Below are positions 1-64,000 of a DNA stretch of 64,000 nt, in pieces. Below the pieces are notes generated by a model, which was given only the letters and a program-made list of their open reading frames with translations, was not told where the DNA came from and did not search any database. The stretch is from Roseimicrobium sp. ORNL1 (GTDB lineage Bacteria; Verrucomicrobiota; Verrucomicrobiia; Verrucomicrobiales; Verrucomicrobiaceae): NCBI RefSeq assembly GCF_011044495.1, contig NZ_CP049143.1:4216001-4280000 (forward strand), given 5' to 3'. The position numbers were made by a program, and so were the translations under genes. Within the stretch, counting starts at the first letter, position 1. Every line of letters begins with the position of its first letter.

Positions 1-1815
1 GCCCAAGTGGTCATCTCCCGCAACAAGGGCCACACCTTCGCCTTCCTCGGCAAGACCCGCGCTCCGGAGAACATCTTCGACGAGCACATGGTCGTAGAGC
101 GCAAGGACGGCAGCCTCTGGATGCTCATCCGCACCAAGGCTGGCATCGCTGAGAGCATTTCCACGGATGGCGGCAAGACGTGGACACCCGGGGCTCCTTC
201 GAAGATCCCACACGTGAATTCACGCTTCTTCATCCGCCGGCTGAACTCAGGGAAGCTTCTACTCGTGCGCCACAATCCACCGGACATGAAAACGCGCTCC
301 CACCTCACCGCGTGGCTGAGTGACGACGACGGCATCACCTGGACAGGCGGTCTCATGCTCGATGAGCGCAAGGGTGTATCCTACCCTGATGGGGTGCAGA
401 ACAAGGACGGCGTGATTCGGATCATCTATGACTTCGAGCGCACCGAGGCGAAGCAAATTCTCATGGCAGCTTTCACAGAGGCCGACGTCGCCGCGGGCAA
501 ACCCTCCGATACCACCCGTCTGCGAGTCCAGGTAAATCAATCCACCGCCATCTCACCGAAGAAGAAGGAGAAAGAACCCGAAAAGAAATCCCCTTCACCA
601 GCGAAATCGGCCACGACCTCCACCTCCGCAGCAAGCGCAGTCCCTTCTCCCGACTCTTTCGGCATCACCACCCTCACACCTCCGGTACTCAATACCAATC
701 CCGGTCCGCGCTACTGGCCGCGTCTTCGCATGTGGCAAGGCATCCCCGGCATCGAGCGCAGTCCCAACGGCCGTCTCTGGGCTACGTGGTATACCGGACC
801 TCTCGCCGAGGGCAGCGAAGGCAATCACGCCGTGCTGGTCACCAGTGAGGACGATGGCAAGACGTGGACGAATCCCGTGGCTGTGTATGATGCCAGCCTC
901 TTCTTCAGCGGCAATACCGGCGATCCGCATCTCTGGGTGGATCCCAAAGGCCAGCTTTGGTGGTTCGTGTATCGCAACATGCGCATCAAGGATGCCAATG
1001 GCATCCGCTCGCTGTGGGGATTCCGCATGGTGGATGCAGAGAGCGCAACGCCACAGTTTCACCCGCCTGTGTTCGCAGGATTCGGTGTCGGGTTGAACAA
1101 GGCGACCGTCCTTGCCAATGGCGACTGGATTCGCCCCATCGACAATTTCAACTCCAAGGACCCAGAGCGCACCCTCTTCTACGTATCCCGCGATCAGGGA
1201 GCAAGCTTCACTCCTCTGTCCAAAGCACGCGTCAAGGACGGCGTCTTCTCCGAGCATCAAGTCGTGCAACGCAAAGATGGAAGCCTCATCGCTCTTGTGC
1301 GCACCAGTTATGGCATTGGGCAAATCGAGTCCTTCGACAACGGCGCCACCTGGGTGAATGACAAGCCCTTCACCACCGAGCGTGGTGTGAACACCCGATT
1401 CTTCTTTACCAGGCTGAAGTCCGGCAACTGGCTCCTCGTGGTGAATGATGTCCCCAAGGGGCGCAGCCGCCTGACCGCGATGCTCTCCGAGGACGAAGGC
1501 AAGACCTGGCCGCACAAGCTGCTCCTCGACGACCGCCAGTCGGTGAGCTACCCGGATGGCACGGAGGGAGCGAACGGCTGCCTCTACATCACCTATGACT
1601 GCGGCCGCTACACCAAGGACGAGCAGGAAATTCTCTTCGCCAAGATTACGGAAGCCGACATCAAGGCCGGCAAACTGGTGAACGAAGGCAGCCGTCTCCG
1701 GCAACTCATCAATCGTCTGGCCGACCACGGCGGCGGCGTGCGCGAGACCCGTGAACCGCAACTCATGGAAAAGGCGGACGAGGTCGCAAAAGGCCGCATC
1801 GCAGAGAAAAACTGA
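1..1815 (+). CDS. Sialidase-like BNR/Asp-box protein, two fused domains (5' partial)
   Basis: The reading frame is open at base 1, so the true start lies upstream; the GTG at 7 is only the first in-frame start visible. The protein carries two copies of one beta-propeller domain. The first (visible residues about 1-180, its N-terminal part missing) and the second (about 215-590) each end in a SYPDG motif followed by an aromatic-rich strand and then an E-A-D-[IV]-x-A-G-K helix. Asp-box motifs (S/T-x-D-x-G-x-x-W) are plain: STDGGKTW, SDDDGITW, SEDDGKTW, DNGATW, SEDEGKTW. A charged, low-complexity Lys/Pro/Ser/Ala linker joins the copies (about 183-213). The fold is that of exo-alpha-sialidases and related glycan-acting BNR proteins; catalytic residues were not assigned, so the substrate is unknown. 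Extracytoplasmic location is likely, but the signal peptide would be outside the window. Confidence 0.85.
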   Translation, partial: AQVVISRNKGHTFAFLGKTRAPENIFDEHMVVERKDGSLWMLIRTKAGIAESISTDGGKTWTPGAPSKIPHVNSRFFIRRLNSGKLLLVRHNPPDMKTRSHLTAWLSDDDGITWTGGLMLDERKGVSYPDGVQNKDGVIRIIYDFERTEAKQILMAAFTEADVAAGKPSDTTRLRVQVNQSTAISPKKKEKEPEKKSPSPAKSATTSTSAASAVPSPDSFGITTLTPPVLNTNPGPRYWPRLRMWQGIPGIERSPNGRLWATWYTGPLAEGSEGNHAVLVTSEDDGKTWTNPVAVYDASLFFSGNTGDPHLWVDPKGQLWWFVYRNMRIKDANGIRSLWGFRMVDAESATPQFHPPVFAGFGVGLNKATVLANGDWIRPIDNFNSKDPERTLFYVSRDQGASFTPLSKARVKDGVFSEHQVVQRKDGSLIALVRTSYGIGQIESFDNGATWVNDKPFTTERGVNTRFFFTRLKSGNWLLVVNDVPKGRSRLTAMLSEDEGKTWPHKLLLDDRQSVSYPDGTEGANGCLYITYDCGRYTKDEQEILFAKITEADIKAGKLVNEGSRLRQLINRLADHGGGVRETREPQLMEKADEVAKGRIAEKN

Positions 1816-1887
1816 AAAACTTCTCCCCACCTCTCCGGTTATTGTCTCCCCGCTGATGATTCCCGGCCGCCTCCTCCCACTCAACCC

Positions 1888-2208
1888 GTGAACGAAGACC
1901 TGATCATCTTCATCAGGGCTGTATTGGGAACGGACCATCTCCCCTCCGAAGTGCGGAATGCCGCAACCTCGCTGGACTTCGTCTCACAGAGCACGTTTGA
2001 CCAGAGCTACCTGGACTTTCTGCAGGAACAAATCGAGGGCTCAAACGACACCGGGCGGACAGCGAAGATGAAGGAGCGGTTGACAGCGCTCACCCCCTAT
2101 CGCGACATGCGGACACTCGTTGGCTTCGTACCGACCCTCAACGGGCTCTGGTCAATCCGCGTGGATCCAGCGAGGGGAAAAGTCATCCACGGCGAGATGG
2201 CGCCTTGA
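1888..2208 (+). CDS. Small hypothetical protein (106 aa)
   Basis: Not recognised. The frame opens with GTG (1888), 72 bases after the BNR gene stops on the same strand, so the two could be co-transcribed. The product is a soluble, mildly acidic protein with no signal peptide or membrane segment. Its first 60 residues are predicted mostly helical, and a short hydrophobic stretch follows near residue 78 (LVGFVPTLNGLW). Residue composition looks like a real protein rather than a shadow frame. No ATG lies in frame upstream and no clear ribosome binding site is visible, so the start is uncertain. Confidence 0.55.
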   Translation: MNEDLIIFIRAVLGTDHLPSEVRNAATSLDFVSQSTFDQSYLDFLQEQIEGSNDTGRTAKMKERLTALTPYRDMRTLVGFVPTLNGLWSIRVDPARGKVIHGEMAP

Positions 2209-2276
2209 AACGGGCTCCGACCGACCTGCAATCCGAGAGCCCGCGAGAGAGGGACATGCAAACTGCTGAAGACCAG

Positions 2277-2942
2277 CTAGCGTTGCTGGTTGTTGTACCG
2301 ATCGCGGAACTTCTGCATGTCTCCGGCGCTCATCAGTTCGAAGGTGATGTTCACGATTTGGCCGTCTTCACGCTTCATTGTCACGCCCCAGGCCTCGTAG
2401 GCTTCGATCGTGCCACGAATCGTCCTGCCATCCTTCGAAGTGATGGTTTCAATGCCGCCTGCGACGGACTCAGGAGATGGCAGCCCAGGACTTCCAGGCT
2501 CTCCGCGCATTCCTTCAGCCGCTACAATCTGTTCCAGTTTGGAAATCAAGTCCTGTGGAACTTCGTGCTTCTTCGCCTCCTCCAGAAGTACCTGCTTCCA
2601 TCCTCGTTCGTCCGTCGCCATCCGGATGCCCAGGGGACCCAGCACCACCCAGAGAGGCAGGACGATCACTGCGAACAAGATGCCCAAGCAGCCACGAAAG
2701 AACGCCCCTTTCACCATGATGATGAGCGACGCGATGAGCAGCGCAAGGTACACCCCCCAGCCGAAGCTGCCCATCAGGGAAGCCAGTTGAGGAATGAACG
2801 GTGCCACGAGCCCCACCACCACCAGGAAAAGAGCCAGGCGTCTCACACCCTTCCCTTCCTCGTCCCCACCATAAGACCTCACAGACCTGTTCCGATATTT
2901 TCCAGTGTAACCCACAGATTCAACGCGTCGCATAGTTCGCAT
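2277..2942 (-). CDS. Hypothetical membrane protein (about 221 aa)
   Basis: Not assigned to a named family. A basic N-terminal stretch of about 35 residues is followed by three hydrophobic segments (RRLALFLVVVGLVAPFI, then a segment around WGVYLALLIASLIIMV, then GILFAVIVLPLWVVLG), so the N-terminal half is in the inner membrane. The C-terminal half is soluble and ends with a compact beta-rich region containing SKDGRTIRGTIEAYEAWGV and FELMSAGDMQKF, which may be a small SH3-like domain. The ATG at 2942 is preferred over the GTG at 2951, because an AGGG sits about 10 bases upstream of the ATG and almost touches the GTG. A long plus-strand frame overlaps the gene but has shadow-like composition. 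Confidence 0.7.
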   Translation of the reverse strand: MRTMRRVESVGYTGKYRNRSVRSYGGDEEGKGVRRLALFLVVVGLVAPFIPQLASLMGSFGWGVYLALLIASLIIMVKGAFFRGCLGILFAVIVLPLWVVLGPLGIRMATDERGWKQVLLEEAKKHEVPQDLISKLEQIVAAEGMRGEPGSPGLPSPESVAGGIETITSKDGRTIRGTIEAYEAWGVTMKREDGQIVNITFELMSAGDMQKFRDRYNNQQR

Positions 2943-3001
2943 TTTGTCCACACCCTTAACTTCGTCAATCCTCTTCCCCTAGGCACTTTCTTCATGGAAA
3001 G

Positions 3002-3076
3002 TGGAGCGGGTGACGCGATTCGAACGCGCGACATCTTCCTTGGCAAGGAAGTGCTCTACCACTGAGCTACACCCGC
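3002..3076 (-). tRNA. tRNA-Gly (anticodon GCC)
   Basis: The complement folds as a complete cloverleaf. The acceptor stem GCGGGTG pairs with CACCCGC, the D arm is GCTC/GAGC, and the anticodon stem CTTCC/GGAAG encloses loop TTGCCAA with anticodon GCC (plus-strand positions 3042-3044). The T arm carries TTCGAAT. Discriminator base T is followed by a genome-encoded CCA (plus-strand TGG at 3002-3004). Length is 72 nt plus CCA. The gene lies antisense in the gap upstream of trpC and ends the possibility that the trpC frame starts before about 3080. Confidence 0.97.
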
Positions 3077-3165
3077 ATTGTTTAGTGCGGACGGTGATAA
3101 TGGCGAATTACGTGAATGTTTCAAGTCGAAAGTCGCATTTTCTTTGTTATTCTTTCTCCCTCTCA

Positions 3166-3960
3166 ATGAACAAGCTCGACGAAATCATCGCCCACAAACA
3201 TACCGAAGTGCAGCGCCTTTTGCCCCGCATGGAGAAACTCCGTGCTGCCGCCGCTGGACGCAATGATTTCCGCTCCCTCTACGACGCCCTCCGCGCCGAC
3301 CCCGGACACATGGGCCTCATCGCCGAGGTGAAAAAGGCCTCCCCCTCCGCCGGGGTCATCCAGCCCGATTTCGACTACCTCACCATCGCCCGCACCTATG
3401 AAAAGGGCGGCGCCAATGCCATCTCCGTGCTCACGGATGAAAAGTACTTCCAAGGCAAGCTGGAGTATATGACCACCATCCGCAATGAGGTCAGCATCCC
3501 GGTGCTGCGGAAGGACTTCATCATCCACGAGGCCCAGATCTTCGAAGCCGCGGTCGCCGGGGCGGATGCCATCCTGCTCATCGTGGCCGCGCTGAAGCAG
3601 GACCAGCTCGAGAAGCTGTTGGATGTAGCCCACACCTTCCAGCTCGATGTGCTCATGGAAGTGCACGACCTCCCCGAGCTGGAGCGCGCCCTCGCGACCA
3701 ACGTACGCATCCTTGGCATCAACAATCGCAACCTGAAGTCCTTCACCGTCGACCTCGCCACCACCGAAGCTCTCGTGGAGGAAGTGCCGGATGACGTGGT
3801 GCTCGTCAGCGAAAGCGGCATCAAGTCCGTGGAAGACGCCCAACGCCTTGCCGACGCCGGCGCGGATGCACTCTTAGTGGGCGAAACCCTCATGCGCCAC
3901 GAGCACCCCATGGACATGGCCCGTGCGCTGCGCGTGGAGAAGGTGATTGTGGAGCGGTGA
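3166..3960 (+). CDS. trpC: Indole-3-glycerol phosphate synthase
   Basis: TrpC converts 1-(2-carboxyphenylamino)-1-deoxyribulose 5-phosphate to indole-3-glycerol phosphate in tryptophan biosynthesis, in the cytoplasm. The product is 264 residues, the usual length for a monofunctional (beta/alpha)8 enzyme. Family signatures are complete: AEVKKASPS with Lys56, VLTDEKYFQG, the RKDF motif with Lys116 (general acid in studied homologues), LMEVH with Glu165 (general base), GINNRNL, SESGI and the phosphate-binding LVGE. The frame is open further upstream but runs through the tRNA gene; the ATG at 3166 matches the expected N-terminus. No other trp gene is next to it, so the pathway is dispersed in this genome. 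Confidence 0.96.
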   Translation: MNKLDEIIAHKHTEVQRLLPRMEKLRAAAAGRNDFRSLYDALRADPGHMGLIAEVKKASPSAGVIQPDFDYLTIARTYEKGGANAISVLTDEKYFQGKLEYMTTIRNEVSIPVLRKDFIIHEAQIFEAAVAGADAILLIVAALKQDQLEKLLDVAHTFQLDVLMEVHDLPELERALATNVRILGINNRNLKSFTVDLATTEALVEEVPDDVVLVSESGIKSVEDAQRLADAGADALLVGETLMRHEHPMDMARALRVEKVIVER

Positions 3961-4000
3961 TTCTGTAAGCAGTAGATCAGTAAACAGTAGGTCAATGTGA

Positions 4001-4021
4001 GCGCGCCCTTCTTGGGCGCGC
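4001..4021 (+). terminator. GC-rich hairpin downstream of trpC
   Basis: A perfect 8-bp stem GCGCGCCC / GGGCGCGC with a 5-base loop lies 40 bases after the trpC stop. It lacks a following T run, so it could be a weak or Rho-assisted terminator or simply a stable hairpin. Confidence 0.35.
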
Positions 4022-4185
4022 GCGGTTCTGCCGCTGCGACGGTTCATCATAAAGGAACGGCTTCTCGCCCGGGCCCTCTCCTCGCGAGGTACCTGGACCC
4101 GGGAGCCGTAATTGGAAGGACCGCGGGCAACGCGACTTTATTCTGTTGCCAGCCTCTGATGCCCCATGATGGAATCACTCAACCG

Positions 4186-4785
4186 ATGAGTGCTCCAGAC
4201 GAATCGCTTCCGCCCTCACCTCCCCCTTTGCCACCTCCACGGGAGAAGAAGGGTATGTCAGCTGGCTGCATCATCGCGTTGGTGCTTGGAGTTTTAGGCG
4301 GCGCGGTACTCCTCTCTGATTTTCTTTCCGAACGCAATGCCAGAGGTCTTCGGCCTGCCAGGGCGCAGATGCAAGGCTTGGTGCTCGCCGTCAAAGCCTA
4401 CCAAACCGAGTACAGCCGGCTTCCAGCCCTGGATTCCCCTCCACCGACTGAAGACAACACCCAAGGATATGACACCACGAGCGAAAAAGGTCGTGGCATC
4501 ATCAAGATCCTTACTGGAGAGGACGAATCAAAAAATCCTCGCAATGTCCCCTTTTTTGAACCCCCTGCGAGAAAAAAGTCGGGCGCTGGCTACACCCCAG
4601 AAAATGGGCTGGTCGATACCTGGGGCACCAAGGGTTACGTCATGATCCTCGACTACAACAGCGACGGCGAGATCTCCATCCCTGGGCATCCTGGGGGTAG
4701 GATCTCCTCGACGGTCATCATCTACTCTGCCGGACCTGACGGAGACTACAATACGTGGGATGACAATATCACGAGCTGGCAATGA
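4186..4785 (+). CDS. GspG-like pseudopilin-family protein, array copy 1
   Basis: First of five tandem paralogues (199 aa). Order of parts: a Pro-rich, probably cytoplasmic N-tail (about 1-22), the motif KKGMSAGC, one membrane helix (about 25-45), an amphipathic helix containing QMQGLVLAVKAYQTEYSRLP as in type II secretion pseudopilins, and a C-terminal beta domain ending YSAGPDGDYNTWDDNITSW. That ending resembles the calcium-binding end of GspG (Pfam T2SSG). Unlike real pseudopilins there is no G-F-T-L-x-E prepilin peptidase site. The insert PPPTEDNTQGYDTTSE marks the subtype shared with copies 2 and 5. The ATG at 4186 is chosen because the other copies start the same way (Met-Ser then acidic and Pro-rich); the frame is open further upstream. 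Function unknown. Confidence 0.8.
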   Translation: MSAPDESLPPSPPPLPPPREKKGMSAGCIIALVLGVLGGAVLLSDFLSERNARGLRPARAQMQGLVLAVKAYQTEYSRLPALDSPPPTEDNTQGYDTTSEKGRGIIKILTGEDESKNPRNVPFFEPPARKKSGAGYTPENGLVDTWGTKGYVMILDYNSDGEISIPGHPGGRISSTVIIYSAGPDGDYNTWDDNITSWQ

Positions 4786-4898
4786 TCTCCGACAAAGCTG
4801 CTGCCAAGGGAGGCAAAAGTACTCACGCACGCCGCTAGCGAGACGTGTCCCATATTCCTTGCCAAAGTGCACCACACCGTGGTGCAATCGGTGTTCCT

Positions 4899-5522
4899 AT
4901 GAATCAACTAGGCCAGCCATCTGCACTTCCTCCGCAGTCAGATCCGGCGACGAAAAAGGGCAGGTCCATCGACCGCCTCGTCACCTTGGCACTCAGCATG
5001 GTGAGCTTCGTCATCCTGATGCTGCTATTCCTGGGGCCGCTGGCCATGGCTCAAGTTCGGCAGGAATTGAACTCAACGCGTCCACTCAGCGCCAAGGCCG
5101 ACATGCTTGGGCTTGAGCAAGCCATCAAAGGTTACCGGGTAGAGTACAACCGCCTTCCAGCACTGGAATCCCCACCCCCTCTCGTCGATAACGCCCAAGG
5201 TTACAATACGACCTCCGCAGAAGGCAGACAGATCATCGAGATCCTCGTGGCCAAGGATACCAAGAAGAATCCCCGCCAGATCACCTTCTACGAGCCACCT
5301 GTGGAAAAGGACTCGGGAGCTGGTTACAATGCTACCAAGGGGCTGAAAGACATCTGGGGTTCCAAAGGGTATATCATCCTGTTGGACTACGATGGCGATG
5401 GCCTGATTGCTGATCCGGCGCATCGCGGTTCCAAGATCTCTGGGGCCGTCCTCGTCTATTCCGCCGGGCCTGATGGAGATTACACCACCTGGCACGACAA
5501 CATCACGAGTTGGGAACGCTGA
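4899..5522 (+). CDS. GspG-like pseudopilin-family protein, array copy 2
   Basis: A 207-residue paralogue of the same array and of the subtype with the PP-x-x-DN-x-x-GY insert (PPPLVDNAQGYNTTS). It has one membrane segment (about 35-58, VSFVILMLLFLGPLAMA), the helix LGLEQAIKGYRVEYNRLPAL, a central FYEPPVEKDSGAGY segment and the ending YSAGPDGDYTTWHDNITSW. It is the most divergent copy at the N-terminus: the Gly-Cys of the other copies is lost (KKGRSIDRLV instead of K-x-G-M-S-x-G-C), and the membrane helix is longer. The ATG at 4899 is chosen because it gives an N-tail of the same length as in the other copies. Function unknown; presumably membrane-anchored with the C-domain outside the cytoplasm. 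Confidence 0.77.
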   Translation: MNQLGQPSALPPQSDPATKKGRSIDRLVTLALSMVSFVILMLLFLGPLAMAQVRQELNSTRPLSAKADMLGLEQAIKGYRVEYNRLPALESPPPLVDNAQGYNTTSAEGRQIIEILVAKDTKKNPRQITFYEPPVEKDSGAGYNATKGLKDIWGSKGYIILLDYDGDGLIADPAHRGSKISGAVLVYSAGPDGDYTTWHDNITSWER

Positions 5523-5579
5523 CTGCTCTGAATCGTAATTGTCTTGCTACATTCCACACCTCCATGGTGAAATCGTGGC

Positions 5580-6194
5580 ATGAGCGAGCCGTCCGACGCA
5601 TCTCCGCCACCGTCAGAGCAGCTGCCACCACCGGCCCCACCCGCCAGGAAGGGCATGTCCAACGGCTGTACCACCGCTTTGACTATCGGGCTGGTTGGTC
5701 TGATGTTAGTGGTGCTCCTGGCGGCCATTGCCGTGCCCATCGGCCGGATGTTCCTGAACAAAGCCCGGACTCTCCAGACCAAGGCGATGATGCAGGCGCT
5801 GGTATTGGCCACCAGTGCATATCAGACCGAATACAGTCGCATTCCCGACCTTGGTGAAACCGACGAAATGAAGACACTGGAGGTCCAGGGTGAGATAATC
5901 GATATCCTCGTAGGCAAGCATCCTGGCAAAAATCCCCGCCGCATTCCATTCTACGATCCCCCACTCCATAAACCCCGCTCCAAGGGCGGCCTTGTCATTA
6001 ATGCGGCGGGACTGCCCGAACTTCAGGATCTCTTCGGCCACGTATTCCTCATGCGTTTCGACTGGAATGCGGATGGCAACATCCCGGACCCAGAACATCC
6101 GGGAGCCACGGTTAGAGGACCAGTGATCCTCTATTCGGCGGGACCTGATGGCGACTACAGCACGTGGCACGACAACGTCAGGAGTTGGAAGTAG
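5580..6194 (+). CDS. GspG-like pseudopilin-family protein, array copy 3
   Basis: A 204-residue paralogue with a Pro-rich N-tail, KGMSNGC at the membrane entry, and a helix that still looks most like a pseudopilin (VVLLAAIAVPIGRMFLNKA). The helix QALVLATSAYQTEYSRIPDL and the ending YSAGPDGDYSTWHDNVRSW follow. It lacks the DN-x-x-GY insert and instead has LQDLFGHVFLMRFDWNADG, so copies 3 and 4 form a second subtype. The 5' flank contains CATGGTGAAATCGTGG just before the start, closely matching the flank of copy 4, which shows that duplication included leader DNA. No secretion genes are adjacent. Confidence 0.8.
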   Translation: MSEPSDASPPPSEQLPPPAPPARKGMSNGCTTALTIGLVGLMLVVLLAAIAVPIGRMFLNKARTLQTKAMMQALVLATSAYQTEYSRIPDLGETDEMKTLEVQGEIIDILVGKHPGKNPRRIPFYDPPLHKPRSKGGLVINAAGLPELQDLFGHVFLMRFDWNADGNIPDPEHPGATVRGPVILYSAGPDGDYSTWHDNVRSWK

Positions 6195-6289
6195 CCATAC
6201 GATCACGAGCGAGCAGCCCTGACCATAATTGTTCTGAGCGGTTATTCTCTTGTCATTTCCCACGGTTTCATGGTGAAATCATCCATCCT

Positions 6290-6925
6290 ATGAGCGATCC
6301 CACGCCCCCTCCCGCTCCTCCTCCCGCGCCGGCACCTATGCCGCCCATCCCGCCCGCGAAGCAGGGCATGTCCACGGGTTGCATCGTCGGTTTGGTGGTC
6401 GGCGCCGTGGTATTGTTTTGCGTGATTATCATCGCCGTGCTTGCGGCGCTTGCCGTTCCCACGTTCGCCAGGGTAACGGCGAGAGCCAAGGCGGTGCAAG
6501 CCATGGCCCAGATGCAAAACCTGAAACTGGCTGTGAGAGCTTACCAGGTAGAGTATAGCAAACTTCCCTCCGCAACCGTGCCGGAAGGAAAGGACGAACA
6601 ACAGATGGTAGAAGCAAAAGGGGGGATAATCGACATTCTCACGGGCAAGGATCACGACAAGAATCCCCGCCAGGTTCCCTTCTATGAACCTCCGCCTCCC
6701 AAGGCAGGCAAAAGCGGTGGCGTCACCAATGCCGCCGGTGAACTCGAGATTCGCGATCCCTTTGGCCATCTCTACCGGATGTACTTTGACTGGAATGGAG
6801 ATGGGCAGGTTCCCGATCCCCAGCATCCCGGTGCCACTATTGACGAACCTGTCATCATCTACTCCGCCGGACCCGATGGCGACTACGACACGTGGAAGGA
6901 CAATGTGAAGAGCTGGGAACCGTAA
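6290..6925 (+). CDS. GspG-like pseudopilin-family protein, array copy 4
   Basis: A 211-residue paralogue of the copy 3 subtype. The N-tail is almost pure Pro/Ala (PPPAPPPAPAPMPPIPP), then KQGMSTGC, a membrane helix (VLFCVIIIAVLAALAVPTFA), the helix QNLKLAVRAYQVEYSKLPSA, IIDIL, PRQVPFYEPP, and an ending with YSAGPDGDYDTWKDNVKSW. The frame is open upstream into copy 3, but the ATG at 6290 follows the conserved CATGGTGAAATC flank and matches the paralogues. The domain order suggests a cytoplasmic Pro-rich tail, one membrane pass and an external GspG-like C-domain. Confidence 0.8.
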   Translation: MSDPTPPPAPPPAPAPMPPIPPAKQGMSTGCIVGLVVGAVVLFCVIIIAVLAALAVPTFARVTARAKAVQAMAQMQNLKLAVRAYQVEYSKLPSATVPEGKDEQQMVEAKGGIIDILTGKDHDKNPRQVPFYEPPPPKAGKSGGVTNAAGELEIRDPFGHLYRMYFDWNGDGQVPDPQHPGATIDEPVIIYSAGPDGDYDTWKDNVKSWEP

Positions 6926-7004
6926 ACACCCCACGCAATCTCGCTCTCAATGCTTGGCTCCTGTTGCCAGAGACCACTGGCGCAGGGTGAAATAAACTCA
7001 TCCG

Positions 7005-7613
7005 ATGAGTGACCAGGACAGTTCACTTCCACCCCAAGCTCCTCTCTCACCTGCCTCATCCAAAAAGGAGGGCTTGTCCGCCGGTTGCATCGTGGTTTTG
7101 GTTCTCGGCGTTATCGGCTTTGTTTTCCTGTTTCTATTCCCTCCTTATAGAGGCTACACTCCCGGCACTGCACGTCGTCTACAGACCAAGGCTCAAATGC
7201 AGGGCCTTGTACTCGCCGTGAAAGCATACCAGTCCGAGTACAACCGGCTCCCGACCTTAAAAGATCCTCCACCCACCAAGGACAATACTGGAGGGTATGA
7301 TACTACGAGCGAACAGGGTCGTGGCCTCATCGACATCCTGCTCGCGACGGACGTTTCCCAAAACCCCCGCCAGATCCCCTTTTATGAACCCCCTGCGGGA
7401 AAGAAAGGTAGAGGTGGCTATACCACAACAGGCGGGCTCGTGGATATCTGGGACTCCGAAGGCTACATCATTCTCCTGGACTACAACGGTGATGGACAGA
7501 TCACGAATCCCGAACATCCCGGGACCAACATCGAAGCCTCCGTAATCGTCTACTCCGCTGGGCCGGATCACGACTTCAGCACGTGGAACGACAATCTGAA
7601 GACTTGGGACTAG
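7005..7613 (+). CDS. GspG-like pseudopilin-family protein, array copy 5
   Basis: The last copy (202 aa), closest to copy 1: KEGLSAGC, membrane helix VVLVLGVIGFVFLFLF, RRLQTKAQMQGLVLAVKAYQ, PPPTKDNTGGYDTTSE, RQIPFYEPPAGKK and an ending with YSAGPDHDFSTWNDNLKTW. Its upstream region (CTCCTGTTGCCAGAG, then GGTGAAATAAACTCATCCG) matches the flank of copy 1 (TTCTGTTGCCAGC, then GGAATCACTCAACCG) in spacing and partly in sequence, supporting a segmental duplication. Gaps between array members are roughly 60-115 bases, enough for a leader in each. Confidence 0.8.
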   Translation: MSDQDSSLPPQAPLSPASSKKEGLSAGCIVVLVLGVIGFVFLFLFPPYRGYTPGTARRLQTKAQMQGLVLAVKAYQSEYNRLPTLKDPPPTKDNTGGYDTTSEQGRGLIDILLATDVSQNPRQIPFYEPPAGKKGRGGYTTTGGLVDIWDSEGYIILLDYNGDGQITNPEHPGTNIEASVIVYSAGPDHDFSTWNDNLKTWD

Positions 7614-7690
7614 CAACTTGTTCAGGAATCGACCTCCGTCCCGTCACGAATCTACGTAGCGGATTGCCATACAATTAATGGAACACCCTG

Positions 7691-7900
7691 ATGCGATTCC
7701 TTCGCATGAAACGTGTTGAATTCACCATCCGCAATGATGATGGAGATCTGTTGCGTGAACCTGCCTTCGTCGAAAAATGTTCGGAACTGCCGATGGCTAT
7801 CAAGGGAGCGGTGGAGGATTTTATGGAGGCCAACGATGGAAAGTTGCATATGCCGCTGCTCATCCACGTGAAGCCCATCGCTGATGCCGAAGCTTGCTAG
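7691..7900 (+). CDS. Small hypothetical protein (69 aa)
   Basis: Not recognised. A soluble small protein with MKRVEFTIRNDDGD near its start, which reads as an edge beta strand followed by helices (VEKCSELPMAIKGAVEDFMEA) and a last strand (PLLIHVKPI). The ATG at 7691 or the second Met at 7706 may be the start. It stands alone between the GspG-like array and the convergent peroxiredoxin gene. Confidence 0.5.
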   Translation: MRFLRMKRVEFTIRNDDGDLLREPAFVEKCSELPMAIKGAVEDFMEANDGKLHMPLLIHVKPIADAEAC

Positions 7901-7924
7901 GGTTGGCGGTTCTCTCCAAAAAGA

Positions 7925-7950
7925 AAGCGGGCTCCTTTCGGAACCCGCTT
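7925..7950 (-). terminator. Rho-independent terminator of the peroxiredoxin gene
   Basis: Read on the minus strand, the stem AAGCGGGTTCC / GGAGCCCGCTT with loop GAAA is followed by TCTTTTTGG. The stem is 11 bp with one G-T pair. It lies 41 bases past the peroxiredoxin stop, between the convergent genes. Confidence 0.8.
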
Positions 7951-7990
7951 CACACTTAAGTAGGCGATCCTTGCCTTGGAAGCCCGGACA

Positions 7991-8470
7991 TTAGCCCAGC
8001 TTCGCGAGTGCAGCCTTCACGGCTTCGAAGTCCGGCAGGTCCTTCGGAGTGGCGGTCTGCTCGGCGTACTGAATCACACCGTTCTTGTCCACTACGAAGG
8101 CAGCACGCGCGGCGGTGTCGCCGATGCCGGCCAGGTTGGGGAACACGACGTCATACGCCTTGGTGATGGCCTTGTTGAGGTCGCTCACCAGCGTGATGGT
8201 GATGCGCTCCTGCTTGGCCCAGGCTTCCTGGGCGAAGGGGCTGTCCACGCTGATGCCGATGACTTCCGCGTTCAGGCTGCTGAACTGGCCGAGGCCAGCG
8301 GTGATGTCGCAAAACTCAGCCGTGCAAACGCCGGTGAACGCGAGGGGGAAGAACAGGAGAACCGTGTTCTTCTTGCCGTAGTTCGCGCTGAGGGTCACGT
8401 CTTTGATCTCGCCGGAGCTCTTGGACTTGAGGGTGAAGTCAGGGGCGGAGGTGCCGATGGAAAGGGCCAT
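7991..8470 (-). CDS. Peroxiredoxin (AhpC/TSA family, AhpE-like)
   Basis: A thiol peroxidase of 159 residues that reduces hydrogen peroxide and alkyl hydroperoxides in the cytoplasm. The active-site motif P-x-x-x-T-x-x-C is present as PLAFTGVC with peroxidatic Cys49 (Pro42, Thr46), and Cys54 follows in EFCD, the arrangement of atypical or one-Cys AhpE-type enzymes. The thioredoxin fold is recognisable from GTSAPDFTL at the N-terminus, VIGISVDSPF and AAFVVDKNGVIQYAE. It appears to be a single-gene unit with its own terminator downstream. No dedicated reductase partner is adjacent. Confidence 0.92.
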   Translation of the reverse strand: MALSIGTSAPDFTLKSKSSGEIKDVTLSANYGKKNTVLLFFPLAFTGVCTAEFCDITAGLGQFSSLNAEVIGISVDSPFAQEAWAKQERITITLVSDLNKAITKAYDVVFPNLAGIGDTAARAAFVVDKNGVIQYAEQTATPKDLPDFEAVKAALAKLG

Positions 8471-8665
8471 GGGATGTTGTTGTTGCAGTTAAGGTGGATG
8501 GGTCAGGTTGCGCGGAGAGAGTACCCCGCAGCCAGCGACTGTGGAGGGAAGAAGGCTTCCGTCAACGCCCTTTACATCGCAAGGCGGCCCTCCGCCGGGC
8601 CACCTATTGCCCGAAAAATTTCGTCATACCGTCCTCGTACGGCCAGAATGTAGAATGTGACCGCA

Positions 8666-8689
8666 AAGCCGGATCAACGAGTCCGGCTT
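8666..8689 (-). terminator. Possible hairpin terminator after the OmpA-family gene
   Basis: A perfect 8-bp inverted repeat AAGCCGGA / TCCGGCTT with an 8-base loop lies 35 bases beyond the OmpA-family stop. The minus strand continues with TTTGCGG only, so the T tract is short and termination would be weak. Confidence 0.4.
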
Positions 8690-8724
8690 GCCTGATGTCA
8701 CAGCGGTTGCCTGCCGTTCCTTTG

Positions 8725-9402
8725 CTACTGGGTCCTCACCACCAGCACGCGGCGGTCGAGTTGCAGTTGCGACTCAGTGCCATTGGGGAATTTGGGATAA
8801 TTTTCCCCATAGCCATGGGCAGACAGGAGCTCCGGGGGCACACCATAGGTCTTGGTCAGTTCATCCAGCACCCGCTGGGCACGCCCGGCGGAGAGCGTCA
8901 TGTTGAATTCATCCGTGCCCTCGGTGCTGGTATGTCCCTCGATGTCGAATCGAGCATTCGGATTCGCCTTCGCCACTTCGAGGATGCCATTCGCCGTGGC
9001 CTCCAGGGCGACGCGAGATTCATCGTTCAGCAATTGCGCCGTCTCCACGACAAAGAGGACCGGCACTGTCACATATGGCAGCTCGCGATCCTTCACCACG
9101 ACCACCTGCCTTTCCACATCATAGACACGCGCGGGCGCCGGTGTCGTGGTGACTGTCGTGGTGGTTGTGGTAGCCACAGGCGGGGTGGCCACAGCTGGCT
9201 CAGTCACGACCACAGCCCTGGGTGCAATGGACAGGCGCTCTCGTACCACCACCCTGCTGAGCGGCGGAGCGGAAGGCACGGTATCCACCACCACCTTCGT
9301 TCGGGGAGATGGAGGCACTATTTCCACGGGCGGATTGCTCTGGCCGAGCACAGTCATTTGGGCCAGCGTCACTGCCGGCAGCAGGATGAAGGGAAGATTC
9401 AT
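8725..9402 (-). CDS. OmpA-family (peptidoglycan-binding) protein
   Basis: A 225-residue exported protein. An N-terminal hydrophobic signal (about 1-20) is followed by a Pro/Val/Thr-rich spacer with a run of threonines (about 75-90), then an OmpA C-terminal domain (about 110-225). The domain carries its usual landmarks: VLFVVETAQL, FDIEGHTSTEGTDEFN, LSAGRAQRVLDEL, LSAHGYGENYP and LDRRVLV. Such domains bind the diaminopimelate of peptidoglycan, tethering envelope proteins to the wall. There is no beta-barrel, so this is a periplasmic or lipoprotein-like anchor; no lipobox Cys is seen. A long antisense frame over the gene is a shadow. Confidence 0.85.
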   Translation of the reverse strand: MNLPFILLPAVTLAQMTVLGQSNPPVEIVPPSPRTKVVVDTVPSAPPLSRVVVRERLSIAPRAVVVTEPAVATPPVATTTTTTVTTTPAPARVYDVERQVVVVKDRELPYVTVPVLFVVETAQLLNDESRVALEATANGILEVAKANPNARFDIEGHTSTEGTDEFNMTLSAGRAQRVLDELTKTYGVPPELLSAHGYGENYPKFPNGTESQLQLDRRVLVVRTQ

Positions 9403-9636
9403 GGTCGTATCAGGTCAGGGATTTGGGCGCAGTGCTCCGTGCCGCACACTTCGGAGAAGGCGCGGTTCACGCAGGCGAAACTGCACGGGTGAATCGATCC
9501 CCAGCCCGCATTTACTCGTATGTCACCGCCTGCGCGTCACGGCATCCACCTCCGGGCGGGATGGCACGCGCATGTCACTTGCAAGCAGGCTCATTTCGTC
9601 ATTGAGATGCCACGCGTCTGACACACATTCACGATC

Positions 9637-12297
9637 ATGATCGTACCGCCCACAGGCACCATTACCTTCCTGTTTAGCGACATCGAGGGAAGCACGAAAA
9701 AATGGGAGCGGCAGCCGGACGCCATGCGGGTGGCCCTGGCGACGCATGACCACATGCTGCGCCAGGTTTTTGAATCCTGCGGCGGCTATGTTTTCAAGAC
9801 CATCGGAGATGCCTTCTGTGTCGCGTTTGACACGCCGCAGGATGCGCTTGCTGGAGCCTTGGAAAGCCAGCGCGCCATTCGCAGTGCCGACTGGGGTCCG
9901 ATTGGAGAGCTCCGTGTCCGCATGGCGCTGCATACTGGCGCGGCGGAAGATCGTGATGGAGATTACTTTGGCCAGACACTGAATCGCGTGGCACGCATTC
10001 TCTCCACCGCGCACGGTGGGCAGGTGCTCCTCTCGCTGCCCACGCAGGAACTCGTGCGCGATCACCTGCCGTCTGGTGTGCAGCTTCGCCACATGGGAGA
10101 GCACCGGCTGAAGGACCTCGCGAGAGCCGAGCATCTCTACCAGCTTGTCGCTTCGGATCTGCCCTCGGAGTTCGCCGGACTGCGCTCCCTGGAGAGCGTG
10201 GCAAACAATCTCCCCGTGCAACTCACCAGCTTCATCGGTCGTGAGCGGGAAATGGCGGAGGTGATCCGGCTGCTGGGCAGCACCCGCCTGCTCACCCTCA
10301 CCGGCATGGGTGGCACCGGCAAGACCCGCCTCTCCCTGCAAGCAGCCGCCGATGTGCTGGATACCTATCCAGATGGCGTGTGGTTCGTGGAGTTCGCCAC
10401 CATCGTGGATGGAGCCCTCGTGCCTGAAACCGTGGCCGCCGTCTTCAACCTGCGGCAGGAAACCGACCGACCGCTCACCGGCACCCTCACTCACTATCTT
10501 AAGGATAGGAACCTGCTGCTCATCCTGGACAACTGCGAGCACGTCGTCGCCGCTTGCGCCCGCCTGTCTGAGACCTTGCTGCGAGCCTGCCCGAGGCTGC
10601 ACATCCTCGCCAGCAGTCGTGAGCCCATGAGCATCGCGGGAGAAACCGCATGGCCAGTACCCCCGCTCTCCCTCCCCGACCACTGGCGCGAGATCACCGC
10701 CAGTGAGGATGCGATCAATCGACTGGGCGAATACGAGTCTGTACGTCTTTTCACCGAGCGCGCTTCTCTCGCACGTCCCTCCTTCCAGCTCACGAGTGAA
10801 AACGTCCACCTCGTGGCACAGATTTGCTGGCGTCTTGATGGCATCCCACTTGCCATCGAGCTTGCCGCAGCGCGCATCCGCGTGCTCTCGCTGGAACAGA
10901 TCGTCGAGCGCCTCGATGATCGCTTCCACCTGCTCACCACCGGCAGTCGCAATGCCGTGCCACGACAGCAGACCCTCCGCTCGCTCATCGACTGGAGCCA
11001 TGATCTGCTCTCCGAGCCCGAGCGCCGCCTCTTCCGCCGCCTCTCCGTTTTTGCGAGAGGGCGCACCCTGGAGGCCATCGAAGAGGTATGTGAGGGCGAA
11101 GGGCTGGAGAAGTTTGTGATCTTCGACCTCCTCTCGCAGCTCGTGGACAAGTCGCTTGTGTACATCGAGAAGCCCTCGGATCAGGCGGCTCGCTACTTCA
11201 TCCTGGAGTCCATCTGGGACTACTCGAATGAGAAGCTTCTCGCCGCAGGGGAATCGGAAATCTTCCGTATCCGTCACCTCGACTATTTCCTGCGCTTCGC
11301 CGAGAAGGCAGCCCCCAAGATTCGCGGACCCAAGCAGCGTGAGTGGCTCGCTATCCTTGAGGATGAAGAGTTCAACATCCGCTACGCCCTGGAAGCTGCC
11401 ACCGAACTCCCCGGACAAACCGCCAAGGGACTGCGACTGCTCACCGTGACGCAACGCTTCGTGGAAGTGCGGGGCCTCTTCAAGGAAGCGCGTGATTCCT
11501 TCGCCCAGTTGCTGGGCAAACCAGACGCAGCCCGTGACATCGTGCGCGCCCAAGCGCTCGCTGCCGCAGGCCGTCTTGCCTGGGTGGCGGATGACCTTCC
11601 CGCCTGTGTCTCCTATCAGGAGGAAGCGCTCAGCATCTTCCGCGAACTCGGTGATGCCGCCGGTGCCGCGCGTGCCCTGGCGGACCTGGCCTTTCTTGCC
11701 TTGGATAAAGCCCAGCTCCCACAAGCCCGCACGCTCTTGGAAGAGGCCACCACACTCGCCTCTCCGTTGGGCGACCAGCGTCTCACCGCACACATCCAGC
11801 ACATCTGGGGCGTGATCGCGGCCGGTGACGGAGATTTCCAGAAGGCTTTCGACATTGATGAGAAGAATCACGCCATCTACCGCGAAGAAGGCGACATCTG
11901 GCAGGGCATCATCATTGCCTGGTCGGTGGGAGTGAACGCGGCGGCGCTGGGCAAATTCGATATAGCGCACGCGCGTCTCGCCGAGTGCCTGCAGGTTGGC
12001 CTCGATCTCGGAAACCGCTGGGGCGCATCGTACCCGCTGGAGGCGTTCGCCGTACTCGCCGTCGCAGAGAAAAAATACGAGCATGCCGCCAAGCTCTATG
12101 GTGCCGCCGATGCCCAGCGCACGCGTAGCGGAATCGTGCCACAGGCTGCTGACCATCCCGCCATTCGCGCCATTCTTGCAGCTGCTCCGGATTTCACCGG
12201 TCCCGCTGTTGAAGCGGCCCGCCGTGAAGGCCGCATGCTAAGCCTCGAGAGTGCGACCACGCTGGCGGTTGGCGAGGGCCACACGACACCGTCATAG
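9637..12297 (+). CDS. Class III adenylate cyclase fused to a STAND-type ATPase and TPR repeats
   Basis: An 886-residue cytoplasmic multidomain signalling protein. Residues 5-170 form a class III nucleotide cyclase domain with all six key residues of adenylate cyclases: metal-binding Asp15 (FSDIEGST) and Asp58 (GDAF), purine-specifying Lys54 and Asp109, and transition-state Asn116 and Arg120 (NRVAR). A P-loop NTPase follows: IGRERE near 200, Walker A GMGGTGKT at 223-230, and Walker B-like LLLILDNCEHV near 290. The C-terminal half is TPR-like helical repeats. Proteins with this order are known from actinobacteria and other phyla; the ATPase-TPR part is thought to sense a signal, but no ligand is known here. 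It stands alone upstream of a small membrane protein gene. Confidence 0.9.
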   Translation: MIVPPTGTITFLFSDIEGSTKKWERQPDAMRVALATHDHMLRQVFESCGGYVFKTIGDAFCVAFDTPQDALAGALESQRAIRSADWGPIGELRVRMALHTGAAEDRDGDYFGQTLNRVARILSTAHGGQVLLSLPTQELVRDHLPSGVQLRHMGEHRLKDLARAEHLYQLVASDLPSEFAGLRSLESVANNLPVQLTSFIGREREMAEVIRLLGSTRLLTLTGMGGTGKTRLSLQAAADVLDTYPDGVWFVEFATIVDGALVPETVAAVFNLRQETDRPLTGTLTHYLKDRNLLLILDNCEHVVAACARLSETLLRACPRLHILASSREPMSIAGETAWPVPPLSLPDHWREITASEDAINRLGEYESVRLFTERASLARPSFQLTSENVHLVAQICWRLDGIPLAIELAAARIRVLSLEQIVERLDDRFHLLTTGSRNAVPRQQTLRSLIDWSHDLLSEPERRLFRRLSVFARGRTLEAIEEVCEGEGLEKFVIFDLLSQLVDKSLVYIEKPSDQAARYFILESIWDYSNEKLLAAGESEIFRIRHLDYFLRFAEKAAPKIRGPKQREWLAILEDEEFNIRYALEAATELPGQTAKGLRLLTVTQRFVEVRGLFKEARDSFAQLLGKPDAARDIVRAQALAAAGRLAWVADDLPACVSYQEEALSIFRELGDAAGAARALADLAFLALDKAQLPQARTLLEEATTLASPLGDQRLTAHIQHIWGVIAAGDGDFQKAFDIDEKNHAIYREEGDIWQGIIIAWSVGVNAAALGKFDIAHARLAECLQVGLDLGNRWGASYPLEAFAVLAVAEKKYEHAAKLYGAADAQRTRSGIVPQAADHPAIRAILAAAPDFTGPAVEAARREGRMLSLESATTLAVGEGHTTPS

Positions 12298-12339
12298 CTG
12301 TGAGATGACGACGAACCCTACTCTGCGAAAGCATATCCA

Positions 12340-12654
12340 ATGAAAACACGTGATTTCATTTGGGTACTGATCCTCACTGCGTGTACCTCGCTTTTTCTCG
12401 GAGCGCAGATTGGTTATTTTCTCGGTCGTTCCAGGGACTACGCCCTGGCGGAGAAGCTTGCCTCCACCCTGAACAAGGAGGCTGAAAAAACCGGGGCATG
12501 GCCCAAGGGCGACTCGCCATTATTCCAAGGTCATGAGCGGCTGACGGATGGCAAGGGACAGACCGTTCTGATCATCAATGACCGATACAAGCTACGTTTG
12601 AGAAACGATTCGACCCATCCTCAGATCGAGCCGAACAAGTTCCAAGGCAAGTGA
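12340..12654 (+). CDS. Small single-pass membrane protein (104 aa)
   Basis: Not recognised. One N-terminal hydrophobic helix (about 6-30, FIWVLILTACTSLFLGAQIGYFLG) serves as a signal or anchor. The remainder is a soluble domain of about 70 residues ending in a short beta-rich part (TVLIINDRYKLRLRND). It follows the cyclase gene by 42 bases on the same strand and may be co-transcribed with it. Cys15 in TACTS is not a convincing lipobox. Confidence 0.6.
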   Translation: MKTRDFIWVLILTACTSLFLGAQIGYFLGRSRDYALAEKLASTLNKEAEKTGAWPKGDSPLFQGHERLTDGKGQTVLIINDRYKLRLRNDSTHPQIEPNKFQGK

Positions 12655-12678
12655 CCCGGGGTTTTAGCAGTAACCCTC

Positions 12679-15189
12679 TCACCAATTCGAAACCTCCAGC
12701 CACGACTCCACGGGGGCATCGGGCGGGAGTTCGCTCTTGATCACCAGCGGCTGAATCTCGCGATGTGCTTCCGCGGGTTGCACAAAGAGACGGTACACGC
12801 CATGGGCATCGGGCTTCGGTGGTGTTGCGCTTTCACCATTCACCCAAACCCATTGCGTCACCGCGATACGGCTGCCGACAGGAAAGTCCTGGTCTCGATC
12901 ATCCTTGTCCTTCGGCAGGACTTCATAGAGGTGCTGCACCAATGCTTCACGATACGGGGCCACTTGGGCCAATGACGGCGCACGCGATGCCTGCACCAGC
13001 TTCGCCACCACTTTCCGGGTACGCGCCTTTCGCTGCTCCTCCAGCTTGGGTGCCGCATGGTCCGCATGGGCCACGGCTTCATCCGGAGTGAGCACACGAC
13101 TGTAGATGGAAAGCTGGTCCACCATGCCCTGCCAGCGGTCCTGAAGCTTCGAGCAGTAGCCAATACGAAGCACGCCTTTGTCACCATCAAACTTCAGCGC
13201 GCCATGGACTTCAGGGCGCACGGACATCGCCATGCCATTGAGATACACCAGCAACCGCCCTCTCTCATACGCCAGCACCACATGATGCGGCTGTCCGGTA
13301 CGCAACGGCAGCAACTCCTGCTCGATGGAAGTGCCCCGTGGATTGTCTTCGGTGGCAAGCCAGAGACTCCAGTCACTACGCCGCTGCAGGATGGCCAACT
13401 TCACATTTCCCTCCGAGTCTTCCAAGGAGAGCACCGGGCGAGCCTCGCGGTCATAAGGCGGCACCATGGGGGTGATGATGGCCTCCAGAGTGAATGCCCC
13501 GCTTTTGCCACATGCGCGCAGCATCGCGGTCCCCACTTCCGGAAGTTCACAGGTGCCTCCACGCACATCCATGCCGCCACGCAAGTTCCAGAAGGCCTTG
13601 CCCGCGCGCACCGGCGTCGCCTCGATGAACTGCAAAGGGGGCGCATCCCGATGCTCCCACGCATACACCAGCCCGGCTCGCGATTGGGGCCAGGCCGTGG
13701 AAGGCACGGTGAAGGTCACCTTCGCCATGACATGCGGTCGCTGTGCCAGATCACGCACACCATCGAGTGTGATGCGGCTTCCGCATGGCGCATCATCAGT
13801 GAGTGGCAGCAGCACCTGGTGACTCTCGGCGTGCAGCGCCCCAAACGGAATGCTTTTCCCATTCTCAGTGATGGCGGTCGCATTCTCCAGAGACACCGCC
13901 TGGTCGAAGGTCAGAGCCAGAGCATCCTCACCCACCCTGCGCACCAGCGTCAGACTGGGGGCCGTCGCGGTTCGGACATGCACAAAGCCCCGCGCCAGTT
14001 CCTTCCACGTCTGGGGGTCTCGCGCTTCCACCCAATGAGTACCGCTGGCTTCGAACTCGCAGTCCAACTCCGCCGTGATGGACTTCTTCACGCCATCAAG
14101 ATACCAGTCACAGGGGTTGCCGTTTGGCGACTTCATGGTGACACGGGCCGGCGCCTCCACGTAGTGGCTGCCCAGTGAAAGCTCCGCGCAATACACATCT
14201 GGATAGCGATCATTTCCCGCATGGGCGGTATATCTCACCGCCTTGCCGATGGGCTCCAGGGTCTCACGATCCATGCGGATCACAAAGATGTCATAGTTCG
14301 ACTCAAGATGGTCATGGGCATCCGGGGAGGCTGCGAACGTCATCAACCTCTGGCAGGGCGACAGCATGGGGAAATAGACATAGTTCCGATTTTCCGGCAG
14401 GCGGGGATCATCGTGAACCAACACCGGTTCCACGCGACGAGTCGGCAGAAAAATCTTATTCAACGGACCTCCGGAGCCTCCCATCCAGAAGCCCCATTTC
14501 CCATCCGCGCTGAAATAGGGCTGGCATCCGCTGTGCTTCGGCAGGGTGCGTACCTCGCCGCTCTTCTCATCGAACGGGGAAAACTCCGCATCTCCGCTGG
14601 TGGCGTACGTGCGCTGCGCATTCACCAGCCATCCATTCTTGGCGCGAGCCTTGGACGTAAGTTGTCGGCGCGTACTCTGCTCCACATTCAACTCCACCGT
14701 GTGTCCGTTTTCATCAATGTAGCAGAGCGTCGCATTGTTCATCCAGAGCACGGCACGATCGCCCTGGTAACTTCGAGCCCGTTCCGCCAGTTGCTTCCGC
14801 TCACCCGTGTTCCGTTCCATCACCCACAGGGCTCCCTCCACGGGATCTGTCGGCGTGCTGCCCGCGACATAGCTCATGTAGGCGATCCGTTTTCCATCGG
14901 GCGAGATCTTTGGGCAGAAATGGTCCCTGCCTTTCTCTTCAGGAATCAGCCGCTGCTCAGGGGTGCGACCATCAAGCGCTCTCGTCCAGATCTGCCAGGA
15001 GTCATCGATGCGCCGTTCCCACACGAGGAATCCATCTCCCAATCGCGCGAGCTCCTCCATTGTCCCCATGTCCGGCTCCTCCGCCCTCTCACTTCGGGCC
15101 GCAGACTTTTCGCGAGACGTCGCGACCATCAGGGCGCCTGCTCCCAGAAGGCAGGCTACCGACAGTCCGGCGGTAAACGTCATCGCCAT
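12679..15189 (-). CDS. Exported WD40-like (PD40) propeller protein with C-terminal LamG domain
   Basis: An 836-residue protein. A hydrophobic N-terminal segment (about 3-25) acts as signal or anchor. Residues about 45-340 contain TolB-like PD40 blades (WQIWTRALDG, KISPDGKRIAYMS, FSADGKWGFWM, PMLSPCQRLMTFAAS). A middle beta-sandwich region follows (about 350-510). Residues about 540-720 form a concanavalin A-like LamG domain (FTLEAIITP, HHVVLAYERGRLLVYLNG, VDQLSIYSRVLTPDEA), a fold that binds glycans or proteins. No catalytic motif was found; a role in extracytoplasmic carbohydrate or protein binding is inferred from the folds only. A good sigma-70-like promoter lies directly upstream, with the predicted transcription start at or next to the start codon. 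Confidence 0.75.
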   Translation of the reverse strand: MAMTFTAGLSVACLLGAGALMVATSREKSAARSERAEEPDMGTMEELARLGDGFLVWERRIDDSWQIWTRALDGRTPEQRLIPEEKGRDHFCPKISPDGKRIAYMSYVAGSTPTDPVEGALWVMERNTGERKQLAERARSYQGDRAVLWMNNATLCYIDENGHTVELNVEQSTRRQLTSKARAKNGWLVNAQRTYATSGDAEFSPFDEKSGEVRTLPKHSGCQPYFSADGKWGFWMGGSGGPLNKIFLPTRRVEPVLVHDDPRLPENRNYVYFPMLSPCQRLMTFAASPDAHDHLESNYDIFVIRMDRETLEPIGKAVRYTAHAGNDRYPDVYCAELSLGSHYVEAPARVTMKSPNGNPCDWYLDGVKKSITAELDCEFEASGTHWVEARDPQTWKELARGFVHVRTATAPSLTLVRRVGEDALALTFDQAVSLENATAITENGKSIPFGALHAESHQVLLPLTDDAPCGSRITLDGVRDLAQRPHVMAKVTFTVPSTAWPQSRAGLVYAWEHRDAPPLQFIEATPVRAGKAFWNLRGGMDVRGGTCELPEVGTAMLRACGKSGAFTLEAIITPMVPPYDREARPVLSLEDSEGNVKLAILQRRSDWSLWLATEDNPRGTSIEQELLPLRTGQPHHVVLAYERGRLLVYLNGMAMSVRPEVHGALKFDGDKGVLRIGYCSKLQDRWQGMVDQLSIYSRVLTPDEAVAHADHAAPKLEEQRKARTRKVVAKLVQASRAPSLAQVAPYREALVQHLYEVLPKDKDDRDQDFPVGSRIAVTQWVWVNGESATPPKPDAHGVYRLFVQPAEAHREIQPLVIKSELPPDAPVESWLEVSNW

Positions 15190-15196
15190 TAATTAA

Positions 15197-15225
15197 CTTA
15201 TATTAATTATCGAAACTCAAGTCAA
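15197..15225 (-). promoter_or_regulatory. Sigma-70-type promoter of the PD40/LamG gene
   Basis: On the minus strand, TTGACT (15225-15220) and TATAAG (15202-15197) are separated by exactly 17 bases. Transcription would begin around 15190-15189, that is at the start codon, implying a leaderless or nearly leaderless message. Confidence 0.6.
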
Positions 15226-15351
15226 TGCCTCATCCAGGTGGACACGAAAGAAGAATGCGGCGGGCCGCCTCTGCGGGACGAATTCATCACCGTGCGAATC
15301 CATGGCGCCCGTCCATGAAACCTTGACACCTTACCTCACCGCACAGAACAC

Positions 15352-15954
15352 ATGCAGCCTGTGGGACACGACACGCAATCCATCATCACTGAAGTCATCC
15401 GAAGCCGGCGATCCATCAAACCCTTCGACATGGACGCCAGCCGCGCCGTGGACAAGAGCTTGATCCTGGAGCTGCTGGAGAATGCCAATCACGCCCCTAC
15501 CCACGGACTGACCGAGCCCTGGCGCTTCCACCTGTTCACCGGAGATTCCCGACGCACACTCGCGGAGACCATGGCGCGTCTCTATCGCGAGACCACGCCG
15601 GAGGCCGAGTTCCGCGAGGACAAGATGCGCAAGATGTCGGAAAATCCCTTACTGGCAGGCGCCGTGATCGTGCTAGGCATGGCGCGACGCGGTGGCGCGA
15701 AGATTCCGGAACTTGAGGAAATCGAAGCCGTCGCGTGCGCGGTGCAAAATCTCGCGCTCAGCGTCACGGCCTCGGGACTGGCCGGCTATTGGTCATCCCC
15801 TCCCCTGGTCTATACCCGCCAGTTTGCGGACTGGTTGGGACTCGGCCCTGAGGATCGCTGCCTCGGCCTGTTCTACCTGGGCTGGCCGAAAGCAGGATTC
15901 ACCATGCCAAAAGCGAGCCGCAAACCGGTCGCGGAGAAAATCACGTGGCACTAG
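15352..15954 (+). CDS. Nitroreductase-family FMN oxidoreductase (YdjA-like)
   Basis: A 200-residue member of the nitroreductase superfamily, FMN-dependent homodimers that reduce nitro compounds or quinones with NAD(P)H. The N-terminal FMN phosphate-binding element IRSRRSIKPF and NHAPTHGLTEPWRFHLF are present, as are ACAVQNLALSVTASGLAGYWSS and LGLFYLGWP near the C-terminus, which line the flavin site. Length and motifs are closest to small YdjA-type enzymes. The gene overlaps the next one by 10 bases, so translation of the two is probably coupled. The physiological substrate cannot be read from sequence. Confidence 0.88.
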   Translation: MQPVGHDTQSIITEVIRSRRSIKPFDMDASRAVDKSLILELLENANHAPTHGLTEPWRFHLFTGDSRRTLAETMARLYRETTPEAEFREDKMRKMSENPLLAGAVIVLGMARRGGAKIPELEEIEAVACAVQNLALSVTASGLAGYWSSPPLVYTRQFADWLGLGPEDRCLGLFYLGWPKAGFTMPKASRKPVAEKITWH

Positions 15955-16478
15955 GACTGGACGGCATGCTGGAGTGGTTCAAGAGCGTCGACTGGTCGTT
16001 GTGGGGGGTGTGGACGCTCACCGTCACACTGATGGTCATCGGTCTCGCAGGCACCGTGCTGCCCCTGCTGCCCGGGCCCTTCATCATTTTCGTCGCCGCG
16101 TTCCTGCACAAGTTCCTGCGCCCGGAGACGGGGCTCTCCTGGTGGAGCATCGCCCTGCTCGCCCTGCTCGTCATCGCATCCTACATCGTCGACTTCTTCA
16201 GCGGCGCGATGGGCACGAAGTGGTTTGGCGGGAGCAAATGGGGCATCTGGGGGGTGGTCATTGGTGGGATCGTGGGACTATTTTTCGGATTCATCGGTTT
16301 GATTGTCGGTCCCATCATCGGCGGACTCGTCGCGGAGCTTCTCATCGCACGGAAGCGCATGGGCCCTGCGGTGAAGGCGACCTGGGGCAGTGTGGTAGGC
16401 ACCACGCTGGGTCTGGCAGCGCGGATAGGAATTAGCATTGCCATGGTGATCGCATTTGTATTGGATGTGCTGTGGTAG
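15945..16478 (+). CDS. DUF456 family membrane protein
   Basis: A 177-residue protein with about five hydrophobic segments, rich in glycine. Its LTVTLMVIGLAGTVLPLLPG and FIIFVAAFLH regions match the DUF456 pattern, a family of uncharacterised inner-membrane proteins. The paired GLFFGFIGLIVGPIIGG segment is typical, with glycine zippers. GTG at 15945 is taken as the start because GGAG lies 8 bases upstream; an ATG at 15966 is the alternative. It overlaps the nitroreductase gene, suggesting one transcript, although no functional link between the families is known. Confidence 0.85.
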   Translation: MALGLDGMLEWFKSVDWSLWGVWTLTVTLMVIGLAGTVLPLLPGPFIIFVAAFLHKFLRPETGLSWWSIALLALLVIASYIVDFFSGAMGTKWFGGSKWGIWGVVIGGIVGLFFGFIGLIVGPIIGGLVAELLIARKRMGPAVKATWGSVVGTTLGLAARIGISIAMVIAFVLDVLW

Positions 16479-16646
16479 GATATGGTATATTAATTGGGTG
16501 AGCGCAGGGGCATGGCTTGTGTTCGTCGGGCTGCCGGCCTCTTCCGCCACCGCGGCACTCTCCACTCCCATCACCACACCACGTGATTGCTTTAAATCAT
16601 TTTCCTCTCGTCAGCTCAGCCCGGCTGAAGGACTAGTTCTTTGAGC

Positions 16647-19310
16647 ATGGCAGCTCCTGTCATTTATCTCAGTGCATCACAGGCGGATCTCCGCTCGCAC
16701 CGCATGGCGGCGCGGGCCATTCTTGAGGCGGAAGGCCTGCAGGTGGTGGACTACGAAATCCGAGACGCCACGGGCTGGAGTCCCGTGCGTCACGCTATGC
16801 GCACGCGCCTCCGTGGCTGCCACGCCATGGTACATCTGGCCGGCGTAAGCTTCGGAGCCGAGCCCAATACCATGCCGGAGGGTGCCATCCGCCGGTCCTA
16901 TGCGCAGATGGAGTATCAGCTCGCATCAGATCTGCACATCCCGTGTTACTCCATCCTCCTCGCGGAGGACTTCCCATTCGACCCCCACGCGCCGGAGGAC
17001 CAGGAAGCCCACCTGCTGCAACTTCAGCACCGGGCGGCGCTGGCTCATGGCATGTCCAGCATGGAGGCGGTGCATGACCCGGGCGACTTGCAATGGTCCC
17101 TGGAGGCGCTCGCCGGTCGCATCCGGATGGGTCACGCCACCCCGAAGAGGAAGAAGCAATCCTCCTGGCTCATCTTCGTGCCGCTCGTGATCATGGCGGC
17201 GCTGGCCCTGGTATATTACCTCAGAGATTTTGCCCCTCGCGCAAGACCCATCCAGGTACGCCTGGAACCGGATCCGGTGGAGTCTGCGACTCCCCCCATG
17301 GTTGATAGCGCATCGATGGAACGTGCACGGCAGATGATCAGGGACATTGCCGCCAAGGCCGTCACCACCGGACTTCCCACGGAACAGACGGATGCGCTCA
17401 CCAAGATCGGCCTTGCGATGGACGAGATCGCCGAGCAGCGCGACCTCACCCCACTCGAAGCGCAACTTGAGCTTCAGCGCTTTGCCAGCGCCGTTGATTC
17501 CACACCTGATAGCGAAGTGATGGAGAAGGCGTTCGCCGCGTTTGCCGAAGGCCGATACACCACTGCGGCTGAGCTGGCTTCATGGGTCCCCAGCGAGTCC
17601 GGAGTCGAACCCGGGACCGAGACGGATAGCGATACTCAAAAACCGGCGAAGGATGCCAATGCCCTGAACGCCGTGCTGCTCAAAGCACACTTTCAATACC
17701 TCGCCGGGCAGCACATGGCAGCCATCGCCACTTACAAGACGGCGCTCCAAAACATCGACCGAAGCCAACAGCCTCGAGAATGGTCACAGACGGCGCTCAC
17801 TGCGGCCACAATCATGACGCATCTGGCCCAGTGGGAGGAGGCTTCGCAATTGTTGATGGATCTCATCGTCCACTTCGACACGATTCCCAACCCCGACCTC
17901 CAGACTCATGCCCGCACGCTGCAGGCCATGGCATCCCTCCAGCTCGCCATGAGGCAGCCCGGCAATGCCGAGGCCCTTTTGTTGAAGGCGAGCAGACTTT
18001 TGGAGACCGACCCGGACAAGAACCAGGACGATCTGGCCATGACACTAGTGGCGCTTGGCGAAGCGCTGTGCTTCGAAGGAAAACGCGACGGTGCCGAGGA
18101 CGCCTACCGCCGCGCCATCGTCCTTCAGGAGCAGCAGCACGGCCCAGAGAGTCCCCAAGTGGCACGCGTGCTGGGCAGTCTGGCCACCATGCTCGCCGAC
18201 TCTGGAAGACAAGCGCATGCCGTGGGTCTGTGTGAACGCGCCCTGGCCATCAACGAACAACGGTTCGGCCCCGCGGATCCCCGGGTGGCACGCGACCTTC
18301 TGCGCCTGGCCGCAGTCTCATCCTACACCGGGTACAACACCCGCGAAGCGGACCTGTGCCGCCGGGCTCTGGAGATTTGCCGGAAGGCCTTCGGGTCAAA
18401 GCATCCGGCCACGGCCTCTGCCATGGTCAATCTCGCAGGCGCACTGACCCGGCAACCCGACAAGACCGGAGCCGAATCCCTGGCTCGTGAAGGATGGAGC
18501 ATCGATGCGGCCGCGCTCGGCAACGGGCATCCCACCACGCTGTGGGACATGAAGATTCTCGCCAAAGTGCTGAAGGCAGTGGGCAAAAGGGACGAAGCGC
18601 TCGACCTTCATCGCCAGGCGCTCACCCTCACCGAGCAGAAGTTCGGAACAGAGAATCCGGAAACCGCCCGTGCCGTGGCCGACCTTGCTACGGCACTGGG
18701 AGAAAACGGTCGTTATGCCGATGCAGAACCGCTGTTCCGTCGCGCACTGGATATCGACGAAAAACAGTTTGGACGCGATGACTTCCGGGTATTCCTGGGT
18801 GTACGGAATCTTGCCGGAGTCCTCCGCGACTCGGGGAACAAGGATCAGGCGCTTGAACAGTTCCGCCGCGCACTGGATATCGCTCGCCGGAATCTGCCCC
18901 CGGAAGATCCCGGACTCTGCGTAGAGCTGGCCAATGTGGGATCCGCCTTGCGTAGCGTGGGGCGCTACGCCGACGCGGAAGCTGCGTTCCGCGAAGCACT
19001 AGCCATCCAGGAAAAGGCGATGCCACCCGGAGAACCTGTCGTCGCTGAAACTTTGAGTAATCTCGCCAGCGTGCTCTTCCTCTCAGGCCGTCATAGCGAC
19101 GCCGAGCCCGTGTACCGCCGTGTGTTGGAAATGCTTTCGGCAGCATCCCGGGAAACCAAACGACTCCATCCAAACCTTGAGCTGGCAAGGAAGAACTATC
19201 ACGCAGACCTCAAACGCATGGGCCTCACCGATGAAGAAATCGCCAAGCGCATCGAGAAAGTCGAGGCGGGCGAGGTGGTGAAGGATCTCACCGCGGTAGG
19301 TCTGCCGTAA
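16647..19310 (+). CDS. DUF4062-like domain / transmembrane / TPR-repeat protein
   Basis: An 887-residue protein in three parts. Residues about 1-160 resemble DUF4062, a TIR/nucleoside-deoxyribosyltransferase-like flavodoxin fold: VIYLSASQADLRSHR at the N-terminus, then CHAMVHLAGVSFG and an R-S-Y-A-Q-M-E-Y helix. A single membrane helix follows (about 175-195, LIFVPLVIMAALALVYYL). The rest is an acidic region and then at least ten kinesin-light-chain-type tetratricopeptide repeats with the recurring pattern A-E-x-L-x-R-R-A-L-x-I. By charge the DUF4062-like part faces the cytoplasm and the TPR superhelix the periplasm. ATG at 16647 is preferred to an in-frame TTG two codons earlier. DUF4062 domains often occur in signalling and conflict proteins; no role is established here. 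Confidence 0.78.
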   Translation: MAAPVIYLSASQADLRSHRMAARAILEAEGLQVVDYEIRDATGWSPVRHAMRTRLRGCHAMVHLAGVSFGAEPNTMPEGAIRRSYAQMEYQLASDLHIPCYSILLAEDFPFDPHAPEDQEAHLLQLQHRAALAHGMSSMEAVHDPGDLQWSLEALAGRIRMGHATPKRKKQSSWLIFVPLVIMAALALVYYLRDFAPRARPIQVRLEPDPVESATPPMVDSASMERARQMIRDIAAKAVTTGLPTEQTDALTKIGLAMDEIAEQRDLTPLEAQLELQRFASAVDSTPDSEVMEKAFAAFAEGRYTTAAELASWVPSESGVEPGTETDSDTQKPAKDANALNAVLLKAHFQYLAGQHMAAIATYKTALQNIDRSQQPREWSQTALTAATIMTHLAQWEEASQLLMDLIVHFDTIPNPDLQTHARTLQAMASLQLAMRQPGNAEALLLKASRLLETDPDKNQDDLAMTLVALGEALCFEGKRDGAEDAYRRAIVLQEQQHGPESPQVARVLGSLATMLADSGRQAHAVGLCERALAINEQRFGPADPRVARDLLRLAAVSSYTGYNTREADLCRRALEICRKAFGSKHPATASAMVNLAGALTRQPDKTGAESLAREGWSIDAAALGNGHPTTLWDMKILAKVLKAVGKRDEALDLHRQALTLTEQKFGTENPETARAVADLATALGENGRYADAEPLFRRALDIDEKQFGRDDFRVFLGVRNLAGVLRDSGNKDQALEQFRRALDIARRNLPPEDPGLCVELANVGSALRSVGRYADAEAAFREALAIQEKAMPPGEPVVAETLSNLASVLFLSGRHSDAEPVYRRVLEMLSAASRETKRLHPNLELARKNYHADLKRMGLTDEEIAKRIEKVEAGEVVKDLTAVGLP

Positions 19311-19340
19311 CAGGCAGGGCACCGGGCAAAGTGCGGCCGG

Positions 19341-19703
19341 TTACTTCGGCAGAGCGTGCTCGCGCAGATCTTCCAGCGTTACGAACTCCAGCGCGGACAT
19401 CTGCGTGGCCTCCATGAACACCGGCGGTGCACAGCCCGCATCCAGCGCTTCCTTCCAGCGGAGCACACAGAGGCACCATTTGTCCCCTGCCCTCAGGCCG
19501 GGAAATCCCCAGTCGGGCATGGGTGTCACCAAGTCATTCCCCCGTGTGCGGGCAAAGCTGAGGAACTCGTCCGTCATCAGGGCGCACACGGTGTGCAGTC
19601 CTGAATCCTCCACCCCCGTACGGCAGTAGCCGTCCCGGTAGTATCCGGTGCGGGGTTTCATGCAGCAGCATTGCAGTTCCGAGCCGAGGACATTCGTAGG
19701 CAT
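19341..19703 (-). CDS. DUF2237 family protein
   Basis: A 120-residue soluble protein of the DUF2237 family. The conserved core is nearly complete: NVLGSELQCC, TGYYRDGYCRTG, HTVCALMTDEFLSF, RGNDLVTP, GFPGLRAGDKWCLC and APPVFMEAT. Several conserved cysteines could bind a metal, but the biochemical function of the family is unknown. The ATG at 19703 begins the family's typical N-terminus (MPTNVLG); the frame extends further upstream but without similarity. It lies downstream of gyrA on the same strand with a gap of 127 bases and is convergent with the TPR protein gene. Confidence 0.9.
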   Translation of the reverse strand: MPTNVLGSELQCCCMKPRTGYYRDGYCRTGVEDSGLHTVCALMTDEFLSFARTRGNDLVTPMPDWGFPGLRAGDKWCLCVLRWKEALDAGCAPPVFMEATQMSALEFVTLEDLREHALPK

Positions 19704-19830
19704 GACCGTTTGGAGGGTGCGGGCAGTGGTGGAATGCTTCTGTCCGCCAGCCTGCACCTCGCACGATCAGTGCCAGGCGCACCCCGGGGACATTTTCGTC
19801 CCCGAGACTACACGATCTCTCTGGCGGAGG

Positions 19831-22503
19831 CTATTCCGAATCCTCAGAAGCTGGCGGCTCGGATTCGTCCTGGGCCTGCGGAGCATCCGTGGGGGCTTCA
19901 TCGACAGGGCTGTCGGCTGCGGCAGTGGCAGCACCACCTTCGCCGCCATTTTCCCCTTCCTCCTCGGCATCCGTCATCACCTTCGCCACATCCTGGATGG
20001 TCTCTCCCTCGTTGAGGTTCATGAGCTTCACGCCCTGGGCGTTGCGGCCCGTCTCGCGAATACCCTTCTCCCCGCCGACCTTGATGCGCACGCTCTGGCC
20101 CTTGCTGGTCATGAGCATGAGTTCATCTGTGTCATGCACGGCCATGGCTGTGACGACCGCACCCGTCTTGTCCGTGACGTTCATGGTGGTCACGCCCTTG
20201 GCTCCACGAGTGGTCAGGCGGTACTCTTCGAACGGCGTGCGTTTGCCGAGACCCTTCTCGGAAACCACGAGCAGCTGCGCCGTCATGTCCACCACTGTCA
20301 GGCTGACCACGTAGTCGCCTTCCGCCGGACGAATGCCAGCCACCCCAGTAGCCGCACGACCCATGGAGCGAATATCGGTTTCTTCGCAGCGCACGCACAT
20401 CCCCTCACGGGTCACGAGGCAGATCTGGTTGCTGCCATCGGTGAGCACCACGTCGATGAGTTCATTCCCCTCTTCGATCTTGAGCGCGATGATGCCGCCC
20501 TTGCGGTAGTTCTTGTACTCTTCCAGTGCGGTCTTCTTCACCGTGCCGTCTTTGGTGCCGAAGAGCACATACTTGTCCGGTGCCCACATCGCGTCGTCTT
20601 CCGCGCCAACCGCCTGCAGCGTGAGTACGGCGGCAATCTTCTCATCCGGACGAAGGTCGAGCAGGTTCTTGATGCTACGGCCCTTGCCGGTGCGTGCCAT
20701 TTCCGGAATGGCATGCACGCGCTCCACAAACATGCGGCCGGTATTGGTGAAGAAGAGAAGGAAGTCGTGCAGATGCGCACTAAAGACGTGCTCCACGAAG
20801 TCTGTCTTGTCGACTTCATCCGCCGCCTGCCTGGTCTCCATGCCACGCAGCCCCTTGCCACCGCGTCCCTGCAAGGTGAACTCACGGGTGTTGGTGCGCT
20901 TGATGGACCCAAAGTGCGTCATCGTGACCACCGCAGGATCATTCGGAATGAGATCGATGCTTTGAATCTCACCTTCAAGCGCGCCGAACTGCGTGAGGCG
21001 GTCATTACCCCACTTCAACGCCACGGCACGAAGCTCATCTTTGATGATGGTGAGCACGCGCTGCTCCTTGGCGAGAATGTCGAGCAGGTCGGTGATGGTC
21101 GACAGCAGAGCGTCATATTCATCCTTGAGCTTGTTTCGCTCCAGGGCGGTGAGCTGATACAGACGCAGCTCGAGGATGTGATCCACCTGACGGTCCGTCA
21201 GGATGTACTGCCCATCCTTCACGCTCGCCTGACCACGAATCAGAATGCCAAACGCCTGGGCCGCCTCCACCGTGAAGGTCATGGCCTTGATGCGTGAGGC
21301 CGCTTCATCCTTGGAACTGGAGTCGCGGATCATCTTGATGAACTCATCAAGATTGCCAATGGCCAGCAGGAGCGCTTCGAGCTTCTCCGCACTATCTTCC
21401 GCCTTGCGCAGCAGGTAGCGGGTGCGGCGGATGATGATCTCGCGGCGATGCTCGATGTAGCAGTTGATCGCGTCCTTGACGGACAGGAGCTTGGGCCGGC
21501 GATTGTCGATCGCCAGCATGTTCACGCTGAAACTAGTCTCCAGCGAGGTGTGCTTGTAGAGATTGTTCAGCACCACCTGCGCACGGGCGTCACGCTTCAG
21601 GTCGATCACCACGCGGGTATTCTCGTCTGACTCATCACGCACACCGGTGATTTCCGGAAGGATCTTCTCGCTGGCCAGCTCACCGATGCGCTCGCACAGC
21701 AAGGCACGGTTCACACCGTACGGAATGGCGGTGATGATGATCTGTTCACGATTACCGTGCTCCACCACTTCCGCGTGACCACGGATACGGAAGGACCCGT
21801 GACCGGTCTCCATGTACTCGCGCACTCCGGAGGTGCCCAAAATGGTACAACCCGTTGGGAAGTCCGGCCCCTTGATGTAATGCATCAACTCCGCGATCGT
21901 GATCTGCGGATTGTCCACCTGCGCGCAGATGCCATCCACCACTTCACGAAGATTGTGCGGCGGCATGTTCGTGGCCATACCCACGGCAATGCCGGTACCA
22001 CCATTCACGAGAAGATTCGGAAACGCCGCGGGAAGCACCACGGGTTCATCGCGCGTTTCGTCGTAGTTCTTTACCCAGTCGACCGTCTCCATGTCGAGGT
22101 CGGCCATCATCGCATTCCCCAGGTGCGTGAGCCGCGCCTCGGTGTATCGCATGGCCGCCGGAGGGTCACCTTCGACGGAACCGAAGTTCCCCTGGCCATC
22201 CACGAGCTGCTCGCGAATGCCCCACGGCTGCGCCATGTTCACCAGTGTGGGATAAATTGCCTGGTCACCGTGCGGGTGGTAGTTACCCATCGTCTCACCC
22301 ACGATCTTCGCGCACTTGAGGTGCTTGCGATTGGGGAGCACACCGAGCTCGCCCATCGCGAAAAGCAAACGCCGTTGGGAAGGCTTCAGTCCGTCGCGTG
22401 CATCAGGCAATGCACGCGAAATAATGACTGACATGGAGTAGTCGAGGAAAGAGCTTTTAACCTCTTCGTCGACGTTGATTGGCTTGATGTTTTCTTCAGA
22501 CAC
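19831..22503 (-). CDS. gyrA: DNA gyrase subunit A
   Basis: The 890-residue breakage-reunion subunit of gyrase, which introduces negative supercoils in an A2B2 complex. The winged-helix/tower part contains YHPHGD and AAMRYTEARL with catalytic Tyr120. The C-terminal pinwheel has the GyrA box as QGRGGKG, supporting true gyrase rather than topoisomerase IV. The tail of about 50 residues is very acidic and Ala/Pro-rich. In the quinolone-resistance-determining region the positions equivalent to E. coli Ser83 and Asp87 are Gln81 and Pro85. The start codon is GTG. It lies 51 bases downstream of gyrB and is surely co-transcribed with it. Confidence 0.97.
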   Translation of the reverse strand: MSEENIKPINVDEEVKSSFLDYSMSVIISRALPDARDGLKPSQRRLLFAMGELGVLPNRKHLKCAKIVGETMGNYHPHGDQAIYPTLVNMAQPWGIREQLVDGQGNFGSVEGDPPAAMRYTEARLTHLGNAMMADLDMETVDWVKNYDETRDEPVVLPAAFPNLLVNGGTGIAVGMATNMPPHNLREVVDGICAQVDNPQITIAELMHYIKGPDFPTGCTILGTSGVREYMETGHGSFRIRGHAEVVEHGNREQIIITAIPYGVNRALLCERIGELASEKILPEITGVRDESDENTRVVIDLKRDARAQVVLNNLYKHTSLETSFSVNMLAIDNRRPKLLSVKDAINCYIEHRREIIIRRTRYLLRKAEDSAEKLEALLLAIGNLDEFIKMIRDSSSKDEAASRIKAMTFTVEAAQAFGILIRGQASVKDGQYILTDRQVDHILELRLYQLTALERNKLKDEYDALLSTITDLLDILAKEQRVLTIIKDELRAVALKWGNDRLTQFGALEGEIQSIDLIPNDPAVVTMTHFGSIKRTNTREFTLQGRGGKGLRGMETRQAADEVDKTDFVEHVFSAHLHDFLLFFTNTGRMFVERVHAIPEMARTGKGRSIKNLLDLRPDEKIAAVLTLQAVGAEDDAMWAPDKYVLFGTKDGTVKKTALEEYKNYRKGGIIALKIEEGNELIDVVLTDGSNQICLVTREGMCVRCEETDIRSMGRAATGVAGIRPAEGDYVVSLTVVDMTAQLLVVSEKGLGKRTPFEEYRLTTRGAKGVTTMNVTDKTGAVVTAMAVHDTDELMLMTSKGQSVRIKVGGEKGIRETGRNAQGVKLMNLNEGETIQDVAKVMTDAEEEGENGGEGGAATAAADSPVDEAPTDAPQAQDESEPPASEDSE

Positions 22504-22554
22504 GGGAGAAATGAGGATAGCGTAGAGAACTGATGATGCCGGAACGGGCGCCGC

Positions 22555-25233
<2,679 letters not shown>

Positions 25234-25279
25234 TTATTTTGACCGATTTTTAGAGGGAAAAACGGTTCTTGGATGCCTC

Positions 25280-25321
25280 AAAAAACGCCGGTAAACCGAA
25301 GTCAAAAATTCAGCGTTTTTT
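25280..25321 (-). terminator. Possible terminator of the DUF1573-rhodanese unit
   Basis: The repeat AAAAAACGC / GCGTTTTTT brackets a 24-base loop that holds a second small hairpin, CGG-TAAA-CCG. On the minus strand the arm begins within the last codons of the rhodanese gene and finishes with a T6 run. The AT-rich stem makes it a moderate candidate; it also separates this unit from gyrB. Confidence 0.45.
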
Positions 25322-25753
25322 CTGTGCATTCTGCCATGCGTCCCAACCGCCTTTGAGGACAAGGATTTCCATGCCTGGAAGCCTCTCGCGGAGGTATGCC
25401 GCCATCTTCTGGCTGGCCTGACAGGCGTCCGAGCCGCAGTACACGACGATGGGCTTCTTGTTGTCCTGGAGCTTCTCGAAATGGTCGAACAGAAGCTGGT
25501 CGGCCTCCTGCTCGTTCAGCAGCAGCGCGTCAGGCACATGGCCCGCCTCGTAATCCCTTCTCAAGCGGGCGTCCACCCAGAGCACGTCGCCGCTCCAGCG
25601 TTCCTGAATGAGCGCCATGCTCACCTCGCCCTCCCTGAGCGGTTCCTCGGTCCGGTACCATGCGGGAGCCTTTGGATGCAGGAAATGCGTGCCAGCAGCC
25701 GCGAGAATCGCCGCCAGCACGATTACAGCCGCCTGTCCCAACATTCCACGCAT
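25310..25753 (-). CDS. Membrane-anchored rhodanese-domain protein
   Basis: A 147-residue protein with an N-terminal signal anchor (about 5-22) and a single rhodanese fold. Landmarks are VLWVDARLRRDYEAGHVPDALLL and the active-site loop VVYCGSDAC with Cys106. LKGGWDAW closes the domain. It would act outside the cytoplasm as a sulfur carrier or in thiol/disulfide chemistry; the loop composition does not fix the substrate. The gene follows the DUF1573 gene by 9 bases on the same strand, so they form an operon. The stop codon lies inside the candidate terminator arm. Confidence 0.85.
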   Translation of the reverse strand: MRGMLGQAAVIVLAAILAAAGTHFLHPKAPAWYRTEEPLREGEVSMALIQERWSGDVLWVDARLRRDYEAGHVPDALLLNEQEADQLLFDHFEKLQDNKKPIVVYCGSDACQASQKMAAYLRERLPGMEILVLKGGWDAWQNAQKKR

Positions 25754-25762
25754 GACGATTGC

Positions 25763-26491
25763 TCACTCGTTGGCCTTGCTGCCCTGCACTGCCTTCACTT
25801 GGGTCTCGGCCGCCTGCGGCTTTTTCTCCGCCATCTCCGGCCGCACAATGTTGAAGAAGGCCATCTGCCGGGCGAATTTCGGGATTTTGCTGTCGGTCTC
25901 AATCTTCAGCATGCCTACTGTGATCTCCGCCGTGCTGGAAGGCTGCACGGTGATGCGATACTCCCGACCTGGGGTGATTTCCTTGGTTTCGAACTTCACG
26001 TTCTCCCGGGTGGCGGTCACGTTTTTGATCTTCATCGGCTCCTCGCCAACGATTTTGACGGTCAGTTCCTTGGCCTTGGGCTCCTCACCGAGCACCCACT
26101 CCAGCAATTTCGGCTCAATGCTCACCACTTCCGGCACCTCCAGGATGACCGTCAGCACCTTGTCCGGTTCCGCCGGGTCGTCCGTGTAGACGTGCAGTGT
26201 TTTTTCGTGGCGGCCCACGAAGGTACTGACCTTGAAGGTGGCCTTTCCGCTGCCTTTTTCACCCGGGCCATACGTCCTTTTGTCCAGACTGGCCTCCAGG
26301 CAGGAGCAACTGCTGTCCAGCCCGGTCACGGTGACAGGCTTCTTCCCCTTGTTGGTAAAGGTGAAACTGGCTTCCACCTGCTCGTCTGCGGGCTTCGGTT
26401 TGAGTTCCAGGGGATTTTGGTCAAAAACCAAGTCAGCCCAAGCCGGAAGCGTGAGTCCAAAGAAACTGGCGATAAGGAGGGTGCGGTACAT
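25763..26491 (-). CDS. DUF1573 domain exported protein
   Basis: A 242-residue secreted or periplasmic protein with a clear signal peptide cleaved near Ala19 (LTLPAWA). Residues about 20-120 are a DUF1573 immunoglobulin-like domain: FTFTNKGKKPVTVTGLDSSCSC, of which the double Cys in SCSC is the family hallmark, and FKVSTFVGRHEKTLHVYTDD. A second beta-sandwich follows (about 125-215). The C-terminus is charged and low in complexity. Family function is unknown. First gene of a two-gene operon with the rhodanese; it is divergent from the Agl23-like gene, sharing a 109-base intergenic region that contains TATACT on this strand. Confidence 0.85.
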   Translation of the reverse strand: MYRTLLIASFFGLTLPAWADLVFDQNPLELKPKPADEQVEASFTFTNKGKKPVTVTGLDSSCSCLEASLDKRTYGPGEKGSGKATFKVSTFVGRHEKTLHVYTDDPAEPDKVLTVILEVPEVVSIEPKLLEWVLGEEPKAKELTVKIVGEEPMKIKNVTATRENVKFETKEITPGREYRITVQPSSTAEITVGMLKIETDSKIPKFARQMAFFNIVRPEMAEKKPQAAETQVKAVQGSKANE

Positions 26492-26600
26492 GGTAGGTAC
26501 GTGCTGCTAGTATACTTACATACGAAACGCAGTCTTCACGCGGAAATCTGCCGCGCGGTTTGACGTTTTTAACTAGCCGTTTAGCCTGCGCGTTCACGAC

Positions 26601-28448
26601 ATGGCACGGGAACCAAAGCCAATCCGATGGAAAACATTGCTGGCACTGCTGGCACTGGCACTCACGCTTGGCTCGATGGGCCGGTTCACGGATCTGGGCA
26701 AGAAGCCCATGCATACGGATGAGGCCATCCTGGCCTTGAAGACCCAGGAGTACTGGGAAACTGGCATCTTCAAGTACGATCCGAAGGACTACCACGGCCC
26801 ATTTCTCCACCACGCCGCCCGATGGCTCGGCAGTCTCCGCGGCATGGATCCCGCCACACTGACGGAGGAGCAGGTGCGCTGGGTGGTGTGCGTCTTTGGC
26901 CTGCTGCTCATTCTCTCCCCAGTGCTGCTCATGGATGTGATCGGCAGGACGGGAGCGGGGGTCGCCGCGCTGCTCATCGCCGTGTCGCCGATGATGAATT
27001 TTTACAGCCGGTACTACATCATGGAGGTGCCGTTTGTATTCCAGGTGATTGTCTTCATCGCCTCCATATGGCGATGGTCGCAGGGCAAGAACATCGCCTG
27101 GCTGTTCGTCGCGGGCATCATGCTGGGCTGGATGCACGCGACGAAGGAGACCTTTGTCCTGAACATGGCCGCCCTCGCGGCCGGGTATGGCGTGGTGAAG
27201 ATGATGGGCCTGCCCTTCACGGTCAAGGAACGGGGTTACGGCTTCCGTAGCTTTACGAAGACTCCCTTTTCTCTCCAGCCGTGGCTGATTGTCGGCCTGG
27301 TCGCCCTCCTCACGTCCACTTGGCTGTATTCGAATGGCTTCAAGACGTGGAACCAAGTCGGCGACAGCGTGCTGACCTACCGCAGCTACCTGCAACGCTC
27401 GGGCGGCAGCGGTCACGAGAAGCCCTGGCATTACTACCTCTCCCTCCTCGCCTGGCGCAGACAGGGATTCCTCTGGTCGGAGGGCTTGATTGCCGGGCTC
27501 GGCCTGGTGGGGCTGCTGAATGCGTTTCTGGACCGGCGCCGCGCGGATCACAAGCGGGCCTTCCTCACCCTGTTCGCAACCTACACCATCGTGTTGCTGG
27601 GCATCTACAGCTTCATCCCGTACAAGACTCCCTGGTCCATCCTGAGCGTGCAATATGCCCTGACCCTGATGGCAGGCTTGGGCGCACGCTCCATTTTCCG
27701 GGTGTTCACCGATATCCCCATCGTGAAGATCGCCCTCGCCCTGCTGCTCGCGGGTGGGGTCTTCAATCTCTGCCAGCAAACGAGCCGGGCGACCGACTTC
27801 AGCTACGAGCACGAGACACGGTACGCTGCCAGCGAGATGCACAACCCGTATGCCTACTCGCACACCTCGCCGAATCTCGTAGCGCTCGCAGGCCGAATCC
27901 ACCAACTGGCCCAATACTCAGACGAAAAGCTGAACATGCCCGCGCAGGTGATCCAGAGCGAAAACGGCTGGCCGCTCCCCTGGTATCTGCGCGACATGAA
28001 GTCCGTGGGCTACCACACAACCATGCCTGAATCGCTCCAGTCTCCCGTGGTGGTGTTGGACACGGCACTGGAGGCCGAGGCCAGGGAGAAGCTGGGCGGC
28101 AACTATGAGTCCAGCCTCTGGGGACTGCGCCCGGGCATCACTCTCTCTCTGCTGGTGGAAAAGTCGCTCTCGGAGAAGTTCCAGGGATTGCCTCCGTCCG
28201 AGCCCCCACCCGCGACCGCGCCCATCGCTGGCACCACGGTCGCAACAGCATCCCCGCCCGACACCGTGGGCACTCCCGTGCCGGTAGCAGGCCCACCCGG
28301 CGGAGCCGCTCCTCCCGCAGAAGCCCCCGCCCCGCCCAAGGCGGAAGTGGTGGTGGATGAAGGACCGCCGCCCTTCGTAGGACCTCCCTATCCGGTTCCC
28401 ACCGTGGAGACTTCCCCAGAATCACGCAGATCCAGGCGCCGGTCGTGA
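26601..28448 (+). CDS. Agl23/TIGR03663-type membrane glycosyltransferase-like protein
   Basis: A 615-residue polytopic membrane protein with about ten hydrophobic segments. It resembles the GT-C-like TIGR03663 (Agl23) family: a first loop containing KPMHTDEAILALK with the acidic pair expected at the active site, then KDYHGPFLHHAARW, SRYYIMEVPFVF and WMHATKETFVLN. GT-C enzymes move sugars from lipid-phosphate donors at the outer face of the membrane; in this family the activity is unproven and a flippase-associated role has been suggested. The last 85 residues are a Pro/Ala-rich tail. The stop codon overlaps the start of apbE by four bases (GTGA), so translation is coupled. Confidence 0.8.
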   Translation: MAREPKPIRWKTLLALLALALTLGSMGRFTDLGKKPMHTDEAILALKTQEYWETGIFKYDPKDYHGPFLHHAARWLGSLRGMDPATLTEEQVRWVVCVFGLLLILSPVLLMDVIGRTGAGVAALLIAVSPMMNFYSRYYIMEVPFVFQVIVFIASIWRWSQGKNIAWLFVAGIMLGWMHATKETFVLNMAALAAGYGVVKMMGLPFTVKERGYGFRSFTKTPFSLQPWLIVGLVALLTSTWLYSNGFKTWNQVGDSVLTYRSYLQRSGGSGHEKPWHYYLSLLAWRRQGFLWSEGLIAGLGLVGLLNAFLDRRRADHKRAFLTLFATYTIVLLGIYSFIPYKTPWSILSVQYALTLMAGLGARSIFRVFTDIPIVKIALALLLAGGVFNLCQQTSRATDFSYEHETRYAASEMHNPYAYSHTSPNLVALAGRIHQLAQYSDEKLNMPAQVIQSENGWPLPWYLRDMKSVGYHTTMPESLQSPVVVLDTALEAEAREKLGGNYESSLWGLRPGITLSLLVEKSLSEKFQGLPPSEPPPATAPIAGTTVATASPPDTVGTPVPVAGPPGGAAPPAEAPAPPKAEVVVDEGPPPFVGPPYPVPTVETSPESRRSRRRS

Positions 28449-29293
28449 CTCCTTACCGCGCCAAACATCATGCGATGGCGACGGAATTCGAGCTCACCAT
28501 CGCGCAAGAGGACATCGAGGGCAGCTACGCAGCCCAAGCGGCCGCGGCTGTCTGGGAGGAGATCGATCGCCTGGAGCTGGAGCTCAGCCGCTTCAAAGCC
28601 GGCTCGGACGTCTGGCGCATCAATCACTCCAAGAAAGGCGAATCATGCCCGGTCGGGCTCGCCACGCTCGACTGCCTGCAGCTTGCCAAGGCCGTGCATG
28701 CTGAGACCAATGGCGCGTTCGACATCACCGTAGGTCCCCTGATGCGGGTGTATCGAAACGATGACGGCAGCCAGCGCGTGCCCCATCATATAGAGGTCGA
28801 CTATGCCCGCGAACGGGTCGGGATGGAGGTGTTTGATGTGACGGAGGACGGATTCGTGACGGTCAACGTGGACGAACCGGTGCTGGACCTTGGAGCCGTG
28901 GGCAAAGGCTATGCGCTCGATCAGTGTGTCCAGGTGTTGAACGACTACGGGGTGTCCCATGCCCTGCTCAATGCCGGCGACAGCAGCGTACTTGCACTGG
29001 GTCACAGCGGAGACGCGGAGGGATGGAACGTCACCGTGGGAAACGGCGCCAAGAAGCGCCTTCTCCTTCTCAAGGACCGTGCCATCAGCGCCAGCGGTTT
29101 CGCCGTGAAGGGCGCTCACATCATGAATCCGCGCACAAAGCGCCCGGCCCCGATCAAGAAGAAACGCATCTGGGCCGTCGCTCCGACCGCCGCGCTGAGT
29201 GATGCCCTTTCCACGGCTTTCACCATCATGTCAGCAGAAGAGATTGAGGCATTTTGCAAGCGTCATTGCGAAGTTGAAGCCGTGCTGGATTGA
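28445..29293 (+). CDS. apbE: FAD:protein FMN transferase (ApbE family)
   Basis: A 282-residue ApbE-family protein, which attaches FMN to Thr/Ser of exported flavoproteins using FAD and magnesium. Conserved features are AKHHAMATEFEL, RFKAGSDVWRIN, GAFDITVGPL, LDLGAVGKGYALD, NAGDSSVLALG, the SASGFAVKG region, HIMNPRT and ALSDALSTAF (the last supplies metal ligands). There is no lipoprotein signal, unlike periplasmic ApbE, so the enzyme is either cytoplasmic or exported in another way. GTG start, overlapping the stop of the upstream gene by four bases. No obvious flavoprotein target such as Nqr/Rnf genes is nearby. Confidence 0.9.
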   Translation: MTPYRAKHHAMATEFELTIAQEDIEGSYAAQAAAAVWEEIDRLELELSRFKAGSDVWRINHSKKGESCPVGLATLDCLQLAKAVHAETNGAFDITVGPLMRVYRNDDGSQRVPHHIEVDYARERVGMEVFDVTEDGFVTVNVDEPVLDLGAVGKGYALDQCVQVLNDYGVSHALLNAGDSSVLALGHSGDAEGWNVTVGNGAKKRLLLLKDRAISASGFAVKGAHIMNPRTKRPAPIKKKRIWAVAPTAALSDALSTAFTIMSAEEIEAFCKRHCEVEAVLD

Positions 29294-29747
29294 GGAGCGA
29301 GAACTCACGTTTTGGCGGGGTTTTCCTACCCAACGCCGTAAAAACCCAATCACTCGCGAGCAGACACGCTCAATGCGTGAAATCTGAAATCTTTTTATAA
29401 GCACCTTCGCGGCGTGCAATTGCAGGCATTTACTAAATTTTCGCGCGTAATCGACTGCAATTCGCAATAGTTCAATTAGTTAGAATGACATTACCTTGAA
29501 CTCTCAAACTTGAAAACATTTTACCTTCTGTAGGTCATTTTCAAAATATTCTCTTGCAGGCACGGTGATAATCCAATATTCTTAACAATTAAATGGCACC
29601 AACCAGATCGGTTCCCTCCCCTAGTTTTTTATAGTTTCTATAGAAAAAGCTTGCCCGTAAAGGTTTCACTGGTGTAGGTTATTTCCTCAACAAGGCTATC
29701 CCATCAACACGACCGTCAGCATCAGTCAATCATCAACCCAGACCGCT
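29294..29747. other. AT-rich intergenic region with the marR leader
   Basis: This 454-base gap is far richer in A and T than the rest of the window and has no credible reading frame. It holds the palindrome at 29625-29648 and the long 5' region of the marR-like gene. The first part is probably the untranslated 3' end of the apbE message; no strong terminator hairpin was recognised there. Confidence 0.5.
29625..29648. promoter_or_regulatory. Possible operator palindrome upstream of the MarR gene
   Basis: Two half sites, TTTTTTATAG and CTATAGAAAA, are separated by TTT and mirror each other with one mismatch in ten. It lies about 100 bases before the MarR start codon. MarR-family repressors often bind such AT-rich dyads in their own promoters; binding here is inferred. 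Confidence 0.35.
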
Positions 29748-30203
29748 ATGGCCACAGCAAACGGAACCAAGCAGACTTCCCTCCGTGATCCCGGGAAGGT
29801 TGCCGACTTCATTCTTTTTAGTCAGCGGGAGTTCCTGCTCAATCTGTCGAAGGATTTGAGCCGCGGTAACATCTCGTTCGCTCAGTTCTATCTGATGAGC
29901 TACCTCGGTACGTCGCGTGATCTCACGATGACTGACATTGCCCGTAAGATGGGGCACTCCACCGCAGCAGCCACCGGACTTGTGGACCGTCTTGAAAAGC
30001 TTGGCTACGTCGAGCGCATGCATGCCGCCGACGACCGCCGCAAGGTGCTCGTGCGCATCACCCAGAAAGGCCTGGAACTCGTCTCGAAACTCCGCACCGC
30101 CCTCCAGGATCGCGTGGCCGAGGCCATGAACGAGACAAACTCCTACGACGTGGACACTTTGGTCGCCAACTATCGCGGCGACACCGCCATGGCCCTGCAG
30201 TAA
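29748..30203 (+). CDS. MarR-family transcriptional regulator
   Basis: A 151-residue winged-helix DNA-binding protein. The core shows ISFAQFYLMSYL (dimer helix), LTMTDIARKMGHSTAAATGLVDRLEKLGYVER (helix-turn-helix with recognition helix) and the wing DDRRKVLVRITQKGLEL, the standard MarR pattern with D-x-R-[RK]. MarR proteins repress genes until a small ligand or oxidant alters the dimer. No Cys is present, so a thiol switch is unlikely. It has a long AT-rich upstream region and a very strong terminator 29 bases after the stop, and so appears to be a monocistronic unit. Confidence 0.92.
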   Translation: MATANGTKQTSLRDPGKVADFILFSQREFLLNLSKDLSRGNISFAQFYLMSYLGTSRDLTMTDIARKMGHSTAAATGLVDRLEKLGYVERMHAADDRRKVLVRITQKGLELVSKLRTALQDRVAEAMNETNSYDVDTLVANYRGDTAMALQ

Positions 30204-30232
30204 GCAGGCCGGAAGCACCTATACTGAGTTGC

Positions 30233-30270
30233 GCGAAAGGCAGGGAGCAATCCCTGCCTTTCGCCTTTTT
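30233..30270 (+). terminator. Strong Rho-independent terminator of the MarR gene
   Basis: A perfect 14-bp stem (30233-30246 with 30251-30264) closes a GCAA tetraloop and is followed by C and five T residues (30266-30270). The complement also ends in a weaker A/T context, so action is mainly on the plus strand. Confidence 0.95.
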
Positions 30271-30358
30271 GGTCTGCGTGACAGGCGCAACTGTTGCTCG
30301 CATCGGGTGCGAGTCGTATGCATCTTGCCTGCCATCAGATCACGTCATCGTGCCGCGC

Positions 30359-31018
30359 ATGACTCCCCCACTCACCGCCACCTTCCCCAGCCTGGATCAG
30401 CTCTCACCCTTCGCACATGCCTTCACGCTCCGGCACCCGGAAATCGATGTGAAAGTGGATCGCGAGGAAGCCCTGCGCCGACTGACCGCCTGGCACCACA
30501 AGGTCGTGGCGGACCTGGGGTTCTCCGCCGCTTCCCTTGCCACCGCCTGCCAGGTGCACGGAAATGGCATCGCCGTGGTTCAGGAGCCCGGCTCCGAACC
30601 CGCCGCCCAGATGGACGGTCTTGTCTCCAACAGGCCCGGTCTGATGATCGGCATCTACGTGGCCGACTGCTGCGCCGTCTACCTTGCCGATCCGGTGACC
30701 GGTGCCTTTGGCGTGCTGCACTCAGGCAAGAAGGGCACCGAGCAAAACATCACCGGCACCGGCATTGCATTGATGCAGGACACCTTCGGCACCCGCCCCG
30801 AGGATCTCATCGTCCAACTCTCCCCCTGCATCCGCCCGCCTGCGTACGAAATCGACTTTGCAGCCGACATCCGCGAGCAAGCCCGCGCCGCCGGCGTGCC
30901 TTTGGCACAGGTCCATGATGATGGCACCTGCACCTCCTCTGATCTCACGCGTTTCTACAGCTACCGCGTGGAAAAGGGGAAGACAGGCAGGATGCTGGCG
31001 TTGCTGGGGAGGAAGTGA
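30359..31018 (+). CDS. Laccase-domain (YfiH/PgeF family) protein
   Basis: A 219-residue member of the YfiH/YlmD family (formerly polyphenol oxidase; studied members cleave purine nucleosides or edit peptidoglycan precursors). The three metal ligands can be placed: His in CQVHGN, Cys in VADCCAVYLAD and His in GVLHSGKKG. The last motif departs from the usual AHAGWRG, and the IGPCIG segment is replaced by LSPCIRPPAYEID, whose Cys and acidic end are kept. The ATG at 30359 is preferred; the frame upstream runs into the terminator of the MarR gene. It may be a divergent subfamily, so substrate assignment is open. Confidence 0.82.
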   Translation: MTPPLTATFPSLDQLSPFAHAFTLRHPEIDVKVDREEALRRLTAWHHKVVADLGFSAASLATACQVHGNGIAVVQEPGSEPAAQMDGLVSNRPGLMIGIYVADCCAVYLADPVTGAFGVLHSGKKGTEQNITGTGIALMQDTFGTRPEDLIVQLSPCIRPPAYEIDFAADIREQARAAGVPLAQVHDDGTCTSSDLTRFYSYRVEKGKTGRMLALLGRK

Positions 31019-31045
31019 ACCTAGCTTGGGTAGTTTTGCTCACCT

Positions 31046-31690
31046 ATGTACCTACCTTACTTCGACGCTGCGTCACGATTCTTGGAGAAGTCAGGCATAC
31101 CCTCGGAAATCCACAACGGCCGACAGTTGGCAGAACATGAACTGAAAGATCTTTCGAGTTGCTTGGGGTTGGAAATCCCCGGAGATCTTGCAGTATACCT
31201 GCAGGAGTTGGGAGATGGGTTCAGCATGCAATGGGAACTGGCCGGGAGCGGAGATCTCGTCAGCTTTGGCCTGAGCCCCCTCGTAGATATCCAAGATGAG
31301 GGCCTCTGGATTCAGCAGCAGATGCGTGAAACGCTCACCACGCACGCAGAAGATGCGGAAATCGTCAGAGAAGCTAAGCGAAGGATGCATTGGATACCCA
31401 TCATGGGGATCGGTGAAGGTGGGCAAGAATTCTGCCTGGATACCTCTGATGGCTCCGTGCGCTTCCATCAAAGTTACTGGAAGGACCATCGCAATGACTG
31501 GCTATTCGGCCTGGCACCTTCGCTACGAGACTTAGTAACCAACTGGAGTCGCTACTGCTTCTCAGACCCCATCACCAATGATGGAGCCCATATAAATATG
31601 ACCATCCTTGCGGAACGAATTCAAGGTGAGTTCGACTGGGCTTCGAAGCACTTCCATCCAGCATACCTTCGGGATGCGGGCACCCACTGA
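31046..31690 (+). CDS. SMI1/KNR4 (SUKH) family protein
   Basis: A 214-residue soluble protein. ELKDLSSCLGLEIPGDLAVYLQELGDGFSM matches the SMI1/KNR4 signature (E-x-x-L-x-x-P-x-x-[LY]-x-x-[FY]-x-x-x-N/D-G). Later come LVDI, IPIMGIGEGGQEFCLDTSDGSV and the aromatic VRFHQSYW. Many SUKH proteins are immunity factors against polymorphic toxins, others are general scaffolds. No toxin, Rhs or secretion gene is adjacent, so an orphan immunity gene or housekeeping role are both possible. It begins 28 bases after the YfiH-type gene. Confidence 0.75.
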   Translation: MYLPYFDAASRFLEKSGIPSEIHNGRQLAEHELKDLSSCLGLEIPGDLAVYLQELGDGFSMQWELAGSGDLVSFGLSPLVDIQDEGLWIQQQMRETLTTHAEDAEIVREAKRRMHWIPIMGIGEGGQEFCLDTSDGSVRFHQSYWKDHRNDWLFGLAPSLRDLVTNWSRYCFSDPITNDGAHINMTILAERIQGEFDWASKHFHPAYLRDAGTH

Positions 31691-31753
31691 AGCCATCAGC
31701 CTTGCTTTCAAGGCCTGTACGGGAGCGGAAAGCGGAAAGGCAGAAGTTTCCAC

Positions 31754-32104
31754 TCACTCCCCCACCCACTCCGTCAACATCACTTCATTGCCCTCGGGAT
31801 CGCGGAACCTGCCCAGCTTGATGGGTTCGCCTTCGCGTTGTTCGGGTTGTTCTAAAATCAAGCCACCCGCTTGCGTGATTGCCGTGGCGGTGGCCATCGC
31901 ATCATCGACCTGAATGCTCAATCCTGAGACATTCAGCTTCTCTTCGCTACAGGCGTGAAAAGCAATGATGGCATCGCCGAACAAAAGCTCGGACCAGTAT
32001 TCACTGACGTAGCCTTCCTGAAGTCCGAACACGCCGGTGTAGAACGTCACCGCACGGCCCATGTCCTGGGCATAGAGCATGATTTTTACTTTTTCGACGG
32101 GCAT
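31754..32104 (-). CDS. VOC-superfamily (glyoxalase-like) protein
   Basis: A 116-residue single vicinal-oxygen-chelate domain with two beta-alpha-beta-beta-beta modules: KVKIMLYAQDMGRAVTFYTGVFGL and LSIQVDDAMATATAITQAGG, closing with GRFRDPEGNEVMLTE. The Glu near the end corresponds to a usual metal ligand; other ligands are not clear, so the protein could be an enzyme, a resistance protein or a binding protein. Monocistronic on the minus strand, convergent with the SMI1/KNR4 gene. Confidence 0.85.
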   Translation of the reverse strand: MPVEKVKIMLYAQDMGRAVTFYTGVFGLQEGYVSEYWSELLFGDAIIAFHACSEEKLNVSGLSIQVDDAMATATAITQAGGLILEQPEQREGEPIKLGRFRDPEGNEVMLTEWVGE

Positions 32105-32229
32105 GACGACACACTAAGGCAACATGCACTCGACTCAAGCCAATCAGAGCGAATGTCACCACAAACGCTTCGAGTACGTATCGAAGCAAATTCGGCTCAT
32201 CGCGCGTCTTGAGATGAACGTCCTTACCC

Positions 32230-32386
32230 AAAATGGACGGTAGGGATGCGCTCCTGCGCGTCCGACTTTAATGTGGGCGGAGGCGGTGCGGAGCTTGGGC
32301 GCGAAACGGCCTTGCCACGCATCAATTCCCACCCCCTCCGCCCGCTATCATCGGACGCGCAGGAGCGCATCCCTACCGTCCATTTT
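32230..32386. repeat. Palindromic element with perfect 36-bp terminal inverted repeats
   Basis: The arms 32230-32265 and 32351-32386 are perfect reverse complements (36/36), and the pairing continues imperfectly inward (the segment after the left arm, GTGGGCGGAGGCGGTG, mirrors the segment before the right arm). The arm contains TAGGGATGCGCTCCTGCGCG. The whole 157-base unit has no reading frame, no transposase and no obvious target-site duplication. It may be a non-autonomous mobile element or a REP-like repeat. Confidence 0.85.
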
Positions 32387-32446
32387 AGAAGAGGCGCTTG
32401 AGCGCGGAGCGAGTGGTACCCAAGTCGCATGGCCACATCAATACAC

Positions 32447-32482
32447 AAAAGCCCCTGCCGCAGCAACGCGGCAGGGGCTTTT
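32447..32482. terminator. Bidirectional Rho-independent terminator
   Basis: A perfect 15-bp inverted repeat (32447-32461 with 32468-32482) starts with AAAAGCCCC and ends with GGGGCTTTT, enclosing a 6-base loop. It lies 24 bases beyond the stop of the minus-strand metallopeptidase gene and works symmetrically, though no plus-strand gene ends here. Confidence 0.9.
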
Positions 32483-32505
32483 GCATAAAACTCGACGCGA
32501 CTGCT

Positions 32506-34083
32506 TTACCAATCCACCCCTTCATCAAAACAACGGCGGCGCAGGTGATACTGGCCGTTCTGCTCCACGAGGTAGTGGGTCTTCCGCTTCACGTGCGAAT
32601 GCGGCACGCTGCTGAGTCCAGCCTTGCACTGGCTGAAGTCCACGCGGCCACGACGGAAGAGAGTCTCCAGGAAGGATTGCGTCGCCTGCTCCACACCTGG
32701 CACAGGGGTGCTTCCGGCATCGGGTGCGGCGGGGGCGATCATGCCGCGGCGTGAGAAGGATGCGGTGCGCACCACGAGGGCGCCTTCGCCAAGACCATAG
32801 GCACTGGCGCGCATCATCATGTCGCGGCCGCGGGGCATTTCATCCCCAGGTTGATTAGGCTTGCCGGCGCTCACGGCTCGGGCGGCTTCTGCGCGGAGAC
32901 TCCGCACGGCTTCGAGGCTCAACAGACCACGACGCACAAAGGCGCTGCGGAGCACTTCCTCATACTTGCCGTTGAAGAGCGGCGCATCCGCCCAGATGAC
33001 CTGGGCGGCGATTTCGCTGTAGAAGGCGGCACTCAGGGCAGCGGAACGCACCGCACGTCCCAACAGGGCAGCGGCATCTTTCGCCACGGTTTGCACGTCC
33101 TCGGCCTTTGGCTTCTCCGCATGCACCTTCAGCATGTTGGCCACAGCCTCAAAGAAACCGGCGGTGAACACACGCGAGAAGGAGTGCGGCTCGGAGGAAA
33201 GCTGCGAGTGCGGTGCCATGCATGGTAAATGCATGGGCTCGTGGTAGAAGAAGGAATTCACCGCATTGCGCAGGCAATCCGGCGGAGCGGAGTTGGGATT
33301 GAGCTGGCACACCGCTTTCCCATACTGCTCCGCCACTCGGGAAAGGAGGGAGTTCTGATAGAGCAGGCCCCCCGTTTCCTTGATCACAGCATCCGCCACG
33401 GACTCGAGCTGCATGGCGCTGAGAATCGCGGTGATGTCGCCAAAGGATTCGTGAAACGCCGCCACCTCATCGAGCGCCGCATCCCACAGGTCAGGCCGCA
33501 GGGCATCGAGCACGGCATGGCCAAATTCATGAGCCACCACGTCCGGGCTGTCGGCCGTGTAGATATCCTTCCCCTTCACATTGCCGTGGTAGAAGGAAAG
33601 GGTTTTGCGGTCGTAGTACGCGTTGAGGTCCACGCCGGCGTCGAGTTGCACCTCAAGAGTAGCCCCATTGTGCCACTGCAGCCCTTCCGGAAGGTGGGGC
33701 TTCCACACATCACGCGCGCGACGCAGAGCATCGGCCGCATTCCAATAACGGAAATTCGCGGAGCCAGGCGGATACGTGCCCGGCTTCACGATGTCTCCCT
33801 GGATCTGCATGGGCAAAATGCCCAAGGAAAGCGTGGCTGCGGGGCGCTTGCCGCCCTTCATGCCGGACTCGGGATCATCATCCCAAGCCGCAATGTCCAC
33901 CGTTTTCCCATTCTTGGAGTGATTTACCGGCGCCTTTGTTTGCTTCTCAGGCTTTTTCGCCACGACGGCTGCGGATTTCTTCACCGGCGCTGCGGGCTTC
34001 TTGGCCACGGTCACAGCTTTGGGTTTCGGAGGTGCCGGTTTTTTCGCCGGAGCCTTCTTCGGGGCGGGTCCCTTTTTTTTCAT
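32506..34083 (-). CDS. Thermolysin-like (M4/gluzincin) metallopeptidase with H1-like basic tail
   Basis: A 525-residue protein. Residues 1-65 are a Lys/Pro/Ala tail (KKAPAKKPAPPKPK) like histone H1-type bacterial proteins. The peptidase core has HEFGH at 185-189, with Glu186 the likely catalytic base, and HESFGDI with Glu212 as third zinc ligand, followed by Asp216. The E-x-x-x-D pattern and order match thermolysin (NEAISD), but the spacing between the motifs is three residues longer. NAYYDRKTLSFYHG and SPDVVAHEFGHA also resemble M4 enzymes. There is no signal peptide, so the protein may act inside the cell or leave by another route. The substrate is unknown. A strong terminator follows the gene. 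Confidence 0.8.
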   Translation of the reverse strand: MKKKGPAPKKAPAKKPAPPKPKAVTVAKKPAAPVKKSAAVVAKKPEKQTKAPVNHSKNGKTVDIAAWDDDPESGMKGGKRPAATLSLGILPMQIQGDIVKPGTYPPGSANFRYWNAADALRRARDVWKPHLPEGLQWHNGATLEVQLDAGVDLNAYYDRKTLSFYHGNVKGKDIYTADSPDVVAHEFGHAVLDALRPDLWDAALDEVAAFHESFGDITAILSAMQLESVADAVIKETGGLLYQNSLLSRVAEQYGKAVCQLNPNSAPPDCLRNAVNSFFYHEPMHLPCMAPHSQLSSEPHSFSRVFTAGFFEAVANMLKVHAEKPKAEDVQTVAKDAAALLGRAVRSAALSAAFYSEIAAQVIWADAPLFNGKYEEVLRSAFVRRGLLSLEAVRSLRAEAARAVSAGKPNQPGDEMPRGRDMMMRASAYGLGEGALVVRTASFSRRGMIAPAAPDAGSTPVPGVEQATQSFLETLFRRGRVDFSQCKAGLSSVPHSHVKRKTHYLVEQNGQYHLRRRCFDEGVDW

Positions 34084-34309
34084 GGTGTCAGGTGGTTCTG
34101 GAAATCATGACGGCCCCGGGGCTGCGGGCCAACCGCTCAAAGTTCTGCATTTGTGAGCGGAACATTGTGAAATTTTTGCCAAAGCTAGCGAAACGGCCAC
34201 CTTGTTGACAAGAACTTTGACACGGTTCTTCCGTGTTTTTTGCATCATGCTGTGAGCGGCTTCCCCAGCTTGACCTCCATATGCCTGAAGCGTATGCAAA
34301 CTGCTTTAG

Positions 34310-35158
34310 ATGAGCCTGCCACCCATGAAACTTTCTTCACCCGCCAAGATCAATCTGTCGCTGCGCGTGCTCGGCAGACGCGAGGATGGGTTTCATGCAG
34401 TGGACACCCGGATGTGCCCGATCAGTCTTGCGGATGATGTGACGGTGACCCTGAAAGGCAGCGGAGATACCGTGCTGACCTGTTCCGATCCCACCATCCC
34501 AACCAACGACGGCAATCTGGCCCTGAAGGCATTGCACGCGTTTGAACGGCATCTGGGCACGACGGCCTCGTGGGAGATTCATCTGGAGAAACGCATCCCC
34601 CACGGAGCAGGTCTCGGCGGAGGCAGCAGCAACGCCGCCTCCGTACTGCTGGCAGCCAATGAATTGAGCGGCAGCCCTTTCAGCGCCAATGAGCTGTCCT
34701 CCATCGCCGCTGAAATCGGATCCGACGTACCATTCTTCCTGCACCAGAAAGCATGCGATGCCACCGGTCGGGGAGAAATCGTCACCCCAGTCGAACATTT
34801 CCCGTGGAAACTGCCGCTGGTGCTCCTCAAGCCGCCGTTTGGCATTCCCACACCTTGGGCGTACAAGCGCTGGGTGGAATCGGTCGAGATGCCGGGCGTG
34901 ACGTATGCCACCCAAATCTGCCCGTGGGGCCCCATGGTGAACGACCTTGAGCGTCCCGTTTTTGAAAAATGGTCCCTCCTGCCCACACTGAAAATGTGGC
35001 TGCTGGATCAGCCGGAAACGCAGGCCGCACTGATGTCTGGCTCTGGCTCTACGGTATTCGCAGTCACCCGCTCCACGGCTGATGCAGGCCTGCTGGCGGA
35101 GCGTGCTCGTGCATTGTGCGGGGAATCGACCCACATTTTTGTGGCCGAGACACTCTGA
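34310..35158 (+). CDS. ispE: 4-diphosphocytidyl-2-C-methyl-D-erythritol kinase
   Basis: IspE phosphorylates CDP-methylerythritol with ATP in the non-mevalonate (MEP) pathway for isoprenoids. The 282-residue GHMP kinase has SSPAKINLSLRVLGRREDGFH at the N-terminus (shortened here: Lys13 and the R-x-D-G-[FY]-H motif), the ATP-binding glycine loop GAGLGGGSSNAAS at about 99-111, GSDVPFF with Asp139 as catalytic residue, and the C-terminal LMSGSGSTVFAV. Length is as usual. ATG at 34310 is used; ATG at 34325 (MKLSSPAK) would give the more typical start. No other MEP gene is in the window. Confidence 0.95.
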   Translation: MSLPPMKLSSPAKINLSLRVLGRREDGFHAVDTRMCPISLADDVTVTLKGSGDTVLTCSDPTIPTNDGNLALKALHAFERHLGTTASWEIHLEKRIPHGAGLGGGSSNAASVLLAANELSGSPFSANELSSIAAEIGSDVPFFLHQKACDATGRGEIVTPVEHFPWKLPLVLLKPPFGIPTPWAYKRWVESVEMPGVTYATQICPWGPMVNDLERPVFEKWSLLPTLKMWLLDQPETQAALMSGSGSTVFAVTRSTADAGLLAERARALCGESTHIFVAETL

Positions 35159-35674
35159 GCACCACCTTCAATCCCAGTCGTATCCGGGTAAAAAAAGTGG
35201 GCTGGGAGGACTCCCATCCTCCCAGCCCTGGCATCAACCTCAACACACGTCCCGCTTTCGCGGGTTTGATTGACAACAACCAATCACTCTCAAGACTGAC
35301 AGCACTGTAATTGCTCACAACGCTGTCATAGGTGTTAGAGTCTCCCCCGTTGATTGTGTTCAACACCGTTGGAGATTTTTTGAAAAATGTTTTTGAGACC
35401 TTCTGTTTCGAGTTCGTGAAGACTGTAAGGCGGTCGGAGAGCGCCCAAAAGCGGTAGGGGAAGCAGTGGCAGCATTCCAAATCTTCATTCATCCGATGGA
35501 GGATCATTAGCTGCTCAGGGTGAAGGTGACGCGCGGGAGTCATCACTCTGCGTGTGACGCATCTTTCACGGTCCAAACTTCGCCAAGTTGCAGTTTGAAT
35601 CGGATCCTATTCTCCATAATCTCCGCCCCCCTCCCAGGAAGCATCACCCCCGCTGCTTCTTCAAAAAATCCCCC
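35159..35674. other. Intergenic region before the PEP-CTERM protein gene
   Basis: 516 bases without a credible gene. It contains the hairpin at 35199-35226 and a weak possible terminator (TCTCC ... GGAGATTTTTTG, 35341-35381). The last 200 bases are the probable promoter and leader of the PEP-CTERM protein gene. Confidence 0.5.
35199..35226 (-). terminator. Hairpin with a T run on the minus-strand side
   Basis: A 12-bp perfect stem GGGCTGGGAGGA / TCCTCCCAGCCC closes a 6-base loop, 40 bases past the ispE stop. The run of seven A bases (35190-35196) precedes it on the plus strand, so it would be a canonical terminator for a minus-strand transcript, although no minus-strand gene is next to it. 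Confidence 0.5.
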
Positions 35675-38422
35675 ATGCGATTCTTCAACCTCAAAGTCTT
35701 CCGCCACCTCCCCCTCGTAGCAACAGCCCTCCTCATCCACGGCAGTGCCATCCAGAGCGTCATGGGCGCCAATCTGGTGTGGGATACCGTCACCGGCAAC
35801 AGTACCGTTGAGGACGGAATCGGCACTTGGACAGGCACTGGTGGTAACTGGTACAACGAGACAACGCCTACGCAGGACCAGCCGTGGTCCAATTCCGCTG
35901 GACACATCGCGGTGTTCGGCGCTGGCGGGACTCCCGGAACTGTCACCGTCTCGGGCACGGTGAATGCCAACGGCTTGATCTTTCGCGACGTTGCTGCCGG
36001 CACATCCTATACCTTGCAGGGAGGAACTATCGCCTTGGCGGCGGGGTCCAAAATCTCTTTGGGGAACAACACCAGCAACGCCACCAACAGAGTCAACCTG
36101 AACTCCACTATCAGCGGCTCGAACATCACCATCGAGAAAACTGCAGGCAGCACGCAACTGGCCCTGGTGAACCTCGGGAGCACGCAATCCCTCTCCGGCA
36201 AGCTCTCGCTGGTCTCTGCGGACACGGGGGGACTTTTTGTGCAGGCGAATGCTCCGGGCAGCCTGCCATCCGCGTCGCTTACGATGGTGGATGTAGGAAC
36301 GAACGTGACCCTCGTCCTGGGGACGGCTGGCACCTATGCGGTTCCCTTCACCTTGAATGGTAGTGGCGCAAGCAGCCGCGGCGCCATCCGTTTTGAAACC
36401 GGGATCACGACACTCACCGGGGCCATCACACTCGCGGGGAATACCACCATCACCCACAATACCTTTGCGACATCTTCGATCATCAACTCAAACATCGGCG
36501 AATCGGGCGGTGCCTTCACGCTCAAACTGGCGACCCAAGGCACCCCTGCGAGTACTGCGGTCATTGCGCTGGGTGGAAACAACACCTTCACCGGCGGACT
36601 TATCATCGAGGTCTCGAACGTGCGCATCGACCACGACGGGGCCTTGAATTCGACGGCGCCGAATCTGGTGACCTTTACCTCCACCACCTCCGCACATGCC
36701 CTTTTGCTCAATGGTCACTCCGTGACCATTTCTGGTCTGCAAGGCTTGGGCTCCACGGTGGCCGTGAAAAATGAGAACGCCACCGCGGCCACCCTGACCA
36801 TTCAATCCACCTCGGACAGGACCTTTGCCGGGGTGCTGGCGGATGGCACGGGCGGCGGAGCCCTCTCCGTAGTGAAGAGTGGAACCTCCGCTCAAACCTT
36901 GAGCGGCGCGAACACCTTCACCGGCGGACTGACGCTGAACGCCGGCACGCTGAATATCAACAGCGCCTCGGCGCTCGGCGCTACGGCGAGTGTCTTCACC
37001 ATCAATGGCGGGACCTTGGGTAATACGACTGCCGGCGCCATCACGAATGCCAACAACAACGCCATGGTGTGGAATGGCGATTTTACCTTTTCCGCTGCCG
37101 CGGTGAATACCTTGAACCTCGGCACGGGCGCGGTCTCCTTGGGCACCGCCGCAGGCACGAGCCGTACGATTACGGTCTCCTCCAACGCACTCACCACGCT
37201 CACCGTTGGAGGAAGCATCTCGGACGGAACGACAGCCAATGGGATCACAAAGGCTGGCGCGGGAATACTCGTTCTGGGTGGCAACAGCACCTACACCGGG
37301 CTCACCAGCGTGAATGCAGGTATCCTTCGCATCACTCATGGAAACGCACTGGGCTCCGCTGCCGCGGGAACGACCGTCGCCGCCGGCAACCGACTCCAGT
37401 TGGCAAACAACATCACCGTGAATGGTGAGCACCTCATCACGCCCTATCTGGAAAACGTTTCCGGCGACAACACGTGGAACGGCACCATCCAGTGCGCTGT
37501 GGGGTCTCCGCTGACCCTTGACGCGGCTGGCGGCAATCTGCTAATCACGGGGAACGTCAACGCAAAGGACACTGCCAATGGGAACCACACCACGCACCTC
37601 ATCGGCTCCGGAACAGGAGAGATCAGCGGCGTGCTATCGAACACCCTGACCGTGAACAAGGCCGGCACCGGCACCTGGATCTTCAGTGGAGCGAATACTT
37701 ACACGGACGTGACAAATGTGAACGCCGGTGGTCTGCAGGTGGGCAAGAATGGCGTGGGACAAACGGGCACGGGAGCGGTGGCCGTGAAATCGGGAGCGAA
37801 ACTCTTCGGCACCGGGGTGGTCCGAGGCAGCGCGGTGACTCTTGAGTCAGGCGCCTTTCTCTACGGCGGCGATGGCACTGCCAACAACAACCACGGCACC
37901 CTGACCTTCAATCCCGGCGGTGCCGCAGCTCATACGCTCGCCAGCGGTTCCCTTGTCACCTTGAGCCTTGGTGGTGCCACGCTGAATGATGCATCCTTTG
38001 GTGGAAACACCGTGGGCACCGCGGGATACAACAACTGGGTCGATTCGATTTCCAACGCAGGCACTCACGACCGCCTTGTCTTTGATGGCACCAGCGGCAC
38101 GCTCACCATTTCCAGCAACATGCTGGTCGTGACGGATGGCTATGTGCTCAAACTTGGTGACGCCTTCAATCTCCTCGACTGGTCCCTGGCGCTGAGCACC
38201 AGTTTCAGCGGCTTCAACGTTGGCTCCAATTACCGCACCGGCGCCGACGACAATGGCCTGCAGTTCGACCTGCCTGACATCAGCGCCTTGGGATATTTTT
38301 GGGATGTGAGCCGCTTCACCAACTCTGGTGTCATTCTCGTGGTGCCGGAACCTGGCAGGATGCTGCTGCTGGGTGTGGGGTTGGGACTTCTGACGATGCG
38401 GAGACGGCGGAGTTCGCGCTAA
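35675..38422 (+). CDS. Autotransporter-associated beta-repeat protein with PEP-CTERM anchor
   Basis: A 915-residue secreted protein. Signal peptide about 1-32, then ANLVWDTVTGNSTV and a long repetitive right-handed beta-helix with Thr/Gly/Asn-rich strands. The unit N-T-[FY]-T-G-G-L-T-L/V-N-A-G recurs (ANTFTGGLTLNAGTL, NSTYTGLTSVNAGIL, ANTYTDVTNVNAGGL), the pattern of the autotransporter-associated beta-strand repeat. The C-terminus has the PEP-CTERM sorting signal: VVPEPGRM, a hydrophobic helix LLLGVGLGLLTM and basic RRRRSSR. Sorting by an exosortase is expected from the family; no exosortase lies in the window. There is no autotransporter beta-barrel. The ATG at 35675 is chosen because it begins a good signal peptide; the frame is open upstream. 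Confidence 0.9.
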   Translation: MRFFNLKVFRHLPLVATALLIHGSAIQSVMGANLVWDTVTGNSTVEDGIGTWTGTGGNWYNETTPTQDQPWSNSAGHIAVFGAGGTPGTVTVSGTVNANGLIFRDVAAGTSYTLQGGTIALAAGSKISLGNNTSNATNRVNLNSTISGSNITIEKTAGSTQLALVNLGSTQSLSGKLSLVSADTGGLFVQANAPGSLPSASLTMVDVGTNVTLVLGTAGTYAVPFTLNGSGASSRGAIRFETGITTLTGAITLAGNTTITHNTFATSSIINSNIGESGGAFTLKLATQGTPASTAVIALGGNNTFTGGLIIEVSNVRIDHDGALNSTAPNLVTFTSTTSAHALLLNGHSVTISGLQGLGSTVAVKNENATAATLTIQSTSDRTFAGVLADGTGGGALSVVKSGTSAQTLSGANTFTGGLTLNAGTLNINSASALGATASVFTINGGTLGNTTAGAITNANNNAMVWNGDFTFSAAAVNTLNLGTGAVSLGTAAGTSRTITVSSNALTTLTVGGSISDGTTANGITKAGAGILVLGGNSTYTGLTSVNAGILRITHGNALGSAAAGTTVAAGNRLQLANNITVNGEHLITPYLENVSGDNTWNGTIQCAVGSPLTLDAAGGNLLITGNVNAKDTANGNHTTHLIGSGTGEISGVLSNTLTVNKAGTGTWIFSGANTYTDVTNVNAGGLQVGKNGVGQTGTGAVAVKSGAKLFGTGVVRGSAVTLESGAFLYGGDGTANNNHGTLTFNPGGAAAHTLASGSLVTLSLGGATLNDASFGGNTVGTAGYNNWVDSISNAGTHDRLVFDGTSGTLTISSNMLVVTDGYVLKLGDAFNLLDWSLALSTSFSGFNVGSNYRTGADDNGLQFDLPDISALGYFWDVSRFTNSGVILVVPEPGRMLLLGVGLGLLTMRRRRSSR

Positions 38423-38513
38423 CAAAAGCGGCTTGGGTATTTCAATGCCTTTGGGCAAAAGTGCGTACCGCCTCCCAGTGAGTCAGCTATCTGGCAAAGA
38501 CATCGCATAGGCT

Positions 38514-38663
38514 CAAGGAGTGGGGGCATTTCTGTCCCCATTTTGGTTTTGCAGCCGATTGGCGATCAAGGTTCAGATCCGGGAGCCTTTACATTGCGAG
38601 GGTGTTCGCTATGACGACGCCCAGTTTGGGTTCCCATGGGGACAGGAATGCCCCCACTCCTTG
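38514..38663. repeat. Second palindromic element with 28-bp terminal inverted repeats
   Basis: The arms 38514-38541 and 38636-38663 are reverse complements at 27 of 28 positions (the arm contains AGTGGGGGCATT). Total length is 150 bases; the interior has no reading frame. It lies alone in the 319-base gap between the PEP-CTERM protein gene and the convergent propeller gene. The sequence differs from the element at 32230-32386, but its architecture is the same. Confidence 0.8.
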
Positions 38664-38741
38664 GCCTCCTGCAACATCATGGGCAAATGCCTCTCTGCGG
38701 ACTGACGCCTTGGTTCACGCACTGCCAAATTATCCAATCAC

Positions 38742-40262
38742 CTACTTCCCCTTGGGTATCCGATTGAGCGTGTAGTACGCCTCGGGACGAACCAATGCAG
38801 TGCCGGCAGCAGACTTCACACCCGGGAGGTGCAGTTCATGCACAAACCCCGCGCGCAGCCCTTCACATTTCAGCCGTACAACTTTTCCATCATTCTCCAC
38901 GACAGCGGAGGTGATCTTGACGGGTGCAGTCTGCACTTCATCGCCACCGTATTTCTGATGGTAGAGATAGGTGTAGCTGGTCATTTCGTAGCTCTTCACC
39001 TCAGCGGCAGTCTGCGCGTCCACTGTATCGGTGAAGGTCAGGAGGAAACCATCCGGCTGAGCTTCCATCTTCTCCACTTCAAAAGGCATCTTCCCCTTCC
39101 ACTGGATGCGCTCCAAACCGAAGGAGCGCGTGCCTTGCGAGTTCCATCCGCGATTCGACTCGCCCACGAGCAATGAACCATCAGGAAGGAAAGCGAGGCT
39201 GAGCGCGGCACTTTGCAGACCATCAACAAAGCGAAACGCGGCCCCCTGATATTCGCCGTCTACTTTCTCCAGGAAGACACGGTTCACACCGGAGAGCACG
39301 AACTCCCCCACGAAGAGCTGCTTCTGGAACGGGCCGAACTTCCCGCCGGTGAGGTCACAGGTGAAACCCGTGGGACTCTGGCCCACTTTCACATAAGGGA
39401 ACCACACCGCAGGCGGCACATAACCGGGCACGACTTTCATGGCTTCCGGAATGGTGATCTCCTGGGGCAGCTTGCCCACCGGCTTCACGGGTGACGTGAG
39501 GCGCTCCATGTCCGGCACAGAGTCCGCATGTCCGAAGAAGACACCCTTGCGCAAGTGCACGAGCGGATTGGTGGACCACCAGTTGCCCTGTTGGTCGGTG
39601 CAAAAAACATCGCCTTCCGCGTTCGCGCCAATGCCACACGGAGAACGCAAGCCCGCGCACATGGGCTCCAGTTTTCCCTGCGGCGTGACCACCATGCCCC
39701 AGCCACGCCAGGGTTTATCTGTCTCACGAAATCCGGGCATCTTCACCGCATTGCCCATCGAGGCATTGAGCGTGAGCCAGAGGTTGCCGTCCTTATCCGG
39801 CACGGGACCATAGGCATACTCGTGATAGTTTCCGCTCACGCCCCAGCCTTTTGCCACGGTGGTGTATTCGTCGGCCACGCCATCGCCATCCGTATCACGC
39901 AGGCGGGTGACTTCGGTGCGCTGCACGGTGATGAGCGCGCCGTCATGCCACAGCAGTCCGAGCGGTTCATGAAGCCCTGAAGCGAAGAGTTTGTATCCCA
40001 CCGCCTTCGCGTTTTTCGGGTCGGCCTCGGGATGCTCGAGGATCCAGACCTCGCCCTTGCGCACAGAGACGGCCAGCTTTCCATCGGGAAGCACGGCGAG
40101 ACCGCTGGCTTCCAGCTTGATTTCTTCCGGCAATACATAGGGAGTCACCGTGTAGTACGGATTCTCCTTCATCACTGGCAAGGGCGCAGCCTTGGGTGAC
40201 GCCGCGTGTGCCGTAATCGCAAACGCGAGTGCCAACAGTGGGGTGATCGAAGATGATCTCAT
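38742..40262 (-). CDS. Exported beta-propeller protein (glucose/sorbosone dehydrogenase-like, PVC type)
   Basis: A 506-residue protein with a signal peptide (cleaved near residue 21, ITAHAAS). The body is a six-bladed propeller like the soluble dehydrogenase fold of membrane-bound dehydrogenase-type proteins in planctomycetes and verrucomicrobia: LEASGLAVLPDGKLAVSVRKGEVW, RLRDTDGDGVADEYTTV with a calcium-loop look, and LAFLPDGSLLVGESNRGW. No PQQ ligand set could be assigned with certainty, so catalysis is not proven. It is the last gene of a minus-strand cluster, 38 bases after the five-haem cytochrome gene, to which it would pass electrons if active. Confidence 0.75.
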   Translation of the reverse strand: MRSSSITPLLALAFAITAHAASPKAAPLPVMKENPYYTVTPYVLPEEIKLEASGLAVLPDGKLAVSVRKGEVWILEHPEADPKNAKAVGYKLFASGLHEPLGLLWHDGALITVQRTEVTRLRDTDGDGVADEYTTVAKGWGVSGNYHEYAYGPVPDKDGNLWLTLNASMGNAVKMPGFRETDKPWRGWGMVVTPQGKLEPMCAGLRSPCGIGANAEGDVFCTDQQGNWWSTNPLVHLRKGVFFGHADSVPDMERLTSPVKPVGKLPQEITIPEAMKVVPGYVPPAVWFPYVKVGQSPTGFTCDLTGGKFGPFQKQLFVGEFVLSGVNRVFLEKVDGEYQGAAFRFVDGLQSAALSLAFLPDGSLLVGESNRGWNSQGTRSFGLERIQWKGKMPFEVEKMEAQPDGFLLTFTDTVDAQTAAEVKSYEMTSYTYLYHQKYGGDEVQTAPVKITSAVVENDGKVVRLKCEGLRAGFVHELHLPGVKSAAGTALVRPEAYYTLNRIPKGK

Positions 40263-40300
40263 GCGCGGTTCTCTATCCAGTAGGTGCTACAACAAAACAT

Positions 40301-42607
40301 TTACGGAGCGATAGACTCCTCGAACGTGGCCGCGCCATTCTTCCAGATCACCGGTTGCGGTTTGGCGTTCTTCGAGATGCCCTGGAAGTACCAACCGTCA
40401 GAAGGAACCCAGGTGCGCACAGTAACCGTGCGCCGCAGCGACTTCTTGTCCGCTGAGACTTGGATCGTGTCCTCCACAATCAGGCCTTCCACCCGGTAGC
40501 GGAATGTCGGCACACCATCCTTGCTGATGCGATACCCCAGGGATTCATAGCCCGCAGCCACGCCGCAAGCCTCCGGCCATGCATCACTCGCGCTGCCGAG
40601 CTTCGCGAAGGGCATGCGTGGCTGGAACGTCAGCACCTTTTCTCCCAATGGCTTCGCTGGTGTCATGGCGCGCTCTTCCCAGGTGGTCATGGCGTCCACA
40701 AAGCGGCCTTTCCACGCGATGGCCCAGTGCGCTTCCAGCGAATCAAACGCCACATGCATCTGCTGAGGGAAACCTACCGCCACCGCATGCATGCCTGCGC
40801 CTTCGAGGAAGGTGCGGAACACGATGGGCTTGCCAGCCTTCTCCGGCTTCAATTCATAGTCACCGGTCTGAAGAAGACCTTCCGGCAGGCGTGATTGATC
40901 GATCTCCTTCAAGTAGGTCCAGAGCATTTCAATCTCCTTGTCCGCAGCCTTTCGACCGATGAAGAGCGGTGGCATGAGCGTGCCTGGCTGGGTGACCTGG
41001 GGATTGAGCAGGAGTTCCTTGAAGTACTCCGGCTGCAGACGCCTCGCCGTTTGAGTGAGATTCACGACTGGCACACCGAGGGACTTGCGATCCTTCAGCC
41101 CGTGACAGGAGACACAACCGAGTCCGCCCTTCCCCACCCCAATCAACGCGCGACCGTTTTCCGCGCGATGGTGTTTCGCCAGACCGCTGGTGTCCATCTT
41201 CACGGGCTTCTCCGCTTTGCACGCCTCCTGGAATCCGGCGATGAATGCCTGGGTATTCTCCTGACCGAAGCGCGGCATGCGCGCAGTCATGTAACCACGC
41301 ACGCCGCCTCCACTACCCCACAGGAGTTTTTCAAACCACTCCTTCGTGAGCTTGCGGCCTGCGTTGTCGAGCTTGGGAGGTAGACGGCCAATCTCCCCCA
41401 TCGAGTGCGCCGCGGCTTCATACACCGTGAGATACTGCGAGCGGGCCTCTTCCAGTCCGCCTGTGCCGCGCCACTCATGGCACGCGTAGCAATCCATGCG
41501 CACGAGGAAATCATGCGACTTCTGGGCGACGGTCTGCGGTGCGGGCTTTTCGGAAGCCTGCACCATCTTCAGTGCCAGCGTGAGCGCTCTCACCTGAAAC
41601 TCACTCAAGCCGAAATCAGGCACGCCGGCCTTCTTCTCTTTGGTAGAGAGACATCCCTGGCCAGCGAGCAGTTCCGCCATGGCCTTTCCACCTGGCGCTT
41701 GTTCAGTGGGTTTGGCTTCTGCAGTACTGGGCGTCTCATGGCAGGCAGTACAGCGCTGGGCGATGAATTGCTTCTTCCCCTCCTCCACTGATTGCTTCGG
41801 CACGGCGAGAAGCGTGCGTTCCTGCACCACCAGCGGTTCACGGCTGATGTGGAGATACGCCGAGAGATCTGCCGCTTCCTGATCCGTGAGTTCGGTGGAG
41901 GGCATGCGACCATGCTTGCGGATGCTGAGAGGATCCTTCAGGAAGGCCGCGAGCGCATTCACATCATACCGATCCGCGAGCAGGATGGGATAGGAAGGAT
42001 GGCCGGGCTCCTCCACTTCCAGATTCGCCGGCGCCTCTGCGGGACGGTAGTCCGCAACTGCCGCTGGATCATGACAGGCCACGCATCCTACGGTGTGATA
42101 CAGTGTACGACCACGCTCGACATCACCCTTGGGAAATTTCTTCACCTCTTTCTTCAGGGAGGAAAGGTAGCTGACGAGAGCCTCCACCACCTTGGGATCG
42201 CGATCCTCTCCGGCAAACATGCCGGGCATGAGCGTGCCCTTCTTGCGATGCTGCGGGCTGCGAATGAAGAGCCAGATGTCGTCCTCACCCAAGCGCGAGC
42301 CCACGCCATCCAGCGAGATCTTCGCACGTCCGGGCAGGCGTTCCTTCCACTCTGTGGAGGGAGCGTGGCAGCTCACGCAGTTGAGTTCACTCAGCAGCAG
42401 CAGGCCGCCTTCCGCGACCTTGGCGTCGTCATCCTCCTGCGCGGTGAATCGATCAAATCCAGCTACATAAGGATAGTCCGGCGGCACGGCCAGCACAGGA
42501 TGCGCTTGAACATCGGGACAAGCAACCGATGCGATCACAAGGCAAGAGACGGCGAGCAGCCATCCCTTGTGCCTTGTCCGTTGTGCCTTGTCCCCTCCCC
42601 TGCTCAT
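40301..42607 (-). CDS. Multihaem cytochrome c (five CxxCH sites)
   Basis: A 768-residue exported protein with a signal sequence (about 14-35, WLLAVSCLVIASVACPDVQA). Five haem c attachment motifs appear in order: CVSCH, CVACH, CTACH, CYACH and CVSCH, spread over about 530 residues in several cytochrome c domains (first with GMFAGEDRDPKVVEALVSYL, later with LMPPLFIGRK). The final 200 residues form a haem-free beta-rich domain. Such large PVC cytochromes probably carry electrons from periplasmic dehydrogenases. ATG at 42607 starts 2 bases after the DJ-1 gene's stop; a start at 42649 within that gene is the alternative. It is followed by the propeller gene. Confidence 0.88.
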   Translation of the reverse strand: MSRGGDKAQRTRHKGWLLAVSCLVIASVACPDVQAHPVLAVPPDYPYVAGFDRFTAQEDDDAKVAEGGLLLLSELNCVSCHAPSTEWKERLPGRAKISLDGVGSRLGEDDIWLFIRSPQHRKKGTLMPGMFAGEDRDPKVVEALVSYLSSLKKEVKKFPKGDVERGRTLYHTVGCVACHDPAAVADYRPAEAPANLEVEEPGHPSYPILLADRYDVNALAAFLKDPLSIRKHGRMPSTELTDQEAADLSAYLHISREPLVVQERTLLAVPKQSVEEGKKQFIAQRCTACHETPSTAEAKPTEQAPGGKAMAELLAGQGCLSTKEKKAGVPDFGLSEFQVRALTLALKMVQASEKPAPQTVAQKSHDFLVRMDCYACHEWRGTGGLEEARSQYLTVYEAAAHSMGEIGRLPPKLDNAGRKLTKEWFEKLLWGSGGGVRGYMTARMPRFGQENTQAFIAGFQEACKAEKPVKMDTSGLAKHHRAENGRALIGVGKGGLGCVSCHGLKDRKSLGVPVVNLTQTARRLQPEYFKELLLNPQVTQPGTLMPPLFIGRKAADKEIEMLWTYLKEIDQSRLPEGLLQTGDYELKPEKAGKPIVFRTFLEGAGMHAVAVGFPQQMHVAFDSLEAHWAIAWKGRFVDAMTTWEERAMTPAKPLGEKVLTFQPRMPFAKLGSASDAWPEACGVAAGYESLGYRISKDGVPTFRYRVEGLIVEDTIQVSADKKSLRRTVTVRTWVPSDGWYFQGISKNAKPQPVIWKNGAATFEESIAP

Positions 42608-42609
42608 GC

Positions 42610-43179
42610 TCAGCGCTTCTTCGCTTCTTCCTCCAGCAAGGCGATCCAATGCTTCACGAAGTGACCATTGTCATGGAACGTGCGACCGCTGACGAGATTA
42701 CCGTCCACGACGCTGGGCTCATTCACATAGATGCCGCCGCACACTTCGAGGTCGAACTTGCACTTCGCCACCGTGGCCATCTTGCGTCCGCGGACACGAT
42801 CGGCACGTGCGGGAATCTCCACACCGTGGCACACGCTGCCGCAGGGTTTGTTGTTGTCGAAAAACCACTGCGTGATGCGGATGAGATCCTCGTCCTCACG
42901 GATGTATTCCGGAGCGCGGCCACCGCTGAAGAAGATGCCGAGGTATTCCTCCGGCTTGATTTCGGCGAAGGTGATGTCCGCCATGATGCTGTAGCCTTCC
43001 CATTCCTTGGTGATGGTCCAGCCAGGCTTCACTTCGTGCAGTACCATCTGGTAGCGGCGTTTCTCCGGCGCGGCGATGACCGGCTGCATGCCAGCCTCAA
43101 TGAGGCGGTAAAAAGGATACAGGGTGTCCACGGTTTCCGTGGCATCACCGACGATGATGAGAACTTTGCCTCGAGACAT
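42610..43179 (-). CDS. DJ-1/PfpI family protein
   Basis: A 189-residue class I glutamine amidotransferase-like protein. The nucleophile elbow GSVCHG carries Cys117 followed by His118, and the acidic partner is in PEEYLGIFFSGGRAPEY. Members include proteases, glyoxalases and chaperone-like proteins; this one falls closest to the PfpI/general-stress type. No signal peptide is present, so it is cytoplasmic although it heads a unit of two exported electron-transfer proteins. The start is ATG at 43179, and the stop lies 2 bases before the cytochrome start, which implies coupled translation. Confidence 0.88.
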   Translation of the reverse strand: MSRGKVLIIVGDATETVDTLYPFYRLIEAGMQPVIAAPEKRRYQMVLHEVKPGWTITKEWEGYSIMADITFAEIKPEEYLGIFFSGGRAPEYIREDEDLIRITQWFFDNNKPCGSVCHGVEIPARADRVRGRKMATVAKCKFDLEVCGGIYVNEPSVVDGNLVSGRTFHDNGHFVKHWIALLEEEAKKR

Positions 43180-43349
43180 AGAGGTAAGATGGAAGGGAAA
43201 TTGAAGATGTAAGAGGAAACAGGAACTCCGGTGGCTTAGTCAATGGTCATCGGCCAACAGTCAACGCAGCTCACCGTCGAATCTCCTGAATCAAGTCGAT
43301 TTTGTCTAGATGTCCTAGTGAATGGACCCGTGATTCCCCGTGCCGTTCC

Positions 43350-44288
43350 TCAGACCTTCGCGGCGCACCCGTCCAGGTACTCCTTCGCCCGGACGATCTC
43401 CGCCGTGGTCTCCTGCGCAGTGGGCAGAATCGGAATACCGCGGGGCGTGGGGTGCATGAAGATTTCGGTGTAGCCCTGGAAGTTGATATCCTTCAGCGCC
43501 TTCACCAGCGGCACGAAGTCGAGCTTCCCGCGACCCGGCATCTGCTGGAGTTCCTCATCCTTGGGCATGGGTTTCATGCAGCCCATGCCGTACTGCCAGG
43601 CGAGGAGGATGGAAAGCTTGCTGCCCAGCGTGCGGATGAGGCCGGCGAGCTGCTCAGGATCCTGCGGCAGGTGATACGGGGCGAGGTCGATGCCCAGAGG
43701 CAGGTCGCCACCAAATTCGGCCAGCCATTTGATGGAGTCCGGTGACTCAATGAGGTTCTTCCCATGATTCTCGACGGCGATGGTGATGCCGTACTCGCCT
43801 GCTTTCACGAGGTGCGGCTTGAGTTCCTCCGCGAATTGCTTCACGGCTTTCTTGAGTTCCTCGCCCGTGAGTCCGGCCTGGCCCTTGCCTCCGGTGACAA
43901 TGATGCTGCCACCGAATTTTTTCAGCACGGCGAACTCGTCCTGCAGCTTGAAGGGACCCAGATCGTAGCGGGTGGTGACCTCCAGTTTCACGTCGTGTTG
44001 CTTTAGCAGTTCCGCGACCTTGTCGTGGCCGATCTCGTCCATCTGCTCACGCTGGGCGCCATGCTTGCGCGGCCAGACGTCGAGATGCTTCGCTCCCGTC
44101 TTGGGAGTTTCCGCGATGACCACGTCGATCGGCAGCTCGCCATACATGGCAGAGCCGGTGAGGTATTTCAGCTTGAAACCGGACTTGGCGGCCTGCGCCT
44201 GCGCCTGCATGTGGGGTAAAACGGCGAGAGTGGCAGCAGCGGCGGCTGAAGTGCGCTTGAGAAACTGGCGGCGGTTGAGGGAGTTCAT
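43350..44288 (-). CDS. Tat-exported sugar phosphate isomerase/epimerase-like TIM-barrel protein
   Basis: A 312-residue xylose-isomerase-like TIM barrel. The N-terminus has a twin-arginine signal (NRRQFLKRTS, then an Ala-rich segment ending in MQAQAQA). The barrel shows GAKHLDVWPRKHG, ITIAVENHGKNLI (Glu of the metal site), GIDLAPYHLPQDP and a final FQGYTEIFMHPTP. This kind of exported isomerase-like protein is widespread in planctomycetes and verrucomicrobia, thought to act on sugars in the periplasm; its reaction is not established. ATG at 44288 gives the Tat signal; the frame extends upstream without it. Monocistronic and divergent from the ankyrin gene. Confidence 0.88.
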   Translation of the reverse strand: MNSLNRRQFLKRTSAAAAATLAVLPHMQAQAQAAKSGFKLKYLTGSAMYGELPIDVVIAETPKTGAKHLDVWPRKHGAQREQMDEIGHDKVAELLKQHDVKLEVTTRYDLGPFKLQDEFAVLKKFGGSIIVTGGKGQAGLTGEELKKAVKQFAEELKPHLVKAGEYGITIAVENHGKNLIESPDSIKWLAEFGGDLPLGIDLAPYHLPQDPEQLAGLIRTLGSKLSILLAWQYGMGCMKPMPKDEELQQMPGRGKLDFVPLVKALKDINFQGYTEIFMHPTPRGIPILPTAQETTAEIVRAKEYLDGCAAKV

Positions 44289-44481
44289 GGTGAGGGAAGA
44301 CGCACCTAAACGCGCCGAACACGAGCGTCCCTTTCCTTCGATTTGCCGTAAATCAAAAAAACCGCCCTGACGCAGCTTTTGGTGCGATCCTTGGATTACC
44401 AAACCTTGTGCCGGCCTCTCCACTTGCACAGCTTGGCAGTGACTTCATAGTTCAGCAGTCCTCCGGGGAAAACCTCTGACC

Positions 44482-45567
44482 ATGAGAAACCTTTTTGCTG
44501 CCACGCCGCTGACACTGTTCCTCGCCATGGGCATGCCGGGGTTGGTGGAAGTGCGGGCTGGCGAGACTCCTACTGTCCCCAAGGCGGAAGCCGTGCCCGA
44601 GTCGGTGCTTCAGAATCCGGCCGGCCCATCCGTGGTGGAAACCCGCCGCGCCATCGTGGCCGTGCCGCAGCAGGACGCCACTCCCGGGATCTACGAAGCC
44701 GTGGTGTCCGGCGACGCCGAACTGGTGGACAAGCTACTGCGTTCCGGCATCTCGGCCCAATTTGTGACCCCGTCAGGCGACACGCCGCTTTGCCTCGCAC
44801 TCCGCAACAGCCGCCCGGACATCGCCATCAACCTAGTGCTTCACGGCGCGGATCCGAATACTCCCGGCCTTGGCAAGCACACCCCCGTGGCACTGGCCTC
44901 CCTCCGCCGCCACCCTACCCTCCTGCAGATCCTTCTCGAAGCTGGCGGCGACCCCAACAAGTCTTTCGGCAACCCAGCCAGCAACGAATTCCTGACCCTG
45001 GTCCCGGACGGTTACCTGCGGTCGGAAATGAAGCGCGAGCACCGCGTCACTCCGCTCATGGCCGCGTCTGCCCGTGGGGATGTGGAGGCCGTGACCCTGC
45101 TGCTCAAGCACGGGGCGGACAAAGACATCGCCACGCAGCCGCGCTACCGCTATGCTCTGAACTTCGCCGCGGACCGCCGCTATCTCTACGTCATGCGCCT
45201 GCTGCTGGGCCGCAGCCCGGAGACTGAGCCGCACATTCTCATCACGGTCAATCTCAGGGAGCAAAAGGCCAAGCTCGAAGTCGAGGGCAAGCTCGTGCTG
45301 CAGACAAAAATCTCCACCGGACGTCAAGGCTACGAGACACCCGCCGGACGCTACGTCATCACCAACAAGTACAAGGACTGGACCTCGACCATCTACAAGG
45401 TGCCCATGCCCTACTTCCTGCGGCTGAACTGCGGCGCCATCGGTCTGCACAGCGGTTATGTCACCGGCCGCCCCGCCTCTCATGGCTGCATCCGCCTGCC
45501 TCATGAGATGGCGAAGAAGTTCTACTCCATGACCACGGTGGGTGATGAGGTAATCATTGAGCACTGA
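44482..45567 (+). CDS. Ankyrin-repeat / L,D-transpeptidase (YkuD) fusion protein
   Basis: A 361-residue exported protein with a signal peptide (about 1-26). Residues about 65-240 contain ankyrin-type repeats (GDTPLCLALRNSRPDIAINLVLHGADPN, of which TPLCLALR and the HGADPN turn are the core; HRVTPLMAASARGDVEAVTLLLKHGAD). Residues about 245-361 are a YkuD L,D-transpeptidase: KISTGRQGYETPAGRYVI and GLHSGYVTG, with the active site ASHGCIRLP and catalytic Cys336. YkuD enzymes cross-link peptidoglycan stems or attach proteins to the wall. The ankyrin part could recruit a partner in the periplasm. It is followed closely by a small ankyrin-like gene. Confidence 0.87.
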   Translation: MRNLFAATPLTLFLAMGMPGLVEVRAGETPTVPKAEAVPESVLQNPAGPSVVETRRAIVAVPQQDATPGIYEAVVSGDAELVDKLLRSGISAQFVTPSGDTPLCLALRNSRPDIAINLVLHGADPNTPGLGKHTPVALASLRRHPTLLQILLEAGGDPNKSFGNPASNEFLTLVPDGYLRSEMKREHRVTPLMAASARGDVEAVTLLLKHGADKDIATQPRYRYALNFAADRRYLYVMRLLLGRSPETEPHILITVNLREQKAKLEVEGKLVLQTKISTGRQGYETPAGRYVITNKYKDWTSTIYKVPMPYFLRLNCGAIGLHSGYVTGRPASHGCIRLPHEMAKKFYSMTTVGDEVIIEH

Positions 45568-45583
45568 AGATTCAAGCCGACGG

Positions 45584-46048
45584 ATGAGCCTGCTCACCCA
45601 AGCAATCACTTCACACGACCGTGTGAAAATAGAGGCCATCCTGGCTGCACATCCGGAGATGGCCAGCGAACGAGTGAATGGCTGGTTGCCCATTGAATGG
45701 GCGGAGCGTAGCAGCAATCTCTTCACCTTCGTCCGGGCGGCACGTCTCCTCGGGCAGGGCTCCACCCCTCCCGAAGCCAGGGAAAGGCTGAGGAAGTTTG
45801 TGACAGTCGTCTGCACCACCGAGTATGAAGCCATTCCCCCGGACAAGATTCCAGCCATGGTATGGGCCTGCTTGTACGAGGGAAAATCCTACACCGTCGA
45901 TCGTCTGGGGCGTCGCTTGATCGCGGGCAGGCGTGAAGAAGAGGATCTGCGCTTTCTTTGCACCCAGGCAGGCATCACATCATTTGAGCAGTTTCGTGAA
46001 GTACTGAATGACCTCCCAAAGATTTCTCCGGAGTCGATGCGGCCTTGA
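45584..46048 (+). CDS. Small ankyrin-like protein (154 aa)
   Basis: Not assigned to a named family. The N-terminal 45 residues look like one or two degenerate ankyrin helices (LLTQAITSHDRVKIEAILAAHPEMA, then NGWLPIEWAER), and the rest is helical and charged. It has no signal peptide. ATG at 45584 lies 17 bases after the transpeptidase gene; a TTG start at 45557 would overlap that gene by 11 bases. Co-transcription with the ankyrin/transpeptidase gene is likely, and both carry ankyrin-like repeats. Confidence 0.6.
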   Translation: MSLLTQAITSHDRVKIEAILAAHPEMASERVNGWLPIEWAERSSNLFTFVRAARLLGQGSTPPEARERLRKFVTVVCTTEYEAIPPDKIPAMVWACLYEGKSYTVDRLGRRLIAGRREEEDLRFLCTQAGITSFEQFREVLNDLPKISPESMRP

Positions 46049-46078
46049 TCGTCTCCCAGTCCGAGGCGAAAGGCTCCC

Positions 46079-46831
46079 ATGAAGAAGGTCACGCTTTTTC
46101 AACAGGCTCGCGACTACCTGGCCAGGCAGGGTCTGCTGGAGATGGGCATGCTGCTCGCGCTCCTCGGACTCGTGGGAAGCGTGTGGGCCTTTTCCGAAGT
46201 GGCGGATGAGGTGATGGATGCGGAGACGGATCACTTTGATGCCACCATCTTGCGCGCCTTCCGCCAGCCGGGTGACCTGGCGACTGGCATCGGTCCGAAA
46301 TGGATGCCTACGGCTGTGGGCGACCTCACGGCCTTGGGCGGCACGGCCGTGCTCACCCTCATTGTGCTCATTGTGATCGCCTTTCTAATTCTGCGCCGAA
46401 AATGGGCATCGGCGCTGCTGGTGCTGTGTGCCTCCGTCGGCGGCACGCTCCTCAGCACGATTCTGAAATCCTTCTTCCAGCGTCAGCGTCCGTCCGTGGT
46501 GCCCCACCTGACGGAGGTGACGAGTCTGAGCTTCCCCAGCGGGCACTCCATGCTTTCGGCAGTGATTTACCTCACGCTGGGGGCCCTACTGGCGCGAACG
46601 ACCAAGGATCGCAAGGTGAAGGCCTTCTTCATGCTCACGGCCCTCTTCATCACCGTGCTGGTCGGCACCACGCGGGTGTATCTGGGGGTGCACTTCCCCA
46701 CGGATGTGCTGGCTGGCTGGTGTGCTGGCACCACCTGGGCACTGCTCTGTGTAATAGTGGCGCGCTGGCTGCAAAAGAAGCATGTGGTGGAGCCACCAGG
46801 TGAGTCTGCGCCACCTTCAACCGGTGATTGA
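46079..46831 (+). CDS. PAP2-family phosphatase (membrane)
   Basis: A 250-residue inner-membrane phosphatase with about six hydrophobic segments. All three PAP2 motifs are present: KSFFQRQRP (K-x6-RP), SFPSGHS (PSGH) and RVYLGVHFPTD (SR-x5-H-x3-D form; here R-V-Y-L-G-V-H-F-P-T-D with the catalytic His and Asp). Members hydrolyse undecaprenyl pyrophosphate, phosphatidate or similar phosphomonoesters at the membrane. This class could recycle the lipid carrier for wall synthesis, which fits the peptidoglycan-related neighbours. It follows the small ankyrin-like gene by 30 bases and probably belongs to the same transcript. Confidence 0.92.
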   Translation: MKKVTLFQQARDYLARQGLLEMGMLLALLGLVGSVWAFSEVADEVMDAETDHFDATILRAFRQPGDLATGIGPKWMPTAVGDLTALGGTAVLTLIVLIVIAFLILRRKWASALLVLCASVGGTLLSTILKSFFQRQRPSVVPHLTEVTSLSFPSGHSMLSAVIYLTLGALLARTTKDRKVKAFFMLTALFITVLVGTTRVYLGVHFPTDVLAGWCAGTTWALLCVIVARWLQKKHVVEPPGESAPPSTGD

Positions 46832-46903
46832 CCGCCGCCGGGAAACCTCCGCAGAGACGAAATACCGTGCGAGAAGCGGTTTTTGACGGATAGTAGCCGG
46901 CTC

Positions 46904-48256
46904 ATGCCATTCCGCGCCCTGGGCCTCGACGCCCGCATTCTCAAAGCCATCAGCGAAGCTGGCTACACCGAGCCCACGCCCATCCAGTCCGCAGCCATCC
47001 CGGAAGTGATGGCAGACCATGACGTCATTGGCATCGCCCAGACGGGCACTGGCAAGACCGCTGCCTTCACCCTGCCGCTGCTCACCAAGCTGGCTGCCAT
47101 CACCGGCCAGGGTCCCCTGCGGGGCATCAAGGCGCTCATCCTCGCCCCCACCCGCGAGCTCGTCGTGCAGATTGAGGAGAATGTGAAGGCCTATGCCAAG
47201 CATCTGCCGCTGCGGGTCGCCACGGTATTCGGAGGCGTGGGCGAGCGCCCCCAGATCGAAGCGTTGCGCAGAGGCGCAGACATCGTGATTGCCACTCCCG
47301 GTCGTCTTCTCGATCTGATGAACCAGCGGCACGGGAACTTCCGTGCCCTTGAGCATCTCGTGCTGGATGAGGCTGACCGCATGCTGGACATGGGCTTCCT
47401 GCCCTCCATCCGCCGCATCATCAAGGAACTGCCTCCAAAGAGGCAGACGCTGATGTTCTCCGCCACGCTTTCGAAGGAGATCGAAACGCTCACCCATGAG
47501 TTCCAGCATCGCCCGAAGCAGGTGCAAATCGGTCGGCGCTCCAACCCCGCCGAGACGGTCACCCAGTGGGTCTACGAAGTGCCCAAACACTTGAAGCCCG
47601 CGCTGCTGCTGCACCTGATGAAGGATCCCGGGTTCAACATGGTGCTGGTATTTTGCAAGATGAAGCACGCAGCGGACCGCCTCGCACGCTTCTTTGAAAG
47701 CCGGGGCATCAAGACGGCCGCGCTCCACTCAAACCGTTCGCAGAACCAGCGCCTGCGCGCGCTGGCTGATTTCAAGAGCGGTGCTGTGCGTGTACTGGTG
47801 GCCACTGATATCGCAGCCCGCGGCATCGACGTGGATGGCATTTCGCACGTGGTGAACTACGACTTCCCCATGCATGCCGAGGACTACGTCCACCGCATTG
47901 GCCGTACGGGACGCGCCCAGGCGATTGGCGATGCACTGAGCTTTGTCACGTCTGAAGACCAGTCCGCACTCCGCTCGCTGGAGCGCTTCATTGGGCGGGG
48001 TCTGCCGCGCAAGAAGGCAGAGGATTTTGACTACAGCGCGCAGCCCTCCGCTGCCGCGCAGCCGGAAGCCCGCGAGAGGGAGCAGAAACCCAGGGTGCTT
48101 CACAACTACAGCCGACGCCAGGGATCGTCATCCGGCGGTGGCGGCGGCAGGGGCGAGCGCCGTGAGGGAGGCAATCGAGGCGGAGGGCGGTCTCGCGATG
48201 GAGGAGGCCGGAGCTCTGGCTCTGGCTCGGGACAGCGCAGCCGCGGCCCACGGTAG
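46904..48256 (+). CDS. DEAD-box RNA helicase (RhlE-like)
   Basis: An ATP-dependent RNA helicase of 450 residues. All motifs are readable: Q motif TEPTPIQ, I AQTGTGKT, Ia PTREL, Ib TPGR, II DEAD, III SAT, IV VLVFCK, V ATDIAARGID and VI HRIGRTGR. The C-terminal tail of about 60 residues is Gly/Arg/Ser-rich (an RGG-like RNA-binding tail), as in RhlE-type helicases for ribosome assembly and cold response. ATG at 46904 begins MPFRALGL, the usual start; an in-frame TTG seven codons earlier is less likely. It begins 72 bases after the PAP2 gene and may have its own promoter. Confidence 0.94.
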   Translation: MPFRALGLDARILKAISEAGYTEPTPIQSAAIPEVMADHDVIGIAQTGTGKTAAFTLPLLTKLAAITGQGPLRGIKALILAPTRELVVQIEENVKAYAKHLPLRVATVFGGVGERPQIEALRRGADIVIATPGRLLDLMNQRHGNFRALEHLVLDEADRMLDMGFLPSIRRIIKELPPKRQTLMFSATLSKEIETLTHEFQHRPKQVQIGRRSNPAETVTQWVYEVPKHLKPALLLHLMKDPGFNMVLVFCKMKHAADRLARFFESRGIKTAALHSNRSQNQRLRALADFKSGAVRVLVATDIAARGIDVDGISHVVNYDFPMHAEDYVHRIGRTGRAQAIGDALSFVTSEDQSALRSLERFIGRGLPRKKAEDFDYSAQPSAAAQPEAREREQKPRVLHNYSRRQGSSSGGGGGRGERREGGNRGGGRSRDGGGRSSGSGSGQRSRGPR

Positions 48257-48313
48257 GAAGCCGCCAGAGACATAGCTGAGTTCCCCACCGGAGGGGTGCG
48301 GAACAAATCCTGA

Positions 48314-48334
48314 ACAGCGGGCATTTCCCGCTGT
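48314..48334 (+). terminator. Hairpin after the helicase gene
   Basis: An 8-bp perfect stem ACAGCGGG / CCCGCTGT with loop CATTT lies 57 bases after the helicase stop. There is no following T tract, so termination is uncertain. Confidence 0.35.
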
Positions 48335-48398
48335 CTCAACCAGACGCTTTGCTCGCGGGCTGAGAAGGCCCGTGCATGGCTGGCACCCTCTCCCGCCC

Positions 48399-49100
48399 AT
48401 GTCGAAGAAATTACGCACTCCGACTGCCAGCCCGTCTCCACGACTCCCGGATGAAAGCGTGGCGAGAAGGCTTGTAATCAAGGGCCTGATGGGCACGGCC
48501 TTGGGAGGTGCTGCCGGCTACCTGGGATACCCATGGATTGCAGGGAGTCGCCGCGAGGAGTTCGCGGACACGATGCAACGGTTCTGGGACAGCATCAAAG
48601 AGCATCCCAGCATACGCCGGCGGCGGGAGATGGTGGAGCGGCAATCCCGGCCTGTGCCGGTGGTTCTTGATGCCCATGGTCGCGACTACGAGACCTTCCT
48701 CGCGACACTCAACCTGCGACACTTGACGCCGCTGGAGATCCTCCGCCCTCATTTCAAGGTACGCGGAACCGTGGCAAATTGCCTGCCGCCACGCGAGCTG
48801 TGGTCGAACATTGCCACCACCCTGCGAGTAGCGGATGAAATACGGCACCAACTGGGCGCGCGTCTGGACTCCATCGCGAGCGCCTATCGCTGCCCGGCCT
48901 ACAATGCTGCATGCCCTGGCGCAGCCAAGGCATCCTGTCACATGCAGAATCTGGCGCTCGATCTCGTGTATGATTGCGCACCGGATCAGGTGGTGAGAAC
49001 CGCCGAAGCACTCCGCGCAACAGGCTTCTTCAAGGGTGGCATCGGGCGTTATGCAGGATTCACGCATATCGATGCCCGCGGCAAGAATGCCGACTGGTGA
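48399..49100 (+). CDS. M15-type peptidase (D-Ala-D-Ala carboxypeptidase-like), copy 1
   Basis: A 233-residue exported protein. The N-terminus has a basic stretch then a hydrophobic segment (about 30-48) like a signal/anchor. Residues about 80-233 match the peptidase M15_3 family: HFKVRGTVANCLPPRELW, ASAYRCPAYNAAC, HMQNLALDLVYD, and GGIGRYAGFTHIDARGKNADW. His and Asp in HMQNLALDL and the His in FTHID form the zinc site expected of the fold. Such enzymes trim or cleave peptidoglycan. ATG at 48399 is preferred over the GTG at 48372. It is a paralogue of the next gene. Confidence 0.85.
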   Translation: MSKKLRTPTASPSPRLPDESVARRLVIKGLMGTALGGAAGYLGYPWIAGSRREEFADTMQRFWDSIKEHPSIRRRREMVERQSRPVPVVLDAHGRDYETFLATLNLRHLTPLEILRPHFKVRGTVANCLPPRELWSNIATTLRVADEIRHQLGARLDSIASAYRCPAYNAACPGAAKASCHMQNLALDLVYDCAPDQVVRTAEALRATGFFKGGIGRYAGFTHIDARGKNADW

Positions 49101-49350
49101 GATAACGTGCGCATCGAGCCAAAATTTTGGCCGTGCATCATGCCATCACCATCGCAAGATGCATTCATTTCCCCTGCGCATCACGCATATTTTGTCATTC
49201 CATGGCGCATTTTTTGACCGCCTTATGGACAAAATAAAATAATCTCAGATAAGCGCAAAATTCTGTGAACAGCGATTAGGTCAACCTGTCATACAAGAGC
49301 CTCCGATTGCAGGCCGAAAGAGATCGAGCCTTCCGGACGCCCCAAACGAC

Positions 49351-50031
49351 ATGGAACAGGAACAGCCCTCGCTACTGCATACACCGCGCACCTCCTCCCT
49401 GGCATCTCATGATATGCTGATCGGAAGGCGCCGCATGGTAAAATCGCTCTTTGGAGCACTCGCTGGTGGAACCCTTGCCTTTGGCCAGACCTCCTGGCTC
49501 TTCGGCAAGGACGAGACCGGCAGCAAGACCGAAACCAGCAAGACTGGTGAAGGCCATGAAGAAAAGGACAGCACTCCGACAGCCGCCGAGTTGGACAAGA
49601 TGGGCAAGGAATATGAGACGTTTCTCACGGGACTCGGCCTCATTTTCATCAAGCCCGCGGAGGTGCTCATGCCCCACTACAAGGTGCGCGGCAAGGTGAA
49701 GAACTCCCTCCCCCCCCGCGAACTCTGGACCAAGATGCCTCCGACCCTCAAGGTCGCGGACAAGCTCCGGGAAAAGCTCGGCGTGCCTCTGCAGGCCGTG
49801 ATCAGTGCCTACCGCAGCCCGGCTTACAATGCCGCCTGCACGGGCGCTGCCACCCACTCCCAGCACATGCTGAATGTGGCGCTGGACCTGCACTTCGACT
49901 GCGCACCTTCCAAGGTCGCTGAAGCTGCCGAAGCCCTCCGTTCCCAAGGCTACTTCAAGGGTGGCATTGGCCGCTACCCTGGTTTCACGCACATCGACAC
50001 CCGCGGCAAGAATGCCGACTGGCAGGGCTAA
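49351..50031 (+). CDS. M15-type peptidase (D-Ala-D-Ala carboxypeptidase-like), copy 2
   Basis: A 226-residue paralogue of the preceding gene, separated from it by 250 AT-rich bases that probably hold its own promoter. A hydrophobic region (about 30-48, MVKSLFGALAGGTLAFG) precedes a Lys/Glu/Thr-rich linker. The catalytic domain repeats the landmarks: HYKVRGKVKNSLPPRELW, SAYRSPAYNAAC, HSQHMLNVALDLHFDC and GGIGRYPGFTHIDTRG. Zinc ligands are placed as in copy 1. The final Gly follows NADWQ. The duplication suggests non-redundant roles in wall turnover. A good terminator follows. Confidence 0.86.
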   Translation: MEQEQPSLLHTPRTSSLASHDMLIGRRRMVKSLFGALAGGTLAFGQTSWLFGKDETGSKTETSKTGEGHEEKDSTPTAAELDKMGKEYETFLTGLGLIFIKPAEVLMPHYKVRGKVKNSLPPRELWTKMPPTLKVADKLREKLGVPLQAVISAYRSPAYNAACTGAATHSQHMLNVALDLHFDCAPSKVAEAAEALRSQGYFKGGIGRYPGFTHIDTRGKNADWQG

Positions 50032-50070
50032 AGCCCTCCAAAGAACCTACTGTTCCAGTGTCTCCCAAAG

Positions 50071-50105
50071 GAGCGGCGTCCCGCAAGACGGGACGTCGCT
50101 CTTTT
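50071..50105 (+). terminator. Rho-independent terminator of the second M15 peptidase gene
   Basis: A 13-bp stem (50071-50083 with 50089-50101, one G-T pair) closes loop CAAGA and is followed by TTTT (50102-50105). Confidence 0.88.
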
Positions 50106-50224
50106 CGTGCAAGCAAGTCAGCAGCTGGAGCCGCCGCTGCTTGGGGAAGACTTGTCCATAGGCGCCAGCTTAACAATGGTAAGGGTATCAGCCCGTTTCA
50201 ATTTGTGTGGCATGTGAAATTTGC

Positions 50225-50548
50225 TCCCGGAGGGAGCACGGATGGTAGCCGGTCGGTGGAGAACACCATGCCGCGTGAGCGGCAAGACTGCACGCGAAGC
50301 GCTAACCGTGAAGCCTGAGGAACGAAGGCAACCTCAGCGACCGCAACCACCGGATCTATGGCGATACCATGATGGCGTCCCGAAGGGTACGCCGGAAGGT
50401 GTACCAAGGTGACGCCACCGTCATCCACCCAGCGACCTTCCCCCGCCGTCCCATCCGGGACGGAGCATCTTTTTGACAACGTGATCCGGTGGTTGCGGTC
50501 GTCTAGACTCCCTCCACCGACCAGCTACCATCCGCTGTCCCTCCGGGA
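50225..50548 (+). ncRNA. Large multi-helix element (candidate structured RNA or palindromic repeat)
   Basis: The ends, 50225-50261 and 50512-50548, pair in 33 of 37 positions. A perfect 19-bp inner helix joins 50338-50356 to 50483-50501. On the plus strand several small hairpins sit between them: TGCCGC-GTGA-GCGGCA (50269-50284, GNRA loop), CTGAGG / CCTCAG (50315-50337), and GGTACGCC-GGAA-GGTGTACC (50386-50405, GNRA loop) enclosed by GGCGTC / GACGCC (50374-50416). CCGTCCC / GGGACGG (about 50446-50463) is followed by TTTTT at 50470-50474. No reading frame fits. It lies in the 567-base gap after the second M15 gene; on the other side is the minus-strand membrane protein gene. Family unknown; a MITE-like origin is possible. 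Confidence 0.55.
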
Positions 50549-50598
50549 CAAAACAGCCATGACAACTTAAGTTGTGGCCTATGGGAGGACTTGCCTTG

Positions 50599-51837
50599 CT
50601 ACATGCGGCGCTCTTCCAGCACTTCGAGGCCGGTGATCTTCCACGCATTGCCAATCGGCTCCAGTGTCAGTCGCGCGGTGTAACGATTGATGCGCTGGTG
50701 CAGGTGACCCCAGTGTCCTACGGTTCCCACAGCGGTCCACTGACCTTCGGCAATGAAACCATCCTCGTGCGGCAACACGCGATCGACGTTCACTGCCATG
50801 TCGGTGATCTTCACACGCGTGCCGTCCATGCCTTCCAGCGTGAGAGCTCGCACGGTCTGGAGATAGAGCTTTTCCAGAAGAGGACCGTGCACACTGCGCG
50901 CCAGCACGTCATAGATGGCGGACTCACTGCTTTGATCAAAGGCACGATAGGTATTGCGCAACAGGGGTTCGAGAATCTTGCCAGCCTCCTCTTGGGTGAG
51001 TGTCTTATCAGGCGAGAGCCTGGCAGACCAGGTGACGCCGGGTGCCACAAGCACTGCAACAACACAGCCGACCACGGCAAAAGCACCCGGTGCCACCACT
51101 CGCGCCATACCCCGCTTCGAGCTGCGCCATGCCCACACCAAGGCGACCACCAATACGGCTCCAGAGAGGAGCGCGGAGGCAGGCGCATTGATTCGGGAAG
51201 TTTCAACCGTGGGCACCTTCGACAGCGGAGGCGCGGGAGGCACACGGCCTCCGTTCTTCCATACTGAAGCAGGCGCAGAAGGCGTGAGCACCATGCCCGC
51301 CTCCATCGTGGGTCCATAAACCACGGTGACTGGCACGGCCTGCACCACGCCGCCAAATCCACGCCATTCCAACTCCACCTTGTCGAGGGTCGCAGGTGCG
51401 TGAAACTCCCAGGACAATCCCAACATGGTGTCCATGACCGCGACAGGCTCCTCCGGCTTGATCTGATCGCTATTCCCAGGCCTGCCTTTCAGCACCTCCG
51501 CGCCCTTGCGTTCCGGCTTCACTTCCGTGCCGTCGATACGCAACACGCACCACGATGCGGCCTCGTCACGTGCCTTCTCCAGCACCTGTTGCTTCACCGC
51601 ATCCGGCAGCACCAATTCTGTGCCGGGTGGTAGGCCCTGCAGGTTCAGCGCGGTGGGCATCCATACAAGGCACTCTACGCGGCAGGTATAGGGCTCCACA
51701 TACAGGTATACCTGTACATTGCTGCTGCCTGCACGCGCAGGTCCGGTGCCATCCCCATCAAAAGGATGGCCCATGACCGCGCGCCCAAACAGGCACAGCA
51801 GCAGGCAGAAGACGAGTCGTGCTCCGAGACGGATCAA
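50599..51837 (-). CDS. Exported membrane protein of unknown function
   Basis: Not recognised. A 412-residue protein with a signal peptide (about 1-22), a beta-rich exported domain with YLYVEPYTCRVECLVW (about 40-190), two membrane helices (about 218-236, ALLSGAVLVVALVWAW, and about 248-268, VAPGAFAVVGCVVAVLVAPG), and a C-terminal domain of about 135 residues (LTQEEAGKILEPLLRNTYRAFDQ, near residue 280, to the end). The start is TTG at 51837, overlapping the stop of the upstream oxidoreductase gene (TTGA), so its translation depends on that gene. Confidence 0.7.
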   Translation of the reverse strand: MIRLGARLVFCLLLCLFGRAVMGHPFDGDGTGPARAGSSNVQVYLYVEPYTCRVECLVWMPTALNLQGLPPGTELVLPDAVKQQVLEKARDEAASWCVLRIDGTEVKPERKGAEVLKGRPGNSDQIKPEEPVAVMDTMLGLSWEFHAPATLDKVELEWRGFGGVVQAVPVTVVYGPTMEAGMVLTPSAPASVWKNGGRVPPAPPLSKVPTVETSRINAPASALLSGAVLVVALVWAWRSSKRGMARVVAPGAFAVVGCVVAVLVAPGVTWSARLSPDKTLTQEEAGKILEPLLRNTYRAFDQSSESAIYDVLARSVHGPLLEKLYLQTVRALTLEGMDGTRVKITDMAVNVDRVLPHEDGFIAEGQWTAVGTVGHWGHLHQRINRYTARLTLEPIGNAWKITGLEVLEERRM

Positions 51838-53273
51838 GCAAGGGTCCAGGGTTTCCGATACTCACGCTTCAGCATCGCGTTCGCCTCGGCGTCATCACCA
51901 AATTTCTCCGCCTTCGGATCCCACTTGATGCTCGAGCGCCCCAGTCGGAGGGCGATGTTCCCCATGTGCGAGATGCTGATGGTACGGTGCGCCGCCTCAA
52001 TGGGCGCCACCACCGGCTTGCCGGAGTACACGCAGTCGAGGAAGTTGTCCGTGTGATCCTTGCTCTCGTAGAGGTGAATTTCCTCAGGGCGAATCTTCTC
52101 TGCCAGGATCTCACGTGAGCTCGCCTGCAGTTTGCCGCGGTTCACCCAGATCCACTTGCCATTCTCTCCTTCAAAGAAGATACCAGAGTGGCCGAATTTC
52201 TCAGGGTCCTTCTCCAACGCCGCCACCTCAGGCATGATCTTCTCGGATTCATCCGCAATGACATACGTCAGGCCGTCATCGAACACGGCTTCGAAATGGA
52301 ATGCGGTGGCTGTGTTGTAGAGCGCATCCTTCGCAGGCATCTCGCCCTTGATGTTCTTGAGCTCCACGGGACCGGTGTTCTCACGATCCATGCCCCACTG
52401 GGCGATATCGATATGGTGCGCACCGAAGTCGGTGATCATGCCGCCGGAGAAGTTGTAGTTGTGCCTCCAGTTCAGCGGCAGCAGGGCCGGGCGGTACTCC
52501 ATCTGCGAGGCTGGTCCAAGCCACATGTCATAATCGAAGTCTGCGGGAGGTGCCTCAGGTGCGGTGCGGTTCCCCCACTTGTTCCAGTCCTTGTGCCCGC
52601 CGGGAAGGCCGATGCGCACGCGCTTCACCTTGCCGATGCGACCGTTGCGCACGAACTCGCACGCCATGCGGAAATACAAATCGCTGCGCTGCTGGCTGCC
52701 TGTCTGCCAGGTGACGCCGGCCTTGTTCACTTCCTCCACCATCTGGCGGCCTTCACCGATGGTCAGTGAGAGGGGCTTCTGTCCGTAGAGGTGGATGCCC
52801 TTGCGAGCGCATGTCACGGTCTGGTAGCAGTGCCAGTGATCCGGCGTGCAGATCTGCACGGCGTCGAGGTCTTCCTTCTCCAGCATCTCGCGGAAGTCGG
52901 CGTAGGCGGTGCAGCTCTTGGAGGCCTTCTTGGAAAAGGTGGAGTAGTGCTGATCGATGATGCCCTTGCCGATTTCGCGGCCGCCCTTCATCTCGCCGCT
53001 GTAGCCGTAGTTCGTGCCTTCCTTCACCGGGTCTGCCACGGCGATGACCTGGCACTTTTCATTGTTGAGGAAATTGCCCGTCCAGTGCGTGGCAATCGTG
53101 CCCCAGCCAAAGACACCCACATTGATGCGCTCCGAGGGCGCCGGTCTCCCCTTCCCCAGTGCCGTGGCAGGAATGATGGTGGGGAATCCCAGTGCAGCGA
53201 CGGATTGCACAAGGAAACGACGGCGGGACGTGCGCGGCGCGGAGTCAGGTGTGGAAGCAGAAGCGGATTTCAT
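51834..53273 (-). CDS. Tat-exported Gfo/Idh/MocA-family oxidoreductase
   Basis: A 479-residue protein with a twin-arginine signal (SRRRFLVQS). Residues about 48-180 are the Rossmann domain: INVGVFGWGTIATHW, VIAVADP, the ICTPDHWH loop and GIHLYGQKPLSL, whose Lys-Pro pair is the family's conserved nicotinamide-side motif. The C-terminal alpha/beta domain has SGGMITDFGAHHIDIAQWG, with the usual His near the substrate site. These NAD(P)-dependent enzymes act on sugars and cyclitols; the exported type is common in planctomycetes and verrucomicrobia and may carry its cofactor tightly. First gene of a two-gene unit with the membrane protein at 50599-51837. Confidence 0.9.
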   Translation of the reverse strand: MKSASASTPDSAPRTSRRRFLVQSVAALGFPTIIPATALGKGRPAPSERINVGVFGWGTIATHWTGNFLNNEKCQVIAVADPVKEGTNYGYSGEMKGGREIGKGIIDQHYSTFSKKASKSCTAYADFREMLEKEDLDAVQICTPDHWHCYQTVTCARKGIHLYGQKPLSLTIGEGRQMVEEVNKAGVTWQTGSQQRSDLYFRMACEFVRNGRIGKVKRVRIGLPGGHKDWNKWGNRTAPEAPPADFDYDMWLGPASQMEYRPALLPLNWRHNYNFSGGMITDFGAHHIDIAQWGMDRENTGPVELKNIKGEMPAKDALYNTATAFHFEAVFDDGLTYVIADESEKIMPEVAALEKDPEKFGHSGIFFEGENGKWIWVNRGKLQASSREILAEKIRPEEIHLYESKDHTDNFLDCVYSGKPVVAPIEAAHRTISISHMGNIALRLGRSSIKWDPKAEKFGDDAEANAMLKREYRKPWTLA

Positions 53274-53378
53274 GGAAGTCTGCCAATGTAGAGGGGAGCG
53301 CCCCGGCTGGGCAAGGGAAATAGGGATTCATCCATCCCACCTCCGGTAACGAGGCGCCCCTTTCCGGATCGCCCCGCT

Positions 53379-55865
53379 TCACGCCCGAGGCAGTTCCAAT
53401 ACAAAGCTGGCGCCCGCACCAGAGGGGCTCTTCTCCAGGCTCAATTTACCACCAAGCGCCTTGCTGAGACGTTCACACAAAGCCAGCCCCAAGCCCACGC
53501 CGGGGGCGGAGTGTGCCGCCTTGTCCGCGCTCTTGTGGAAGGGACGGAAAACTCTTCGACGCTCCTGCGGGGAAATGCCGGCTCCGTGGTCGCGCACGCG
53601 TAACATGGCAAGCGGTCCGCGTGTGGCAGCCTGCACATGAATGGTCTTGTCCGCCGCGCGCGGAGCCGCGTACTTGCAGGCGTTGTCCACGAGGTTGAAG
53701 AGAATCTGCTCCAATGCGGCCACATCCACGCGCAGCATGGTTTTGCGCTCTTCCTCACTAGCATCCACGGCAATCTCCATGCCAGCCTGCTCCGCGCGCT
53801 GACGCAAACGCGGTACCACGCGATCGAGAATGTCTCCGATGCTCACACTCTCCACCTGGGCACGGGCGCTGCCACGCTCGATGCGGGCATACGCGAGCAC
53901 ATTCTCCACGAGGTGGCTCAATCTCCCCGCCTCCGCCTCCAGTGTGCCGAGGTAGTTCTTTTTCTGCTCTTCATCCCGCACCATGCCGCTCGCGAGCATT
54001 TCCGAATACAGGCGGAAGGTGGTGAGCGGCGTACGCAACTCATGTGTCACCGCGGAAACGAAAGCCGCGCGGCGCTCACTCAATGCCACCGTACCGAAGA
54101 GCACTGCACCGACCGCGATTCCCGCCAGACCGACGCAGCACCACGCCACCGCGAGCGAAGAGCGCATGGGCGTCCAAAAAGGAACGCGCACGGTGGCAAA
54201 GGTTCCGGTCACCAACCTCACCGGCAGTGAAGCAAGACGAAGCGGATCATCCAGCACCGGCTGATCCGGCAACGCATTGGTTGCAGGCACCAGTGTGGCA
54301 TTGGGGAAAAGGTCACGCACTTGAGCAAGCCACTGATCACGCAGCTTCGGCCAGTCCAGCCACACGCCTTGCAGCACGCGGGAACCGTCGAGCGTGGCTT
54401 CACGCGTAAGTAGCAAGGTGTCCTCAATCCAGAATCCCTGGAGTGGCTTCGCGGTGGCGATCAGAGGCGTAGTCGCGGGAGGTGCAGGCTGCGGCGCGGC
54501 GGGCGCCACGGTGACCGGCGAAGAAGGCATGGTGAAAATCGGTGCATTCGCCGACAATCTCGTATTCGCCTCAAGGGTACCGGCATTGGCTACGACCTGC
54601 GGCTGGGGATCGGGGAATGATGGCTGCTGCGCCCCACCCAAGGTGCCTCGTAGATCGCTCTTCTTCGCCGCCTCCATGTCGATCTGTCCCTGCTGCTTCG
54701 GGAGTGCCTGGTCGAGTTGGAGATGCTGGGAGCGGTCCGCCCCCACGGCGCTGTCACGCTGCTGTGGCACTTCCATCTGCTTTTGACCGGACATGGCGAC
54801 GGACGATTGGAGTTCACCCCTGAATCCGCCGGCCTGTTCCGTGGGCTTCGCATCTGAAGTGCTGGCGTTGCCTTTCTTGGTGACAGCCGCCTTGGGGCGA
54901 CCGGGTGCGGACGATGAGGGGGAAGACGAAGAAGAGGACAACTGCAGGTCCCCTTCCTTCTTTTCCACACCTTCACTGGAGCTCCAATTCCTCACCTGGG
55001 AGGCTGCCCTACCCTCCTTCGTCTGAAGTTGCTGGGGAAGAGTCTCCACCTTCTGGGACTCCACAATGTTCTTCCTCAGGGCGTTTTCATACATGAAGGA
55101 ACTCCCCTGAGCGTACGTGTCCTTGCCCAGGGTCTGCTGCTCAACGGCCTTGGCAGGAACAGGAACGGGAGCAGCCACAGGTTCGCCCGGAGACGGTACA
55201 ACGACGGTGCCGCTGTTCACCACAGGCGCACCGGCTGGAAGATTCTTCGGATCGAAGGAGTTCCAGGCACACAGTATTTGTCCATTGCTCAAGAGCGCAG
55301 GCGCCGCGCTGACTTCATCGCGCATGATTTCTCGCCCGGATACTTGCGGAGTGCCCAACCGTTCGCCATTCCCCGGCTTGGCCAGCAAGTTGCGAAGCTG
55401 TTGCAGACGCGTCTCCGCGTTCTGGATGTCCGCAGGGTCCAGATAGTTCTGCAGGGCCAGGGTACGCGCATTGCCCGAAGGCGCCTGGGGAGAAGAAGCA
55501 CGGCCCTGACCATCAAGCTGGAAATGGAGCATCACCAGATCCGGCGGCACGCCCAGGAGCGGAGAGGGAGCGAGCACTTCGCCCTTCTTCACCTCGGTAT
55601 TGTCGCGATTGAAAAAGCCCTCCGGCGCATGGAAGGCGCGGAAGGCTTCGGGCGGTCGAGCATTCTCACGAATCACCAGGGTACTGGCCTGGAAATCGAG
55701 ACGCCACAAGGCAAGGCGCACGCGCTCCTTGTTCGCCGCTTCTTGAGCCGTATTCTGCCGCTCACGCTCCAGATTGAGCGTATGCAGGGTCACCCAGCCC
55801 ATCGCTCCAAACAGAAGAGCGAGACATCCGAGAAATACCAGCCAGGTGTGAACGGGGCGATTCAT
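53379..55865 (-). CDS. Sensor histidine kinase with a long low-complexity extracytoplasmic region
   Basis: An 828-residue membrane histidine kinase. The N-terminal membrane helix (about 8-28) and a second near 575-598 frame a large periplasmic region whose middle (about 230-480) is Gln/Ser/Pro/Ala-rich, with a serine-only run near residue 320. The cytoplasmic part has the H box VTHELRTPL with phospho-accepting His608, N box LVDNACKYA with Asn728, and G boxes DHGAGISP and GVGLGLAL. The kinase controls the response regulator encoded just upstream, whose gene overlaps the kinase start by four bases (ATGA). The ligand is unknown, and there is no HAMP or PAS domain. Confidence 0.92.
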   Translation of the reverse strand: MNRPVHTWLVFLGCLALLFGAMGWVTLHTLNLERERQNTAQEAANKERVRLALWRLDFQASTLVIRENARPPEAFRAFHAPEGFFNRDNTEVKKGEVLAPSPLLGVPPDLVMLHFQLDGQGRASSPQAPSGNARTLALQNYLDPADIQNAETRLQQLRNLLAKPGNGERLGTPQVSGREIMRDEVSAAPALLSNGQILCAWNSFDPKNLPAGAPVVNSGTVVVPSPGEPVAAPVPVPAKAVEQQTLGKDTYAQGSSFMYENALRKNIVESQKVETLPQQLQTKEGRAASQVRNWSSSEGVEKKEGDLQLSSSSSSPSSSAPGRPKAAVTKKGNASTSDAKPTEQAGGFRGELQSSVAMSGQKQMEVPQQRDSAVGADRSQHLQLDQALPKQQGQIDMEAAKKSDLRGTLGGAQQPSFPDPQPQVVANAGTLEANTRLSANAPIFTMPSSPVTVAPAAPQPAPPATTPLIATAKPLQGFWIEDTLLLTREATLDGSRVLQGVWLDWPKLRDQWLAQVRDLFPNATLVPATNALPDQPVLDDPLRLASLPVRLVTGTFATVRVPFWTPMRSSLAVAWCCVGLAGIAVGAVLFGTVALSERRAAFVSAVTHELRTPLTTFRLYSEMLASGMVRDEEQKKNYLGTLEAEAGRLSHLVENVLAYARIERGSARAQVESVSIGDILDRVVPRLRQRAEQAGMEIAVDASEEERKTMLRVDVAALEQILFNLVDNACKYAAPRAADKTIHVQAATRGPLAMLRVRDHGAGISPQERRRVFRPFHKSADKAAHSAPGVGLGLALCERLSKALGGKLSLEKSPSGAGASFVLELPRA

Positions 55866-56593
55866 GCCTGCATCTCTGTTCCGGTCACAGCAGGACTCCC
55901 GCCGCCGTCGAAGCGGTACCCCTTGCCACGCACGGTCACGATCAGTACGGGCGAGGCGGCGTCATCCTTCAGCTTCTGGCGCAGGTTCGCCACATGCATG
56001 TCCACCGTGCGGGTCTCGGTATGATTGGGTGTGATACGCCACACGTGCTGGAGCAGTTCATCGCGGGAGACCACCCGGCCGCGATTCTGGGAGAAATAGC
56101 GCAGCAACTCACGCTCACGATCCGAGAGCTCGGTGCGGGTGCCGTCCGCATAGCGCAGCTCTCCGGTGGCGAAATCCGCCGTGCCACAGGGGAGTTTCGC
56201 CTTTTCCTGCACCGGCTGCCTCTCCGGCGCGCGGCGCAGCACCGCATCCACCCGGGCCAGCAGCTCACGCACGCTGAAGGGCTTCACCACATAATCATCC
56301 GCCCCCAGGCGCAGGCCACGCACGCGGTCATTCTCCTCGCCACGGGCGGAGAGGATGATCACCGGCGTGCCGGGACGCTCGGCGCGCAGGGCCTTGAGAA
56401 TGTCAAACCCGCTGGCGTGCGGCAGCACGAGGTCCAGAAGCATGAGGTCGAAGGTGGCCGTGAGCGCCAGCCGCGTGCCCTCCTTGCCATCGGCAGCAGT
56501 CAGAGTGGTGTAGCCCGCGAACTGAAGCGCATCCTGAACGCCACGGCGGATGGCGGCGTCATCTTCCACGACGAGAACGGTACGGGAGGGCAT
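55862..56593 (-). CDS. OmpR/PhoB-family response regulator
   Basis: A 243-residue regulator. The receiver domain (about 1-120) has the acidic pocket Glu10/Asp11/Asp12 with phosphoacceptor Asp54 (MLLDLVLP), Ser82 and Lys104 (VVKPF). The C-terminal winged-helix DNA-binding domain (about 135-235) contains LSDRERELLRYF, VVSRDELLQHVW and TVDMHVANLRQKL, ending in VRGKGYRF. It is first in a two-gene operon with the histidine kinase, with start-stop overlap. Target genes cannot be read from the sequence; the gene itself may be autoregulated from the 268-base region upstream, shared with the divergent MFS gene. Confidence 0.94.
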   Translation of the reverse strand: MPSRTVLVVEDDAAIRRGVQDALQFAGYTTLTAADGKEGTRLALTATFDLMLLDLVLPHASGFDILKALRAERPGTPVIILSARGEENDRVRGLRLGADDYVVKPFSVRELLARVDAVLRRAPERQPVQEKAKLPCGTADFATGELRYADGTRTELSDRERELLRYFSQNRGRVVSRDELLQHVWRITPNHTETRTVDMHVANLRQKLKDDAASPVLIVTVRGKGYRFDGGGSPAVTGTEMQA

Positions 56594-56861
56594 GGCGAAG
56601 GTATGGGGGCTACTCTAACACGAGCAAACTGAACGGGACAAGACAAGCTCCCACCGCCGCCCGTTCATTTCTGTAAAGGCTGGGTAAAAAGTTAGAGGGC
56701 AAGGGTTAGGGGCTACGAGTGATGCGCAGGGACAAAACAACCACCCAAGATTTTCTTCCTAACTCCTAACCCATAACTCTTAACTCCCATTTGCAACTAT
56801 CCCGACCCTCCGCTTCGTTCACGCCTTTCGCCCGCTGACGCTGACTGACAGAGACCACCTG

Positions 56862-58154
56862 ATGTCGAGCCCTCACCTCCCGCACTTACAACGCAACTTC
56901 TGGATGCACTGCCTGGAAGGTGGGTTCTACATGGCGGGGCTCGCCTTCCTGGCTCCGGAGACGGTGCTGCCGGTTTTTGTAAAAGACCTCGGCGGACCCA
57001 ACTGGCTCATCGCCCTGCTACCGGTGATTCTGCCGGCCATGTTTGCCCTGCCCGGCCTGGTCTCCGCGCCGTATGTGGAGCAGCTTCACCGGCACAAGCC
57101 TTTTGTCTGTGGCTTCGGGGTGCTGCAGCGTCTGCCATATCTCATCGCCGGGATCTTCATGCTGCTGGCTCCCCAGGCGGCGGGATTCATTCTCCCGGTA
57201 GTCGTGCTCACGCCCATCATGTCCGGACTGGTGGGAGGGGTGGCGGTACAGGCATGGATGGAAATGGTCACGCGCATGATCCCGGAGCACCTGCGAGCCT
57301 CCGGCTGGGCCATTCGCTATTTAATACAAGGCATCATCGGCCTGTCGGCTGGCCCGGTGATTCATTGGATGTTCACCCATCATCCCGGAGTGCAGGGGTA
57401 TGCGTGGCTGCACCTCATCTGCTTTGGGTTTCTATTCCTCTCAGCCATCTCGCAATGGAGCATGAAGGAAGCCGTGGGTACGAATCTGCTCCGCCTTCCC
57501 CGCCCCTCCTACGGCGCCTACATCCGCGAACTGCCCAAACTTCTCTCCTCGCAGCCGAAGCTGAAACGCTTCATCCTCGTGCGGTTCACCGGCACAGGGT
57601 ACCTCATGATGGTGGCCTTCCTGAGTATCCACGCCCTCACCGTGACTGGCCGGAGCACCGCGGACGCTGGCCTTTTGCTGCTCGCTCAGATGATCGGCGC
57701 GCTCTTCGGCAATATCTTCGCCGGATGGTGGGGCAATCGCCACGGCGGACGCCTCGTGATGCTCTTCTCACGGGCGCTTTGCCTGGCTCTGTGCCTCTCG
57801 CTGCCGTGGGTCACGAGTTTCACCGGATTTCTGGTCGTCTTCTTCGTGTGGGGTTTCGGAGTTTTTGCTGAGCGCGTGGGAGATCTCACCTTCGTGGCTG
57901 AACTTTGCCCGCATCGCCGTCGCCCCACGTACCAATCCATCATGAGTTTCTGCCAGGCCATCAGTCTGATCACCGCAGTGCAGATCGGCGGCCTGATCTA
58001 CAGCGCCACACAGAACTTCTTTGCCCTGGTGACGCTCTGCGGCGTCTTCGCGGCAGTGTCGATGGGCATACTTCTGACGATTCCCGAGGTAAGAGTCAAA
58101 GCAAAGACTGGACATGCATCGCCCGCCATGGGTGAAGATGCGCCGATGGTGTGA
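56862..58154 (+). CDS. Major facilitator superfamily transporter
   Basis: A 430-residue inner-membrane protein with about twelve hydrophobic segments and 2 x 6 symmetry. Family hints are LVSAPYVEQLHRHKP and RLPYLIAGIFMLL in the first half, and GNIFAGWWGNRHGGRLVM (motif A-like G-x3-D/N-R-x-G-R) between helices 8 and 9. FWMHCLEGGFYMAGLAFLAPE at the N-terminus is characteristic of a set of unassigned MFS proteins. The substrate is unknown. It is divergent from the two-component operon; an 74-base gap separates it from the Clp-like gene downstream on the same strand. Confidence 0.87.
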   Translation: MSSPHLPHLQRNFWMHCLEGGFYMAGLAFLAPETVLPVFVKDLGGPNWLIALLPVILPAMFALPGLVSAPYVEQLHRHKPFVCGFGVLQRLPYLIAGIFMLLAPQAAGFILPVVVLTPIMSGLVGGVAVQAWMEMVTRMIPEHLRASGWAIRYLIQGIIGLSAGPVIHWMFTHHPGVQGYAWLHLICFGFLFLSAISQWSMKEAVGTNLLRLPRPSYGAYIRELPKLLSSQPKLKRFILVRFTGTGYLMMVAFLSIHALTVTGRSTADAGLLLLAQMIGALFGNIFAGWWGNRHGGRLVMLFSRALCLALCLSLPWVTSFTGFLVVFFVWGFGVFAERVGDLTFVAELCPHRRRPTYQSIMSFCQAISLITAVQIGGLIYSATQNFFALVTLCGVFAAVSMGILLTIPEVRVKAKTGHASPAMGEDAPMV

Positions 58155-58228
58155 TCCTTATCTTATCTTCGTGAATCACGCGCAAAGACACTGGCATTTC
58201 GTACGCGTTTCGTGTTGGATGCGCGCTC

Positions 58229-61200
58229 ATGTCTGAAGTCTCCGCCACACTGCATCTCGTCACCCGCACTCTGGAAGACAGTGCGGAGGGGGCGTCGCAG
58301 TTGTTCATCGAGTTTCTGTTGTTTCCCGAGCTGTCGACGCTGGCACATCGTGAACGCCGGGCTCGCTTTGCGTTGATTGATGTAGGCGAGGAACTTCTCA
58401 AGGCGCTTCCGCTCGATGAAATCAGCAGGCGGCTGGTGCTCGGCCAGCCGGAGATTACGACGATCGAGCTGTCGGTGGCCCCAGGCAAACGCACCGAAGC
58501 TTGGCGCGAGCCCATGGATATCCAGCTCGATGCGCTGATTTGGGAGCAGGGCGGACAGATGATTGCCGTGATTCCTGCGCTTTCCATTTCGGTCATCGCG
58601 CCAAACCGAGGCACCCTGCCCGAGATGCTCAAGGAGCATGCGCTCTCCGCCATCAAGCGCGATGGATGGAATACATCCCACCTGCAGATGGCGCTGCTGC
58701 AGCGCGGCACTTTCAAGCTGCAGTCCCTTCCCTGGACTCCACTACTCGAATCCACGCGCGACAGATGGAAGCGTCTGAATACCACGGAGAAGGGCCCTGA
58801 CGCCGTGGAGCAGCTCTGCACACGCATGGAGGGTCCCTTCATGCAACAGGCGTATGAGATGCAGGGAACCCTGGCGCATCTCGCGCGCATCCTTTCGCTT
58901 CCGGACAAACCAAGCATTCTCCTGATGGGCCCCGGCGGCGTGGGCAAAACAGCCCTGGTGCAGGAGCTGGTGCGGCGCAGTGGAGATCTTAAACTCGGTG
59001 AAAAGACCCTCTACCGCAGCAGCGGTTCGCGTCTCATCGCGGGAGCATGCGGCTTTGGCATGTGGCAGAAGCGGTGCCGTGACTTGGTAGAGTCTGCGAA
59101 ACAAAAGCCCATCATCCTCTTCCTGGGAAATCTCTTTGAGCTGATGAATGTGGGTCAGAGCTCCGCGGGCTCGGAGAGCATCGCGAGCTTCCTGCGTCCG
59201 CATCTCGTCCGGCGGGACATCCAGGTCATCGTGGAGTGCACGCCGGAGCAGATGGCGGTGATCGAGAAGAATGATCCGCGTCTCAGTGAAGCCTTCCGCA
59301 TCCTGAAAGTGGAAGAGCCCTCGCGCGAAGCGGAAAGCGCCATCCTGCTCTCCTCCTCCATCAAGATGGGTCGCGATCGGGGACGCTTCACGCGCGATGC
59401 CCTCCAGCGCATTGCTACGCTGCACCATCGCTTCATGGGATACGCGGCCTTTCCGGGAGCACCACTGCGCTTCATGCAGCGCCTGCATGAAGCTGCGGAG
59501 AAGGATACCCTCATCGAGGAAGCGGAGGTGTATGCCGCATTCTCCGCGGAGACTGGCATGCCGCGCCATCTACTCGATCCACAGCAACCACTCGACCTTG
59601 CTGAGACGCGAACCTGGTTTCAGCGGCGCGTGCAGGGGCAGGATGCTGCGGTGGACGTCATCGTGAGTGTCATCGCCCAATTGAAGGCCGGACTCACCCG
59701 CCCCGGCAGGCCGCTGGCTTCGCTACTTTTCATCGGCCCCACCGGTACAGGCAAGACGGAGATGGCCAAGGCGCTGGCCGAGTTTCTCTTCCAAAGCCCC
59801 GAGCGCATGATCCGTCTGGACATGAGTGAGTATGGCCAGCCATGGAGTGCGCAACGCCTGGTGAGTGGTCGTCACGATGGCAAGGAAGGCATTCTCACCG
59901 CCGCAGTGCGTGAGCAGCCTTTCAATGTGTTGCTGCTGGATGAATTTGAAAAAGCGGATGCGTCTGTCTTCGACCTGCTGCTGCAAGTTCTTGGCGAGGC
60001 ACGCCTCACGGATGCGGCAGGGCGCACTGCGGACTTCAGCAATTGCGTGGTCATCATGACCTCGAACCTCGGCGCCCAGGAGTATGCACTCGGACGCATG
60101 GGATTTGATGCGAACGGCAGCGCGCTGCGGGATGCGGTGGAGCATTTCACCTCCGCAGTGCAGAAAACGTTGCGACCGGAAATGTTCAACCGCATCGATC
60201 GCATTGTGCCGTACCAACCGCTGTCGGAGGAGGTCGTGCTTTCGCTGACACGTCGGGAAATCGATGCCGTTTCCCTGCGGTCAGGATTCGCCAGCAGGAA
60301 GCTCCGCCTGCAGGTGACGGAGCCCGCACTGCGACACCTGGCCGCAAAGGGATATGACCCGCGCTACGGTGCACGCCCCTTGAAGCGCCGTGTGGCGGAG
60401 GAATTGCTCGTGCCACTCTCTTCCCTTGTGCAGAATGTGGAAGGACCTGCCACGCTGCGGGTGGAGCTGGATGTGGATGGGCGCTTGAGTATCGAAAGCC
60501 CCCAGCCTGCCCCGGGCACAAATGCAGCTCCGGTCGCCAGTGCTTCGCTCACGCGAGCGGACTTGCAGTCGCGCATCTTCCTCGCGGCAAACATACGCCG
60601 GGCCTACCAGCGTCTGCTCATTTCCACCATGACGAACGGACTCGCGGCCAAAGCCAAGCTGATGGAGCAACGTCTGCGCGCCCAGCGCATGAAAGACCGC
60701 GTGGCCAGGAGAAGCAAAGACACGTGGCAGGGTCACGATCCCGAGCTGGACCGCCTCAAGACCTGTCTCAGTCGCATGCAGGGCGAAGCCAATATCCAGC
60801 TCGCGCGTGAGGAGGCCCTCATCCTCGCGCTGAACCGGGAGGAGTTGGAGATTCTGCGACAACGGGAGCCACTGACCATGACAGGGTGGGAGGATCTGGT
60901 GCTGGAGACCTTTGCCCTGTGGCAACCACCGCCGAAGCGGCTCGTCTTTGTGATTCGTGGCCAGCCAGGCAAGGCGCTCTTCCGCTTTGCCAGGGTGTAT
61001 CACGATGCCGCCGTTGAACTCGGAGCCTCCGTGCGACTCGGGCTGTTTCACAAAAAGACGCCAGCGCGCCTGCTGACGGAGGATGCACTCCGCGTGCTGG
61101 CGGACGCTCCTCCCTCCACGCGCGAGCAGGAGGTACTCTGGCACACCGATGCCGAATCCATCAGCGCCATCGCCCTGTGGATCGAAGGCACCAACGCCGC

Positions 61201-61567
61201 CATGCATTTGAAAAACGAAACCGGCATTCACCTCTCCAGAGCAAAACGCAAATCAAAGGACGAAGAGACCTCGGATAAGAAAATGGATTCTTCTGTGCAA
61301 AGTGATCCGCAGAAGGACGACTGGGCATGCCGCATCGATATCCAGGTACCGGAGAATCATCTCCCGGAGCTAAGCAAATTCACCCTGCTGTTGCAGGATC
61401 TGGCGGGGCTGCCGGACGTGGAGTCCGGTGTGATCTGCCGCCAGTATGATCCCGTGCGCCTGATCGTACGCGAAGGTTCCGCCAACACGCGAAAGGAAGG
61501 TCGCTTTGAGAAGAGCTGGCTTCTGCAAACCTTGAGAGCGACAGCCCTGGCCGAGGCACTCGCATGA
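58229..61567 (+). CDS. ClpB-like double-AAA+ ATPase with a PCRF-like C-terminal region
   Basis: A 1112-residue protein. Residues about 1-210 form an N-domain of unknown type. The first AAA module has Walker A GPGGVGKT (about 233-240), but the Walker B site reads ILFLGNLFEL, where the acidic pair of a working ATPase is replaced by Gly-Asn. The second AAA module is complete: GPTGTGKT (about 503-510), LLLDEFEKAD, MTSNLG, arginine finger LRPEMFNRID, sensor-2 GYDPRYGARPLKR, as in ClpA/ClpB D2. The C-terminal 340 residues are helical, and residues about 975-1000 (SAIALWIEGTNAAMHLKN, then ETGIHLS) resemble the PCRF domain of release factors (E-x-G-V-H-R-L region). The gene overlaps the next by four bases. 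Function unknown; a protein-remodelling machine is inferred. Confidence 0.82.
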   Translation: MSEVSATLHLVTRTLEDSAEGASQLFIEFLLFPELSTLAHRERRARFALIDVGEELLKALPLDEISRRLVLGQPEITTIELSVAPGKRTEAWREPMDIQLDALIWEQGGQMIAVIPALSISVIAPNRGTLPEMLKEHALSAIKRDGWNTSHLQMALLQRGTFKLQSLPWTPLLESTRDRWKRLNTTEKGPDAVEQLCTRMEGPFMQQAYEMQGTLAHLARILSLPDKPSILLMGPGGVGKTALVQELVRRSGDLKLGEKTLYRSSGSRLIAGACGFGMWQKRCRDLVESAKQKPIILFLGNLFELMNVGQSSAGSESIASFLRPHLVRRDIQVIVECTPEQMAVIEKNDPRLSEAFRILKVEEPSREAESAILLSSSIKMGRDRGRFTRDALQRIATLHHRFMGYAAFPGAPLRFMQRLHEAAEKDTLIEEAEVYAAFSAETGMPRHLLDPQQPLDLAETRTWFQRRVQGQDAAVDVIVSVIAQLKAGLTRPGRPLASLLFIGPTGTGKTEMAKALAEFLFQSPERMIRLDMSEYGQPWSAQRLVSGRHDGKEGILTAAVREQPFNVLLLDEFEKADASVFDLLLQVLGEARLTDAAGRTADFSNCVVIMTSNLGAQEYALGRMGFDANGSALRDAVEHFTSAVQKTLRPEMFNRIDRIVPYQPLSEEVVLSLTRREIDAVSLRSGFASRKLRLQVTEPALRHLAAKGYDPRYGARPLKRRVAEELLVPLSSLVQNVEGPATLRVELDVDGRLSIESPQPAPGTNAAPVASASLTRADLQSRIFLAANIRRAYQRLLISTMTNGLAAKAKLMEQRLRAQRMKDRVARRSKDTWQGHDPELDRLKTCLSRMQGEANIQLAREEALILALNREELEILRQREPLTMTGWEDLVLETFALWQPPPKRLVFVIRGQPGKALFRFARVYHDAAVELGASVRLGLFHKKTPARLLTEDALRVLADAPPSTREQEVLWHTDAESISAIALWIEGTNAAMHLKNETGIHLSRAKRKSKDEETSDKKMDSSVQSDPQKDDWACRIDIQVPENHLPELSKFTLLLQDLAGLPDVESGVICRQYDPVRLIVREGSANTRKEGRFEKSWLLQTLRATALAEALA

Positions 61568-64000
61568 AGCTTACCCTGACCATTCCCGTGTGCGTGGATC
61601 ATCATCGCGATGATCAAGGGATCTCGCGCTTCCGCGTACGGCCGGTGTTCACGCCGGACGGCGACTTTGACGATGAGCGTGACATTCGCGAAGATCGCGC
61701 CCTGTCCCGGCTGAGGGATCGGATGCATCCCGCCCTGCTGGAGCAGGCAGTGGCGCCGAATCACCGTGAACTGCTCTGGTGGAGCTTTTGCCCACCAATG
61801 ACGGCTCACGCGCTGAGGCTGCGAATTGAGCTCAAGAAGCGTGCCGTGGAAGGCACCTTCTTCGCCGTGGTGTTTGAGAGTTCCGGCCGGAGGCTTGCGC
61901 ATCTGCCGAGGGGCGGCTTGAGCTTTGAATGGCCCACGGGCACGCAGCTTCGTGATGTGGCCTCCAATGCGATCACTGCGCACTTCCGGCAGTTGGAACG
62001 CGACACCGAGGACTCCCTGGATGCAGACCCCTGGTTCTGCGGGAGCCAGCCCCACCTGGCACACCTGCCAGTGGTGCTGACGGGAAATCAACGCCTGCCC
62101 AAGCCGAAAACACGCTTCATCTCCTTTGCCGATGATGAACCGATGGATGGCGATCATGAACTGCAGAAGGTAGGGCGCTGCCTCGACCGGCTCTACCCGC
62201 ATGATCTGCATCACGCGCTCCTGCGGGAAACGGAAGTGAACCAACTGTGGGCGAGCTTCCGCCGCATCAGTATGAGAGCTCCCATGGTCGTGCTCGTAGG
62301 CAGGCCGAAGTCAGGCAAGACAGCGATCATCCACGAATGCGTGCGCAAGTCCAACGAGACACCAGGCGTGGGACGCCGCGGCCAATATTGGCTGGTATCT
62401 CCCCAACGGGTGATCAGTGGCATGTCCCACCTCGGCCAGTGGGAGGAACGCTGGACGGCCATGCTCGCCGCCATTCGGAAAGGGCGCCACGTGCTGGTGC
62501 TGGATGACTTGCTCGCACTGTTCGAGGCGGGCCGATCGTCCGGAAGTGACCTCACGCTGGGCCATGTGCTGAAGGCTCGGCAGGAGCATGAACCCATTCC
62601 GGTGCTTGCAGAGGCCACGCCTGAGGCCTGGGGCCGTTTGCGTGAGTTGGACCGTGCTTTCGCGAGCCAGTTCCAGGTCATTCATGTGCGTGAGACGGGT
62701 GATGACGCCACACTCCGCATCCTGGTGCGCACCATGCAGGAACTGCCTCCCGGTTGCCAGTTCTCACCGGAGGTGCTGCCGGAAGTCATCCGGCTGCAGC
62801 AACGCTTTGGCCGCGCCCGCGCTTTCCCAGGGAAGGCGGTGGAGATGCTCCAGGCTCTCGCAAACAACTTCAAATCAGAAACCGCGAGCGGAGATGCCAG
62901 CCAAGCGACCTCCGCCTCGAATGTGCTGGAATGGTTCGCACAGCGTCACGGCATCAGCCTGGACATGATCCGCGGTGGCGGCCTCGCTCGCGATGAACTG
63001 CGCTGGCATTTCGAATGCGAAATCATGGGCCAATCCGCCGCGGTGGAAGCGATGATGGACATCGTTCTCATGGCTTCTGCCGAGCTGCAGGATCCCAGAC
63101 GACCACTGGGGTCGCTGCTCTTCCTGGGACCCACAGGAGTGGGCAAGACGGAGTGCGCCAAGGCTCTTGCCGAGATCGTGTTCGAAAGCGCGGACCGCAT
63201 GGTCCGCTTCGACCTGAATGAATACAGCGGTGATGACGCGGCCATTCGCCTCATCGGTGGACCTGGACGTGGAGGCCAGCTCACTTCACGCGTACGCCGC
63301 CAGCCTTTCACCCTGCTGCTCTTCGATGAAGTGGAGAAGGCGCATCCGGATGTCTTTGATCTGCTGCTCCAGGTGCTGGGTGAAGGACGTCTCACGGACG
63401 CGCAGGGACAAACGACGGATTTCTGCAACTGCATCATCATCCTCACCTCAAATCTGGGCGCCCGTCAGGCGCGTCAGCGCCTCGGTTTTGGTGGAAGCGA
63501 GACCGGGGATCTCCTGGCATATCGACAGGCGGCGGAGAAATTTTTCCGACCAGAGTTCTTCAATCGCCTGGATCGCATCGTGCCCTTCCACGAACTCAGA
63601 CGGCAGGACATCGAGAACCTCGCGCATGTGATGGCCCACCGTGTCCTGAAGCGGCAGGGTGTCACCGACCGCCGCGTGAATGTGTCACTGGAAAATGACG
63701 CCGTGCGCTATCTCGCTGAAAAGGGGCATGACGTCGCGTATGGCGCCCGCTCGCTGCGTCGTGCGGTGGAGACTCATCTGGTAGAGCCCCTCGCCGCCCT
63801 CATGGCGACCATGGGCACCCAGCATGCGATGAGTGCACGGGTATCCCTGGGCGATGACGGTGTGTTGGCCTTTGACCTGCAGTCCCAGCAGCAGACGCCG
63901 TTCCTCTTCACCTTGCCCGCCACGGTGACGCAAGATGAATTGTTGGATCTCATTGATGAAGCGTTTGACCTCATCGATGAGGCGGATGAGCGGCTGGATG
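61564..64000 (+). CDS. Second double-AAA+ (ClpB-like) ATPase, 3' partial
   Basis: The frame is open from ATG 61564 to the end of the window (812 codons visible) and is clean of stops. ATG overlaps the upstream stop (ATGA), so translation is coupled. The N-domain (about 1-235) is distinct from that of the upstream protein. The first AAA module has GRPKSGKT (about 246-253) and Walker B VLVLDDLLAL, so it looks competent. The second has GPTGVGKT (about 522-529), LLLFDEVEKAHPD, ILTSNLGA, FRPEFFNRLDRIV and GHDVAYGARSLRR. The coupled genes with similar but non-identical layout imply a hetero-oligomeric complex. Neither copy has the M-domain coil of ClpB nor an IGF/L-type loop clearly recognisable for ClpP docking. 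Confidence 0.85.
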   Translation, partial: MKLTLTIPVCVDHHRDDQGISRFRVRPVFTPDGDFDDERDIREDRALSRLRDRMHPALLEQAVAPNHRELLWWSFCPPMTAHALRLRIELKKRAVEGTFFAVVFESSGRRLAHLPRGGLSFEWPTGTQLRDVASNAITAHFRQLERDTEDSLDADPWFCGSQPHLAHLPVVLTGNQRLPKPKTRFISFADDEPMDGDHELQKVGRCLDRLYPHDLHHALLRETEVNQLWASFRRISMRAPMVVLVGRPKSGKTAIIHECVRKSNETPGVGRRGQYWLVSPQRVISGMSHLGQWEERWTAMLAAIRKGRHVLVLDDLLALFEAGRSSGSDLTLGHVLKARQEHEPIPVLAEATPEAWGRLRELDRAFASQFQVIHVRETGDDATLRILVRTMQELPPGCQFSPEVLPEVIRLQQRFGRARAFPGKAVEMLQALANNFKSETASGDASQATSASNVLEWFAQRHGISLDMIRGGGLARDELRWHFECEIMGQSAAVEAMMDIVLMASAELQDPRRPLGSLLFLGPTGVGKTECAKALAEIVFESADRMVRFDLNEYSGDDAAIRLIGGPGRGGQLTSRVRRQPFTLLLFDEVEKAHPDVFDLLLQVLGEGRLTDAQGQTTDFCNCIIILTSNLGARQARQRLGFGGSETGDLLAYRQAAEKFFRPEFFNRLDRIVPFHELRRQDIENLAHVMAHRVLKRQGVTDRRVNVSLENDAVRYLAEKGHDVAYGARSLRRAVETHLVEPLAALMATMGTQHAMSARVSLGDDGVLAFDLQSQQQTPFLFTLPATVTQDELLDLIDEAFDLIDEADERLD

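Follow-up and report, generated by a model that had tools for sequence, protein, structure and literature searches.

Introduction

In IS200/IS605 elements and TnpA-REP systems, single-stranded ends fold and the TnpA transposase cuts and rejoins them. Components relevant to the current study are already known. These include REPs, REPINs, REP dimers located within other palindromes, and the GTAG repeats of a verrucomicrobium, O. terrae (PMC3733652). REPINs and GTAG REPs with RAYT (TnpA-REP) proteins, and REPtrons, resemble the element described below in that dispersed, inverted pairs of GTAG-footed palindromes flank a Y1 HUH transposase gene (PMC3116915, PMC3733652, PMC2817692). IS200/IS605 elements (subclass 1.1) likewise encode a Y1 family protein (PF01797) and have hairpin-based ends. 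For TnpA-Y1 subclass 1.2, Quentin et al. (2018) enter 'no' in the REP column of their Table 1, and their conclusions describe the subclass as being without IS properties; it is reported from Cyanobacteria and Bacteroidetes (PMC6006769). Among titles and abstract beginnings of the open-access papers searched, REP-like ends with gene-less derivatives were not found for this subclass; ISfinder and subscription journals lay outside this search, and supplements such as Additional file 4 of PMC3733652 (a REPtron list) may hold a case.

Here we describe an element in a 64,000-nucleotide stretch of the genome of Roseimicrobium sp. ORNL1 (hereafter 'the window'). A first-pass annotation had proposed an unassigned noncoding RNA or RNA-based mobile element at this location. 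The structure is indeed real, dispersed and a mobile element, and MITEs had been listed in that annotation as look-alikes, but its RNA nature is unsupported and it looks like mobile DNA. Specifically, the unit at 50223-50549 is very probably a non-autonomous REPIN-like element, comprising two inverted composite ends of an IS200-like transposon (TnpA-Y1, subclass 1.2 type) without its transposase gene.

In contrast to RAYT REPINs, three hairpins (hp1, REP and hp2) make up each end of ~100 nt, the unit is ~250-330 nt long, and the foot also occurs as TTAG or other AG-ending forms. Whereas IS200/IS605 elements are described as lacking terminal inverted repeats (PMC2817692), the ends here are inverted copies. 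A further likeness is to the GTAG-15 dimers of Anabaena variabilis, in which REP dimers reside within long palindromes that are themselves repeated inverted elements (PMC3733652), although the sequences differ and in the current case one unit occurs in at least two wrappers.

Results and discussion

Anatomy of the window element

The element is located between converging ORFs that end at 50031 (plus strand) and 50599 (minus strand). Its features are as follows.

50156..50584, plus strand: whole outer element (wrapper A), whose terminal inverted repeats enclose the palindromic unit; the repeat pattern matches at 50156-50173 and 50567-50584, and the sister-species site is empty
50146..50154, plus strand: putative target-site repeat on the left, GAAGACTTG, separated by one base from the terminal repeat; imperfect, 8/9 identical to the right copy
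50585..50593, plus strand: candidate right target-site repeat GAGGACTTG, from sequence coordinates
50223..50549, either strand: palindromic gene-less (REPIN-like) unit; its ends match both ends of gene-bearing unit L189, and it matches 13 places in its own genome, some partially
50223..50237, plus strand: left outer hairpin hp1 GCTCCCGGAGGGAGC, with compensatory changes across 85 units
50245..50356, plus strand: left REP-like palindrome, stem CCGGTCGGTGG..CCACCGG, split by module M; foot GTAG at 50245-50248
50262..50331 (ends approximate), plus strand: module M, inserted in the loop of the left REP but dispersed as a repeat of its own; missing in M-less copies and standing alone in other genera
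50374..50393, plus strand: left inner hairpin hp2 GGCGTCCCGAAGGGTACGCC; GCGTCCCGGAGGGCACGC lies immediately 5' of the gene in L189
50394..50445, either strand: centre, where L189 has its transposase gene (window compared with L189)
50446..50463, minus strand: right inner hairpin hp2, equal to the terminator-like hairpin; L189 counterpart GCGTGCCCTCCGGGACGC lies 3' of the gene
50483..50528, minus strand: right REP-like palindrome in inverted orientation, with its foot at 50525-50528 (CTAC, which is GTAG on the minus strand)
50537..50549, minus strand: right outer hairpin hp1 GTCCCTCCGGGAC, from sequence coordinates

The unit reads hp1, the GTAG foot, the palindrome CCGGT(C)GGTGG..CCACCGG, a spacer, hp2 and the centre, and then the same parts reversed. 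As in a REPIN, an inverted pair of REPs and its spacer can form one hairpin. The pairing first described for this region was recovered exactly: 33/37 positions of 50225-50261 pair with 50512-50548, and the inner helix formed by 50338-50356 and 50483-50501 is a perfect match over 19 bp. All three hairpins named previously are likewise present, with TGCCGC-GTGA-GCGGCA inside 50268-50284, GGTACGCC-GGAA-GGTGTACC at 50386-50405 and CCGTCCC-ATCC-GGGACGG at 50446-50463. The limits originally given (50225-50548) are close, but the repeat unit spans 50223-50549 and is nested in the larger element at 50156-50584; the copies compared place the ends of the unit and of module M only approximately.

Adjacent to the element, a terminator-type hairpin followed by TCTTTT lies at 50073-50099, directly 3' of the plus-strand gene (read by eye; the scan did not list this hairpin). 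The neighbouring plus-strand ORFs upstream, at 48372-49100 and 49351-50031, are paralogous, with 68% DNA identity in cross-matches.

Dispersal of the unit and of module M

The window's genome is a single contig of 7.96 Mb, in which the unit is matched at 13 places, in some cases only partially (36 BLAST rows, grouped by hand). A pattern search yields ten exact GGTAGCCGGT..CCACCGGATC units, and the reversed control pattern yields zero. The first-pass annotation had recommended a search for copies in related genomes, and 25 of 68 genomes of the family, including the window's own, carry a match. A pattern that delimits the unit worked in 9/16 loci and gave 10 distinct places (13 rows, with three places read on both strands), nine of which measure 259-264 nt and one of which, L032, carries module M and measures 328 nt; seven loci, including that of the window, were left undelimited by this pattern.

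Module M (TGCCGC-GNNA-GCGGC..GCCTGAGGAACGAAGGCAA, ~70 nt), to which the GTGA hairpin of the window belongs, is missing from the unit copies L033, L034 and L100-L107, and is dispersed separately, as at L108, L109, L110, L074, L079 and L112. Of 10 distinct copies, 7 have a GNRA loop and 3 a GTCA loop, with the more diverged L080 copy left out. In a scan of a genome collection, from which the records nearest the window's genome were possibly left out, the module was found in 5 stretches, all from Verrucomicrobiaceae MAGs.

Other observations were made among these copies. At L109, module M appears to break a putative IS110-like transposase gene (recognised by sequence), and in genus g5, as judged by eye, its neighbours include further inverted repeats, TAGCCTGACC..ATTCATGAAAGT. 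At L091 (G013:C6:219000-224500, positions 1900-3400), five REP units are arranged in direct tandem over ~1.3 kb, with spacings near 356, 356, 355 and 193 nt. The REP loops of L033-L040 and the ends of L045 and L046 share a nearly identical loop GGGAGCCTCAGCGACCG in two REP families that differ in their stems, as if loops had been exchanged.

A related unit carries a transposase gene

In a sister species of the same genus (G061), locus L189 carries an ORF for a 148-amino-acid HUH/Y1 transposase between ends closely similar to those of the window unit. Upstream of the gene the order is GCTCCCGGAGGGAGC..GTAGCCGGTCGGTGG..CCACCGGATC..GCGTCCCGGAGGGCACGC, and the inverted set lies downstream, such that each end comprises a hairpin, a GTAG-footed palindrome and a hairpin, with the far side inverted. 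BLAST alignment of the window unit with L189 yields 97% identity over 39 nt, 76% over 63 nt and 83% over 69 nt. The window unit is therefore the gene-less counterpart of a gene-bearing one, with gene loss being the presumed direction of change.

A second example is L092 (also numbered L173; genome G013, genus g9), whose protein is 70% identical to that of L189 and whose gene also lies between such REPs. Both loci hold a cognate Y1 gene between copies of the same REP. These copies are inverted in L189, whereas in L092 the REPs nearest to the gene point the same way. Within the gene clade of L189, a simple REP pattern is present in 19/30 loci and stands on both sides in opposite orientation in 10/30, where it starts 94-178 nt upstream and 51-81 nt downstream of the gene; the simple pattern missed L189 itself because of GGTCGGTGG.

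No close cognate TnpA was found in the window's genome, where the nearest protein is 45% identical to that of L092 and 42% to that of L189. Therefore, the family of the window unit is probably an orphan in this genome, with a full copy kept in the sister species. A resident cognate enzyme was considered and dropped: no whole focal REP lies beside any of the 17 Y1_Tnp genes of this genome, where the REP motifs amount to isolated 10-mers with one mismatch. Five of these 17 genes have their own, different ends.

Outer elements and target sites

Wrapper A ends in 18-nt terminal repeats (CCATAGGCGCCAGCTTAA/TTAAGTTGTGGCCTATGG), and the near-repeats that flank it are 8/9 identical with one extra base. 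Locus L043 carries the same kind of terminal repeats together with a 9-bp direct repeat, GCAGGAGTG, that is exact, but its core is almost wholly deleted. These characteristics favour an alternative in which the element is wrapper A, a conventional MITE derived from a TIR (DDE-type) transposon, with the palindromic unit as mere filling. We consider this explanation very improbable. The unit also resides within different terminal repeats, which are TA-GAGCATTTT-like (L038-L040 and L107), and therefore rides in at least two outer elements. Moreover, several copies in G061 retain, by eye, at most remnants of wrapper A, L189 has neither wrapper, and no larger element was noticed in two genomes on the basis of these terminal repeats rather than of transposase genes. 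A MITE would account for the element at 50156-50584 but would leave the unit unexplained.

The first-pass annotation held that its RNA proposal would fall to a known transposon with precise target-site duplications and no transcript. The IS200-like ends largely supply such a transposon, although it goes unnamed in the RNA and protein libraries used and its target-site repeats are imprecise. At the orthologous intergenic site of G061, 56 nt separate the aligned blocks that are 540 nt apart in the window, with ~100 nt of this difference falling outside the element. The site is thus polymorphic for presence or absence of the element, which must have been gained or lost since the two species split. 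The loci compared revealed neither an exact insertion site nor an excision product. Near-complete deletions of the palindrome appear to have occurred at L042 and L043 between 4-nt direct repeats (AGCC and GGGA, respectively), visible as microhomology at the joint.

Folding on both strands

One argument for an RNA interpretation is the strong fold. The plus strand yields -186 kcal/mol compared with -119.6 (sd 5.1) for dinucleotide shuffles (z -13.1), and 0/100 shuffles are equally low. However, the minus strand reaches -199.6 (z -12.5, better than 100/100 shuffles), and the element folded as single-stranded DNA gives a z of -13.0. Folding is comparable in all three cases, a behaviour to be expected from any long inverted repeat. 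The GNRA loops on the plus strand of the window copy had been taken as a sign of selection at the RNA level, but the minus strand folds too and the type of loop is therefore no argument for RNA. In addition, comparison with other copies and with L189 reveals that neither GNRA hairpin is part of the conserved unit; the GGAA hairpin overlaps the conserved hairpin GCGTCCCGNAGGGNACGC in a different register and is missing from L189.

Compensatory changes had been suggested as a further check, and these are informative for one part of the unit only. Across 85 hp1+REP units, pairs in hp1 change on both sides (C-G/G-C/T-A and others), whereas the REP stem is almost invariant and hence uninformative on compensation. 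For the 14 hp1+REP pairs, 98.7% of cells are paired, whereas shuffles average 86.2% and never exceed 87.5%; two-sided change is evident in only 6/14 pairs, compared with 4.3 on average in shuffles. Compensation in hp1 fits RNA as much as it fits single-stranded DNA.

The Rfam scan that had been proposed was run on 45-56 kb of the window with E up to 5. No family matched the element, including HEARO, group II introns and other known structured RNAs with covariance models, and the four hits were at chance level and all away from it. Likewise, a scan of 49900-50700 revealed no sigma-70-like promoter, its sole item being the terminator-like hairpin. Together with the DNA transposase gene that such ends flank in L189, these findings make a structured noncoding RNA or RNA-based mobile element very improbable.

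Class of the transposase

The protein encoded at L189 is a Y1_Tnp protein (PF01797) with the motifs DHVH, WQ and Y---Q--HH (YVLNQEEHH). Its length of 148 amino acids, the DH[IV]H form of the histidine motif, WQ and Y---Q--HH agree with what is reported for TnpA-Y1 subclass 1.2 (PMC6006769). Proteins of this type measure 148-151 amino acids, carry DHxH and are placed beside IS200 TnpA in the tree. Subclass 1.1 is characterised by Y[IV]ENQ and no terminal inverted repeats, whereas L189 has YVLNQ and inverted ends. The flanked TnpA scores 61.5 with transpos_IS200 (cut-off 55) but 24.5 with REP_Tyr_transpos (NF047646), a model that gave 24.5 and 22.7 bits, far below its cut-off of 80. Among 117 homologues, Y---Q--HH is kept in 114, and L190, L192 and L277 differ at HH.

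In a midpoint-rooted tree of 33 proteins, in which 12/30 inner branches are weak and L060 has a long branch, the 19 sampled proteins of the L189 type form one clade (95/93) beside two partial IS200 transposases and apart from the 12 class-2 type proteins of the window's genome (99/98). By motifs and tree, rather than by a profile from the authors of the classification, this TnpA fits subclass 1.2.

The window's genome holds five genes of the subclass 1.2 type, with products of 150-151 amino acids (177 for L046 by its longest start), and 12 other Y1_Tnp genes with products of 209-304 amino acids. Four of the five shorter proteins pass the IS200 cut-off, the fifth scores 53.1 against 55, and none passes the REP_Tyr cut-off. 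Five of the 12 longer proteins were scanned; all five score higher with REP_Tyr than with IS200, and two pass the REP_Tyr cut-off.

A standard class 2 RAYT REPIN like those of Pseudomonas or E. coli shares the GTAG foot, the inverted doublet and the flanked Y1 transposase gene, and GTAG repeats are reported from O. terrae (PMC3733652), but it is a very improbable alternative, since this TnpA is not class 2, lacks Y---NP and scores as given above, and 0/12 class-2 type genes have a whole focal REP in their 1.5-kb flanks, where isolated one-mismatch 10-mers are the most that occurs.

Inverted flanks across 117 genes

Inverted flanks were also scored among homologous genes. Because 9/62 control loci in an initial REP-motif comparison carried REPs, and all 9 had been fetched by wrapper patterns, that control was unclean and was replaced by inverted-flank scoring, in which 350 nt upstream of each gene were compared with 350 nt downstream. 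The set consisted of five genes from the window's genome, 30 family loci, 81 of 99 places outside the family (the other 18 were left out by hand with their flanks unseen), one more family locus (L213) and two loci on Bacteroidota plasmids, the same two records having been returned by every plasmid search. Of these 119 loci, L210 and L218 had flanks that were too short, and the other 117 were scored.

Scores of at least 40, a cut-off chosen after the scores were known, were obtained for 87/117 genes, and scores of at least 60 for 65/117. The former include 5/5 genes from the window's genome, 24/30 from the family, 57/80 from the phylum set and 1/2 from Bacteroidota. The other 30/117 have no strong inverted flank (6/30 family, 23/80 phylum set and 1/2 Bacteroidota). 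Control scores are lower: 39 window ORFs have a median of 19 and a maximum of 25, with 0 at 40 or above, and 410 mismatched flank pairs have a median of 19, a 95th percentile of 30 and a maximum of 57, with 5 at 40 or above and 0 at 60 or above.

The arms mostly comprise hp1, a foot ending AGCC, a palindrome, a spacer and hp2 (by eye), and the palindromes vary by lineage. For example, CCAGCCCAGGG..CCCTGGG and relatives accompany four of the five subclass-1.2-type genes of the window's genome, and an arm in Persicobacter (CCCAAAGGGG..TTAGC-GATGGGTGTTAACCCATC) follows a similar plan. Some class-2 type genes also have inverted flanks, as reported for TIR-flanked ones; their starts are poorly placed and they were uncounted. 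The published 'no' for REPs records an observed absence, and inverted flanks at 87/117 genes can therefore be read as amending the description of subclass 1.2. Relative to that description (PMC6006769), the current examples come from Verrucomicrobiota, and they have composite ends in inverted arrangement as well as derivatives that lack the gene.

Units with and without the gene side by side

One TnpA gene in the window's genome (L048, at 4511683) has an end that is matched 41 times, mostly as inverted pairs. The 20 stretches fetched for this family comprise 15 pairs, the gene-bearing unit and four incomplete pairs (L312-L315) that were uncounted. At least 15 gene-less units of 251-263 bp accompany a unit with gene of 736 bp, and their anatomy is that described above for the window unit and L189. 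Because the gene-less copies are uniform in length, the data point to one derivative that propagated rather than to repeated deletion. The end of the L045 TnpA, by comparison, has almost no dispersed copies (4 rows).

By a score cut-off, the 16 units fall into 12 flank contexts, with five copies having a common flank type; a few flanks of further copies are alike over shorter stretches (by eye). Some copies share wrapper flanks, and hence may have moved along with a wrapper. The gene-less copies L303, L304, L306, L307 and L308 have common flanks with terminal repeats GTGTGGTGTCACGCAAGTTTGTT.., which constitute another outer element.

A possible mechanism and its implications

The biochemistry of IS200/IS605 and TnpA-REP provides a model for how such units might move (PMC8266576 and PMC2817692). 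By analogy, the ends, each a foot plus hairpins, would fold during a single-stranded DNA stage, for example at a replication fork. A TnpA dimer made in trans would recognise the folded ends, and its tyrosine would cut and rejoin DNA near the foot such that the unit is moved or copied. The unit has also travelled as part of a larger element, wrapper A, which brings terminal repeats of its own. Several observations weigh against the favoured reading: the 30/117 genes with no strong inverted flank, the like-oriented REPs at L092, the scarcity of dispersed L045 ends, the missing cognate TnpA in the window's genome, the lack of an exact insertion site or excision product among the loci, the copies that share wrapper flanks, and the small excess of two-sided changes.

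These findings look like a REP/REPIN-like system for a subclass that was thought to be without one. We somewhat favour the broader hypothesis that TnpA-Y1 subclass 1.2 represents a third kind of single-stranded DNA transposition system beside IS200/IS605 and RAYT/REP. The substrate of such a system would be a composite end of three hairpins (hp1, then a foot ending in AG with the palindrome, then hp2) that flanks the gene in inverted orientation, and the system would yield gene-less derivatives of fixed size that can also ride in TIR elements. It would account for many dispersed palindromes (CCAGCCCAGGG.., GTAGCCGGTGGT..) in Verrucomicrobiota and perhaps in Bacteroidota.

Inverted mobile ends can be mistaken for RNA, as this pair outfolded all 100 shuffles on either strand. 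An HUH endonuclease subclass published as being without REPs or IS behaviour gains a concrete candidate for its DNA substrate, and the presence of gene-bearing and gene-less units in one genome makes the function of subclass 1.2 directly testable.
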